64,000 nt of DNA from Taiwanofungus camphoratus. Taxonomy: Eukaryota > Basidiomycota > Agaricomycetes > Polyporales > Taiwanofungaceae. The stretch is taken from assembly GCA_003999685.1 (NCBI GenBank), contig CP021224.1, forward strand, positions 1 through 64,000. Reading direction: 5' to 3'. Shown in pieces: positions 1-64,000 of the stretch. The position numbers and the translations under genes were made by a program. Within the stretch, counting starts at the first letter, position 1. Every line of letters begins with the position of its first letter. Under the pieces are notes generated by a model, which saw only the letters and a program-made list of their open reading frames with translations, made no database searches and was not told the DNA's origin.

Positions 1-119
1 CTAACCTAACCTAACCTAACCTAACCTAAACCTAACCTAACCTAACCTAACCTAACCTAACCTAACCTAACCTAACCTAACCTAACCTAACGCTAAATCC
101 TAACCTAACCAAACCTAAA
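1..119. repeat. Terminal telomere tract, (CCTAA)n pentamer
   Basis: The window opens with uninterrupted CCTAA units (TTAGG on the other strand), with one CTAAA variant near base 26. The inner edge degenerates through CGCTAAATCC to AAACCTAAATG. The unit is five bases, not the TTAGGG hexamer usual in fungi. It starts at base 1 and reads C-rich 5' to 3', as expected for the left end of a chromosome. Confidence 0.93.
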
Positions 120-973
120 TGAAGGCGCTACCGCGCCTTCTCCATCTGGTAGCTTTGGGAAATAAGACGCTCGTCACGTGACTTGCCCGAAAGGGCCGGC
201 CATGTGATTAGCATCCAGGCACGGACCGGTTAAGCCGCGAGGCTGGACTGGCCCGGGCACTACCTAGTTATGGTCACCAGCGCCCCTCTGCTGTGTTAGT
301 CCATGATCCGGTGATCTGTGAGGTGTAACATGCTATGGCACGGTGCGGCAACTTGCCGGACGCGGTCCTAGTGAATATCCCGCCCCCGCCCCGCATGGCT
401 CGGTGAGGGTGTTCCTAGGGATCCTCAGGTTTGTGCCGTGACATGATGCTTCCTCAGTGGTCCACGCTGCCCTTATCTAGGCGCCCGGAAGTCGGACCGG
501 TCATGTGACTCGGTCGGCACCGGCCCGGATTGTTCTATTCCCACCTTATCATCTTAACCGATGATAAGGAATCTCTTATCTATGAGTCATGTCAAATGAC
601 TCCTTATCTTTACATCTGATTGTTATCTCTGATCAGGTGGCGGTATTGGTAAAGGCTAGGGCGTTCTAGCCTGCCTTTTGTCGGCCCGCTGATAAGAGAT
701 AAGAGAAATACTATTCATGTGATTGGATGGTCGCCCTACCTCATGGCCTGGTTGGTCAAACTGAATCAGTCATCGGCCTCCGGCCGATGACTCAGGGTCA
801 ATCAGCTGATGACCCTGAACCATCGGTTAAAAGTACGACGAGAGTACTGATGAGCTCTTAGCGAAACAAGTTGGTATCTGGCAACAGATACTATTGTTTA
901 CTCTTGTCTTCTCTATTCCTCTCATCTCTTACTACGCTCGCCCGCCTATCGGCGGTCTCGCTCCACCTCCGAA
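120..973 (+). mobile_element. Penelope-like element tail, subfamily B, cut off by the telomere
   Basis: This non-coding block shares long stretches with 7051-7818 and shorter ones with the pseudo-LTRs at 1034 and 5776, for example the CGCCCCTCTGCTGTGTTAGT block near 280. It carries a hairpin at 768-792 (AGTCATCGGCC / GGCCGATGACT) and a hammerhead ribozyme at 837-908. It ends in CTCCACCTCC(G)AACCTAACC, running into telomere-like repeats. I read it as the 3' part of a PLE whose 5' part was lost and capped by the telomere. It has no coding content. Confidence 0.75.
837..908 (+). ncRNA. Hammerhead ribozyme 1 (type I, PLE-borne)
   Basis: Stem I pairs 837-846 with 899-908 (10 bp, one G-U). The core CTGATGA is at 847-853, stem II is GCT/AGC closing a CTT loop (854-862), and GAAA is at 863-866. 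Stem III begins ACAA/TTGT and is topped by a 7 bp hairpin with a GCAA tetraloop. Predicted cleavage follows GTT at 898. All invariant core bases are present. Confidence 0.88.
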
Positions 974-1033
974 CCTAACCTAACCTAACCTAACCTAACC
1001 TAACGCTAATCCTAAACCTAACCTAACCTAACC
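974..1033. repeat. Interstitial telomere-like block at PLE left edge
   Basis: CCTAA pentamers run into the variant CTAACGCTAATCCTAAACC and then more CCTAA units. The same variant order is found at 5692-5775 and, slightly altered, at the inner edge of the terminal telomere (about 91-118). Confidence 0.85.
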
Positions 1034-1896
1034 GCCGGACTTTCCCAGTCCTGCGCTTAGGGTTGCCTTAAAATAGATAGGCGCCTTACGTGTCACGTGA
1101 TATGTTCGGCACTTAGTACGGACCGGCCCTTCACTGCGGCCCGGTGCGCGCCGTTCCCGCATGCTAGCGGAGCGCGCGTTAACTACTATGGTCCCTAGCG
1201 CCCCTCTGCTGTGTTAGTCCATGATCTGGTGATCTGTGGGTTGTAACATGCTAGAGCACGGTGCGGCAACTTGCTGGACGCGGTCCTATTGAGTATCCTT
1301 CCCCCGCCCCGCATGGCTCGGATAGGGTGCTCACGGGGATTCCCAGGTTTGTGCCATGACATGATGCTTCCTCAGTGGTCCACGCTACCCTTAGTAGACG
1401 CCCGGAAAGCGGCCCGGTCACATGATCGGTGCGGCACCGGCTATGTTGTTCCTATCTATGTCCGGCCCGGACTAACCTCCGGCCCGGACTTCCTATCTCT
1501 TATCTCGGATCTTGAGCCTAGGCTTAAGGTCTGGATTCTAATCTTAATCAGATGACTCTGACATCTGATCAGTAATGGTGTCTAGGCGAATCTAGACAAT
1601 GATGATTGCTCATCGCTGATTGATCAGGATAGGAGGGAGAGACGTGATTCGCTCCCATCTGCAACCCTTTGCCCTGGAAAGGTCAAACTGACTTAGTCAC
1701 CGGCCCCCGGGCCATGACTCAACCATAAGCGTGACTTTGGTTGAACTTGGTTATAAGCGACGCTAGTGCTCTGATGAGACTTAGTCGAAATTAGCCGTCC
1801 GATAGCGATATCGGGCTAATTAGTACTAGCTTCCATTAAGTCTTCTCAACGCTCGCAACTCCTTCGTCGTTGCTCGCTCCACCTCCTAACCTAACC
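1034..1896 (+). repeat. PLE pseudo-LTR, left copy
   Basis: It is a direct repeat of 5776-6637 with no differences seen. Both copies contain the same 94-codon open frame (1271-1555 and 6013-6297), which I treat as chance. It contains an imperfect hairpin (about 1695-1719) and hammerhead ribozyme 2, and ends CTCCACCTCCTAACCTAACC. It is not a retroviral LTR: it has no TG...CA termini and no primer-binding site. Confidence 0.85.
1762..1830 (+). ncRNA. Hammerhead ribozyme 2 (type I, PLE-borne)
   Basis: Stem I pairs 1762-1770 with 1822-1830 (9 bp, one G-U). The core CTGATGA is at 1771-1777, stem II is GAC/GTC with a TTA loop (1778-1786), and GAAA is at 1787-1790. Stem III is ATTAGC/GCTAAT plus a 6 bp hairpin with a GCGA tetraloop. 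Predicted cleavage follows ATT at 1821. Stems I, II and III differ in sequence from ribozyme 1 but keep pairing. Confidence 0.88.
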
Positions 1897-2079
1897 AACC
1901 AGCGACCCCAAACTGTCTCTCATCCCGCATCTCGGTTTTCGACGGCGATATCGGGTCCTGCCTCCGACTCCACCGCCCGTCAACCCCATCCAGGAATACC
2001 GTTTGCTCGCCCTTTGCTTCGCTAGGTGTCCTATCTCGTTCCACCTTTTACCTGCTGAGACACCCTGCCCCTGCTTAAC

Positions 2080-5000
2080 ATGGCCAATCGCCTTCCTCGT
2101 TCTGGACCCACCCGTTCGACTTCCGCCGGACCAGGTGGAGCATCACTTCGCGCCGCTATTGCGAGGAACCTTGCTCCCCCCTCGTTGGCTTATGCCATGG
2201 GAGCGACGACACTTGAGACTATTGCCGATGAGTTCCGCGCCGTCCTTTCAGCTGAGACATTTGACACCGTCCTTTCAGTTGTGCCTCTCGTATATCGGGA
2301 GGTACTCCGCCCGGTTTTGGCTAGCATTGCGGAAGCGAAGGAACGCTGCGTTTCTTTGTCGAAGCAAGTGGGTGAGCTCGAGGCTCATCTTGCCAACGGT
2401 TCCCTTCCGCCCCAGTTACAAGGCATGGGGGAACCCGTTTTCCAGTCAGCGAAAGTTTGGCTGGAAACACACCCGGCGGAACCAGGGGCTCTTGCGACGA
2501 AATTTCAAACGTTTCGTCGCGAAGCACTTGCTCTAGCGATTTCGCAAAAGCGTGCTGAGCTCACGTTCTTCGAAGGCGCGCTGGACCCTACTACTATGTT
2601 GGGGAAGGCGCGCGACGTGGTCGATTCACAATGGGCCGCAATCTCTCAGAGTTCGCGAGTTCCTAAGTGGAAAACCTCTCTTGATGGGAACGTCGAGATT
2701 GAGGGATGGCAGAACGACCCCGTCCTCGAGTCGGAACATAAGCGATTCGTCGCTGTGCTCCCGCGGTTTTGCTTCCGTGTCGTGAACATTCGCGAATCAC
2801 AGTTAGCACATGCCGCGACTCGAGCTAATGCGAAGAGTGCCCTCAAGGCGGTTGCGGAGGTGGAAATGAGTGACACCGCCGAGAATCCCGCCGCCTTGAA
2901 GAAACTGATTGACGATGCTGTTGATCGTCGGTTGAAAGGTGAGGGCACCTCGAAGAACGTTAAACAACAGGTCAGTTTTGTACACGGTTCAGTACCCAAA
3001 AACTTACCTGGCGCCGCTCTCTCTCGTATTCTAGAAGGGCAAAGGCAAGGCGCCGAATCGTTCAGCGCGCATGAGCACAGGAGGACGCCCTCCCAAAGCT
3101 CCGCAGCGCGCGGCAAAGCAGAAGCAAGCCGCTTCGTCGAAAAAGGCTTCGACGAAGAAGAACAAAGGGAAAGGGAAAGGGAGACCGAATTAATACGGTA
3201 TGTCCTTCGGTCGCGACTCAGATTTTCGCAACCCTCTACTTACCCTGACGCAATACTTGATCTACCTACACCAGTCGGGGCACGCACCCTCCTTTACTTT
3301 GCACCGGCAGCTTTAGTCGAGGCACAGAGGTTCCGGACATGGGTTCATGTTGGCGACGATGTTAGATTACCGGCGGAGATCAGTATTCACATTTCTTGCG
3401 GACTTAAGTACATGCTGTACGCTCCCCCTTCCGGGGAGTTAGTTCAAAACGCTTATGATGACTTTTGTGAAAGAATTCGGTGGAGAGTTCATTTCGCCTG
3501 CAAACAAAAAATTCTTGAGCGGCAAGGAATAAGTCAACCACCTTATGATCCTGACTACGACTTGAGGTTGAAACGCGATAGCAACGCACCTCAAGCCAGC
3601 CAATATATCGAACTTGGTCTTAAACGCGGGCAAACATACGTCACTGATTTCATACGCACTGTCGTACCCGGTTTGAAAGCTAGAAGTCGCCCTAATCGAC
3701 TTGTAGACCTGGACAAAGTTCGCCTCTGGTTAGACGAGCATAACTACCTCGTCCTCCAAACGGACAAGAACCTCGGCGCTGCTGTAGTCACAAGGGAATG
3801 GTTCATTAATGGTTGCAATTTACTTCTGTCGAATACGGCTGACTATCAGGAAATTAATCCCGGTCAACGACAGATGTACTTAGAAAAGGTTACTAAGCGG
3901 GTCAAGGAGTTAAGCGATTGGGTCGAAGGGGCTTTGCCTCATGATCAGACACTCCAATTAGCCAAATACCTTCGGTCTAAATGTCCCGAGAGCGAGTTGG
4001 AAGAGCCTAAGGTTCCCATCTTCTATGGTATCCCAAAAATCCATAAGACACCTGTGAAGATGCGGCCTATTGTGCCCTGTCATTCATGCGCTCAAGGCCC
4101 CGCGGCTAAAGTAGTATCCAAGTTGTTGAAACCCATCATAGAGGCTGAACCCTTTATTATACATGGTAGTAAAGATCTTGCTGCCAAGTTAGCAACGGTT
4201 AAAACACTAAAATATAAAAAGTATTGGCTTGTGGCCGGCGACGTAGTCGCTTTCTACCCAAATGTACCTCTCAGAGAATGCGTCGGCATTGTATCTAAAT
4301 TGTACATCAGTCATCCACTAGGTAGTCAATTAACGGACCACCCCGAATTTTACAACGCCTTGTTTATTCGGTGTATGCAATCGGCCAATTACGATCTAAT
4401 AGTTGACTTCAACGGTCACACATTTCTTCAAAAGCGAGGATTAGCGATGGGAGTGGCATGCTCGCCCGACCTAGCTAATCTATATGGATGCCATTTTGAA
4501 AATAAAGTCTGGCCTTCTGGGCAGGTTAGCCCACCCTTTCTTTATTATGGGCGGTACATCGATGATGTATTCGCTATCGTTGAAGCAGGTAGTGCAGCAG
4601 AAGCTTTAGAACTCTGCACCAGTCGTATTTCATACACTGGCTGCACTATAACATGGGAAGTGTCGGAATGGGCAACGCCATTCCTTGACATGCTTATTTA
4701 TATTGACCCCGTTACCAACCGGGTGGAACATAAGCCGTATCGGAAAGCACTTAACCATCATGAAAGAATACCATGGATATCTCACCATCCAAAGGACGTT
4801 AAAAAAGGCACGTTTATTGGAGAGATGAGCCGTTTAGCCACGCTAAGTTCTAAGTTGGAACACTACTTAGATGCCCTTAAAGGGCTTGTCGATTTGTACG
4901 TCGGCCGTGGCTATCCCCCTGCTCTGGTTGTCTCTTGGCTTGATGCGCATAAAGCAGTACGCTGGGCGAAACGTTTGGACATAAAACAAACTTCGACCGA

Positions 5001-5604
5001 AAAAGCGGACGCGAATGATGGCGTACTTGTGCTTAAATCACAATTCAACCCTTCATGGGATTCTTTCGATGTTCATGAATTAATGACACGAGTCACTGGA
5101 TCGTGGGTGGAGTCTTTGAGTTTCTTCAAAAACTTCTTTTCGGCGAGTTGGGAAAACTCGGCCGCTCCGATTTTCGATTATTCGGCTGGGGGTTCGCGGG
5201 ATGCGACCCTTTCCGGCACAGTTCAGACCACGCTTGAGGAGTGGTGGGATCCGGCCCGAGTAGCGCAGCGGAAACGTTCGCGCGAAACGGCGGCTGCTAA
5301 CGCGGCAGCGGATCGTGCCGCCGCTGAAGCCCGGCGGTCTGATCAAATCTCGACACTGGCGGCGGTTGTCCATGATAACCGCGCAGACGAGGGCTGGGTA
5401 TGGACTGGGCGGTACCTAAGGAAACCCACCGGATTTATTGAGGCGGAGAAGGTCCCTGACCTTTCCCAACTCGGATTCTTAGACAAGCGCTGGCTTGTGT
5501 CACGGAAGCGGGAAACCAACTTCGCTGACTTAGCAAACAAATGGCGCAGAAGTGTTATTAATGCCCAAAGTGCGGATGACGTACTTTTGGAAATGAATAT
5601 TTAA
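2080..5604 (+). CDS. Penelope-like reverse transcriptase, endonuclease-lacking
   Basis: The single open frame of 1174 residues starts at ATG 2080. It copies the element RNA into DNA, probably at chromosome ends in the nucleus. Visible RT motifs in order are FYGIPKIHK (about residue 648), RPIV, the motif A aspartate in GDVVAFYPNVPL (D721), GLAMGVACSPDLAN (from 787), and the catalytic YIDD (D828, D829). These are Penelope/TERT-type motifs. The ~170-residue C-terminal tail is Ala/Arg-rich and shows no GIY-YIG endonuclease signature, matching the telomere-associated EN-minus PLE group. Residues about 325-370 are highly charged. The N-terminal ~300 residues resemble nothing I recognise. No frame interruption is seen, so it may be active. 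Confidence 0.93.
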   Translation: MANRLPRSGPTRSTSAGPGGASLRAAIARNLAPPSLAYAMGATTLETIADEFRAVLSAETFDTVLSVVPLVYREVLRPVLASIAEAKERCVSLSKQVGELEAHLANGSLPPQLQGMGEPVFQSAKVWLETHPAEPGALATKFQTFRREALALAISQKRAELTFFEGALDPTTMLGKARDVVDSQWAAISQSSRVPKWKTSLDGNVEIEGWQNDPVLESEHKRFVAVLPRFCFRVVNIRESQLAHAATRANAKSALKAVAEVEMSDTAENPAALKKLIDDAVDRRLKGEGTSKNVKQQVSFVHGSVPKNLPGAALSRILEGQRQGAESFSAHEHRRTPSQSSAARGKAEASRFVEKGFDEEEQRERERETELIRYVLRSRLRFSQPSTYPDAILDLPTPVGARTLLYFAPAALVEAQRFRTWVHVGDDVRLPAEISIHISCGLKYMLYAPPSGELVQNAYDDFCERIRWRVHFACKQKILERQGISQPPYDPDYDLRLKRDSNAPQASQYIELGLKRGQTYVTDFIRTVVPGLKARSRPNRLVDLDKVRLWLDEHNYLVLQTDKNLGAAVVTREWFINGCNLLLSNTADYQEINPGQRQMYLEKVTKRVKELSDWVEGALPHDQTLQLAKYLRSKCPESELEEPKVPIFYGIPKIHKTPVKMRPIVPCHSCAQGPAAKVVSKLLKPIIEAEPFIIHGSKDLAAKLATVKTLKYKKYWLVAGDVVAFYPNVPLRECVGIVSKLYISHPLGSQLTDHPEFYNALFIRCMQSANYDLIVDFNGHTFLQKRGLAMGVACSPDLANLYGCHFENKVWPSGQVSPPFLYYGRYIDDVFAIVEAGSAAEALELCTSRISYTGCTITWEVSEWATPFLDMLIYIDPVTNRVEHKPYRKALNHHERIPWISHHPKDVKKGTFIGEMSRLATLSSKLEHYLDALKGLVDLYVGRGYPPALVVSWLDAHKAVRWAKRLDIKQTSTEKADANDGVLVLKSQFNPSWDSFDVHELMTRVTGSWVESLSFFKNFFSASWENSAAPIFDYSAGGSRDATLSGTVQTTLEEWWDPARVAQRKRSRETAAANAAADRAAAEARRSDQISTLAAVVHDNRADEGWVWTGRYLRKPTGFIEAEKVPDLSQLGFLDKRWLVSRKRETNFADLANKWRRSVINAQSADDVLLEMNI

Positions 5605-5691
5605 ACTGTTAAGTCAGTTTGATTAGCATCGGTTACATCAGGTGTAACGTTATCTTAGTGTGTTGGTGTATTAGGGTTGTCTGTTCAAACC

Positions 5692-5775
5692 AGACCTAAC
5701 CTAACCCTAACCTAACCTAACCTAACCTAACCTAACCTAACCTAACGCTAATCCTAAACCTAACCTAACCTAACC
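5692..5775. repeat. Interstitial telomere-like block before right pseudo-LTR
   Basis: CCTAA units include one CCCTAA hexamer near 5703 and are followed by the same CTAACGCTAATCCTAAACC variant as at 974-1033. It sits between the RT ORF and the second pseudo-LTR, so it belongs to the element layout and is not an independent telomere relic. Confidence 0.82.
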
Positions 5776-6637
5776 GCCGGACTTTCCCAGTCCTGCGCTT
5801 AGGGTTGCCTTAAAATAGATAGGCGCCTTACGTGTCACGTGATATGTTCGGCACTTAGTACGGACCGGCCCTTCACTGCGGCCCGGTGCGCGCCGTTCCC
5901 GCATGCTAGCGGAGCGCGCGTTAACTACTATGGTCCCTAGCGCCCCTCTGCTGTGTTAGTCCATGATCTGGTGATCTGTGGGTTGTAACATGCTAGAGCA
6001 CGGTGCGGCAACTTGCTGGACGCGGTCCTATTGAGTATCCTTCCCCCGCCCCGCATGGCTCGGATAGGGTGCTCACGGGGATTCCCAGGTTTGTGCCATG
6101 ACATGATGCTTCCTCAGTGGTCCACGCTACCCTTAGTAGACGCCCGGAAAGCGGCCCGGTCACATGATCGGTGCGGCACCGGCTATGTTGTTCCTATCTA
6201 TGTCCGGCCCGGACTAACCTCCGGCCCGGACTTCCTATCTCTTATCTCGGATCTTGAGCCTAGGCTTAAGGTCTGGATTCTAATCTTAATCAGATGACTC
6301 TGACATCTGATCAGTAATGGTGTCTAGGCGAATCTAGACAATGATGATTGCTCATCGCTGATTGATCAGGATAGGAGGGAGAGACGTGATTCGCTCCCAT
6401 CTGCAACCCTTTGCCCTGGAAAGGTCAAACTGACTTAGTCACCGGCCCCCGGGCCATGACTCAACCATAAGCGTGACTTTGGTTGAACTTGGTTATAAGC
6501 GACGCTAGTGCTCTGATGAGACTTAGTCGAAATTAGCCGTCCGATAGCGATATCGGGCTAATTAGTACTAGCTTCCATTAAGTCTTCTCAACGCTCGCAA
6601 CTCCTTCGTCGTTGCTCGCTCCACCTCCTAACCTAAG
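5776..6637 (+). repeat. PLE pseudo-LTR, right copy
   Basis: It is identical to 1034-1896 wherever I compared them. It ends CTCCACCTCCTAACCTAA and then joins the unrelated R1 repeat, so the telomere-like tail is the last part of the element. Confidence 0.85.
6504..6572 (+). ncRNA. Hammerhead ribozyme 3 (identical to ribozyme 2)
   Basis: This is the copy of ribozyme 2 in the right pseudo-LTR. The core CTGATGA is at 6513-6519 and the predicted cleavage is after 6563. Confidence 0.88.
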
Positions 6638-7050
6638 ATTTCTATCAGAAAGTCACTTACTCAAAGTCCCCTGTCTGACAGGTAATGACAGTGTCAATGG
6701 CTGGATATTCAACTGTTCATGACCAGCTTGCATACAGACCTGCTTTCAGATGTCCTTGACAGGTCTGCCAAACTTCCCGGGCAAATATCTCAATTTTAGG
6801 TCACTTCCCGGACATCACAAGTTTTTCTCTAGTCCCATAATGTCCAGGCCCGGGAAGTGACCAGGATGAGCTCCAATGGTGGATCTTTTCACTTCCCGGG
6901 GGGGGTTTTCTATGATGCTCTTCGATTCTGTCTACTCAGAATTGCCAAAATCTTGTTAAAAAGTCACTTCCCGGACCTGACTGGAATAGGGTATCCTATT
7001 CCAGACAGCATATATATAGGGTACCCTATTCCAGACAGCATATATATAGG
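6638..7050. repeat. Subtelomeric repeat R1 (unrecognised family)
   Basis: It shares a common order of blocks with R2 and R3 (8103-8780): CACAGTGTCAA..., ...CAGACCTGCTT..., TTCCCGGGCAAATATCTCA and TCTACTCAGAATTG. It contains a perfect 13 bp inverted repeat, GGTCACTTCCCGG (6799-6811) and CCGGGAAGTGACC (6850-6862). It ends with a palindrome and a TATATATAGG box, the last 30 bp of which are duplicated in tandem (6991-7020, 7021-7050). No coding content was found. Confidence 0.7.
6981..7050 (+). promoter_or_regulatory. Palindrome plus TATA-like box, duplicated
   Basis: CTGGAATAGG...CCTATTCCAG (6981-7004) is followed by ACAGCATATATATAGG. A second TATATATAGG lies at 7041-7050 from a 30 bp tandem duplication. 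The spacing resembles an activator site just upstream of a TATA box. What it would drive is unknown; the next sequence is PLE subfamily B. Confidence 0.4.
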
Positions 7051-7818
7051 CACGGACCGGTCGGGCCGCAAGGCTGGACTGGCCTGGGCATCACCTAGTT
7101 ATGGTCACCAGCGCCCCTCTGCTGAGTTAGTCCATGAACTGGTGATCTGTGAGGTGTAACATGCTATGGCACACTGCGGCAACTTGCCGGACGCGGTCCA
7201 CATGATATGTCTTTCTGATCAGTAGCCGCAGCTACATCAGGGATGTGCCTATTGGGATCCTCAGGTTTGTGCCAGACATGATGCTTCCACAGTGGTCCAC
7301 GCTGCCCTTATCTAGGCGCCCGGGAACCGGACTGGTCACGTGACTCGGTCGGCACCGGCCCGGATTGTTCTATTCCCACCCTGTCATCCTAACCGATGAT
7401 AAGGGATCTCTTATCTCTGAGTCATCTTAAATGACTCCTTATCTTCACATCTGATTGTTATCTCTGATCAGTTGGCGGTATTGGTAAGGCTAGGGCGTTC
7501 TAGCCTGGCCCTTTGTCAGCTCCGCGTGATAAGAGATAAGAAAAATGACACCATGTGATTGGTGTCCGTCCTACCTCATGACCTGGTTGGTCAAATTGAA
7601 TCAGTCATCGGCCGGAGGCCGATGACTCAGGGTCAGTCATCTGACAGCCCTGAACCTCGGTTATAAGTACGATGAGAGTACTGATGAGCTCTTTAGCGAA
7701 ACAAGTGGGTATCTAGCGATAGATACCATTGTTTACTCTTGTCTTTCCCTATTTTTCTCATCTCTTCCTACGCTCGTCTGTCTATCGGCGGTCTCGCTCC
7801 ACCTCCTAACCTAACCTC
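7051..7818 (+). mobile_element. Penelope-like element tail, subfamily B, 5' truncated
   Basis: It is closely similar to 217-973 of the telomeric copy, from GCACGGACCGG onwards, and begins abruptly at the R1 TATA box. It contains the conserved hairpin (AGTCATCGGCC / GGCCGATGACT near 7602-7627) and hammerhead ribozyme 4. It ends CTCCACCTCCTAACCTAACC. Confidence 0.75.
7671..7743 (+). ncRNA. Hammerhead ribozyme 4
   Basis: Stem I pairs 7671-7680 with 7734-7743. The core CTGATGA is at 7681-7687, stem II is GCT/AGC with a CTTT loop, and GAAA is at 7698-7701. Stem III is ACAA/TTGT with an 8 bp GGTATCTA/TAGATACC hairpin and a GCGA loop. Cleavage is expected after GTT at 7733. Confidence 0.87.
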
Positions 7819-7976
7819 GGTTATAAAGTACGATGAGAGTACTGATGAGCTCTTCAGCGAAATAAGATCAGTAGCTAGTGATAGTTACCCTTATTTACTC
7901 TTGTCTTCTCTGTTATTCTCATTACTTACTACGCTCGTCCGCCTATCGGCGGTCTCGCTCCACCTCCTAACCTAAC
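7819..7976 (+). mobile_element. Penelope-like element 3' tail, subfamily B, short fragment
   Basis: This second 3' fragment lies directly behind the first. It starts a few bases upstream of its ribozyme and ends CTCCACCTCCTAACCTAACC. Two tails in tandem, each closed by telomere-like bases, look like successive truncated additions to a former chromosome end. Confidence 0.75.
7832..7905 (+). ncRNA. Hammerhead ribozyme 5
   Basis: Stem I pairs 7832-7841 with 7896-7905. The core CTGATGA is at 7842-7848, stem II is GCT/AGC with a CTTC loop, and GAAA is at 7859-7862. Stem III is ATAAG/CTTAT with a 7 bp hairpin and a GTGA tetraloop. Cleavage is expected after ATT at 7895. Confidence 0.87.
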
Positions 7977-8399
7977 CCAATTTCAGATGGTCTCTACCAC
8001 AGTATATATTCATTAAACTTTATCAATGTTGAGTGGTTTGAGGCTTTACAAGTATGGAGATTACCCTCAGCTATTTAGTCTAGCTCTCAGCTCACTGCAA
8101 ATATTCTTTTTGCACTCACTGTTAAAAAACAGATAATCACAGTGTCAAGAGCTGAATATTTCACTGTTCATCACCAGCTTGTATACAGACCTGCTTTAAG
8201 ACCTTTAGAAGGTCTGTGCCTTTGTTCCCGGGCAAATATCTCATTTTAAAGCTTGTTTCCGGACACCACAAGATTTCTCATAGTCCAATAATGTTGAGGT
8301 CCGGGAACAAGCAAAGGAGTGAGATAATGCCACATCTGTTGACCTCCCCATGGTCTATTGATCATGGTCTTTCCATCTGTGCTCTCAGAATTATCAATT
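7977..8399. repeat. Subtelomeric repeat R2 with unique leader
   Basis: 7977-8102 is AT-rich unique sequence. From about 8103 the R-family blocks begin. The inverted repeat is GCTTGTTTCCGGAC (8251-8264) against GTCCGGGAACAAGC (8299-8312), one mismatch. The unit lacks the terminal palindrome and TATA box and runs into R3 at about 8400. Confidence 0.65.
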
Positions 8400-8780
8400 T
8401 CTCACCAGAAGGTCACTTGCTTAATGTGTGCTCTGTCACTGGTAATCACAGTGTCAAGGGCTCAATATTCAACTTTTTTATAATCTGCTTGCACAGGCAC
8501 CTGCTCTGAAGCATTCTGAAGGCCTGTGCCTTTGTTCCCGAACAATTTGGCCCTAGTAAAGCTTGTTCCCAGACCTCACAAGTTTTTTCAGAGGCCCACA
8601 ATGTCCATGCCCGGGAACAGGCAATGGAGTGAGATAATTGGACATCTATGGAGTTCCCGGATAGGTTATTGATGATGCTCTTCAATTCTGTCTACTCAGA
8701 ATTGTCAAAAAGGGATGGGAAAGCTTGTTCCCGGACCAAACTGGATTAGGGGGTCCTAATCCAGACAGCATATATATAGG
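8400..8780. repeat. Subtelomeric repeat R3 with palindrome and TATA-like end
   Basis: It is the third R copy. The inverted repeat is GCTTGTTCCC (8561-8570) against GGGAACAGGC (8613-8622). It closes with CTGGATTAGG...CCTAATCCAG (8741-8764) and a TATATATAGG box (8771-8780), the same arrangement as R1 with both arms of the palindrome changed together. Confidence 0.68.
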
Positions 8781-9129
8781 TAGTACTGCACTTCAATCGT
8801 CGCTTACTCATCATATTACACCCATTGAAACACAAATTATATACATACACACAACATCACCCATTTTCGTGTGCCATATTTACCATACTCACCGCGCGCA
8901 ATATTCACCATTATCCTTAAATGAACCCTGCCCAAACCCTAACTGAATTATGAAAATCCCTATATAATGTGAGTGCGATGGTAATGTGTACAACAACGGA
9001 AGGGCGGATGTAGATAACATCAATATGTGCAAATAAAGTCTACCAGAACTTCCATGGACCGGATGGACTGACATGAAATGGACCGACTTTCAACATGAAG
9101 AGACCTCTCTTTTTTCGGTAATGTCACGC
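8781..9129. other. Subtelomere-to-gene transition, no gene seen
   Basis: AT-rich spacer lies between the R3 TATA-like box and the 3' end of the ATG22-like gene. It holds one short AAACCCTAAC stretch near 8934 and nothing else I can support. Confidence 0.5.
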
Positions 9130-11648
9130 TCAAGCCTTCGTTCCGTAGTCCACGAAATTGTCTTCGTCGCTGATGATGCCTGTCTCTGTATACAAACGGT
9201 GCTTCTCCGCCCATGCAACCGCATCCCTGCGTCCAATGGCGACATCCACACCTGGCGAAAGGTACACTGCATCAGCACAATCTCATCTTCACCTCCAAAA
9301 TCAAACTGTATACAATATGTACCGAACCAGATGATCAGACTAGCAGCGGTGCACATCGCGAAGAGGAACGAGAATCCTTTCCAGTTGTCTCCTGTGTTGT
9401 TGATGATGGCTTGCACAACGTTAGGTCCGATCATCGACGACGCGCGGTTTGAGAGACCGAATAGCCCAAAGAACTGACCACCAACGCAATCAGTTTGAAC
9501 AGTCAGCTGGAAAGTCTCAGTGAGACGTACCAAATAATCAAATCCGGGAGGCGTCAGTTCAGCCATCATTGTCTGCGAGTAAGAGTAGTATGGCGCCTGG
9601 AAGAGCCCAAAAATGACATTATACGCCCAGAACTCCCAGACATTGTGAAATCTGCACCGCATTGTCAAAACCCCTCCAAGGGAAAAGCCTTCTGTAGGGT
9701 ACGTACCCTAGCTTGCCTGTCCAAATCCCGATCATTCCCCAAAGAGGAATCATAATAGTAACGACATTGGTGACAACGAACTAATCACCTGGTCAGCGTA
9801 TACAAACCAGAATGCGACGGGCCTACCATCTTCTTGGTGCTGATCTTCCAGTACTTCTGAATGTACCAGAACCCTAGTGTGCTTATGGTTGATGTGACGG
9901 CCTGAGACAGTCCAAGATACGTGTTGTATAAAAATGAGAAGTGGAACTTGTCATTTTGACAGATTGAGACGAGAGTTCCTGTGGTATTCAAACCCTGTCA
10001 GGGAGAAATGCACTATCAGAACACCTGTGACCGATGAGAACCTGGAAAAGTGGATTACACTCACGTCTGCAAGTAAGAAGAATGCCACAAGATACACAAA
10101 CGTATTTGGAAGCTTCTTGTATTGCTTCAGTGCAACCCAGATCTATCCGGCATAGCATAGATGGAACTAAATCAGATGCTGACAGAAGGGTAATTGGACA
10201 CGTATCGAGAGCACTTACTTGTTTCCATCCAATAGTAAGATAATGTTCGCCCTTCGGCAACTTGGGACCCGGTCTGGGCTCTTGGAAGATGACTACAGAG
10301 GCAACGAGCTCAACGGCACAGTCAAGAGACTGCAGCAAATCAACTCACACCACCATATACCAGTTAGGATCCAATAGCCATTGGTTCTGTGATATTTCAG
10401 ACCAGGCGATGTTCGAGAAGGTGAACTGATGAACTGACAATACAATAACATAGTTATCAACCTTCGGGTTGCTGGCAAGGGGAAGCAGGAGCGACAAGTT
10501 GAGGCATAGTGTGACGATGTAGCCGATGTTATTGTGCATCTGCAGGCCATCCTTTTTCAGGATACGAGCGCGTAGACTACAACTTGATAGAAATATAGTT
10601 CTCACCGTGCTGATGTTACTGATCCTGTTCTTCTCGAGACTCTCCTCCTGCTCGTACTCCTCCGCAGTAATCTCGCCGTTCTCATACTTCTCGCGGAGCG
10701 CACGCGCATGAGGGGTGTTGCGCGCAAGACGCGGGAAGACCGCCACGTAGAACACGAGTGTGGTGCCGTATGTTATGAAGCCAACGATGTACAAACCCAT
10801 CGCCGCACCCCAGCGACTCGGCGCTGGACAGAATGCATGTCAGCCGACACGTTTACGGACTCTGCAAACACTCACCAGTGAGCGCCATGCTTGCGAACTG
10901 AGCCCCCCAACAGATCAACGTGACGGCAAGGAGCAACCATCGACCGAAGGCGCTATAATCCGCTGCAGAACCAATCATAGTAAAGATCATCGTCATCACC
11001 TGTGTCAATAGGTTAGTAGGACATGGATGATCCACAACCGGGGGACATACAGCAAAGCTGATTCCGTTGGCGACGAGGACAACAGAGTTAACAGACTTCG
11101 TGCCCTTGCCCCACGGGAGCACACACTTTCCCGACGCATCTGCAGCAGTGCAGGATGATCCAGGCCCTGCAACAGGATCGTACCCGGCGGCATTTGCCAG
11201 TGACTGGAATAATGTCAAAGAACAACCTGTTGCAGATAAAAGTTTCAGCTGTGCCGTCGCTGTGTCGCATGCGCATCATGTATACACCAAAGGGTCCAAC
11301 ACCCTGAAAACACATGTGAGCATTCAATCTTCCGAGAAGAGTCACCCTACATTGTCGCCATTGGAGTATACTTTCGAGCAGTGCATTCAGTTACCAGAAG
11401 TGGCCTGGGCGATCAGTACATACAATAGTAACTCCAGAGTTCCTGTACATCAACTTGGGATTATCTGTTAGGTTGATGCAGAGTATCAGTGTATGCACCT
11501 TTCGCGTGACCAACGGCTCGTCCTTATTCAAGGGGGCAGTAGTAACATCGACTCTCGCCTGCAGAGAGTTCTTCGCTTGCGTCTCGTCCACTAACACAAG
11601 CTCATCTGTCGCGGGAGGAATAACCTCAGCAAGAGAGTCTCGAGACAT
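9130..11648 (-). CDS. ATG22: ATG22-like vacuolar amino-acid effluxer
   Basis: This is a multi-exon gene on the minus strand, start ATG at 11648. It is a 12-span MFS-like vacuolar membrane permease that exports amino acids released by autophagic breakdown. Recognisable pieces in order are the N-terminal ELWSYYLYSNGDN motif (after two short introns), SVLVANGISF-type helices, FASMALT, a charged loop EKYENGEITAEEYEQEESLE, NPKVDNYVIVL, LLADGLNTTGTL-type region, FYNTYLGLSQAV-like helix, and FWAYNVIFGLFQAPYYSYSQ. The last intron splices WFG to VDVAIGRRDAVAW. The tail ends ...EDNFVDYGTKA with stop at 9130-9132. It is the gene nearest the telomere. I see no frame break, but not every exon edge was checked. 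Confidence 0.88.
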
Positions 11649-12664
11649 GTCCGGGCAGCAACCGTCCAGGCGAAGTTAACAAGGGAACGAGCAGACGGAG
11701 AATACCACCTGTACACTCGACGATCTTTAAAGCGCTGGATATCCGCAGATGTTGGAATGAGCTGGAAATGGCTGTTCTAGGCGCGATAACGGGTTGGTAA
11801 AAAGGCAATAACGAAGGCCTTATTCAGACTAGCTTTGTACAGCACTGATTGCAGAATCACGGGCCTGAGAGTTTATTGTCCTGTTACGAGCGTAAGAGGC
11901 CGCATTACCTCCAAGTCATAAGCCCGACTGCATGGTCCTATGCATATCATGAACACCGCAGGCAAGACCCTTTTCGTGACATTTAGCCTTCTCGAGTCCG
12001 TATTTGTACACGGCAATACTAACCTGAAAGACATTATCTCCGGCGATGTTCCCTATCAAATCCAAATCAAGACAGTCCTTTTTGTGGAAGTCGTTGATGC
12101 AGCATCCCTAGAGCATCCTAGTATGCCGTTCATGTTACAAACATTAGTTTGGCAAAACACACTCAAAATAAGTCCTAACATGAAAGGCCAGCCATAGGGC
12201 ATGCAAGTTGAGTAAACACGGTTTGCACTAACGTTGCGGCTCTTGTTGACCAAACACACGGCGCCATCCAGCGTTCAACGTGTAGCACTGCCTCTTCAAC
12301 CTGGTATCTTCTTTTGCAGCCTGTCACCGTACTTGCTAATATTCTCATTAGATATTTCTAGCAACCATAGTTCGGATATTATAAGCGGTGAACGGTCAGC
12401 GAAGCTAGCAAGAGACTGACCAGAAGAGCAGGTATACGACGTACTGTAGAGCACCATCAGTAAGTTGTTGAAGGTAGAAATGCTGGACCTATGAGAGTGA
12501 CTGCTCAAGGTAAGCTCAGATAGCTCAGAGAGCCCGGAGACCGAACTGCTGAGAAAATTTGTGATTTTATTACTTTTCTTCGGTGGAGGTAGTCATCAGG
12601 CCTCGCCATGGATAACTTGATTTTCGGCACGGGTCAGAAACGCATATGAGTTTGTTAGCACTTC
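11649..12664. other. Intergenic, no supported gene
   Basis: This 1 kb stretch, upstream of the ATG22-like gene, has only short open frames on both strands (up to 85 codons). None has recognisable protein features. It is probably promoter plus spacer. Confidence 0.5.
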
Positions 12665-13043
12665 TTATTTGATAACGGAAGGCGGAGCCAAATGGAACCA
12701 TCTTCCGTTCAAATTGAACTTGTTGGAAACTCGGCGTTCACGCACATCAGCCTTGCTTTGACCAGCAATTCGACAATCAAAGAGGGCGATATGCTCGCCC
12801 AGGAACCTGAAGCTGCAGTTGCGGGTCGCGTCGCTCACGATCAAGGTGCCCGTGTTCACTGGGCCGAGGTCGACGCAACTGAGAAGGTTCCACAGGACGG
12901 ATCATCCCGTCATCATAGACACTGAATATCGTTGAGCAGAGTGGGCTATCCAAGTGTACTAGTAAGGGTAGAACGAAAGCCGGGAAAAGACGCACCAGAA
13001 CAACCTCGGGACTCGCAGGGGACCGCGTCGGCGACTTGAACAT
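12665..13043 (-). CDS. Possible small gene, unrecognised
   Basis: An ATG at 13043 opens MFKSPTRSPASPEVV, followed by a GTGCGT donor-like site. A second open stretch (12665-12859) encodes NTGTLIVSDATRNCSFRFLGEH and ends ...WFHLAPPSVIK before a stop. The two could be exons of one short protein, but I could not find an acceptor that joins them in frame without a stop, so this may be a remnant. I do not recognise the family. Confidence 0.2.
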
Positions 13044-13271
13044 GCATTGATTCAGTTACGGAATACTTATTGAGACACCGTATACCATATGCACGCAATT
13101 CATTCATAAAGAACAACAAATACTCTCATTAGAATCGATAGATCTCTGTGCAATTCACGACCTTGATACGCTCATTCCGTCGGTCTGAAAGCAAACCCTC
13201 AATCCCCCAATCGTCGGCAGCTGCGCCAGACGGCGACGTTGCTGAGAATACCTTGGTACTGCGGGACACAG

Positions 13272-15440
13272 CTATACGCCCTGCTCGCCGAGCGCATCAG
13301 CGAGTGCGCGCCACGCCGCAGCGCAGCTCTCGAGTATGACGCGCTCCGAGAGGACGTGCGCGAGCGCGAGACGGGTTTTCGGCCGATCCTCAGGAACGTT
13401 CTGCGCCAAGCGAGAAGGCGGGTGAGCACAAACACAAAGGCAAGCACAGAGGGAGGCAAGGACGCTCACGTCGAGCAGCGCGCCCAGTTCGGCGACGCTC
13501 AGGTCCGGCCGCGCGCCAATGAGTGCGATCCTGTGGCTGAGGAGGGCACAGAGCGAGTGCGCGATCTCGCGGAGGAGCGGGGCGGCCTGGACGGGGAGGA
13601 CGTTAGCCATGCGGGGCCAGAGGTTGGAAGCCGCGGGGGATGGCGGATGGGAGGCGAGGAACGGAGATGGGGACGCACCAACGGCTCACTCAGTTCGACC
13701 TCCATGCTGTCCTCCACGGTACCCGTGAGTGTGCGCTCGAGCGTGACCCGATCCTCCAGGACCTGCCCGAGGAGGCGCACGAGCGCGGCGACATCAACAT
13801 ACACTCCCTCTCCTGCTCCATCCTCCACGTCATCTCCCTCTCCGCCTTCTCGCTCGCCGCGCCCACCGTGCCGACTCGGTGCGAGCCCCGCACAGTCAGG
13901 GAGGGCACAGACGGCGCGCAGCGCGGCATAGAGCCACAAGTGCACGCTCACCTGCGCGTCCGCATTCACGCGCAGCACCAATGCGTCCGCGCCATCCGGC
14001 ATGAGGTCGGGGTCCGAGTCGGAGTCGGGGTCGGGGAGGGAGTCGAGGTCGGGGCGGAAGACGAGCGTGCTGGCGTCCGCGGCGAGCGACCAGAGCGAGC
14101 GGGTCCACGCGCGTGTGAGACGGGTGTACGTCTCTGCAAAGGCGCACGGAGGTGGCGGGGCGGGGCGGCTCGCGGCTGCATCGTCGTCGCTGAGGAGGCT
14201 GCTCCACGTCCACGCGACGGCGTCGTGCGGGTTTCCCGGGAGCGCAAAGCCGTAGCGCGCGAGGAGGGCGGCGTTGGTGAGATGTGCGCCGTACGTGTTG
14301 AAGATCTCGCTGTGCGCGGGGACGGGGCTGTTCGTGACCATGTCACAGGTGTTGGGTGCGGGCGGGAGCGTGGGAGGTGACTGGGGTGAGGGGCATAGCT
14401 CGTCCGAGGCGGAGATGGTGGGCAGAGCATCGTCACGGTCGTGAGGGCATTCGGCGAGAGAGCCGCAGGTCGGGCAGACGTCGAAATCGCTCTGTAGGTA
14501 GCCATGTTAGTGTCGATAGCAGTCGGGGCGGGAGACGCACCCGCCTCGAGATGGACGTGGTTCTCTGCGGTGTGGTTGAACCTGTGACAGAAAAGAGGGT
14601 TAGGAAGTGGAAACTGGAAGGCGGAGGCTCGCGCACGCGTCTGCGATGGGGACCATGGAAAGGCCGTGGTATGCGTCGACGAGGAAGGCGCGGGAGCTGA
14701 CAAGAGAGTAGGCGTGCAGGTAGCCGGAGAGGGAGGAGTGAATGGCGAGGCGGGCGAGGAGGGGGACGACGGTGGAGGCATAGAAGGCGCGGGCATCGTC
14801 CTGGTAGGCCAGTGATCTCCTGACAGTAGGATGACGGGGAGTGGGTGGACGCACCAGTGCATTGAGGCCGCTCTCCGTGTGGAACTCGTTCACTACTTCT
14901 GTGCCAGCGATCCATCGCTTCGCCTGGTCGCCGTCATCATCATCGCCGGTGCCCCAGAAGAGGGCGATGGGGACGGTGCTCGGGAGGGACTGGAGGTAGG
15001 GGTGCCAGCGGGAGGCGGGACCTTTGAGGCTGGGTGAACGCTCGCACGGAAAAGGGCGGACAGGCGGGCAGACTCACATTTCTGTGTAGACGGCGAGTGC
15101 GAGTGCGAGGTGGGCGCCGTGGCCGCAGGGGACAAGGGGGATGTGTGCGGACAGGGTGCACGACCGGGCCGAGAGCAGGGCGGTGTTGGGGATCGTCACC
15201 ACTAGGCAGGGTCAGCACAGCTCGTCCAAGTGAGAGGCAGTGCAGGGACTCACGGGTGGAGCGGGGCGGGATGGGCGCGTGGCGGGCAAAGACGGCGATG
15301 CCGTGCGACGGGTCGTCCTCAAGCGTGATCAACGGGGAGATGCGAATGCCAACGTCTTCCGCCCAGGCGAGCAGCGCCGGGACTCGTTCAACCTGTTTAT
15401 CGGGCTCAGCGGTCAGGTCGCTGATGCGAGCCAAAGTCAT
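13272..15440 (-). CDS. SET-domain protein lysine methyltransferase (RKM/SETD6-like)
   Basis: Multi-exon minus-strand gene that transfers methyl groups from SAM to lysines of non-histone proteins, as in the RKM/SETD6/LSMT group. The start is taken at ATG 15440 (MTLARISDL) and not a further upstream codon, because that leaves a 100 bp shared promoter with the divergent gene. Early residues are LLAWAEDVGIRISPL and the SET entry motif GIAVFARHAPI. After an intron comes LVTIPNTALLS. Mid-gene AFNHTAENHVHLE is the catalytic NH motif, followed by a Cys/His segment (CPTCGSLAECPHD). IFNTYGAHLTNAALLARYGF is the end of SET. The C-terminal half is the rubisco-LSMT-type substrate-binding region and ends ...ALADALGEQGV. 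GC content is unusually high. The exact substrate is unknown. Confidence 0.85.
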
Positions 15441-15540
15441 TTCGGGCTGGATTGTGTACGCGTTGTTTGTGCGTGCAGTTGACTTTTCAACTCGACCGCA
15501 TCCACCACCTACAACATACACATTCACATCCACGCACTTG
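15441..15540. promoter_or_regulatory. Compact bidirectional promoter
   Basis: One hundred bases separate the start of the SET-domain gene (minus) from the start of the disordered-protein gene (plus). No TATA box is evident. The plus-strand side is C/A-rich (CCACCACCTACAAC), typical of basidiomycete leader sequences. Confidence 0.5.
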
Positions 15541-16528
15541 ATGGCAACCTTCTACTCGTCCTTCTTTTCCTCTGGCCTCCTCGCCGCGCAGCCTCCCACT
15601 CCCTCCGCCCGCTCGCCCTCGCCCTCCACTCCTCGCCCCGCCCATTCCGCGCTCCCGACAGACCCCACCGACCACGACACCACGCCCACCGCGCAAGACT
15701 TTGCCGTCTCTCGTGCCAGCCATGCCCAAGCCTCTGACACGCTCCCCACCCGCACCACCGCCCACTCCAAATCCGCGTCCCACGGCAGCACAGACAGCGC
15801 GTATTCCCAGCCCAGCGACGACGGACGTCCGCGTCTGCGCCGTCGCCGCTCCTCGCTCACCACTCACCAATCGCCCCTGGCCTCTATAAAGTCCAACACC
15901 GCCTTCCGTACTGCCGCCACCGCCCAGCGCCAGAGCATGTTCGTCTCTCGTGCGCGCTCAGGCAGCGACGTCAGCGCGTGCACACACCCAACGGATGCGA
16001 GCAGCCTCGCGGGAAGGCTCAGGAGCGGCAGCGTCGGGAATGCTCTGCGGTGCGTACCCCATCTCCACCGTCCCCTCCTCTCGCTCATATGGTCACAGGT
16101 CCCGCCGCGTGATCAGGCGGTCGACAGCCCCGCCCCCTCCGCCCCCCACCGCGCCCCTTCCCGCTCCGCCTTTTTCCACACCCGCGTCCGTTCTCCCCAT
16201 CCAGATCCCCACCGTCTCTGCCTCCCCACCCTCCACGCCCCGCCGCCCGCTCGCCCGCCGCGTTCATACGACCGACAACACCCTCCTCAGCGCGTCCCCC
16301 GCGCCGTCGCTCCCGCCCACCCCCGGCGCATGCGCGCTGGAAGACGACTGGGACTGCGCCATGCCAAGTAGCCCGGGATACGCCCTCGGCCTCGGCATGC
16401 CGAGCTCGCCTGCCATGGGCGAGCGCGGGAAGACGGGCCCGATGCAGTTGGACTATCCTAGTCCCGTCGATGGGCCTGTGCGTGGATGTCTCTGGGCGGA
16501 CCGCGATGCGGAGATGAAGGAGAACTGA
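15541..16528 (+). CDS. Intrinsically disordered protein, function unknown
   Basis: Two exons (15541-16049 and 16099-16528) are joined across a 49 bp GT-AG intron, in phase, giving about 312 residues. The first half is Ser/Thr/Pro-rich with runs such as RPRLRRRRSS. The second half has a polyproline stretch (APPPPPPTAP, about residue 180) and short Pro-rich motifs. The C-terminus ends ...GCLWADRDAEMKEN. No domain, membrane segment or signal peptide is visible. The Arg/Ser clusters and SP dipeptides suggest a phosphorylated regulatory protein, but that is inference. Start chosen as the first ATG after a C/A-rich leader. It shares its promoter with the SET gene. Confidence 0.65.
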
Positions 16529-17927
16529 GGCCGTGCGGAGAAGAAGCGTGCTGGTCTGTTGGTCAGAGAGGATCCCAAACTCGTAAAACATCGTTCAAGT
16601 GTTCTCGCCTGCTTTCCGCCCCAGCACACACCTTGGATGGCTGTGCCATCCATTTCCATGTGTGGAATCCCACCTCTCGACTCGAACCCTTGTGCTTATT
16701 GTCTATCGTGCTGTACCATCCTAAAATCACGGCTGCGCTGCATCCTGTAAAAACCGTACGTCGCTCTCTTTCCGTGCCTTGGGAATCATCTAGCTGACAC
16801 TTGCGCGCCCAGACCACCGTTCAAGGCTAGAACCATCTACGTATTCAATCTTGTCGCGTACTGCTTGCGCCCGCTTCGTTCCGTGCTGTCATTCTAGTCG
16901 AACCGCTTTGGTGCAAGCTCTATTCTACACTGCCTAATCTTGTTAACCAATCTCGCATCATAAGAACCCCCTCCGCGCATCTAATTTAACTAGTTCTTTG
17001 CACGTCTTCCAGTTATGAACCTCTCTTCGCTCCATATCCCCGACGCCTTCTTGCGCCCGAAACATGACCCTTTGGTACGTAGAGTGTCGTGGACATTATG
17101 TGCGCTGTGCGTGCATCCCTCGGTTATCTTACCGTTAGAAAAAGCTCGGCACGGCGTGGGAGCAGTGTCCGGCGCATGTATGTATGTATGCCTGCATCGT
17201 TTTGATCCTATATACATGTTTGCGAATGTCCCCCCTAGCGTAAAGGGCGCCGTGTCTACGTCTTGTTTCGCAGTGAGCGAATAGTATCCGGTGCTGTGTG
17301 TGCAGAAACGGAAGTGAGCCCGGAGAGTCGGGAAGCACAACCTGGCATGCAAGGCGCTGGATCGTGCGCGGCCTTGACGGCCTGCATCGCGCTGAATTTG
17401 CACGCGGCGCAGTCCTGTTCGCTATCTCGAGGGCATGCACTCGGTGAGCTGACGGTGCGAGCTGCCAACGTCGACGAAACGGTCCGCCTTGAGCGGACGA
17501 AGGGCGTCAACCTCAAGGGCATCGCCCCAGTCCGGCCGGCGAATTTTTCCTCTTGCTCGAGTAGCAACGAAATATGGTTAAGGTTGTGGGGGGCTCAAGA
17601 ATGAGCTAGATAACAACTAGAGGGAAACGATAGCAAGGCGAGGGAAACAAGTAGTTAGAATCTGTGATGATGGCGCATACAGACAATATTATCAAGTACG
17701 TGATAGATGATGATGATGATGATTCAGGACGCTGTCATATCCTCTTAAATGGATAAGCAACCTAAACAAGCAGATTGTTCTTGACTGAAGAATGGCACAC
17801 CTCAGTGGCGAAGTCAATAGCATGACTTTGTGAGTACTCCGCGCGACTGTACGTCGAAGCAGTGTATGTAGAACAGTGGGGACACACAACTTCTAGCGCA
17901 CGGACAACACCAAGTGTCCATAAAGTT
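16529..17927. other. Intergenic, no supported gene
   Basis: Contains the 3' region of the disordered-protein gene and a GATGATGATGATGATGATT microsatellite near 17706. Short open frames on both strands show no protein-like pattern. Confidence 0.5.
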
Positions 17928-19234
17928 TCAGGCACCTGAAAAGACATTTTCTAGCCGTTCCAAGTGAAACGATCCAGTGAGTAAGGCTGCATGATGGGAA
18001 CGAAAAACCGTGCTGACCATCCAAGCCTGAGGTAGGATTATAATCCGGCGAGTGCAGGTGAGCTTGTACCGGCCGAAAGCGGCTTCACCTGGCGGTACCG
18101 CTAACCCTCCACCTGACACAAAAGACCTGTTCCGCAAGGATTCCGGGCAGCGACGTCTTGTTAGCATCGACGGCCATAGCCTTTAGATTAGCGTAAATAG
18201 ATGCAGCTGACCCAGGTCACTGCAGGCAGAAAATTGGAATATTCTGACCTGCGCAATTGAGCAAAAGACAATTCTGGAGAATTTACCACAACGCTCACCA
18301 TCCAGTCTCTGAAATCTTGTGCTTTCCAATTGCATTCCACATCTCGCTCGAGAATTTTCAATCTTGGCACAAGCCGCAGAAGTTCTCGCCAACTGTACAT
18401 CCGTGATGTCCGTTATAGACAGCGTGACTGATGACGAATTCTTCACTACCAAGAGCATACCGGCTGTGTCGTCCTCGTTGATTTCTCGAGAAACGTCAAG
18501 CTGCAGACATTGCACAGGGCAAGTCACTCGCCAGAAACGGGAGACTCCTGGCTTTCACGCTACGAACGCAGACTAGGCCAGAAGACTGGCAGATGTTGAG
18601 ACTCCAGCTCTCGATAACCGCCATATAAGTACAGTGCGTGGATGTTCAGGAACTCACGTAGACAGGCAGACACAGTCACAGAGCATCTAGCGACTCCATG
18701 TTCTCGCACGGCGGGCCAGTGGGATGAGTCCACTTGAGGTGCAAAATTCGGAGAGCTATAAAATGGCAGGTCCGAATATGCTAGATCCTGTAGATGCATG
18801 CTGCTAGAAAACAGAGGCTGATCAGCGTCACACAGCTCTAAAATTTCTGAATCATCTTCCTCCACAATTCGAACAACGAGTCGCCATCCTCTCTCAGAGC
18901 AAGCTTGTACAATGCATCCTACTGATTATCTCCGGAACGCCACATGTGCGGCAAGTGCTTTTGCAGTGCGCGGTTTGGTCACCAACAACTGTCAAACGCG
19001 GGTTAACGAGAGACGCCGAAAGCTATCAGCCTGTTCGAGCAAATCTGCCCAGAAAACATCAGGCAAAAAACTGCCGTCCTTCTCAACGACAAAGATCGTA
19101 GTCACCTTTTCCAAACACCTCCCATTTGGCTTCCTAATCTTGCAATTGGTGCAGGAGACTGCGAGCCGTGACAGACAGGTGAGAGCGTCCCTGACAGGAA
19201 GGAAGGACGATACAATGTAAAGGACATCATCCAT
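17928..19234 (-). pseudogene. F-box/LRR-type gene, decayed paralogue
   Basis: Reads from ATG 19234 as MDDVLYIVSSFLPVRDALTC, an F-box helix pair, then WADLLEQADSFRRLSL before the frame closes. Further along the same strand, TCPVQCLQLDVSREINED, ITDITDVQ, LVPRLKILERDVE and DWMVSVV match the intact gene at 19902-21437 (TCPVHELELD, TDIMHSF, LAPRLRCMEI, LWMVSTF) but in different frames. The pieces keep the parental order over about 1.3 kb. The gap between them is shorter than in the intact gene, so it carries deletions and frameshifts. It is probably non-functional. Confidence 0.65.
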
Positions 19235-19901
19235 GGCTGGGAGCCTTATTTCTCAAGGGTTCAAGGAACAAGCCACTAGCATAGAGCACCTCTTTGTGTT
19301 ACAGACTCGATTGGCATGTATTAATGAAATTTGAAGGCACACAAAGATTCGTAGAGATAATAACCCCAAGTGGCAGTTGCGGAAGTCTGAACTGAAGCGC
19401 ATGGAAGGCTTACAAAATCTGCTAGCTAAGGAGTGTGTTCACCGGCGAGGATGATGGTTCTTGAAAGGACAGTCAAACTATTCCTGGTGGAACGCCGGGG
19501 AATTACATGTAATAAATGACAACGGCGGCGGGATGGCTTGGTTGGTGACCACACTGTGCACAAATAACGCGTACATAACGCGACCAAACCTGGGTACACT
19601 TCCCCATTGCTCAGTGCTGCGTACAGTCAAATGAATTCGTGTGCTATGAGCAGATATCAAATATTCGTATCCGGGAATATACGATGAACCAGATGACGGT
19701 GAACCGTAAACAACATCGAGCGGGAACTTGATGTTATGGAGAGAGCTATAAGTTTTGATACGAAGGTAGACAAGGGGCAAGAATACAACGAGGCATTGAT
19801 TTGATCTCATCCGACAAAAAGAAGATGTCGAAAAGGAAATCATTATAGATGTACGATATGTAATCATCAAGCTAACATGTGGAAGAGAACAAATTTTCTG
19901 A
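19235..19901. other. Spacer between F-box copies
   Basis: No supported gene. An open frame across 19478-20200 on the minus strand overlaps the intact F-box exon in another frame, and I treat it as a shadow. Confidence 0.4.
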
Positions 19902-21437
19902 TCAGCGAAGTTGCGCAGAAGTTGCAGAGGAGAATGAGTCAATAAATCTACAGAATGAATGATCAGAAGCACACTGACCGCGCAAGTTTGATCGAGGTTT
20001 GAATGCAGGGGAATGTAGGTGAGCCTGGATTCGCTCTCCGACCTCAGCCAGAAGTACTTCTGTCCTAGGTTCCGCACCAGAGGATACGACCCGCCACCAT
20101 GAGATCCTCCCGGAAAAGCGGTAGCACTGTGCTTCATCGGCCCATACTCTCTTTCCAAATCCGAGTGAGATATACTGGGCTGATTCAACAGACTCAGCAA
20201 AAGCGGCGGGGAATTCCTGCAGAATCACGGCTTTATATGCTTCCGGTAGGTCAATCATGCATATCTGGATAAAGAGAAGAGCAGATGATGACAGACACGA
20301 GGATATAAGAATCTGCGGGGATAAGCAATACAATCATGAACACTGTTGGAAGGTGCTCACCATCCACAGTCGAATATCAAAAAGGCTTATCTGGCCACAT
20401 AGAACGAAGATTTCCATGCATCGAAGTCGCGGTGCAAGCTGCAAGAGCGGGGCCCAGAATGAATGCATGATGTCCGTGCAGCATTGCAAAGTGAGCATCA
20501 CCGGCCTCGTGTTCTTGACCACGGAAAGTGTATCGGATTGCTGTTGCATGTCCCTTGCGAACAGAAATGAATCCAATTCCAGTTCATGAACAGGGCAGGT
20601 TAATTGCCAGTGTCGGAAGTCAGCAGGGAATCCGTGCGCTCTATGCAAAGTAGGCCAGCATATGGTATTTTCAGACTCTCCAGCCAGAGAAACGTCTCCA
20701 AGATGCAGCGTTTGCAAATTGGGGAATGCTCGCACACAAATTGACATCGGGACATCACTATGGGTCACGGTAAGATGACGCACATTAAGCCACTGCGGTA
20801 TGGCACCCGGATCAATGGTCATGTTGTGGGGAGCGCTCCGCTTGTTGAGGAATGACAACTCGAGATTCTTGAGACTCTGTAGATGGGCGATAGCGGGTAA
20901 TGTAGCCCGGAAGGCAACTGAGAACTCATCAAATCTCATAATGAGCTTGGATGGGGTGCTCTGTAGCATTCGAATGACCTCGAGAGCGTGGCCACCCATG
21001 TCTTTCAATCGAAGCTCCACCAAGTCAGGGAGAGCTGCGAGCGCGTATGCTACGCGTGGTTCTCTTTGAATGAGATATTCAACGCAAGGTAAAGAGATAG
21101 ACTTGATATCGTGTGCTTGCTCCAGCAAGTCCGCCAATAGAGGGGCTGACGAGAAGTCCCCAGTCTGTTTTGCTTCGAAATTGCCTGCCACACCGAATGC
21201 GAGAGACGAAAGCTCAAGATTTCGCAGTGAGTGCAAACGGTTGGGCGCGTCGGCAAACATTGATTCACAGAATGCGGACAGCTGCTGTGGGTTACACAAG
21301 GCGACGGTGTAAAGCGCACGACGCATTGCAACGGAATAGAGCCCCCGCGCAGTGGCAGATAAGTTGAAAGCATCTTGGGTAGACAGATGGGATAAGATGA
21401 TGGAGAGGACATCGTCATTTAGAAAAGGAAGATTCAT
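19902..21437 (-). CDS. F-box domain protein with LRR-like body
   Basis: Two exons (20361-21437 and 19902-20264) are joined across a 96 bp intron, giving about 479 residues. The N-terminus MNLPFLNDDVLSIILSHLST is a classical F-box, the Skp1-binding motif of SCF ubiquitin ligases. The body has LRR-like lines (LHSLRNLELSSL, LPDLVELRLKDM, LQSLKNLELSFL, FPNLQTLHLGDV) that would recognise a substrate. Such F-box/LRR families are large and fast-evolving in agaricomycetes. Exon 2 ends at a stop at 19902. A GTCAGT donor-like site near 19985 leaves room for a third exon. Two decayed relatives flank it on the same strand. The target is unknown. Confidence 0.8.
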
Positions 21438-23098
21438 GCTGTAGACTGCATAGGGACCGCGTTAGGAAGATATTCAAGGACTGAGAACGACGAACGTTTT
21501 TTGAGACGACAATCTTCAACTTGATGTTTGTGCCTTTGAAACGTCAATTTGCACCCCGACCTAGATCAGGTGACCGCGTCGGTGGCCGGGACGCTTATCA
21601 TTACTGCTCGTGCGCCTCTTGCATGAGTTAGGGTTATCCTTCTGTCGTGACGGCGCACCGACTACTTCTTGCAGAGCTTATAGTTTCCACATCACTTGGA
21701 TTCATCTCGGGCGCACTGTCTCGGAGGCTGTTCATCTCACGTTTTGGCTGCTTCCCGGTGGTGTTGTGATATCCTCTTGCATTCCTTCAGAGGTGCGGTA
21801 TAAATAAACTTGAATATCTGGCAGATGATGTCCTCTAGCGTGATAATTAGAAATGGCCCAGGCGACTAATGCCTTTGTCCTATTTGTCTCTAGTTTCCGA
21901 CCAGCTCGTTCTCATGCGAAAGCCAAGCTCTTGAGCATGTGAGAATTCCATGGTGTTAGGTACATGCTTACTAACGGTATAAATGCAACTGCCATGATTT
22001 CACGCCCCTGTCCTTCCTAACGCACGGTTGGGTGTCATGTTCCAATCTTATATACAGTTATACGAGCACATGACAGACCAACGATATCGGAGCATTTTGG
22101 CTGTTCTAACTACACCCAAGGCAAAAGTCGGGGCGTTGCGCGTCTGCCTGTACTCACCCCGTCTCATAGTACAGTAGACCATGGGCACTTAAGCGCCTGA
22201 AGCACGCAAATTGACGACTTCACCATCATCATACCGAATAGACCTTTCTTTCATATTCTCTAAGAGTTTTTAGGGAAAATTACTGGTCTGTATTACACCG
22301 ATAAGGGCTGTAAAAACCAACAGAACAACGCATGACCACCTTCACTGCATCTTCTGCGACAGGAAGCTCTGTACACATGCTCATTCAGCGTAAGGGCATT
22401 GTTTTGATAGAGTTGTATAGCGATTGGATGCATGGCGATACACGTTAGACATCTTGATGCCATCATACACTACTGTGGGATCTGCCTTCACCCGCTCTCC
22501 TATGTCAGACCTAATGGGTTCCAGATTTCGTTCCTCGGGCAGTCTCGCGTCCAAGAGTCGTTTTCAAAAGTGTGATACCACATGCCATGGCCATACTGTT
22601 TTCCGCAAAATCCAAGTGGGAAGTAACGGACCGTTGAATTGTGCTCAGCGAGTAGAATGGGTAGATTCTATAGAACGATGTCAACGAGAACTGGGGAGAT
22701 CCTGTTCTCGTCTTCAGAGTCGCAGTCGGATTTGTATCACACCTGCTATCGATAGATACGCGTATGCATACGAGTTTTGGACACCTCAGGACCCGGGCTA
22801 TATTGTCCTGTTCCGTTTTGGTCGCTATGTTTGACAGGACCTTGATGACCAGGAAATATAACATCCATGTAGCCGTGCCTTTGCAATGAACCAAAGACCA
22901 GTCTAGATATCTCGTTCTCGGCGCATCCTTGATGAGCTGAAACCAGAAGTAATAAAAAAGTGAATGCCCCAAGCGAGGGCACGACGCAGGCCATATTCCG
23001 ACTTCACAACAATTTACGCTTCGTTTAATCCTCATTCGTGACGATCGTAAATGAATTTAGCCAGTGAATGGAATAAGTAATTGGCCAACATGGGAAAC
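21438..23098. other. Intergenic, no supported gene
   Basis: The 1.66 kb region upstream of the intact F-box gene. Around 22560-22640 and 22870-22990 there are weak traces that could be the eroded 3' part of the next F-box copy, too degraded to call. Confidence 0.4.
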
Positions 23099-23770
23099 CT
23101 AAGGGCCTACCATAACCAAGATGAAGAAAAAGCGTAATTTCTGCCCATTGGGGAACGCACATACACAGATCGACATGGGCACATGACAACACGTCAAGCG
23201 AAAACCGTGGACAGATGGCCCATGGGGATGCGAATTAGATTGTCCAGGAACAGTGTTTGTCTCCGATGTGCGACAGCTCATGAGTTTCGAGTTATGGCGA
23301 TTGAGCCGGTTGGAAAGATAACGGAGGACACTCAGTGAGCCACTGAAATTGCTCCAAGACGAGCGCTTTCGGTGAGCTATGGATTCGGTGTGTTAACTGA
23401 AGCGCAAAGGCCCCTGCGACAAGTCTAGCTCAGCAAGACTAGGGAGAGGCCCTCCCCCAACACGTGGTTCTCTCTTGAACCACTCTTCTGCACAAGCAAG
23501 GCTCAGAAGTCTGAGATTAGGCACTTGATCCAACAAACCCGCCAGGATGGATGCGAGCATGTACGAGCGTATTTTGAACCGTACCGCAGAAAGTGCATGA
23601 TGCCTATGCAATGAGACGAACCCTTCGAGTGACAGTGAAATGGCGAGTGCATCTTCTATGGCGAGAAGGGACATTATCGCCACCAGAATATCGTTGTTGA
23701 GTGAGACCAAAATTTCATCGCACGGTTTGACTTGTGATTTCTCTAGAATTGACTCGATACCGGCTCCGGC
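23099..23770 (-). pseudogene. F-box/LRR-type gene, second decayed paralogue
   Basis: Minus-strand pieces match the intact gene in order. LNNDILVAIMSLLAIEDALA is an F-box, LLDQVPNLRLLSLACAEEWF and REPRVGGGPLPSLAELDLS match LLEQAHDIKSISLPCVEYLI and REPRVAYALAALPDLVELRL, and DVPMSICVCAFPNGQKLRFF-like residues (here HVPMSICVCAFPN) match DVPMSICVRAFPNLQTLHL. The middle repeats are missing and the frame is not continuous. It is a relic of a tandem duplication. Confidence 0.65.
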
Positions 23771-23894
23771 TCCGACGAATAGACAGTGGAAGACATACGA
23801 GTTATGTCCGCAAGACACTGCTACCGAGATCCAACAAGTATATTGTCAGCTCAGGATGTGTCCGACACTCTAAGCGCACCTCCTTTGATTACTA

Positions 23895-24056
23895 CAGTCA
23901 ACTCCCTCTTAATCATACCCTCTCGGTGGACGCCGCAAGCTATGGGTTATCATGGGGGGACTACCATACCCCGCGAACCAACTTGGTGGATCGAAAAACT
24001 TATGGTTTTAAAGGAAGTATGGGTTTTGACAAGTATGGGTTAAGAGGAGTCGACTG
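23895..24056. mobile_element. Pogo/Tc1-mariner-type MITE, 162 bp
   Basis: Terminal inverted repeats CAGTCAACTCCCTCTTAA at the left and CAGTCGACTCCTCTTAA at the right (read on the minus strand) are flanked on both sides by TA (23893-23894, 24057-24058), the target duplicated by Tc1/mariner/pogo transposases. There is no coding capacity. It sits between the decayed F-box gene and the lipase promoter. Confidence 0.82.
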
Positions 24057-24792
24057 TATTGTAATCGAGTTGGACATGCAGAGATAGAGACTCGTGTGCG
24101 AACGGCCTGACTCTCTGATCAACCGCCACGTGAGCACGGTACAGTCTCAATTGCTATCTCGGTTCAACATCATGAATAACTCCTTCAACAGGCGGCGTAC
24201 ACCTCCCATTTTCGCGTCGAGGGCTGTCGGCCCTACAACGTTCGGTCATTTGTCTGTCTAGGGTTCTGTCAACCTAAACAACACTGCCAGACCACCGTGA
24301 ATGGACTTGTTACTGTTTTATCAGCGGCGCTTCAAGCTTCGAATTCATCAGTATTGCATCTTGTCTCACACTACGTGGGAGCTATAGTCGGTTTCACAGA
24401 TGCTGATCACGGTCGATTCTCTCGTTTGATCGCCCTCTGATATGTGCCTCAAGTCACCGCGGGTTGACAGAATGGCCCATCGCACAGCATGTCTGCGTTA
24501 CCCGGCCTCGAGTATCGTCCATATGATGCGAAATTGTTGATGTGGGAATTCATCTTCGTGCCTCTCTTGGCGACAAAGTGTGCTATGACGACCGAATGTC
24601 CATCTTGACGCAGAACATCATCGCCAATCTCTTCAAGACGTATAAAGCGGCCATTATGCTCGGGTTTCTGGTGGTCGGCTGCCCTCTCCTTTGACCTGTG
24701 TTCTCGTTCATAGACCCTGGTGGTCCCTTCCTTTTCGTTTCTGACGTTCTTTGACCAGTTAGATCTGTCCTTCCTGCACATACTCCTTCGTC
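24057..24792. other. Upstream region of the lipase gene
   Basis: No supported gene in 0.7 kb. The last 100 bases before the lipase start are pyrimidine-rich (CTCTCCTTTGACC, CTTCCTTTTCG), common in basidiomycete core promoters. Confidence 0.4.
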
Positions 24793-26002
24793 ATGTTTGT
24801 CATTCCGTTTGTTGCATCGCTTTCTCTCTTTTCCTCCGCCTTTGCAGCACCCACTCCTCTTTTTGGCATCAATAGCGGTGAAGGGTCTTCTGCGAATGCT
24901 ACCCCGACTGCTGTATCTCAAAGTGAGATCGCCAATGACCTCCTCCGCCCAGCTCTCTTCTCGCGCACTGCGTACTGTCCTACTGCAAGCATCACCAATT
25001 GGACCTGTGGTGGCCCATGTACTGCCCTATCCGGGGTGCAAGTCCTGACTGCCGGTGGTGATCAGGGCGAGATACCTTTTTGTATGTGCCGTGCGTTCCG
25101 AGTCTGAGATGCTCATGGCGAGACCTACTTGCCATGCAGATTTCGTAGCGAAGGACCCACAATCCCAAAGCATCGTTGTCGCTCACGAAGGAACTGATCC
25201 TACCAACCTGCTGTCTGACCTCAACGATGCAGAGTTTGCACAGGTGGCGATCAACTCGACTCTGTTCCCCCAAGCGAGCAGTACGTCTTTCCCCCTACAT
25301 AGTGTCGTGTATCAGACAGCCTTGCCATTCGTTCTCTGACTGCCGAGTTCTCCCATGCAGGCGGCGTACAAGTCCACGACGGCTTCCAGCAGACGCAAGG
25401 TCGTACCGCCGATCTCATCCTCTCGACAGTGCAGAGTGCGCTCTCCTCCACTGGCTACACGAACGTTCTTGTCACGGGCCATTCGCTGGGTGCCGCCGTC
25501 GCGACCCTCGACGCTACTATGCTCCGCATGGCGCTCCCGTCCAGCGTGAACGTGGATGCGGTCGTCTTTGGTCTCCCCCGTGTCGGGAACCAGCAGTTTG
25601 CAAACATGATCGACAGCATGGTACAGTCACCGCGTTAGATTTGACGTCCGTTCCCGCTCACGTATCCGTAGTTTCCGGACTTTACGCATGTCACAAACCA
25701 GGACGACCCTGTTCCCAGGGTTCCCCCGCAGTTCCTCTCGTATCAGCACCCTTCCGGGGAGGCGCATATCACCTCGGTCGACTCGAGCACAGGCGACGCG
25801 ACCATGGTCCAATGCCCAGGACAGGAGAACGAGGTGGGTTTGCTCTCGCGTTCTCGTGCACTGCCCTGGCTTGACTCGGGCGTCTCCTTGCTTTCGGCAG
25901 CACTGCTCCGATGGCAACTCCCTTCTGGATAGCTCTGTGCAGAACCACCTGGGCCCGTACTTCTCGGGCGTATCTTTTGGCTCTGCTGCCTGCCCTGCTT
26001 GA
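24793..26002 (+). CDS. Secreted class 3 (alpha/beta hydrolase) lipase
   Basis: Five exons were read as 24793-25081, 25140-25280, 25361-25620, 25672-25833 and 25901-26002, all with GT-AG introns of 50-80 bp that keep phase. Hydrolyses triacylglycerols outside the cell. The N-terminus MFVIPFVASLSLFSSAFA is a signal peptide, followed by a short pro-like segment. FYFVAKDP, IVVAHEGTDP and the nucleophile elbow GHSLGAA carry the oxyanion loop and catalytic Ser. FGLPRVGNQQF and VTNQDDPVPRVPP carry the catalytic Asp, and the C-terminal NHLGPYF carries the His. About 300 residues, normal for fungal lipase_3. The gene looks intact. Confidence 0.92.
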
Positions 26003-26427
26003 AGACAAACGGATGCCATGACTGATGGACTTTCGGGAACTGGAGAGACGTGCATGGACTGGTTGTAATTTATGTTTAATTTCATGTCATCTATCAGGAG
26101 GGATTATGTTTTGGTTAATCCTGCAGGGAAATTGATCCCGATTTTCGCAAGCACAAGTCTTACTGCCGCTCGGCCCGCTTCTATCCCGCTATGTCGGGCT
26201 GAACTGCATACTTCTCACGTCAGCGCCCTTCAACAACTAGTACCAACTGGATGGTTTGCCCCTCCAAGTTTTGTAGACGATGAAAGTAGCTGCATTGACG
26301 ATGATTGATGGTACACTATCCTACAGTATCGTACAACTGACAAAATGCGGGGCGGGTACAAATACACTGCGCGCGGGACCTGCGAAAGCCTACCCGAATC
26401 TGGACGTCGAACGTTCACCCGTGCCAC
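26003..26427. other. Convergent 3' spacer
   Basis: The lipase (plus) and the DUF3429 gene (minus) converge here. No gene is seen. Confidence 0.4.
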
Positions 26428-27799
26428 CTACTGCGTCCCGCCGCCCTCCGGGTGGTTCTTCTTTTTGATGACGACGTACGAGTCCCCGTCCGCCGCCGCC
26501 GGCACCGCCTCTACCTCCCCGCGGACGGACCCCTCGCGCTCTGTCTGTCCGTCCTTCCGCAGTGCGCGGATCTGTGCAAGACAGGCAGGAGTGAGATCGG
26601 CGCTAGGTCATGCGATCGCGGTGAACGGTGCGTACCATGTGGAGATCATGGCTGACGAGCCCGTGCCCGCCGACGGGGCCCCAATAGCTCGTGGCCGCGA
26701 GCGAGCCAATGATGCAGGTTCCCGCGAGGAGGGTGAGGTAGAAGCGGTACTGCGAGTACCACCGCGGTGCTAGACGAGGACAGGGACGGTCAGGGGTCGT
26801 TCTCCGAGCAGGGACGAGCAAGCACGCACTCCAGCCGGCGCTGGTCGCCCTGAGATCGGCCCACCAGAGTCCTGTGAAGCCGACCCACTGGGCGATGAGC
26901 GCGTTGATCGGCGAGAGGGTGAGGGTGGACCAGCCGAGCGCGACGGGGGCTGCGCCGAGGAGCAAGCGGCCGTATCTGGCGCGCCGGTGTCAGCCCGAAG
27001 CTACATACGGAGGAGAGGCGCGGGCGAGCCTACCCCTTCTGGCCGCCGTAGCCTGCAAACTCGAAGCCCCAGTGGACGGCGCCGAGGAAGGAGAGCAGTA
27101 CGGCGCCGTAGGTCACCTGGAAGTTGAGGGCGTGGTCGAGCATGGTGATGGCGACGCCGGGATCGATCTTGGAGGCCAGGTCTGCGAACGACGGGGGGTC
27201 AGCGAGGTGCATGTCCTTGGTGCTAAGGGGCACGTGCCCATGGTAGCCAAGCCCGCTTGGTGGGCGAGGTAGATGGTGGCCCCTGAGGCGCCGAGATAGG
27301 GGAGGCCGCCTGCGAGGCCGAAGGCGATGTACTGAGGAGGCACAGAGTGGGCGACGGCGTTGGTGATGCCGAGCTGGTGAGAGCGCGATCAGCCAAGGGT
27401 ACGCGCTCGGTGATCGAGCGCCTGCGACAGCGCTAGACAAGGCGGGGTGGGACGTACAAAGGTCTGCTGGGTGGGGGTCACCGCATCTTGGTACCAGTTG
27501 GCGCCGGCGATGACCTTTGCAAAGTCAGTGACCGAGTTTCCGACCTCCTCCTTGATGTTCTGGGCGGCCTGGCGAACGGTTTGCGACCCCGGTCTGCCGG
27601 AAACTGAGCTTGCAGCTCCCCGCACGAGCCATTGTGCGCGGAGGAGGGACGAGGTTGAAGGCGCACACAGGGGTAGAGGACGGGAGAGCCTGGGAGAGGA
27701 AAGAATGCGAGAGGTGGAGAATGAGCGGTTGAGAACGAGGGGAGCCCGACCAAGTGTGAATGGGGATCGTAGCATGATGGATAGCAGGGGAAGGGGCAT
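26428..27799 (-). CDS. TMEM69/DUF3429-type mitochondrial membrane protein
   Basis: Multi-exon gene from ATG 27799 to a stop at 26428-26430. The N-terminus (MPLPLLSIMLRSPF, NRSFSTSRIL) is Arg/Ser-rich, like a mitochondrial targeting peptide. After the first intron comes VPPQYIAFGLAGGLPYLGAS, a membrane segment. Then come PGVAITMLDHALNFQVTYGA and VLLSFLGAVHWGFEFAGYGG, the signature of the DUF3429 family to which human TMEM69 belongs, LLLGAAPVALGWSTLTLSP, and RFYLTLLAGTCIIGSLAAT. The last exon codes a charged tail ending ...NHPEGGGTQ. Likely a multi-pass inner-membrane protein. Its biochemical role is not established. Confidence 0.8.
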
Positions 27800-28848
27800 T
27801 CGTGTGCAGGGTTCATAAGGACATTCGCAGCGGGAGGGTGCAGAGGGCCTTGTGCTATTCTCATGGCTCCGCTATTCTAGATGGCAATAGTAAGCACAGG
27901 GTCCGAAGAAGAGGGGATTTGAATTGGAGTTTGTCAGGAGGAGCCTTGCGATCAACGCCGCTGGTCCCATGGCTCGCGGATGTGGCACAAGGTTCGAAAT
28001 AGATCACATTCACGTGAAATTCCTGTCCCTCCGGCCGCCATTTCACTTCGGATTCAAGGTGCAGTCGCGAGAGCCCAGACGCAGAGAGTTTGAAAGACTG
28101 TACAGGAGAATGTACATTCAGTTCATGTGCAATCCCCTGAGGACGGTTGCGAAAACTACACGCAAAGGGCCAGTTCAGTCCAAGCTGCCTTCAAAGTACA
28201 ACGCGCGTATCTAGTTCAGATCAGCCAGACTTTTGAGGCTTACAAGTTCCGATGTTTGCGATGTGCACTCGCAGTTCGCACTCGGAATAGTGATCATGTT
28301 AGTAGGACTCTCACCGTGCCCTTCCCTTCCCACACTCCCTAGATCGTTAACCGTTGTCGAGCTTCCGCCGATAATCTGGGCATAGAACCCGTCTTCGTCT
28401 GCGTGATCGTCTGTGCGACTGCGGACAGCCTTCAGGCCTCAGGGTTCACGTCCCCCCCGGGGCATTGCCCACAATAGCACTTCTTGCGTAACCTTACTGC
28501 TGCACGATATTAATAGCACCCAACGTATACTCGTGGGCCGGCGCCAAACCCCGATATTCAGCATGAGCTCAGGGCTTTACACCCGCCATCCAGAAACTCC
28601 GTGACGATGGTTTTTAGACTTTCAAAGACGGCCGGGCGAGTCCATCCTGGGTCAGCCCATCTCATCCGTGTCACCATCGTTGTTGTCATCATCGTCATCC
28701 GGTTTTCCATCGCAATACCGCTTTTCCGGTTCCGTGACCAACTCCTGAATCCGCTCAGTCTCATCTCATCTCATCAAGCATTCACATCAGCACGGAATTC
28801 CTGCGATTATCAGTGGATGCCCACCATCACTCTACAAGTGCGCAGCGC
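27800..28848. other. Intergenic, no supported gene
   Basis: Upstream region of the DUF3429 gene. Holds short TCTCATCTCATC repeats near 28760. No coding region could be supported. Confidence 0.4.
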
Positions 28849-29271
28849 TCAGCCCTGTCTGCTCGCTTTGAGGACCAGACACGATTCTCTCCCATACCAG
28901 TCCAGATAGCCGTCGCAGCTGTCCAGATTCTCGCACTCCTCGTTCGCAGCATTGAACTCGACGCCCGGTGTGCAGGCCGACACCTCCGCCTACCGGGTCG
29001 GTTTTCCCATCTGCTTCTCCGAGCAGTAGTCGCGTGTAGCCTGCAGAGCCGCTCGCGTCACACCTACTACGTTCCGAGTTGCGATCGTCGAGAGAGAACC
29101 GCCCAAAGGTGCGGCAGCTCGCCTCCCTGTGCATCGCGTCGACATCCAGGTCGGCGCTCCGGTATGCCCTGACACTAGACAGGCTGCGTGTTCACGCGAA
29201 AGGCGAGCGGGCGCTGCCATCTGGCATTGAGCATAGAGATACATGGTGCATGGAGGACTGCATGTCGACAA
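28849..29271 (-). CDS. Possible small Cys-containing protein, unrecognised
   Basis: A minus-strand frame reads ATRNVVGVTRAALQATRDYC and SEKQMGKPTR. After a likely frame change or intron near 28985, another reads CTPGVEFNAANEECENLDSC, DGYLDWYGRESCLVLKASRQ, then stop at 28849-28851. The second part, with four Cys and acidic residues, looks protein-like, similar in style to small secreted fungal proteins. I could not establish the start or the join, so this may be a remnant. Confidence 0.25.
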
Positions 29272-29752
29272 ACTGATGAGACTGGCGAGTGAATGCGCGA
29301 GACGACCTCCACGTCAGCTGCCGCAAGAGCATGCTTCAGTCCCTGATTGCATAGCAAGCCAAACGAATTCTTGTGCTTTCTCTTGCACCGTCACGGCTGC
29401 CCGCAGGTGTTAGTTGAACGGATCCATCCCCTCACCCGCCATTTCGTGCATCAGTTTGTCCCTCCCAGCCCAGGCAGCAAATATGACAACCTCTGCAAAA
29501 TGCGATCCAAGCCAATGCATTGGATGTGTCAAAAATTGATTCGAAGGCTGACCAACAGTTCAAACCCGTAGCTGGATCTTCGCGCATGAATTATCTCTAG
29601 CCAAGCACCGAGCTGAAAGCATTTCTTTTATCAGTTCAAGTCCGCGCGAGGTGGATGCTCCAAACTGCATGGCAATTCTGACAGTCTTTCTCGAGTCTCC
29701 GCATGATCTCTCACATGGAATCAGAGATACTGTGCGGGATGGCAACCCAGAA

Positions 29753-30160
29753 CTAGCCGCACATGCGACTGGCGTCCTCGAAAAGTGACTTGACGTCGTC
29801 GGTGAGAATACGAGCTTTGCGCGTGCTAGGGCCAATGGTGGGCCCATTCGTAGACGACGTGGAGACCGAGGTGGTAGAGTAACGGTCCTTAAAGTCTACT
29901 TGAGACATACACAGGGCTTTCAAAGACGCAGACGTAGGAAGCGTCTCATCAAGCACGGGCATCAGCTGAAATTTGGCCTGGAGAGGCGAAGAGGTCGCAA
30001 ACGACACGTGGGAAGCTGAGGCATACTTGAATGCAGAAGATACACATTTGAGCTTCCAGGCGACAAGTTTCATAGCGTCGTCCTGTGCAGTGAGAAGAAT
30101 GCGTTGTCTCTCACCAGGAAGTATGCCTATCAACACCACGACGGCGTTCAAATGTAACAT
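29753..30160 (-). CDS. Hypothetical protein, 135 residues
   Basis: Uninterrupted frame from ATG 30160, ending ...SLFEDASRMCG. No signal peptide, membrane span or family motif is recognised. The middle is Ser/Thr-rich. It diverges from the carboxypeptidase gene with under 200 bp between starts. Could be real or chance. Confidence 0.3.
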   Translation of the reverse strand: MLHLNAVVVLIGILPGERQRILLTAQDDAMKLVAWKLKCVSSAFKYASASHVSFATSSPLQAKFQLMPVLDETLPTSASLKALCMSQVDFKDRYSTTSVSTSSTNGPTIGPSTRKARILTDDVKSLFEDASRMCG

Positions 30161-30348
30161 AAGTGTACTTCAAATGTAGTGAACTTCCCACTGCGGTCCC
30201 CCGTCAATAAGGCCGGAGAACAAAGCCTATTAACCCTAACCCTTGAGGCGTCCCAAGTACCGGCGGCTCCCAATCGGGCAAGTCACGGCGCGGTAGCCTG
30301 GTTTCAACCCGATCGTTGCGCCCTTCACCTTGTCCGCTGTCTGCAACG

Positions 30349-32345
30349 ATGAGGGGCTCGTTGTCTTTCCTGTCTCTCCTCGCTCTCCCAGCAGCACTTG
30401 CAGTTCCTGCACCAGACCAGACGATCCTGGGAGGCGTAGATTCTGCGTATGCCGAACTCGCTGGCAGCCTCTTCGGCCAAGTCTCCGACGGTCTCAAGCA
30501 TGCCGCCCACGACGTGCTTGGCAGCCAAGGTGTGAAGGATGAAGTCACTAAATGGCTCGACAGCTTCGGAACAGAGTTTGTTCAGAAGAACGGACTTACT
30601 TGTGGGTACAAATCAATGCTGATATCGAAATTCTACTCAAATATTGTTGTGTAGACGAGCTCGTGTCGCACCCTGCCTTCGAGCATCATCAGCTGAGAGT
30701 TACAGAACCTGACCTGTGCGATCCGACAGTACAGCAGTACTCCGGATACCTCGACGTCGCCGAAGACAAACATCTGTTCTTCTGGTAAGCAGCCGCCGTC
30801 GGTCTCTCAACTATCTCATTTCATCACGATACCAGGTTCTTTGAGGCCCGACACAACCCCGCCGAAGCACCGCTTGTGCTCTGGCTTAATGGCGGTCCTG
30901 GCTGTTCTTCCTCCACCGGTCTTCTCTTCGAGCTCGGCCCGTGCTCCATTGCCGACGGCGGTGCCAACGTTACCTATAACAAGTACTCCTGGAACACCCA
31001 CGCCAACGTCATCTTCCTCGACCAGCCCGTCAACGTCGGCTTCTCTTACGCAGACGAGGGCACATCCGTCAGCACCACTCCCGTCGCGGGCAAGGACGTC
31101 TACGCGTTCCTCGAGCTCTTCCTCAGCCGCTTCCCGAAGTACGCCAAGCAGCCATTCCACATCGCCGCAGAGAGCTATGGCGGCACGTATGCGCCGAACA
31201 TCGCCTCTATCGTCCACAAGGAGAACCAGGCGCTCGCCCGCGCTGAATATCCAGTCCCGGGCCTCCTGCACATCAATCTCGCTTCGGTCATGCTCGGCAA
31301 TGGCCTGACTGACCCGTACGTTCAGATGGCCAGTGTCCCTGACTTCGCATGCGAGGGTCCGTACCCGGTGTATGACGACCCGGATGGCGTAGAATGCCAG
31401 GCACTCAGGGCAAAGGTGCCGACTTGCCAGCGCCTCATCAAGAGCTGTTACGATTTCGAGTCGCGCTTGACGTGCGTGCCCGCTCTGCTGTACTGCAACA
31501 GCCAGATCATGGGTCCTCTCGTCCGTAAGCTCTTATTCTCCCTCTGCCGCAAATTATCGGCCTTGACATTGACCTGCGCAGAACTTGGCTACAACCCCTA
31601 CGACGTACGCCGCAAGTGCGACCGCTCCAAGGACGGCGATCTCTGTTACCCGCAGATGAACTGGATCGACACGTGGATGAACGCGCCCGCGACCAAGCGC
31701 GCGCTCGGCGTCGCGCCCTCGCTCGACTTTACGAGCTGCAACATGGAGATCAACCAGGCGTTCGCGCTCCAGGGCGACGGCTCGCACAACAGTGCAAAGC
31801 TCTTGCCTGAGCTCGTTGAGGACGGCATCCGCCTGCTCGTGTACGCCGGCAACGCAGACATGATGTGCAACTTCATCGTATGTCCACGTATCCCGCCGCT
31901 CGTGCCGTTTGACTGACCAGACGCGGGTGCCCAGGGCAATGAGCGGTGGGTCGAACAGCTCGAGACCAGTTTCCACAAGGAGTTCGCCGCGACCAAGCCC
32001 GTCCCGTGGGTGACGATGGAGACGGGTCTGATGGCGGGGATGGTCCGCAGCGCGGGGGGCAACGGACTCACCGCAGGGAACATCACCTTTGTTGCCGTCC
32101 ATGATGCCGGGTGAGTCATCTTGCGTGAAACGGCAGGCCGCGGCTGATGGCATTCTGCATAGGCATATGGTCCCATACGACCAGCCCGAAGCTTCCCTGG
32201 TGCGTTCCCCTGATGGATATGCTGCGGAGACATTGATGCTGAACGTGCTGTTTTGCAGGACTTGCTTGATCGATGGATTATGGATATTTCACTCTCGCTG
32301 AACGTGACCGAGGGTGTCTCACGTATTCCGTTGGGTGGGTGGTAG
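30349..32345 (+). CDS. Carboxypeptidase Y-like serine carboxypeptidase (S10)
   Basis: Vacuolar protease that removes C-terminal residues from peptides. The start is the second Met (30349), which directly opens a signal peptide, MRGSLSFLSLLALPAALA, followed by a pro-region. A 53 bp intron (30602-30654) joins NGLTY to ELVSHPAFEHHQLRV. Conserved blocks are CDPTVQQYSGYLD, WLNGGPGCSS, the catalytic Ser in AESYGGTYAP, CDRSKDGDLCYPQMNWIDTW-like Cys segment, the catalytic Asp in VYAGNADMMCNFI, and the catalytic His in AGHMVPYDQPEAS, which is split by an intron after the Gly. The C-terminus ends SRIPLGGW. About 530 residues, normal for CPY. The first-block residue AESYGG replaces the commoner GESYGG. 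It looks intact. Confidence 0.92.
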
Positions 32346-32806
32346 AAGGCATACTCTCAGACGATAGAAAGCTCGTGTGTTTGGGTTGTCTGGACTTATT
32401 GTATTCTATAGTCTGCAAGTAAAATGGTCTCCTGCCGATTGATGCATACTACTCTGTAATTTATGGCGTGCTGCAACTGTGTAATCGTCGGCACGGATGA
32501 ACCCTAACCCTGCTGCTAGAGGAACCCACATGCAAGTCCGACAAGCTCCCAGCGCAAGCATCGCGGCCGCACAGTGAGTTGTTCAGCCATGTTTCTGGCA
32601 ATGCGACAGCCAGGCCGATGGACGCGTGCCCACCGTAGCCAACTGTTGGATCATGCCAGGATTATACGGTTAACGTTTTCCCAGGAAAGCTGACTGTCCG
32701 GCCTTCATACGATTCGCTCTTGCGATCTCTGTGTCCACCTCACGCCGATATAAAGTCTACTTGCTTTTCCGTGCCACCGCGTCAACCCTCTCTTCACCCA
32801 AAAACC
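32346..32806. promoter_or_regulatory. Spacer with SDR promoter
   Basis: Contains the carboxypeptidase 3' region, an AACCCTAACCCTG stretch (32500-32512), and a GATATAAAG TATA-like box near 32747, about 60 bp before the SDR start. Confidence 0.4.
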
Positions 32807-33694
32807 ATGGCTCTTCCTTTGGCTGGCAAAACCGCCATCGTCACCGGCTCCTCCCGCTCAATCGGAGCAGCCGTCGCTCGACGTCTCGCTGCAGACGGCG
32901 CAAATGTCGTCGTTAACTACGTCTCCAACGCATCCGCCGCCGCTTCCGTCGTCGACTCTATCAACGCGGGCGCTACTTCCGGCGCCGGCAAAGCCATTAG
33001 CGTGCAAGCCGACGTCGGATCCACCAAGGGCACGCAACGTCTCCTGGACGAGGCAATCCGTATCTTCGGCAAGCTCGACATCCTCGTCCTCAATGCCGCC
33101 GTCATGGGCAGTGCTGCACTTGCGGACGTGTCCGAGGAGTTCTTCGACAAGCACTTCAACGTGAATGTCAAGGCGCCCTTCTTCATGATCAAGGCTGCTG
33201 CACCTCTTATGAAAGAAGGTACGCTTCCCGCTTCTCTAATCGATATTAGGTCAAGGAGATACCCCTACTACAGGAGGTCGTATCATCTTGTTTTCGACCT
33301 CTCTTACCCGCGCTTCCGCCATCGCTCCCAACTACCTCGTCTATGCCGCTACCAAGGGTGCAATCGACCAAATGACCCGCGTTCTCGCCAAAGACCTCGG
33401 TGCTCGTGGCATTACCGTCAACACTGTCTCTCCCGGCCCCATCGACACTGACATGTTCCGCGAGGGGAAACCCGAGCAGCTCATTAATCTCATCGCCAAT
33501 CAGCACCCGCAGAAGCGCATTGGACAGCCCGATGAAGTCAGCCCTGTGGTCTCATTCTTGGCGAGCGAGCAGGCGAGTTGGGTGAATGGTCAAAACTTGA
33601 TGGTCAATGGGGTAAATCATATTCCTACCTCGTCTTACCTATGCAGCTCTGAACTAATGGTTTCATTGATTGTCTATAGGGCTACGCTGTTTAA
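32807..33694 (+). CDS. Short-chain dehydrogenase/reductase
   Basis: NAD(P)-dependent oxidoreductase of the classical SDR type, about 250 residues in three exons. The first exon runs to ...APLMKE, the second starts GGRIIFFSTS, and the last exon is only five codons (GYAV and stop). The cofactor motif TGSSRSIG is at residues 15-22, LDILVLNAAV is the NAG-like motif, the catalytic Ser lies in FFSTS, and YAATK is the catalytic Tyr/Lys pair. SPGPIDTDMF and WVNGQNLMVNGGYAV finish the fold. The start follows the ACC ATG G context. Substrate cannot be told; the 3-ketoacyl-ACP-reductase-like subfamily is most likely. Confidence 0.9.
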
Positions 33695-33814
33695 TTGCGA
33701 AGTATTTGTGTTGTATTTTTTTCATTGTAGTTTGTATCCTTGGACCCAGGGAGGGTAGAGTTCATACATTTTGATATCAATTGAACAGAATGACTTGTCC
33801 GCAAATCTCACCAT

Positions 33815-33903
33815 GGCCGGCTAGCTCAGTTGGCTAGAGTGTGGTACTAATATGTATTGTCATGTCCGATGCTGTCATGCCAAGGTCGTCTCGACGTTGG
33901 CCA
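33815..33903 (+). pseudogene. tRNA-Ile(AAT) pseudogene with shortened T-arm
   Basis: The acceptor stem GGCCGGC/GTTGGCC, the D-arm (GCTCAGTTGGCTAGAG) and the anticodon arm TGGTA-CTAATA...TGCCA around an intron of about 25 bases are all recognisable and match the intact tRNA-Ile at 57012-57093. The T-arm is reduced to about eight bases (GTCTCGAC), so the B-box GGTTCGATCC promoter is missing. It is probably neither transcribed nor folded normally. Confidence 0.75.
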
Positions 33904-34879
33904 GCGTTGTGTTTTTGCACCTTCACCAGGTGTTAGATCGGGGTTCGGCTTTCATGAATCATTCAATCTCCCATCGTTTTGGGGGCCCTAGGAACGACCC
34001 TCGTCGAGCAACTAATAATTTGGTCATCGATTCTTCAGTCTTTCAAGCAGTCCTGGATGTTTTGGCTCAGGGGAAGTATGTTCAGTGATTCAACTACAGT
34101 GTTAACTAATTAAGATGGCATGAGTCCTATAAAGCCTACGGGGCGATTCAAAATGTGTTCCACGCTAAGAGTAACAACATCGGACCAAACGCAAACTCTA
34201 GAGGGATCCCAGTTCAGACCGCTGATGTTCGCCCGAAGATAATTCGGGTATCAAAGTTGAGGACTGTCCTGACCCGATGGTGTCACTGGCAGACAGAATA
34301 AGTGGTACTATGTCGCATTAGAGATTGCAATCTATACCGGAGCTCTACTGGTTGCACAACCATTCGAGCAATCTTACAGGATACTGAGATGCCCCCCAAC
34401 ATGATAATCATTCTTAGGCAGTGAAATACTATTCTTCACGAGAATATGAAAGTCTGTCATATTGAACATGTCAAATAATTCCGGGTGCTGAGGATTCGTT
34501 ACTCGAGAGCAGTCTGCAGTTTCACCTTAACACGCGCAAGATGGATAAAGGCAAACCAATACTAGTAGAGCAAAGACTCTAAAGTCTTGCAGTTGTTCGC
34601 TATGTCGACGCATCACTAGCATAGACCCTGTAGAATCTGATATTAAACCAGCTCAGGCCGTCTCGAGCGCGTCTGCTTAGTCATCATTGCTGTAAGGCGC
34701 GTCTGTGGCAACATGCAAAATGTACCGCTTCCGCGCTCAGCAAGTGCTGAGACCTGAGGCTCTGAGGCTATCTTCCTCTCCACATACCTGCTCTTTCGTG
34801 CCACCACTTTCTGTCAACAGCCCTCATACCATTTTGATTAGCATCTGCCATCCTCACGCTTTATAAATCAATAACAAAG
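33904..34879. other. Intergenic, no supported gene
   Basis: About 1 kb. A 78-codon frame ending at 34088 has a protein-like second half but no recognisable family. The rest shows nothing. TTTATAAAT lies 20 bp before the DNAJC7-like start. Confidence 0.4.
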
Positions 34880-36991
34880 ATGGCGAACAAGAAAACCAAG
34901 CAGGCAAAGAATAAGCAGCAACAAGCCAAGGCCGCGGCTGCAGTCAATGGCACCAATGGCACTGATGGGTTAGTGTCTTGTTCAAGGTTTTGCAACGCTT
35001 GTTTTGATGTCTGGTATGAATGTGCTCAGATACGAAAGCTCTTTGGAATTGGACCGGTCCACACCTGACGAGCCTCAGCAGGAGCCTTCGACGGAACCAA
35101 GCTCAGAAAAGCTTGCGGAGAAGATGAAAGAGGAGGGCAACACAGCATTCAAGGCACAGCGCTTTTCTGAAGCAATTGAGCTGTATACCAAAGCTATTGG
35201 TAAGCCTCTTCGAGCACCCGAGCACACAGCTGCCCGTGTCTTCAACTTTGATTGCCAACAGATTTGAACCTCACCGAACCTACGTATCTCACCAATCGCG
35301 CTGCTGCATACATGGCCCTCAAGCGCTTCAAGCCTGCTCTCACAGACTGTCAACAAGCCGCTAATCTCCAGTCTTCCGCACCATCCCCGAAAACTCTTAT
35401 CCGCCTCGCTCGTTGCCAACTCTCTACCGGATCTACCGCGCCCGCTCTCTCCACGCTACGTTCCGTGCTTGCTCTCGATGCGACCAACTCTGCGGCATTG
35501 CAGCTCCAAAAGAAAGTCCTTGAGCTGGAGGCTCATCTTCGCAACTTCAGCGGAGCAAGGGGACGCAAGGAATGGGGAATGGCGAGACTGGCCCTTGATA
35601 AGTGCGTACAAGCAATTGATTCAGAGGGTGGAGACATCCCAATACAGTGGCGACTATGGCGAGTAGAGCTAGAGTTGGCGCGAGCGAACTGGGAGGCTGC
35701 GAGTGTAGCTGCTAAGTACGTCTTAATTTTGGTGCACGTCCTTGTGTGCCATCTCTAATGTTGTCTGGCTCTCTTTCCGCCACTTGTAGTGATGCACTGC
35801 GGTTAGAACCAAATTCTCCTGACGTCATGTCTCTCCGCGGCCTCGTCCTATTCCTGACTGCTAAGACTGCACAGGCACTTCAGCACGCGCAGTCTGCACT
35901 ACGACTTGATCCTGGCCATGACTCTGCACAGCGGTTGCGGAAGCGAGTAAAAGATGTGGAGAGGCTCAAGGAAGAGGGCAATACGGCGTTTAAAGCAGGC
36001 ATCCTGGAGGAGGCTACCGAGAAATATGGTGAGGCGCTAGACGTGAGTATTTTATGTGCTCCCGATCCTCCCACTAACCCAAGATGTACTAACACACGTA
36101 TTTCGGCAGCGTATCGGCGAGCGGGAGGAGGAAGGAAAGGGAGGACAGATTCGCGCGATGCTACTGTCTAACAGAGCGACCACTCTCGTCAAGGTGTGTA
36201 GGTCTGAGCCCGGTCTGATCCTGAGCTAGCAGAATCAAGATAGCTAACTTGGGCGTATCTAATTCAAGCTTGGACGATACGAGGACGCTCTGGCCGATAC
36301 CGAGGCCTCGCTGCTTCTTAATCCTGCATCGTTTAAGGCACTACGTACACGGGCGCGCATCAATCTCCACCTCGAGAAATACGATTCCGCCGTTGCCGAC
36401 TTCAAATCTGCACTCGAGCAAGCCGAGCTCGAGGGTAACCATGCGGATGTGCTCGCGTTGCGGTCTGAACTCAAAAAAGCGGAGGCAGCCCTCAAGCGAA
36501 GCAAGACGAAGGATTACTACAAGATCTTGGGTCAGTTGTGATAAGTTCATGAGCATCGAGTTGTATGATTTGATAGTAAATCTCTTCATTACAGGAGTCC
36601 CAAGGGACTGCAATGAAATGGAGATCAAGAAAGCCTACCGTCGAGAAAGTCTGAAACATCATCCAGATAAGGTAAAGTAATCAAAGCCATGCAACACATG
36701 TACCCTTCTAGTAGCTGAAATGCGCTTGTATAGGGCGGTGATGAAGAGAAATTCAAAATGGTTGTCGAGGCACACTCAGTACTGTCTGATCCGGCCCGAC
36801 GAGAGCGGTATGATTTGGGTGAAGATGAGCATGGCTCGTCGACCTCCGGCATGGGCGACATGGGAGGCATGGACACCATGAATCTGTCTGAGCTTTTCGC
36901 TCAATTTAATGGTGGTGGCGGATTTGGGGATGCCTCATTCTACACACACAGTTCTTTCGGTGGTGGGAGTCGGAGAGCGTATCCGTTCTAA
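34880..36991 (+). CDS. DNAJC7/TPR2-type co-chaperone (TPR repeats plus J-domain)
   Basis: Cytosolic co-chaperone that links Hsp70 and Hsp90 through TPR repeats and stimulates Hsp70 through its J-domain. About nine exons, start ATG 34880, stop at 36991. The Lys/Gln-rich start (MANKKTKQAKNKQQQAKAAA) precedes TPR motifs KMKEEGNTAFKAQRFSEAIE, TNRAAAYMALKRFKPALTDC and ALRLEPNSPDVMSLRGLVLF. A second TPR set follows: RLKEEGNTAFKAGILEEATE, LLSNRATTLVKLGRYEDALA and LRTRARINLHLEKYDSAVAD. The J-domain reads KDYYKILGVPRDCNEMEIKK, then the essential HPD in HHPDK and FKMVVEAHSVLSDPARRERY. The tail is Gly-rich (GMGDMGGMD, NGGGGFG). Domain order and length fit the family. Confidence 0.92.
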
Positions 36992-37275
36992 CCACAAAAA
37001 TCCACACGGACAGCTTCGGCTATGTCTTATACGTCTTCGGCGATGCCCCTATCATTGGCAACGATATGTGTTCCTTGCATTCACATTTCGTTATAGCTAA
37101 GCGATCTCTGCAATTTTCCAACTGTTGGCGACTGATACAAGTATTGACATAAGCCTATCATGAAGCATGTGAGGCTAGCTCTTGTTATGACAGGGCTAGC
37201 TCTTTGCTACCAGATATAACACAAATTGGACAGGTCGGTGTGTATCGGAACGAAGGATAAGGGAAAAGAAGGTAG

Positions 37276-39479
37276 CTATAACTCGTCTGCGGTCTGTCTG
37301 ATCAAGGCAGCGGCAGCAGCCGAACGCGGAGCAATATTACATCTAAAAGGCTCTGGTCGGCTGAGTGCAAGAATATCATTAGCGGCCATCTCCCATGACA
37401 CAAATACCTTACCTGATCAACTGAGGGCCATACTGAACCTCAGGATTAACCAGAACGCCTCGTTCATCAACTGCTTTGGAGATGTTGAACACCGCTGAGA
37501 CTGTTGCCACAGTTAACCAGACCTCATCTAGTGCAAACCAGCGGCCAGGGCACATCCTATAGATTATGTAAGTCTAAACAATGATTATGGATTGAGCCAA
37601 AAGGCAATACCATCTTCCGAATCCGAAAGCAGCAGCAAGGGGTGTTTGATTGATACCTAGCTCGTCATTCTGTTTGCCATCAGCATATCTTTTAGGATGG
37701 AATCTGAAGGGGTCTGGGTACTTCGTCTCGTCATGTAGCATCAACCTGATGTTGTATGAGACCCACCACGTTCGCTGGGCGGAAAGCAACGTACCAAACG
37801 TTTGGTATGACCACTGTCCCTTTGGGTATGAAATAACCTTCGTAATTATCATCTTCTGTAAGTGTATGCGGAGCCGCTAGGGGCCCAACTGAGCCAACGT
37901 GAAGAGGTAATCGTGAAAGTCTAAGATTTGTGAGCCTTCTGAAGAAGCCGTTAATCTCACCCGGATTCCAGCGAAGACATTCCCAGACAATCCACATGAT
38001 GTAAGGCAGGGAGTCTTTGTCGTCGGGGGTAGGTAACCGTTCACTACCCACGACTCGGTCAATTTCCTCTTGAGCTTTCTTCAGAATTTCAGGAAACACA
38101 GTCGCGGCCAAGAAGAAAGAAAGTATGGTACTCGAAGTCTTCAGCGAGTGAAATCAATAGCTTTGTTAACTTGTACAATACAACATGACATACAGTGTCA
38201 GCGTTGCCTATAACATTTATGTGGGTGAGCGCCGTACCAGTCGTGGGCTCGTGAGTTCCACATTACCAGCATATACAGTGGCGGCGATATTCTTGATCAC
38301 TTGTTCCTCTTCATGATCTTGTCCGGACTGGTAAAGGTTCTCTAATTCCGTTGCGACAATACTTGGAGCAGCGATCCCGGATGCCTGCAAGACCGGATGA
38401 GCGAATGGAGTGATGTTGAGGAAAAGACTCACCAATTGCCGTTTCACATGCTCGAATGGCTCGTTGAGCACAGCTAGACTTATTTTGGCCCACTCCAATG
38501 CTTGCCGCTTGAAGCCAGCTCCCGGCATCCAAGTCGGGATGAGTTCGACTGCACGATGCCGTCTCAGATTTGCGATTGAACGTTACGAGGCAAGGGACAG
38601 CATACGGGAAGGTATGTAATCCACCATATGAACACCGAACATCGCGGGGTCAGACAAACTGGCTGCAGCTCCATCTATTAACGTGACATATCTATCACGT
38701 TCCGATTCCACCTAAACGAACATATAGACGTTAGATTCCAAAAAGCAACTCAAGAATTGTGTACCTGGAGGCCGTAAGTGATGTTCATTGACACCGCTGC
38801 AACATTTCTAGATAACAATATTCAAGGGAGTAAGTCATATATCTGGAATAATGATGAACAAAGCACCTTCGTACGTGATCAGAGAAACTTCCAGGTGTCT
38901 CAGCAAATTTCGGAGCATGACATGCGTTTCTTGCACTATGACCGGATGGTAGGTGGAGATCTTCGTGACATTGAAATGCTTATGAAACAGTGTCGACTGT
39001 CTCTTCCACCATGATCCATACGGCGTGAATGCGAAAAACCAGTCCCACCTCATGCTGAAGTAATATTCATGGTGGACCTTCGCATCGTCAAACGTGAACA
39101 TACAGAACATTCAACTCACAGCTTTCTAAGCATAACTCCGTCGGGCCTCGAGGAGTAGATGCCACCTCGTTTGTCGAGAAGATCATTAGCAACCTCAAGT
39201 GAATTCAGCACGAGCACAGGGCCGCCAAGGACACGAATGAAAATCATGTCGCCTACCAATGTGTATCAGTGAAGATTTTCGTATCTAAGAATAAGACAAA
39301 CCGTATTTCTCTCTCCATTCTGCGAACGTTTTCCAAGGGTATATCGTTGGCAAGCGAACAATGCCGAACCGCCATGTGCGGGGACCCAGAGGTGTTGGTA
39401 GACGGCGGTCAGTGTGGCTGAAAAGGCTGTAGACGGCACAGAATAATGCCATGACAATCACGTATATGAGAGCCGTCAT
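37276..39479 (-). CDS. Cytochrome P450 monooxygenase, unusual heme motif
   Basis: Multi-exon microsomal P450, start ATG 39479 with a membrane anchor (MTALIYVIVMALFCAVYSLF) and the hinge RRLPTPLGP. Later motifs are FAFTPYGSWWKRQ (C-helix), VPSW-like LIPTWMPGAGFKRQ, I-helix AGNADTTSSTILSFFLA, ExxR in WECLRWNP, PLAAPHTL, EGYFIPKGT, DPFRFHPKRY, heme loop FGFGRWMCPGRWF, and the tail VQYGPQLIR. About ten short introns splice in phase. Splicing at the only visible GT/AG pair puts Trp where the FxxGxRxCxG motif has its conserved Arg. The heme-ligand Cys is kept. Probably oxidises a secondary metabolite together with the neighbouring O-methyltransferase and UbiA gene; this is inferred from position only. 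Confidence 0.82.
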
Positions 39480-41614
39480 GTCACCAGTCAGCAGTCGATG
39501 CAATATTTGTTCAGGTTATGGCTAAGTTGCGATACTCTGTCGAGGGGGCTTACACTGAACATGGCAATATATATTGATGTGCACCTGAGCAATCCAGGGT
39601 CATTCTAACCTTGGCTGGAGTCAAAGCGTTGCAACCCTGAACTTTGTTACATAAGTGCATGCCAATGGAATTCAACATCACGTCAGTGCGGTGTAACAGG
39701 CACTCGTCTGATATTTTCGGATGCAGTAGGATTGATTCGTCTTGCCCTTGCGTCTTTCGATATGAAATTGTTACATCTTCGGTTCGAAGAGAGTCAGCAA
39801 GCTGGGTCAGACGACCCACACAACGAAGGCCACCTCAAGAGGATGCAATAGTACGAAAGACTGCTGATGAGCTCAATATACCTGTGTGGACAATATCAGT
39901 AACCTGAGGCGCAATGGGAGCCGTTGATAAGATAGAAGCTAAAGGGAGCGACGCACATGTTTAACAATGATTCCTCCCGGCATGGCATTGCTGTATGGGA
40001 AGACCAAGGTTTTCACATCCACGATGTCCATAAGAATGAACGGCTAGAGTCACGGAGTCCATGTTGATGTAGATAGTAAGTATATGACTTTTTGAAGGCG
40101 ACAAGAATACTGCATGATCTGGCACGGAGTATCAATAAAAGACCAATGTACTGCTACATGCATGATCACTGGAAGCATCGGTGGTTAAACGATAGCCAAC
40201 AAAGGCAGTCTACCGTCGAAAACGCCGCGGAGCCAAAAGGTAGGAATTCGTTGACAAATGTGATTACAAGGGCCGACTGTAAGGGCCATCTGAGGGAATT
40301 GTGACGTCGAGATAGACCGAGGAAAACGTAGTCACGAAAGTATACAGTTCTCAAAGTCATGTCCGCCTCAACTTCGAATTGGCAAATTTTAATTAGCAAG
40401 CCTTATCCAGTTTCATGGATATAGTATTTGATTGTGAGTAACTTTGTTGAGGCAGGCTCCTACTGCTCTCAAGTCATTGGAGGTCCCGATAGAAGAAGAT
40501 ACGGGAAACGGGTCGGAATATCAAGGGAAACAATTCGCAGACAGCGTGGCATAATGATTGAAAAATGGACTTGGACATTGGATCAGAAGAAAATGAGTCC
40601 TTTCTGGACGACTGAGCGCTGAGCGCTGAGCATTCGTTGCGTACACACCCGTTGCGTACACGCCCGTTACGTACATAGTCTCCATTGCTTGACCATAGAC
40701 GGATAGTATGGACGAACAATCCGGACACTCGAATTGAATTCCTAAACAGGAAAGTAAGCCACTGCCTTCAGCGAGCCTCAGCCACACAATCGAATCCAAA
40801 CCATCGACCGTCTCCTCACTGCCTGGGGTACCCCCCTACTCTTGACGGGCATCATATGAGCAGTTCAGCATTGTCGGAACGTTGTATCGAGAGCACCTCT
40901 GTTATGGGGAAAGAGTCGGCTCAGCACTAGTCATACAAAATATCATTGAGTTGCTGACATTGCGGATCCGAATACTAGCAACATTCCAAGGGCGCGAGGC
41001 AACTTTTTTCGTCGATTTGTAAAGTAAAGTGCACTTATTCAGACTCCAGCGACTGATCAGGCTTCTCTTTTATTCGGTCCAGTCTTACAGCCGCTCCATC
41101 CAACGGAGAATTTCTACCCGTTCAAAGTTGCACGAAGCCTCGTGGTTAGTACCCGGGTCCACTCAGGAATCTTAACATAGGATTCTTCTTGTCACAACCG
41201 CAGCTGTCAATGCTCGCAAGATGGGGGAGCTGACCTGTTATTCGGACCACAGTGATCAAATTCCTCAAAAATAGTATCAATGTCCTGACTTTGACACAAG
41301 CTTTCAGTAGGGCACGTGACGATGAACAAGAGCCTTCCACCAAGGCACCTGTAAGATGCTTTTCGACATCCCTTTTCGATTTTGATTACAATATGCATTC
41401 TCGAAGACTATATCCAGTATTGGCAAGTCTGTTCACAGACAAGCCGACCAAGCCGTTGGAAGTTCTAGGGTGATCGCCGAGATTTGACGTTGTACTTGCC
41501 GTATTACACGAGCTCAAAAGGCCGCAACGAACATCTTTACCTCGTAGAATATATAAACAAGATAGGACCTGGAACCGTACGCCTACCTAATCTGCAATCC
41601 GACTGTCCTCGCCT
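39480..41614. other. P450-to-O-methyltransferase spacer
   Basis: Divergent promoter region of 2.1 kb. It holds a short tandem GAGCGCT motif and three CCGTTGCGTACAC-like units near 40620-40680. From about 41060 it is duplicated at 51490-52245 (upstream region of the O-methyltransferase). No gene could be supported. Confidence 0.45.
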
Positions 41615-43277
41615 ATGACAACATCCACTCGTGCCGAAAAGCTCCTTGCCCTCGTTGATCTTGTCAGTCAGGCTGCCCAGACTGTTGTTAGAGAATGGGC
41701 ATTGCAGGATGACTGCAAGGACAACATAGCTGATCATCCGGGCAGCTCGCTTTCCTCCTTTGAGCTGTACAACGCACAGCGGATCATCATTGCTGCTTGC
41801 GGCGCATTTACCGAGCTAGTGCACACGCCGCAGACCCGTCTCATAGAAGTGGCAATGGAATTTATTGAGGCTCGTGCCTTGCATATTGCTGCAGAGCATT
41901 ATATTGCCGACCATCTGGCGAAAGTAGAGCAGACGACTGGCATGTCCCTGGATGACTTGAGCAAAGCCACTGGGATCGAGTCGCAGAAACTAGGTGAGCG
42001 CTGCAATATTCATTTCGCCAGCAAGAAATTCTGAAGATGGACTTCAAGCCCGAATCATGCGTTGTCTTACCTCAAATCATATTTTCTCCGAGGTTCGACA
42101 CGGCCGATTTGCTAACAACAGTGTTAGTACCTCCCTAGTGCAGAATGAGCCTCTCAGAGGATTTATACTTTTGACGTGAGGTTCTCTTACCACTGGAAAA
42201 TTTTGCAGCTGACAGAAATTCTTTAGAGGAAGCTCTATTTACATGGCATCCGATAAACTACCAGACGTCCTTCGTAATTCAATTGAGTGCAACTCAACTG
42301 ATGTGAGCGCTACGGCGCTTCAGGTTGCTTACGGTACGAAGCTACCTCCTTTTGAGTGGCTCGAAGAGCAAATTGAGCAGCCTGATGGTACGATTGGACC
42401 GAGGCCGGAATTCCCCTTTTTTGTTCTGGGAATGATCGGAATAGGTCGTATACAGTGCGCTCCGCTCTATGAAGGTATGCGATTTTATTCTGGTTTCAGG
42501 GTCGTTTCCACGCTCAAACATCAAACCAGACTTCCCTTGGGAATCTCTAGGCTCTGCCACAATCGTCGACGTCGGTGGTGGTGTTGGTGAGTGTTGCTTA
42601 CAGTCAAGTAACATTGAGTCTCATTGTCTTGTGACAAGGGGGGATGAGCATTGACCTATGCAAGCGATACTCGAATCTCGCATTTGTTGTACAAGACCGT
42701 GCTCATACCATAAAGGAGGCCAAGGCAATCTGGCGGCGCGAGCAACCCGGCGCTCTTGAGACAGGACGTGTACAGTTGATGCCGCATAACTTCTTCGAGG
42801 AAAACCCTGTCAAGCACGCGGATGTCTATCTCTTACGCTATGTCCTGTATGACATCCCGTCCCTCCTAGACCCACCGTTAAGATCTCACTCCTAACTTTG
42901 TACACAACAGACATAACTGGGAGGACGATCTCTGTGTAGACATCCTGAAGGCCATCCGACCCGCTCTCGGTTCACATTCACGCATCCTCATTGCGGACGT
43001 GGTGATGAACACGACACTGGGATGCATTGGGCTCCCATCCGCCCCCTATCCACTGCCCGCTGACTATGGAATCTTTACACGCTGGGCGCATGCATTGGAC
43101 CTTACTGTGATGTCTTTATGCCGTGGTGCGGAACGTACGGTGGATCACTTTCACCTGCTAGCAAAACGCGCAGGGCTAGTCATCGAGCGGATTTGGGAAT
43201 GTCGGGGGATCATGCATGTCACTGAGATGAGGTTGCCACAAGCAGCAGAGGTAGTAAATCGGGACGATAGAGATTGA
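41615..43277 (+). CDS. O-methyltransferase, plant/fungal COMT family
   Basis: SAM-dependent O-methyltransferase (Methyltransf_2 family) of about 450 residues. Start ATG 41615 (MTTSTRAEKLLALVDLVSQA). The helical dimerisation domain includes AMEFIEARALHIAAEHYIAD and, after a GT-AG intron, CLTSNHIFSEVRHGRFANN. The SAM motif IVDVGGGVGGMS is split by an intron after VG. RYSNLAFVVQDRA and LMPHNFFEENPVKHADVYLL follow, then the catalytic His in HNWEDDLCVDIL at an exon start, and LIADVVMN. It ends ...VTEMRLPQAAEVVNRDDRD. All motifs join in frame, so the gene looks intact. The acceptor substrate is unknown; fungal relatives act on phenolic metabolites. Confidence 0.88.
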
Positions 43278-43471
43278 TTGACGGCGATGCCGCCCGAGCG
43301 ACACTGCGGAATGTGCCTTGCATTATCAGAACGCCGATCGGTATATAGTGTCAAGTACGTGTACTGTGCAGCGAAATATGTCTTTCACGTCATAAGGTAC
43401 TAACCCTAGAATTTGGGGGTGAATCTAACCGTAGTACAGTGGTTTCAATAGAAATGGAGTGCTGAGACCAC
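43278..43471. other. 3' flank of O-methyltransferase
   Basis: Short spacer up to the target duplication of the hAT-like element. No other feature is seen. Confidence 0.4.
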
Positions 43472-43479
43472 CATCTGCA
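43472..43479. repeat. Target-site duplication CATCTGCA, left
   Basis: Matches 50493-50500 exactly. Confidence 0.85.
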
Positions 43480-43600
43480 TAGTGCTACCGTGAGGTGAGG
43501 TACCTCAGACCTCAAGGTGACGTGAGGTGCACCGGCACGCATGCCGGTCACCTCGAGGTACCTCAAGGTGACCTTGAGGTAACTCAAGGTAAAACTGGCC
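43480..43600. repeat. Subterminal palindromic decamer array, left
   Basis: Clustered ACCTCAAGGT, ACCTCGAGGT, ACCTTGAGGT and half-sites surround the hairpin CACCGGCACGCATGCCGG. Comparable arrays lie at 47470-47610 and 50285-50492. Confidence 0.7.
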
Positions 43601-46600
43601 TGGCCTGTGGTTGTGAGAGGACCGGTCACGTTATGTGGACGCGTCGCAACCACTCAAGCAAAGGCCTGAGACCGATAGTAACAATGGGTCTGCTTCAAAT
43701 TCTTAAATTCAATCTGTGGTGGGATGGCCTTACACTCACTCAAGATTGGGTGCTGGGCCAGGAGAAAATGTTGCAGTGACATCAACATCATATCAGATGG
43801 TTCTTCTGGAGCATTAGAGAGTTATTCAAGTTGTGTTAAAATTCTTCTGTACTGCCTCCACTAAGTATATGCCATTGTACTGCTTTGTCAATACACTCAT
43901 TTGCAAATGAAGCAACAAGTTATTTGCTGATGAGTCCCATAGCCTCCTGGGCCCCGAATCGTGATTTTAGGAGCTTTCTAATCCCCCAACCGACCATTCT
44001 AAGACTCTTCTACAGCCTACGACAGGTGGGATAGGTTCCTATAATATTCCTAATGCCTCCTTTCCTTCCTAAACCCTTCTAACACCCTACAAAGTCTTGC
44101 AAAGTCACACGAGGTGCTACAAGGTTTTGAATGCTAGCCATGAAGTCCCTAACTCCTGCTAAGTCCACTATCGGACACTGCCGGCCCTCCCATACTGTTC
44201 TATTGGATCTAGGTCCTAGCTACTACGTCACTCATCCCGGGCTTAGCTAAGAAGTCTTAGCTAAGTCTCTCCTAGCTCTTGTAATTGCAGCTACCTCCGA
44301 TAGGCTCCGAAACGGTCCAAAGTTCCAGAAGCTGGACTTAGGAAGCCTCGTGCACCCCATGGGTCTCGATCCTATGCCATAAGGTCATCCTAGGGCGCAT
44401 CCATATGATCCTCCACCCATTTAGGACACCTCCTACCCCGATTAGGCCAAGTCCCACTGCTAAGGACTTTGTATGCTCTTAGCCCACTAAGATAGTTGAT
44501 CACAGCGCATGGCTGCTCTCGGATAGTCATCCCGCCCTCGTGAATGAACTTGGTCACCTGTCTACCGTACGTAGTTCCCCTGTTTCAGTTCCTATTTAGT
44601 TCCTATCCTCCTCATGTTCACTTTGGAGCCCATGCGCTGTAGTACACATTTCGGAAGTGCAAGGATCACTTCGCGCAAGAATAGTTCACCTCACGCTCCC
44701 CTATTTAGTCAGAGGTACTTTACTATGTACGAGAGAGACCCCTCGGTGCACGCTTCTCTCTTTGGAATACAAGTTCCCCTGTAGCTCCGATCTCAGGAAA
44801 GCGCCGTGAGTACAACCTTAGGAACGGTGATACAATCTAGGGGACCCTGGTACCTAGGGAGTGCTCCGCAACGTGGCTGGGGGTAGTGTGATAACTGTGA
44901 GGGTGTGAGGGTAGGAGCTACAACCTGTATGATACCGGGAAACCTGTATGTCTTGTTTTTGTAAGTAGGGGAGTAAGGGGTCAAGGGTCCTGCACAACAG
45001 GATCTTGTTCCTAAGTGTTATACTATCCCTAAGGCCTTGCGAGGCCCTCCGAAGTACGCGAAGTCCTTTGAGATTCTGCGAAGTCCTTCGAAGTTTTAGC
45101 TAAATTGCGCGAGCTGACTTCGTAGGCTGTATAGAGTTAGGGAGCAATAAGCCAATGGACTATAATTTCTACTAAGCGGCAGAGGGTACGAGACTGCTGC
45201 GAAGTCCTTTTAGCTAGAGTTAGCTAAAGGGTGTAAGGCTTAGAGGTTTGTTAGAGCGAGGTGGGCGAGGTTTGGCTGGCGTAGGAGACTTGTAGGAGAG
45301 GTCGGATGGTTCGGAGAGCTAATACTTGGAATAGGAATGAGGGAACGAGGTTGCTGGAAGCTCTGAAGTGTCTGATGACGTCGAGGTGTGGGTCGGAGAG
45401 TTCGAGGGCGTAGAGAGATGTACTATAGCCTGTAATGAAGGCTATGGGGGAGTCGTAGGGTTATTCGTAGGACGTAGGGATGACGCAACGTGAGCCTAAG
45501 GGTATAACTAAGGCGGAGGCCCACCGGATAGGTGCTATAAGAGGTGCTGAAGGGCACGAAGTCACGGCGACTTCGTAGATCGTAGTGCGTAGTTCGGGAA
45601 GCGTAGACGTAGTTCGTAGATATATCGTGAGCGTAGACGTAGTTCAAAGGTACTGAAACGGAGCTGGGGTGGAGACTTAGGGACCTTGGGACCGTTCCTA
45701 AGGTTGTACTCGCGGCGCTTTCCTGAGATCGGAGCTACAGGGGAACTGGTATTCCAAAGAGAGAAGCGTACACTGAGGGGTCTCTCTTGTACATAGTAAA
45801 CTACCTCTGACTAAATAGGAGAGCGTGAGGTGAACTAATCTTGCGCGAAGTGATCCTTACGAGTCCGAAATGTGTACTAAAACGCATGGACTCCGAAGTG
45901 AACACGAGGGGGATAGGAACTAATTAGGAACTGAAACAGGGGAACTACGAACGGTAGAAAGGTGACCAACTTCATTCACGAGGGCGGGATGACTATCCGA
46001 GAGCAGCCATGCGCCGTGATCACCTATCTTAGCGGGCTAAGAGTGCACGAAGTTCTTAGCAGCGGGACTTGGCCTAATCGGGGTAGGAGGTGTCCTAACT
46101 GGGTGGAGGGCCATATGGATACGCCCTAGGATGACCTTATGGCGTAGGATCGAGACCCATGGGGGTGCACAAGGCTTCCTAAGTCCAACTTCCGGAACTT
46201 CAGACCGTTTCGGAGCCTATCGGAGGTAGCTGCAATCACAAGAGCTAGGAGAGACCTAGCTAAGACTTCTTAGCTAAGCCCGGGATGAGTGACGTAGTAG
46301 ATAGGACCTAGATCCAATGGAACAGTATGGGAGGGCCGGCAGTGTCCGATAGTGGACTTAGCAGGAGTTAGGGACTTCGCGTCTAGCATTCGAAATCTCG
46401 TAGCACCTCGTGTGACTTCGCAAGACTTTGTAGGGTGTTAGGAGGGTTTAGGAAGGAGAGGGGGCGTTAGGAATATTATAGGAACCTATCCCTCCTGTCG
46501 TAGGCTGTAGGAGAGTCTTAGAGTGGTCGGTTGGGGGATTAGAAAGCTCCTAAAATCGCGATTCGGGGCCCAGGAGGCTACGGGACTCATCAACGGTCCT

Positions 46601-47460
46601 AAGGCCCCTAAGTCTCTACCCCAGCTCCATTTCAGTACCTTTGAACTACGTCTACGCTCGCGATATATCTACGAACCATGTCTACGCTTCCCGAACTATG
46701 CACTACGATCCACGAAGTCACTGTGACTTCACACCCTTCAGCACCTCATATAGCATTTATCCGGTGGGCCTCCGCCTTAGTTATACCCTTAGGCTCATGT
46801 TGCACCATCCTACATTCTACAAATAGCCCTACGACTCTCCCATAGCCTTCATTTCAGGCTATAGTATATCTCTCTACACCCTCGAACTCTCTGACCTCTC
46901 CTACAGGTCCCCTACGCTAGCCAAACCTCGCCCACCTCATTCTAACAAACCTCTAAGCCTTATGCCCTTTAGCTAACTCTAGCTAAAAGGACTTCGCAGC
47001 AGTCTCGTACCCTCTGCTGCTTAGTTGAAACTATAGTCTATTGGCTTATTGCTCCCTAACTCCATACAGCCTACGAAGTCAGCTTGTGCAATTTAGCTAA
47101 AACTTCGAAGGACTTTGCAGAACCTCAAAGGACTTCGCGTACTTTGGAGGGCCTCGCAAGGCCTTAGAGATCATATAGCACTTAGGAACAAGATCCTGTT
47201 GTGCAGGACCCTTGACCCCTTACTCCCCCACTTACAAAACCAAGACATACAGGTTTCCCGGTATCATACAGGTTGTAGCTCCTACCCTCACATCCCCACA
47301 GTTTCCACACTACCTACCAGCCACGTTGTGGAGCACTCCCTAGGTACCAGGGTCCCCTAGGTCGTATCATCGCTCCATGTGAATAATATCTTATACAGAA
47401 AAGGGCATAATGCCATTCTGGGGTTATTCACCTTCCATGTATGGTGTGTGATAGTCTGAG

Positions 47461-47610
47461 CCGTGCTCTGCCGGTTACCTCAAGGTACCTCGAGGTTAGT
47501 GCTGCCGTGAGGTGAGGTGAAGGTCACCTCGAGGTGTCGGAGTTGCTACCTTCACTTACCTCGAGGTAGTCAAGGTGCACCTCGAGGTACCTTGAGGTAA
47601 CCAGCAGAGC
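47461..47610. repeat. Decamer array at the nested junction
   Basis: It contains the inner element end (47497-47586), which is the exact reverse complement of 50403-50492. ACCTCGAGGT-type palindromes occur about every 15-20 bp. Confidence 0.7.
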
Positions 47611-50402
47611 ACGGCTCAGACTATCACACACCATACATGGAAGGTGAATAACCCCAGAATGGCATTATGCCCTTTTCTGTATAAGATATTATTCACATGG
47701 AGCGATGATACGACCTAGGGGACCCTGGTACCTAGGGAGTGCTCCACAACGTGGCTGGTAGGTAGTGTGGAAACTGTGGGGATGTGAGGGTAGGAGCTAC
47801 AACCTGTATGATACCGGGAAACCTGTATGTCTTGGTTTTGTAAGTGGGGGAGTAAGGGGTCAAGGGTCCTGCACAACAGGATCTTGTTCCTAAGTGCTAT
47901 ATGATCTCTAAGGCCTTGCGAGGCCCTCCAAAGTACGCGAAGTCCTTTGAGGTTCTGCAAAGTCCTTCGAAGTTTTAGCTAAATTGCACAAGCTGACTTC
48001 GTAGGCTGTATGGAGTTAGGGAGCAATAAGCCAATAGACTATAGTTTCAACTAAGCAGCAGAGGGTACGAGACTGCTGCGAAGTCCTTTTAGCTAGAGTT
48101 AGCTAAAGGGCATAAGGCTTAGAGGTTTGTTAGAATGAGGTGGGCGAGGTTTGGCTAGCGTAGGGGACCTGTAGGAGAGGTCAGAGAGTTCGAGGGTGTA
48201 GAGAGATATACTATAGCCTGAAATGAAGGCTATGGGAGAGTCGTAGGGCTATTTGTAGAATGTAGGATGGTGCAACATGAGCCTAAGGGTATAACTAAGG
48301 CAGAGGCCCACCGGATAGATGCTATATGAGGTGCTGAAGGGTGCGAAGTCACAGTGACTTCGTGGATCGTAGTGCATAGTTCGGGAAGCATAGACGTGGT
48401 TCGTAGATATATCGCGAGCGTAGACGTAGTTCAAAGGTACTGAAATGGAGCTGGGGTAGAGACTTAGGGGCCTTAGGACCGTTCCTAAGGTTGTACTCAC
48501 GGCGCTTTCCTGAGATCAGAGCTACAGGGGAACTTGTATTCCAAAGAGAGAAGCGTGCACCGAGGGGTCTCTCTCGTACATAGTAAAGTACCTCTGACTA
48601 AATAGGGGAGCGTGAGGTGAACTATTCTTGCGCGAAGTGATCCTTGCACTTCCGAAATGTGTACTACAGCGCATGGGCTCCAAAGTGAACATGAGGAGGA
48701 TAGGAACTAAATAGGAACTGAAACAGGGGAACTACGTACGGTAGACAGGTGACCAAGTTCATTCACGAGGGCGGGATGACTATCCGAGAGCAGCCATGCG
48801 CTGTGATCAACTATCTTAGTGGGCTAAGAGCATACAAAGTCCTTAGCAGCGGGACTTGGCCTAATCGGGGTAGGAGGTGTCCTAAATGGGTGGAGGATCA
48901 TATGGATGCGCCCTAGGATGACCTTATGGCATAGGATCGAGACCCATGGGGTGCACGAGGCTTCCTAAGTCCAGCTTCTGGAACTTTGGACCGTTTCGGA
49001 GCTGTTACAAGGCGATAATGGTGCGAACATACATTTTCATTTCTCTTCACTATACCGGACTAGCGGGTCGTGTACACTTACAATTATCACCATTATTCCT
49101 GACGGGCTGACCGTCACCCGCTTAGTTATGGACTGTTCCTCAGAAGGGACCACTTGGGCCTCTGACTTATGGACGCTTAGGTACTGGTACCCGTGGGAGT
49201 GAGGGCTGGCTTGCCCTAAACCCACCATAGTACTTAAGGGGTTGGCTCACTGTGGAGCACCCCAATCTTGTCCTCCTTAGTTACACTGTGTACTTTGGTG
49301 CCGTTGTTACCATTTGTACTTTACGACTGGGCTTAGGCCCCTATACCTTCGTCTATTCAACGGGTCGCCTTAGACCATCTATATCCCTGTGACTACACTA
49401 GGACTTAGGCTGTGACTTAGCCCGCAACTCTCTCGAGACTGTTGGGCTAGCAGTTGAAGACTTAGACGTGTACTCGTCGTCAGCCAGGCTGACTCCTCGT
49501 TTACACTTCACGCCTGACTACTCAACGACCCCCCGTCACGGTAGTCACCTACGGGCGTAGACCCCCCGCAACAGGAGCCTATCGGAGGTAGCTGCAATTA
49601 CAAGAGCTAGGAGAGACTTAGCTAAGACTTCTTAGCTAAGCCCGGGATGAGTGACGTAGTAGCTAGGACCTAGATCCAATAGAACAGTATGGGAGGGCCG
49701 GCAGTGTCCGATAGTGGACTTAGCAGGAGTTAGGGACTTCATGGCTAGCATTCAAAACCTTGTAGCACCTCGTGTGACTTTGCAAGACTTTGTAGGGTGT
49801 TAGAAGGGTTTAGGAAGGAAAGGAGGCATTAGGAATATTATAGGAACCTATCCCACCTGTCGTAGGCTGTAGAAGAGTCTTAGAATGGTCGGTTGGGGGA
49901 TTAGAAAGCTCCTAAAATCACGATTCGGGGCCCAGGAGGCTACGGGACTCATCAGCAAATAACTTGTTGCTTCATTTGCAAATGAGTGTATTGACAAAGC
50001 AGTACAATGGCATATACTTAGTGGAGGCAGTACAGAAGAATTTTAACACAACTTGAATAACTCTCTAATGCTCCAGAAGAACCATCTGATATGATGTTGA
50101 TGTCACTGCAACATTTTCTCCTGGCCCAGCACCCAATCTTGAGTGAGTGTAAGGCCATCCCACCACAGATTGAATTTAAGAATTTGAAGCAGACCCATTG
50201 TTACTATCGGTCTCAGGCCTTTGCTTGAGTGGTTGCGACGCGTCCACATAACGTGACCGGTCCTCTCACAACCACAGGCCAGGCCAGTTTTACCTTGAGT
50301 TACCTCAAGGTCACCTTGAGGTACCTCGAGGTGACCGGCATGCGTGCCGGTGCACCTCACATCACCTTGAGGTCTGAGGTACCTCACCTCACGGTAGCAC
50401 TA
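47497..50402. mobile_element. Inner hAT-like copy, inverted and internally deleted
   Basis: It starts TAGTGCTGCCGTGAGGTGAG and ends ...CACGGTAGCACTA. It is flanked by the 8-mer CTCGAGGT on both sides (47489-47496 and 50403-50410). Joining the two flanks restores a continuous outer element end, which supports a clean insertion. Relative to the outer copy it is reversed and lacks about 1.77 kb (equivalent of 44829-46597). The break lies at AACGGT, a 6-mer present at both ends of the missing segment. It carries the solo LTR at 49003-49573. Orientation against the outer copy creates the large visible palindrome centred near 47540. Confidence 0.85.
49003..49573. mobile_element. Solo LTR of an LTR retrotransposon
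   Basis: A 571 bp block begins TGTTAC, ends GCAACA (TG...CA termini) and is flanked by the 5 bp direct repeat GGAGC (48998-49002, 49574-49578). The same site is uninterrupted in the other copies of this module (for example near 46210). No internal region is left, so it is a fossil from recombination between LTRs. Family (Gypsy or Copia) cannot be told. It is younger than the inner hAT-like copy it interrupts. Confidence 0.85.
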
Positions 50403-50492
50403 CTCGAGGTGCACCTTGACTACCTCGAGGTAAGTGAAGGTAGCAACTCCGACACCTCGAGGTGACCTTCACCTCACCTCACGGCAGCACTA
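50285..50492. repeat. Subterminal palindromic decamer arrays, right (two abutting ends)
   Basis: 50285-50402 is the end of the inner copy, 50403-50410 is the duplicated target, and 50411-50492 is the true right end of the outer copy. Confidence 0.75.
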
Positions 50493-50500
50493 CATCTGCA
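50493..50500. repeat. Target-site duplication CATCTGCA, right
   Basis: Matches 43472-43479 exactly. Confidence 0.85.
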
Positions 50501-51489
50501 GCTCACGCGGCTGAAAGTCAGCTCTACTACGATCAAACGATCATGATGGTCACTATCATGTCAAGCGATGGATTACGTGCATTGATTGCGCGACATAAGC
50601 TGTTGCTTCGTCAAGGACGACGAAAGCAGAAATAGAAAGAACTTCCCTCCTTTTATCTATTTGTGGGCCAAAATTGCTTGAACGGAGGGGACTTGCTCTT
50701 GGAGGCCTTGGGATAGCTAGCGCCAACGTTGGCCTGGGTGGAAAGACGTGTGATGAGTACATGTCTTGTTACATTTTCGCGATCTGACTGGACGTGAGAA
50801 GTGCGGTTTAGTCGAGTTGGAACGATCGGCAGCATACCGTTCGAGCCCACTATTCCCTCCTCACACGTTCCAGTATGTATGAAAACAGCATTATTTTAGT
50901 GATACTTATCAATTTTTGGTAGCCCAGGTGACGACAGGCTGAGGAAGATCTCAAGCCCCTTGAGGAGCATGGGCTTCAATCACGCACTGATTTCGATGAG
51001 TTCTCTGATGAACTGATTTCCCAGCCCGAAGGCATGAGTGTCTATGACTTAAAGGCCATAACTCAAAGGCAGACTAAGGAACTCTTTCATCCCGTTGCGC
51101 AGAATCATCCAGGAGGTAGAAAAGCTCGTACTGGTCGGTGACAATGGACGCGTTGTCCCATTCCAAGCAGATTGACCTCCCGGGAGAACATTGAACCCGT
51201 AACGTATAATTGCAGTGAGTACATACGAAGCCTGCCCTTCAAGCACATGCTGATGTCCGGATGTCATGCCAATTGTAAAAAGGATTCGTACTGCGGCATC
51301 CAGGTTTCCAGCGTATATGAGGCCACCGCCAGAAGCGCCGAGCACGATGTCGTCCCTGAATCTGAACCTCGGTGGAGTCAACATGAGTCTTGGCGGCCCG
51401 GCTGGAAGAAGAGTGCACAAGACAAGTAGCAAAGGTGTAAGTCTACAAGCGGATGGGACCAAGGGTGCGATAGCATCTCCTAGTCAATA
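50501..51489. other. Unresolved accessory stretch
   Basis: A minus-strand frame at 51049-51462 contains GASGGGLIYAGNLDAAV and looks partly protein-like, but I recognise no family and found no continuing exons. It may be a remnant of another cluster gene. Confidence 0.3.
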
Positions 51490-52245
51490 GGCTTCTCTCT
51501 CGTTCGGTCCAGTCAAACAGCCGCTTCGTTCAACAGAGAATTTCTACCCATTCAGAATTGCCTCATGGTTAGTACCCGTATCCACTCAGGAATCTTAACA
51601 TAGGATTCTTCTTGTCACAACCGCAGCTGTCAATATTTCAATGCTCGCAAGGTAGGGCAGCTGGCCTGTTATTCGGACCACAATGATCAAATTCCTCAAA
51701 AATAGTATCAATGTCCTGACTTTGACACAAGCCTTCAGTAGGGCACGTGACGATGAACAAGAGCCTTCCACCAAGGCACCTGTAAGATGCTTTTCGACAT
51801 CCCTTTTCGATTTTGATTACAATATGCATTCTCGAAAACTATATCCCGTACTAGAAAGCCTCAATCGATGTGTTCGCAGAGAAGCCGGCCAAGCCGTTAG
51901 AAGTAGGGTGCTTGTCGAAAAGTTGATCTCACTGCATGTCGGATTCCTCAACGTTTCACTTAGCCGTAACAAGCCCTTCGTCTTCCCTATTTGCATGCAA
52001 AAAGGACTTAAAGTGGCAAGTTATGCACTCCTTTCGAGTAAGCCCATTACCATCATGTTTTCTCGTACGACACGAGCTCAAAATACCGCAACGATCATTC
52101 ATGCCCCATACGGCATACATACTGGATAGGGCCGCTCACCTATCTCACTGAAAACTAGGTGTCTGCTCCTTTGGCCTCGTTTGCTCGTGCCCGGCGAAAA
52201 GCTATTTGCCCTCGTTGATCTTGTCAGTTAGGCTGTCTAGTCCGG
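51490..52245 (+). pseudogene. Duplicated promoter and start of the O-methyltransferase gene (relic)
   Basis: From about 51490 the sequence follows 41065-41670 in direct orientation: the same GAATCTTAACATAGGATTCT block and the same long AATGATCAAATTCCTCAAAA block. At 52193-52245 the first coding codons (GAAAAGCT.TTTGCCCTCGTTGAT) match O-methyltransferase residues about 7-20. Stops interrupt it (for example TTAGGCTGTCTAG) and the similarity ends at about 52245. About 200 extra bases near 51860-52060 are absent from the left copy. It is a truncated second O-methyltransferase locus. Confidence 0.75.
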
Positions 52246-52651
52246 ACTGAGGGAGTGTCCTCAACGTCGTCAAATACCCGAGTGGATATCCTTATTGGGG
52301 TCCAGCAGTTGAACCTTGGCTAGGCGCCCACGTAAAACAGCTCTCCGAAATGAAATTCTCCCAAAAAAATTTCCGGGACGTTTACGGAGCTTGCGAATTC
52401 AATCGGAGGCGGTACACGTTTTCTCGACAGAAATTTGTCACATCACTGCATCCATGACCTGAAATGCGTGTTTATCGTCATTTTAGTCCTCTTGTCCCAT
52501 TCCAATTTTATGTCCCAGGGGAACGTTAGGATGGCGTATTCCATGCGGGCATATATGCGCTACCCGAGCATATCCTTGTCTCAGTCTATTTTGGTGAGGA
52601 AGAAATCGCAAGTGTAAGTCTGGCCTTTTGCAAGATGTTACGTGAGGCTGG

Positions 52652-53095
52652 CTATGATTTCCAGATCTTTTGAGTTTGGTATTTCCTTTCCTCTGGGGTA
52701 GCATCCTGCTGAACGATGACATTCACAGTCGTACCTAAGGCTTGTCCATGTCTGATTGCGATGTGTTGTTGACCAGTGAAATGATGGCTCGTGATGGTCT
52801 TGCCTCGAAAGAGCTTTCGATGACATCGATGTCTCTGTGCTCGGTTCAGCCTCACATAGCAGAACTCTTGCCAAACAATTTCGCTACCATCAGGTCGGGG
52901 CGATGATTTCCGCCGGTCTGTCACAATGCTGTCACATTGAAATTCTTGCGAGCCGTAGATTGATAGACTTGGTGCTCCGCTAAGGCCAGTGGAGGTGAAG
53001 GGGCCGTGTTGCCTGCCAGTAGAGCAAGTCAAATACAGAATCAACGATGCCCTCCATGCCACACGCCCAATCCAATTATCCAGATTTTGTTGCAA
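52652..53095 (-). CDS. Unrecognised open frame, 147 codons
   Basis: Uninterrupted minus-strand frame, reading NLDNWIGRVAWRASLILYLT near its start and DGSEIVWQEFC in the middle. A second frame (53168-53416, 82 codons) lies just upstream on the same strand and could be an earlier exon. No family recognised and the later part looks random, so a partial gene or remnant is possible. Confidence 0.25.
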   Translation of the reverse strand: MQQNLDNWIGRVAWRASLILYLTCSTGRQHGPFTSTGLSGAPSLSIYGSQEFQCDSIVTDRRKSSPRPDGSEIVWQEFCYVRLNRAQRHRCHRKLFRGKTITSHHFTGQQHIAIRHGQALGTTVNVIVQQDATPEERKYQTQKIWKS

Positions 53096-53527
53096 AAATG
53101 GCTACCAATGGCGAATGTGACGGGGCTTGGTGAGGCGAGCTTCTGTATCTTCAGACGAGAGGTCTGGCTACTCTGATCCAAATAGAGTTTTCCTATCTTG
53201 CAATTCTACGAGACTTCTCGTTTTGAAATTGTAGCATGATAGGTCTACAAGTCCACGAACCACCTTTGTATCAAGCTTCCAGTTACCATCTGAAAGCCAC
53301 CTTCTTGGATCAGCTACACTACTTGGGTGGCAATTTCCATCGCGGACACTGAGTTCTTCAAAATCGACCCGGGTCCCTCTAGCAGCGTTGGCGACGGCCT
53401 TATGATTTGGAGACAAAAAAATCCATATCTGCGTGGAAATGTTGTGGTGGGTTGTGAATTCTTATCCCACGTTTTCTGACTTAAAAAATAGCTTGAGATT
53501 TCTGACATCCCCGTCCTTACATTCACA

Positions 53528-54691
53528 ATGACTAACAGCTCTAGTTCTGCGGGAAAAGGGTTTCCCAAAGGCTCATCCGAGGAACGCACCTTTTGGTTAT
53601 ATTTCAGCTTGGTAAGAATGCCTATATTGCCTGCTGGAACGTTATTGTTCTTCTGGCCTTGCAGTGAGTTGAAGTTCCTACGCGCAGGTCTGACGAAGGC
53701 CATGATCTCAGTGTGGGGCCCAATCATGTCTGCCTATGCACATGGTACTCAGCCAAAGCAGGTGGCTCTTCAGGCAATAATGTACATAGTCTCTTCAACT
53801 TTCCAGCACAACGCTGCATGTATCTGGAACGACATTTGTGATCGTGATATTGATTGTCGAGTTGGTAAAGGGTTTTTGTCTCGACGATACAGTGATATGT
53901 CATAGTTGACAAGTCATCGTGATAGAACGGACCAAGAATCGACCAATAGCATCCGGAAAAATATCTGTGCCAAAGGCAGTGCTATTCATGATACTTAATT
54001 GTATAATATACCTCGCGACACTCTTTTGCGGTGGTACTACAGTGTATATTGGTCTCTCTCTCTTTCTACTTAGTGAACTCTGATGTCTGTGCCAGGCTCC
54101 AAATCACGATTCTTGGTCTGCTCACCCTTGATGCCATTTATCCTCTGACAAAGCAGTTCTCAAATTGGCCACAGGCATTCCTTGGTCTGTGTCCTTCTGT
54201 TCTAATGCTAACTGATGCACAGCCTCACTTGGACTGTAGGCTTGGATATTGCTTGGGGTCTATCTATTGCACAGGTAGTGAACAATAATTCCATGGATTG
54301 GCAGCTAGTTGCCGTCCTCACTCTCGGGATCATCTGGTGAATTGTCGCTGAGCTCTGGCCGCCTGGTACCGTGGTTTCAATCATAATGCCTCTTAGTTGG
54401 ACTATTTATTTTGATATAAATTAATCTATGCATGTCAAGACAAAAAAGATGATCTGCAAGTTGGCATTCATTCCTGCGCACTCTTTTTTGGAGATCATGC
54501 TCGCCGCATCTGTGCATGCTTTGCTTCGGGTTTTGCATTCAGTCTTGCCTATAGTCAACGGCCAGGGACCGTTGTATTTTATTTTCGTTGTTGGAGGCAC
54601 CGCTCTACACTTCATTTGGCAGTTCGCTACACTCGATCCTGACGACAATCTCGGATGTAAAAAGATATGGAAGGTCAGTCTGACAACATGA
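53528..54691 (+). pseudogene. UbiA-family prenyltransferase, probably decayed
   Basis: Integral-membrane enzyme family that attaches prenyl chains to aromatic or other acceptors. ATG 53528; after an intron (about 53665-53713) comes WGPIMSAYAHGTQPKQVALQ, then the first Asp-rich motif NDICDRDID, split by an intron before ERTKNRPIASGKISVP. Then come LGLLTLDAIYPLTKQFSNWP and WTVGLDIAWGLSIAQ. The second Asp-rich motif YACQDKKDDLQVGIHS is present near 54430. The frame is lost just before it, between WTIYFD and YACQDKKDD, and again before QGPLYFIFVVGGTALHFIWQ. One earlier intron would have to be only 34 bp. I therefore call a pseudogene, though assembly errors would look the same. Confidence 0.65.
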
Positions 54692-55344
54692 CCTTTTGTT
54701 TACCTTGCGAACATGTATGCAAGCTAACCATGATCTGGGTTATTTTATCTGTGGAGGCATGCTTGCTGATTATGCTTACAAGTTGACCATGACTTAAATC
54801 AGTTACTTATGTCCAGTCATTTGAGAGTTGATGATATTCATGTTTTATTGGCTTATCTTGATATACAAACTGGTTGTTGCACACCTAGAAGGCTAGACCA
54901 ACTAACATCATTCCCGACGTCCAGACACCAAACACCCGCTGCCAGATAGATTGAGGAAGTATACCCTTGCTACGTCTAGCCCTCGAGGGGAGAAGCCAAC
55001 TGTGTCACTACCATGATGGGGTTCTCCAGCCGCAATACATTTACCAATTGTCAGTAACACCAGAACCAATGCGTTCTACCTCCAGACCAAATGGCCTAAC
55101 GATCAAATCTCGTTTAACGTTCTACACCAGCACATACACTGGATCTCCAATTTCTTGTCGCCATCAAAGCTAGTCGTGCCATCAGAACACATAAGTATTC
55201 ACACCTCATCACATTGCCAACGATTCCAATATGCCCAGACGGAGGCAAGTCTCGCTGGAACACGGCTCACAAGTATACACACCCGACAGTGTCGCATGAC
55301 TTACCGTCTACTGCTCTCATAACTCCGACGCAACCGCGCTGCCT
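54692..55344. other. Intergenic, no supported gene
   Basis: Spacer at the edge of the accessory block. The GC content rises from about 55200 into the ZNF511-like gene. Confidence 0.4.
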
Positions 55345-56779
55345 TCACGATGCTCTGGCCCTACTGCCTCTGCCATGGATGAACCCCCTTCCTCTCCCCG
55401 GTCTGAACCCATTCACAGCACTCCCCATCCCCCTTCCTCTGATGGGTACTACTCCGGGCGTCATACCTCCAACTCTACCCTGGCCCCTTCCCCTGGCAGC
55501 ACTGACACCGACCGACATAGTGGCACGAGGGGCAGGAAACCCACGCGTACCCCTCCTGAGGTGGGCCGCTCCAAGTACTCCTCGTGGCACGCCTTGGCCC
55601 CTCACATGATTCTCTGCAACTGTGCTGCTACTTCCCATTCCCCTCACTGATTTCGAAGAAGAACCGTGCACCGGACCTCTACCTCTCGCACGCAATTGTC
55701 CTCTCACCAACCCCCGTCCTCTTAGTCCTCCAGTCATAGGTATATCTTCATGACCATGCCCTTGATGCGGGAAGCCGCCCCTCTTCGCACCGCGCCCAAA
55801 CTGAATCGTCGGTGGGACAAGTGAGAGCGAGTCGAGTTGACCTGCTAACGCGTCCAAAGAATCCAGACCCTGCTCGTCGCCTAGCTGTGACGCTGCTGAC
55901 TGCCTGATGGCTGTTGTATGTTCTTCCCCTTGTGTATTGATCTTCTTTGCTTGTTCGTTCTCGCTTGCTTCTTCCATGTCTGTGCCACCTAATTCCCTCT
56001 CTTCCGATTCGTCCCCACTCGCGCCTTCGCTTTCACTGGCGCCCTCGCTGTCAACCTCAATCACTGGCGCTCGTGCCTTCCACTGTCCTCGGATCAAACT
56101 GGCTCCTTCACCCCACCGTGTCAGCAGACCTCCAACGCCCTTGTTGGTAACGGCGAAAAAGTATTCCTTCGGATAACCATGTGCCTCGATTAGATGTAGC
56201 CGGCGCATTTTCGGCGTCAGGAAACGGCGAGGGCACGTCGCTAAATGGCAAGCGAACTGTGGAAGAAGGCGGGTTGTTGTAGCAAAAACATACCACCGTA
56301 TTTAAAGCAGAATGTGGATGAATAGCAGTCTTCGGTTTAGAAAAAGTGCGAATGAAAATAGACAGATGCTTACAATCTTCTCTCCTCGATCTTTCCGCAC
56401 GGCAGCGAGCGGGTCGTGGCACTCTGTTTGATGCTGTAAAATCCACAGGAGGTCAACCCGGTTCTTTGTGCACATGTTGGTGCCCCGCCAAGCAGACAGA
56501 GCTCACCAGCTCCAACAACCTCGCGTCGGGAAACACACTGCCACACCCTTTCTCTTCACACACATGAGCGTGATATGTTGCATAATGGGCCTCAAGCTCG
56601 CCCGTATTAGCTAGTGGTGTCGGGCGGTTCTGTGGCGGGTTGCATGTTGGCGGTAGTGTACAAAGGAGCGGGCTTGCGGAGGCGAAGTCAGAGAGCAAGA
56701 CAGTCCGTGCTGCCTTTGGAGTAGGTTCGGAGGGCGACGAAGAGGTTTGAGACTTCGCACGAGAGCGTTTTGAAGACAT
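55345..56779 (-). CDS. ZNF511-like C2H2 zinc-finger protein with RGG-type tail
   Basis: Three or more exons from ATG 56779. Exon 1 begins MSSKRSRAKSQTSSSPSEPT and holds a finger half (ELEAHYATYHAHVCEEKGCG, VFPDARLLEL). After an intron HQTECHDPLAAVRKDRGEKI completes it. After another intron FACHLATCPRRFLTPKMRRL and HLIEAHGYPKEYFFAVTNKG give the last finger, all typical of ZNF511 homologues. The final 250 residues are low-complexity: an acidic stretch (SEGASESEGASGDESEERE) followed by many RGRG/GRGRG motifs, which suggest RNA binding. Stop at 55345-55347. Likely nuclear; molecular role uncertain. Confidence 0.82.
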
Positions 56780-57011
56780 GGTTACAAGTCAAGGCGTCGT
56801 CTCATCCAGTCCAATTGCAAGGATTTCTACAGCTGCAACAATGACATCAGCCCACAAACTAGCATTGGAGGGCCAGTGATTATCGACAGTAAGTACTAAG
56901 AACAAAGGATTCAGTCAATTTCAGTGAGCGACAACTTGCAAAAAGGGTACGCGCGGCATTGTAGAGCCCTCGCTTATCAACATCGTAAGCGACTTTGGAG
57001 TCGGAAAAATG

Positions 57012-57093
57012 TGGCCAACGCCGGGATCGAACCGACGACCTTGGCGTAACACCGATATTAGCACCACGCTCTAACCAACTGAGCTAGCCGGCC
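57012..57093 (-). tRNA. tRNA-Ile(AAT) with short intron
   Basis: Read on the minus strand: acceptor GGCCGGC/GTTGGCC, D-arm GCTCAGTTGGTTAGAGC, anticodon stem TGGTG/CGCCA with CTAATA, anticodon AAT at 57057-57059, and an intron of about eight bases after position 37. The T-arm GTCGGTTCGATCCCGGC contains a full B-box. All stems pair. Confidence 0.9.
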
Positions 57094-57197
57094 TTGCTAT
57101 TATGTAACACAGTTTATATCTCTGTTCAGTGGATACATCTGGTATCCCCGACTCTGTAGTTCTTTGCACTAGTACTTTACCAACAACGATACTAGTC

Positions 57198-57997
57198 ATG
57201 TTCTTCATTGTGAGTATGCCAAAAGTTTCTGGCACCTACATGACGTACGGATACTCTCTAGAAAGAATTGTCTCACACGATTCTTCTACATCCGTCATAC
57301 TTCGGGCCACGGATGTTGCAATTTCTTGAATCTAAGCTGTACTCAGATGTAGAAGGCACCTGCTCCGGGCAATTTGGATACATCATTGCAGTGGTTTCTA
57401 TCCTTGATATCGGCAAAGGCATGGTCCTCAGCGGCAGCGGCCAGGCCGAGTTTATCACGCGTTACCGTGCCATCGTCTTTAAGCCGTTTAAGGGAGAGGT
57501 CGTGGATGGTGTCGTGAACAATGTCAACAAGGTGCGTTGTCTTGTGTACTATATCCAAATTCTTATGCAGCCCTTTTACATATGGTCCACGCAGATGGGT
57601 TTTTTCGCGGAAGTTGGACCTCTGACAGTTTTTGTCTCCCACCAAGTAAAAGCCGCCTTGTCGTGATGTCGTCCTCGACGTCCACTGACCACGAGCGAAG
57701 CTCATTCACCCAGACATGAAGTTTGATCCGAATTCAAATCCTCCGTCATTTGCATCGGAGGACCAGGTACACAAGCATAGGAGCACTTGACAGACACTTT
57801 CGAACATGACCGCTGATTTCCACCCACAGATTATCGAGAAAAATACGAAAGTACGGCTAAAAATCGTTGGGACTCGTGTAGATGCCACTGAAATCGTATG
57901 CTCATTTTACTGACTGTGACACCTGATCGAAAGCTATCTATTCTTACAGTTCGCAATCGGCACAATAAAAGAAGACCATTTAGGTGTCATCGACTGA
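57198..57997 (+). CDS. RPB7: RNA polymerase II subunit RPB7
   Basis: Subunit of the Rpb4/Rpb7 stalk of RNA polymerase II, contacting nascent RNA. The first exon codes only MFFI (57198-57209). A 52 bp intron leads to [18 protein letters not shown] (from 57262). Then come [40 protein letters not shown] and [19 protein letters not shown]. Later exons give [55 protein letters not shown] and [15 protein letters not shown]. About 171 residues, the normal size, with the S1/OB domain complete. tRNA-Ile lies 105 bp upstream in the opposite orientation. Confidence 0.95.
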
Positions 57998-58360
57998 AGA
58001 ACCGGACAATCCTGGGGACCTCGCAAAATTAGACTATCTTTCTGGGCCCACTACGCATTTGTTGTTTGTACTAATGTCCTTATCAGAACTCACGAGTAAT
58101 TTGAGCCTGCCCCTCCTATGCGGCACTTGTATTCTAGAATTTATGGCTGAAACGTCAGCAAGGGTCAGACCCTCAGGTTCCATGATCTCCAATGTACTCA
58201 GTGCGAAATAAATATCAGACTACATTGACAAATTGATCGGTGTACCAAAGTAGATCGGCCCACAAACACTGCCGTCCACGGTGAAACACTAAGGGTAATA
58301 TACTGATAGCAAATTTACCTTCTAGTATATGCACATCTCCACCATACAAGTACCTCTCAA
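57998..58360. other. Convergent 3' spacer between RPB7 and VPS10
   Basis: The two genes point towards each other. No gene is seen between them. Confidence 0.45.
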
Positions 58361-61300
58361 CTAGTCCTCGTCCTCGAACCGCAGAATCTGCGCATCCTCA
58401 TCCACGGGTACAGTGCGGTATCCACTCCGCGAGCGTACCGCGAACATGGCAGTACCAAATCTGGATGCGACCCATTGCCATGCAATCCTCCCCACTCCAA
58501 TGAGAAACCACGGAACGGACGTGAGAGTTGAAAGCATGCCCGAGTCATGCGAATATCGCAGCCCAGCGTCCCCCCCAGGCAGACGGATTGCCCTGGAGTG
58601 AATTCAGCACCGCTCAAACGAGGACGTGGATACAGAACTCACCCTCTTGAATGTCGACGGTAGTACCACCATCCGATTAACGCCGCAAATGCAAACGGAA
58701 CCATAAACACCATCGTCCAGAAGAAGCCGCTGTGAGCCTTGAAGCCAGGGCAAACATGACCAGATCCGTGGTCCAAACGAAGTCCACCATCGCAGGACGA
58801 ATACGGGATCTTGCGATAGGCAGTGCGCTCGTACCAGTACTCCTCACCATTCCGACACGAGTCGTCATCAGGCAGTGGTTGCGTACCGGGAACGAGAACA
58901 CACTCGCCAGCATCGTTCCTGTAATAATTAAATTCGCTAGAGGGAAATGTCAGTGCAAGCCGGGAAGAGACTAATAAACATTGTACCATTCGAAATCAGT
59001 CATATCACATACACAATTCCGCACGACTTTTTCCTCGGCTTTCGGTTGATCGCCGACGACGCAATTTGCTTCCCGAACGCGACGATGGTACAATGTCTAA
59101 GAATAATAATAATACTATCAGAGGAAAGTTCGAAGGTAGAGTTGTTGGCTACGGACCTGCCGACCGAACAAGCATCTCTCTGCACGTTCCTCACTCGGAC
59201 TCCATAGTTCGAAATCATCATGGCCAGGGTCCTCGACATTCAGACGACCTATTTAGAACAATATCTCAATGAGCGGAATTTATCGACTCGACCATCGATA
59301 CTTACACTGCTTGCGCGTTAACGACGTGAAATCAATGTGGACTGCAACAGCGAGCGCGGGAGAGCGAGGATAATAACCCATGAGAATGAACCTTCGACTT
59401 GTATCCGATGGCACCGTCACAATCTCCCGCACGCGAACCTTCTCGTCACCAAATTTGTACTCATGCCAGGTCTTGCCCTCGTCGGTGCTGAACAACACAT
59501 GGTCCGTTGGCTGCTCATCGTTAGCCATTATAAGTATAGAGCCAGAGTCACCAAACTCCCAGAGGTGCGCATCCTTGTGCACCTCCTCCCATGTGAACCC
59601 AGCGTCACGGCTAAGGAAGGTGTCGCTCTCTGTATATTCAACAAGGGCTTCCCCAACGGTTCCAACAGCCATAAGGAGACCAGGTACTGAAGGTGTGCTG
59701 TAGGTAGCGCGAGAATCAAAGCGCTCAGTGTATCCATGGATATGAAGTGCACATTTCTAGAATGATGGAAGTTTGAGCGCATTCAGGATCGAATCGAGGG
59801 TAAAACTCACGGTACTGTCACACAGATATTTGTTACCTTGTGAATCGGTGGGAGGAGGAGTCAACCGTTTCCATGTGCCCCCTTGTCCATACTTCAGTTA
59901 GTACATATGTCACACGATGATGCAACCACCTACCATCATTGTGAGTGATTCTAGTTTGAACCTGCTTTTGGCCGGTCAAGGCTGCTTCATGAGGGTTGGA
60001 AACCACATTGATGAGCGCAATTCCATCAAGACCGATCATTTTCTCGAAGTCGACAAATCCTGCATCATTACGATTGACATTTTCTATGGACAGACCATAA
60101 TACGTTCCGTTTGAATTGGACTTCAATATGTTACCCCAATATGGACTAGGAGGTTCAGAGGTCGTCACATGGAGAAATACCGACTTCGTACTGGATTCGA
60201 GTATAGTATATGCCTAAAAAGCGACGTTCAGCAACGGTCAAAACAAGTAATATAATACTTGCGTGTTGGTCTGGTCGCATATTTGGAGGAAACAGTCCAC
60301 TGGCAAAAGTCCTTCCGTCTAGTGACACCTGCAAGTCCAGTGCTTGCCGTTGTGCTTGATACTAAGATAGGAAGACTAGAGATGAGCGTTTAATATAACG
60401 TTCAAAGCGATAACTTCAAATTACCTCCGCGACGATCAGGAATTCGCTGAACTTAGCGAAGCCAACCACGTGGTCGAACAGTCTTGTCCTCTTGCTGAAG
60501 AAGTCCGTACCTCCGATTAATTCAAGTGGGTTGTCCATTTGGAAGAATCTTTGCGAGCCTTCTTTGTTCTTGTATGACTCGCATATGATTTGGTTAGGAT
60601 CCACCAAAAGCTCTGCATCTCTGGCCCACGCGCAGTTGCGGACATATTTCTCGATCGGTTTCCAATTACGCCCATTATCCCGCGTGTAGAACGCCTCGGC
60701 ATGACAGGTCTCTCCGAAACCAGCGCATCCGTCGCTGCCAGTCCAAATGAGATAATCAGACTTCATTGGGTGGAAATGCAATATCTGCAGGCCGAAGTTG
60801 TTCGGAGGTAAAGGCCCGTCTAAGGCAACCCAGTTTTTGCCAGTGTCCGTGGTGTACCAATACCGCTTTGAGTTGGTGATGAGATAGGCACGGTCGTTGC
60901 TATAACTGTGATGATAGAACGCCACAAAATGTTCCTCAGGGTGAATCTGCTGCCACGTGTATCCTTCGTTGCTGGACTGCCAAATGCTATTATCACCTAA
61001 ACGGACGAGAATAGTCTGCAGGCCTATCAATAAGTAATTAACAGACGCAAGTTGACATTATCTACGTACGGTTGAATCTTTGAAGTATGCAAACTGGAGG
61101 ATGGGAGCTGGGAATTCAAACTGCCAAACGATCAATTGATCTGGACAGTAACATCTAGTTGATAAAATACTCACCAGCTGATGGAGAATCTCGCCTTCCG
61201 CCGGTTGTGCTACCCCAACCGTCATTCTCAATGAGCCTTTGCGAGAGCACCGCTACACACCTTGGGAACACGGCTTCTCTTTAGGCTCGTCTTTCTTCAG

Positions 61301-63766
61301 CCCGGCATCCCTGTTACAGGTGTTGCCAGGTATGAGACGGAACCCGGACGACCCTTTGTAGGTCTGGTTTGGATCTTGTGCAGAGCAAACACCAGCAGGA
61401 ATTGGTTCCGGTCCAGATGGAACACACTCGTCGCCTTGACGGACGAAATTGTAATCGCTTCCACCACGAATAAGGTAAGGTTAATATCGCGGTCAACTGT
61501 AAAATACGGAGATCACGCCCACCACTCGTAATCCTCGTCAGTACACGGACAATCGTCTTCATGTCCTACTGGATCAGCGAATTTCTCGCCAACATAACAA
61601 TCTACATTGGCCTTTCTTCGTCTATACCATTGCTACCGAAAGGAACGACATCAATAGCGTAGGACATCCAAATCGTAAAGCACGGCAACAAAACATACCC
61701 TGTGGCCCATGAGACATTCGTGGGTGAGAGACCTTGCGTACCATGGTTCGAAGTCATTCTCGCTACACTTGCGTGAACGCATAGGGGCAAAGTCAAGGAA
61801 GACAGTCGCGTAACGCCCTTGGCCGGACTTTTGATCACCTCTAGCTAGTTGTCCTACGAGGACAAACTTTTGCGACGTAGAGTCAGGCACGGTCGTGAGA
61901 ATCCGAGCGCGAAGCTTCACTCCGTAGTTGAATGTATTCCTGTTAATGTGAATCAATACATAACACGCCCTGAGTAGACAGTAAGAGAATGCCAGGGATT
62001 ACCAGGTTCTTCCCTCATCGCTAGAATAACTGACAGTGTCCGTGCTTTCTTCGTCGTTGATTGCCACTATGATACTGCCTTGATCACCAAATTCGTATTT
62101 ATGAGCTCCCATTCGGACCATCCGCCAGGTCCTGCCAGCGTCTGTGCTCAAGAAAGTGTCACACTCTTCGTATGACTGAAGGTAGCCACCAATGGAACCA
62201 ACACCCATAGTGAAGCCCGGAGCTGGCGAAGAGAAAACGCGACCGAAATTGTGAGGAACGGTCACCGAATGCAAATGCAGAGAACAGTCATTATCGCTTG
62301 GATTGCACCAGACTTGCCGGCCCTCGCTATCTTGCGCAGGTGGTCTCAGGCGAGACCACGTTCGACCTATAGAGGCTTGAGTGGACTGATTGACACTGGT
62401 AGAATGAGACGTACCGTCATCAAAAGTTATTTTCGTCTGAAGTTGTTTGGAGGCCCTCCGTGCCTCCACTTCTTCGGCATTGGCAACAACATTTGCTAAT
62501 CCTACACCCTCAATCCCATAGAGATTTTCGTAGTCTACGAATCCCATTTCATTGCGATTGGTGTCTTTCAGACTTTCCACGAAAAAAGTTCCATTCGAAT
62601 TGCTAACAAACAACGTGCCAATAGTGCTCTGGTCCTGAAGAAGTACGTCCACACCGAGTGAGTGAGTGGTCGATTCCACGATCGTATAGGCATTTTCCCT
62701 TAGCCGCGCAGACGACGCATGTGGGAAACGCGCCTTTGCCCACGTCTTGGTATCCACAGATACATAAAGCAGCATTTCGCCGTTATTTCCAGGTGCCAGG
62801 TCTCTAAGTGCGACCACTGCAAACTTTGAAACAACCGCAAACGCGAGAACACCTCTGGCGTTTTTGCCAATTCCAAGGTCTTCAACTTTATTTTCCGATT
62901 GGAAAAAGTCCGTCGACGAGAACAGACGACTGGAAGACAACGCATGCACTCCGGATGTGGTACTGGTGTCAAATGCGACGCAGTAAATCAAGTCCGGATG
63001 CGCCTCATGCTTGAAGTCCTTACTGCTGTGCGCAAATTGGCAACGAGAGGTTTCGGAAAGAAGTAGCCTAGGCTCGTCACTAAACGCATCTTTGGTGTAA
63101 TACGTCTACAGGATGCATACAGTGGGAGTATCAGCAGATGTAACCATTTCACGGTCAAAGAGCCCACCTCGTCGTGACAAACGGCTCCCCAGCCCGCACC
63201 CTCGCATTTAGTTCCTTGATAAAGAACATATCCATACTTCGAATTGTCCGAATGGAAGGACAACGGTTTTCCGATCAAAGCAGGGGCAATGGGCATGGTG
63301 AAAGGGTGCCATGTCTTGCCTCTATCGTCCGTTCGATAGTGAGTTTTCCCTTTAGTGAGAACAAATGCCTAGCAAGAACAGAAATATCAATGCCATGATT
63401 AATTTATAGTATTATTCTACGGTACTCACGTAGCGAGTATCAAACGGATGCTCAATGACCATGGATGCCTGCCCCTCTGGGATATCGGTTGCACGGTTCC
63501 AAGTTTTGCCTTCGTCCTGTGACACATGCACATTCCCTTCCACAACGTCATGATAAACTACAGTCTAAATAATACTTAAATCAAGACATGAGGGAGCGAG
63601 AAGCGGGAAATGAGCGCACGGTCGTGTCATCGAAGAAGAACAGCCTTGCTGGAAGATTGTTAAAGTAGTTGACCTGGGACTCTGGTTGCTGTGCGCGAGC
63701 GAGCAGTATAAGAGAGAGAACAACGACTGTCCAGAGCAATACTGCCGTCCTGTGTTGGGGAGCCAT
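58361..63766 (-). CDS. VPS10: VPS10 vacuolar protein sorting receptor (sortilin family)
   Basis: Type I membrane receptor that carries carboxypeptidase Y and other hydrolases from the late Golgi to the vacuole. ATG 63766 begins [20 protein letters not shown], a signal peptide ending near ARA. More than ten exons, with two Vps10 beta-propeller regions rich in Asp-box lines (for example [62 protein letters not shown]). The Cys-rich module before the membrane reads [32 protein letters not shown]. The membrane span is [20 protein letters not shown], followed by [12 protein letters not shown], a second hydrophobic stretch, and the tail ending [16 protein letters not shown]. The C-terminal exon stays in frame through a run of seven G. 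A likely client, the CPY-like protease, lies at 30349. Confidence 0.93.
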
Positions 63767-64000
63767 GGTCAAGATGCTGCTCGCTGCGGAGCGGCGGTGA
63801 GCTGGTAGTTTCTCCCAGTGCTAGCTGCCCATAGACGCGTATTCACGTGAGCGATACAAATGGCCATCTGCTTCCGCCCCTCACTGCCTCGTTGTTATGC
63901 CCAACTGGGGGATACCTTACTACACACTATGTATGCTGAATACCGTTCACACCCGTACACGTCTAATTTTACTAGGTGTTGGCCTCTCTTCTGCATCATG
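63767..64000. other. Upstream region of VPS10
   Basis: Promoter side of VPS10; no further gene is seen before the window ends. Confidence 0.4.

Follow-up and report, generated by a model that had tools for sequence, protein, structure and literature searches.

In the double Ds of maize, a non-autonomous element is inserted in inverted orientation into its own sibling. Nested Ds elements break chromosomes (PMC3260210), and linked maize elements whose 5' and 3' ends lie in direct orientation have been described as giving rise to sister chromatid transposition, bridges and breaks (PMC3744419), with breaks becoming more frequent the closer the ends lie (PMC9910405). The hAT superfamily, which includes Ac/Ds, is characterized by 8-bp target-site duplications, short terminal inverted repeats (TIRs) and subterminal repeats that bind the transposase (PMC10368747, PMC3260210). 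TIR lengths of 5 to 27 bp are reported (PMC3517528), together with target preferences for nTnnnnAn (Ac type/Hermes) or nnnTAnnn (Buster type) (PMC10368747, PMC3517528).

The window, that is, the whole stretch of 64,000 nucleotides analysed here, contains a comparable locus. We read it, with a probability of about 0.78, as a non-autonomous and most likely hAT-type pair of elements, one of which was cut and pasted in inverted orientation into the other, a structurally double-Ds-like arrangement whose ends could pair wrongly if a transposase were active. The outer element, including the nested copy, spans 43480-50492 (+) between exact 8-bp duplications, CATCTGCA, at 43472-43479 and 50493-50500 (both +). 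Its inverted sibling, the inner copy, spans 47497-50402 (-, 2906 bp) between exact 8-bp duplications of its own, CTCGAGGT, at 47489-47496 and 50403-50410 (both +); the chance of such an exact duplication is 1.5e-5 per junction. The TIR is 22 bp long with one mismatch, position 8 distinguishing the L type (A) from the R type (G). L-type TIRs lie at 43480-43501 (+, outer) and 50381-50402 (-, inner), and R-type TIRs at 50471-50492 (-, outer) and 47497-47518 (+, inner). With up to 3 mismatches allowed, the TIR pattern has four matches in the window, which are exactly these four ends (100 shuffles gave a mean of 0.01 and a largest value of 1). When the inner copy and one 8-mer are left out, the outer copy measures 4099 bp and regains a complete right end, which matches the inner copy's own left end; the nesting site is 82 bp from the outer right end. 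The locus thus displays the double-Ds-type hallmark, an inverted insertion into a sibling with its own duplication, and both the nested insertion and the rebuilt right end put forward in a preliminary description of this DNA are confirmed. Neither self-comparison nor the TIR pattern search revealed a further copy of the element within the window.

Without a 571-bp insert and a segment termed X2, both copies are exactly 2330 bp long and differ by 10 transitions, with no transversions and no gaps. Both evidently descend from one 2330-bp unit, and X2 and a solo-LTR-like sequence were, to judge from the alignment, each added to one copy only. The unit consists of a 659-bp shell (TIRs and subterminal repeats) carrying a 1671-bp segment, X1, at unit positions 450-2120 in both copies. 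In the outer copy, X1 occupies 43929-44828 and resumes past X2 at 46598-47368 (both +); in the inner copy it extends over 47707-49953 (-), split by the solo-LTR-like insert into 47707-49002 and 49579-49953. This insert (49003-49573, +, 571 bp, TGTTAC...GCAACA) is flanked by the 5-bp duplication GGAGC at 48998-49002 and 49574-49578. It combines the two features of a solo LTR, TG...CA ends and a duplication of 4 to 6 bp, and has no second copy within the window. X2 (44829-46591, -, 1763 bp), carried by the outer copy, is inverted relative to X1 and flanked by the 6-bp duplication AACGGT at 44823-44828 and 46592-46597; its insertion site is itself almost a palindrome, with 18 of 20 positions self-complementary. 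It is an approximately 93% identical copy of X1, with matches at 1551 of 1670 aligned positions and differences amounting to 97 transitions, 22 transversions and one 91-bp gap.

Because the termini of X1 and X2 fall on the same bases on both sides, we consider X an element of its own, non-coding, 1.67-1.76 kb long, with the ends GATGAG...GTATC and no clear TIR. These ends rule out IS3EU (TAYGG..CCRTA), and X is unclassified. The flanks of X1 (TTTGCT/ATCGCT) agree at 4 of 6 bases, too weak for a duplication call. As the comparison of the copies indicates, inverted self-nesting is present at two levels, the unit within the unit and X within X; the nesting may have come before or after X2, the LTR-like insert and the 10 substitutions. 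The preliminary description had divided the interior into modules (L, Y, inverted L, inverted Y), which is right as a description but left unexplained that two modules are separate insertions with target duplications of their own. Its view that such shuffling is unusual for a hAT derivative is not supported. A special architecture is ruled out by the target duplications, of 5 and 6 bp, that mark both odd segments as insertions, and the module order arises because X2 and the solo-LTR-like sequence were inserted separately.

Clusters of the motif ACCTYRAGGT accompany the ends. All 16 exact occurrences in the window lie within the element, against 0.23 expected, and with up to one mismatch 21 of 23 are inside it and two outside (17510, 30748). 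Four exact motifs are found within 102 bp of either unit end. The outer L-end array (43509-43580, +) has its four at 43509, 43550, 43560 and 43571. Six more lie in 47477-47598 (+), on the outer R side (47477, 47487) and at the inner R end (47526, 47558, 47579, 47589), and another six in 50302-50463 (+), at the inner L end (50302, 50313, 50323, 50364) and the outer R end (50422, 50454). The inner copy was inserted inside one of the outer copy's ACCTCGAGGT subterminal motifs (47487-47496), so that the left CTCGAGGT duplication falls within this motif. In the outer copy, 24 of 4099 8-mer positions lie inside such motifs, a figure obtained post hoc. Insertion within the ACCTCGAGGT motif points to possible self-targeting.

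The TIRs of hAT elements have a conserved A2 and G5, and the ends of the present element, which read TAGTG, agree with this rule. Moreover, the 8-bp duplication is exact at both of the two insertions, the TIR is short (22 bp with one mismatch), and the subterminal repeats represent, by their sequence, candidate binding repeats at both ends. The TIR, the length of the duplications and the subterminal repeats all favour the hAT-like label given earlier. It is not supported by target preference, CATCTGCA and CTCGAGGT matching neither nTnnnnAn nor nnnTAnnn (a preference only, with n = 2), and it is not provable without a transposase. The earlier statement that neither copy codes for one agrees with the ORFs scanned. 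Among the 48 stop-to-stop ORFs of at least 50 aa that overlap 43480-50492, the longest has 103 aa, and no transposase was found in the 15 of 48 scanned against Pfam, many of the other 33 being second-copy repeats of scanned ones; the weak matches of these 15, PolyA_pol_arg_C (E 0.2) and DUF7273 (E 0.017), are below cut-off. We conclude that the element is likely to be a non-autonomous hAT; this is not proven, because no transposase was found in the scanned ORFs, the window holds no other copy, and Zisupton also yields 8-bp duplications. The TIR 20-mer, like a looser form of it, has no match in viral contigs. A TIR-derived 16-mer has one match in each of the 40 bacterial and archaeal loci listed, none of which (0/40) extends to the 20-mer, and these matches are taken as chance.

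The alternative that survives best keeps the same nested structure and assigns the mobile unit to a different superfamily that makes 8-bp duplications, the most plausible being Zisupton/Dileera (KDZ), a group known from basidiomycetes. Zisupton is described as having 8-bp duplications and TIRs, and KDZ elements as being present in Agaricomycetes (PMC12730594). The element does combine 8-bp duplications with TIRs, a combination that is common to hAT and hence non-discriminating, and its duplications fit neither the Ac nor the Buster preference. However, the 22-bp TIR and the clustered subterminal repeats agree well with hAT, and two other families characterized in the same source do not fit, Kyakuja having a 7-bp duplication, CA..TG ends and no TIRs, and IS3EU a 6-bp duplication with TAYGG..CCRTA ends (PMC12730594). 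We therefore regard this assignment as unlikely and retain the hAT-type pair.

The substitutions between the copies show a strong bias, 9 of the 10 touching CpG (background for random transitions 0.192, P about 3e-6). Between X1 and X2, 41 of 97 transitions do so (background 0.195, P about 3e-7). If CpG is taken as ancestral, the outer copy has, in our reading, 4 of the changes and the inner copy 5. The observed/expected CpG ratio is 0.48 in the 659-bp shell and 0.63 in X1, compared with a median of 0.94 in like-sized slices of the window; the shell lies below the 5th percentile of its slices (0.64) and above their minimum (0.21), as does X1 (0.67 and 0.55, respectively). Since 9 of the 10 transitions touch CpG, these data suggest that CpG methylation has acted on both copies.

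Such methylation, together with the shape of the locus, brings up a second alternative, in which the palindrome is a silencing source comparable to Mu killer: transcription across it would yield a long hairpin RNA, and from this would come small RNAs directed at the transposon family. The inverted arms, which had been put at more than 2 kb, indeed match at 2238 of 2248 positions with the two unshared inserts set aside. A search for inverted repeats gives them as stretches of 905 nt (99% complementarity), 829 nt (100%) and 525 nt (100%). The central 302 nt have a folding energy of -256.8 kcal/mol, whereas 100 shuffles average -92.3 (z-score -27.7). An O-methyltransferase-like gene (PF00891 above cut-off on 42882-43274) lies on the same strand and ends about 200 bp upstream, making read-through conceivable. 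A role for double-stranded RNA is thus possible in principle. However, the fold follows from the repeat itself and is no evidence of function, and transposons are often methylated where no hairpin exists. In the account of Mu killer, moreover, silencing plants made short antisense RNAs, and read-through sense transcripts accompanied failure of silencing (PMC3440606). Taken together, these points make a silencing source rather improbable.

An assembly artefact, either a fold-back chimaera or mis-joined copies, deserves mention in view of the known hazard that palindromes pose to assembly. Yet one half is set apart from the other by 10 substitutions and two precise insertions flanked by duplications of 5 and 6 bp, and the 8-bp duplications are exact at both levels, in flanking sequence; because a fold-back chimaera would produce neither, we consider this highly improbable. 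Equally remote is a single foldback-type transposon whose arms form one inverted repeat, as the overall shape, an extensive inverted repeat around a centre of 82 bp, might suggest: it is disfavoured by the inner copy, which has two TIRs and an 8-bp duplication of its own and whose omission restores a complete outer right end.

The surroundings of the element offer several further observations. Arrays of the pentamer CCTAA lie at 1-118, 969-1033 and 5687-5775 (20, 10 and 14 CCTAA counted, respectively); their C-rich strand runs inward, the orientation expected of a left chromosome end. The element may accordingly lie about 43 kb from a chromosome end, if the telomere-like array at the window start marks one. 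Between the arrays, a 1174-aa ORF (2080-5604, +) has a weak reverse transcriptase match below the Pfam cut-off (PF00078, E 3.5e-5), and this region resembles a telomere-associated Penelope-like element. The pentamer would be unusual if the host is a basidiomycete, since TTAGGG is reported for most of 21 Basidiomycota (PMC10100673). The segment 969-1894 is repeated at 5711-6636 (99.9%), and a 161-bp tandem repeat (2.0 copies, 7653-7977) is related to sequence near the telomere-like arrays. A direct repeat (41059-41463 and 51489-51904, 87% identical) flanks the element on both sides; its left copy leads into the O-methyltransferase-like gene, and its right copy seems to be the remnant of a paralogue. 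The window also contains a tRNA-Ile (AAT; 57011-57093, -) and VPS10, Atg22-like, serine carboxypeptidase and F-box genes. Its host is probably a fungus, perhaps a basidiomycete.

For the hAT-type pair, two cut-and-paste insertions of one family would account for the nested structure, a transposase made elsewhere in the genome presumably having moved both copies. Were such a transposase active, L and R ends that are complementary and directly oriented could pair wrongly, and this would, by analogy with maize, lead to sister-chromatid transposition and breaks. Two pairs of ends share a direction in this manner: L at 43480 with R at 47497, at a distance of 4.0 kb, and L at 50402 with R at 50492, at a distance of 90 bp. 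The apparent persistence of the structure argues against strong current breakage. A bolder proposal would make the locus a fungal counterpart of McClintock's double Ds, a transposase-dependent breakage site with ends 90 bp apart, born of a transposase inserting into its own bound subterminal motif; we hold this to be a long shot. A literature search on nested, inverted self-insertion of hAT elements in fungal genomes yielded a single paper, on Helitrons, which is not to say that a fungal double Ds has never been published. Should the family be active, the locus would be a sequence-resolved natural test case for double-Ds-type breakage outside plants and for a transposase targeting its own subterminal repeats; should it be inactive, the locus offers a clear illustration of how a palindrome that looks designed can come from four ordinary insertions.

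Comparison with known systems places the locus as follows. Fungal Zisupton/Dileera (KDZ) elements are alike in their 8-bp duplications and, for Zisupton, in their TIRs (PMC12730594). Mu killer, a maize MuDR derivative, resembles the locus as an inverted duplication of a DNA transposon with a potential long hairpin and an adjoining flanking gene (PMC3440606), but it duplicates part of the transposase gene, whereas no coding sequence was found in the element here. hAT MITEs such as Mar of Drosophila are likewise non-coding, with short TIRs and 8-bp duplications (PMC3517528); by contrast, the unit here has 2330 bp with a foreign 1671-bp X1, and its duplications depart from the Buster nnnTAnnn. 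Relative to the maize double Ds, the locus has unrelated end sequences, a fungal-looking host, an insertion 82 bp from an end and two copies with different extra insertions. It shares with the maize double Ds a non-autonomous element lying within its sibling, directly oriented complementary ends, 8-bp duplications, short TIRs and subterminal repeats.
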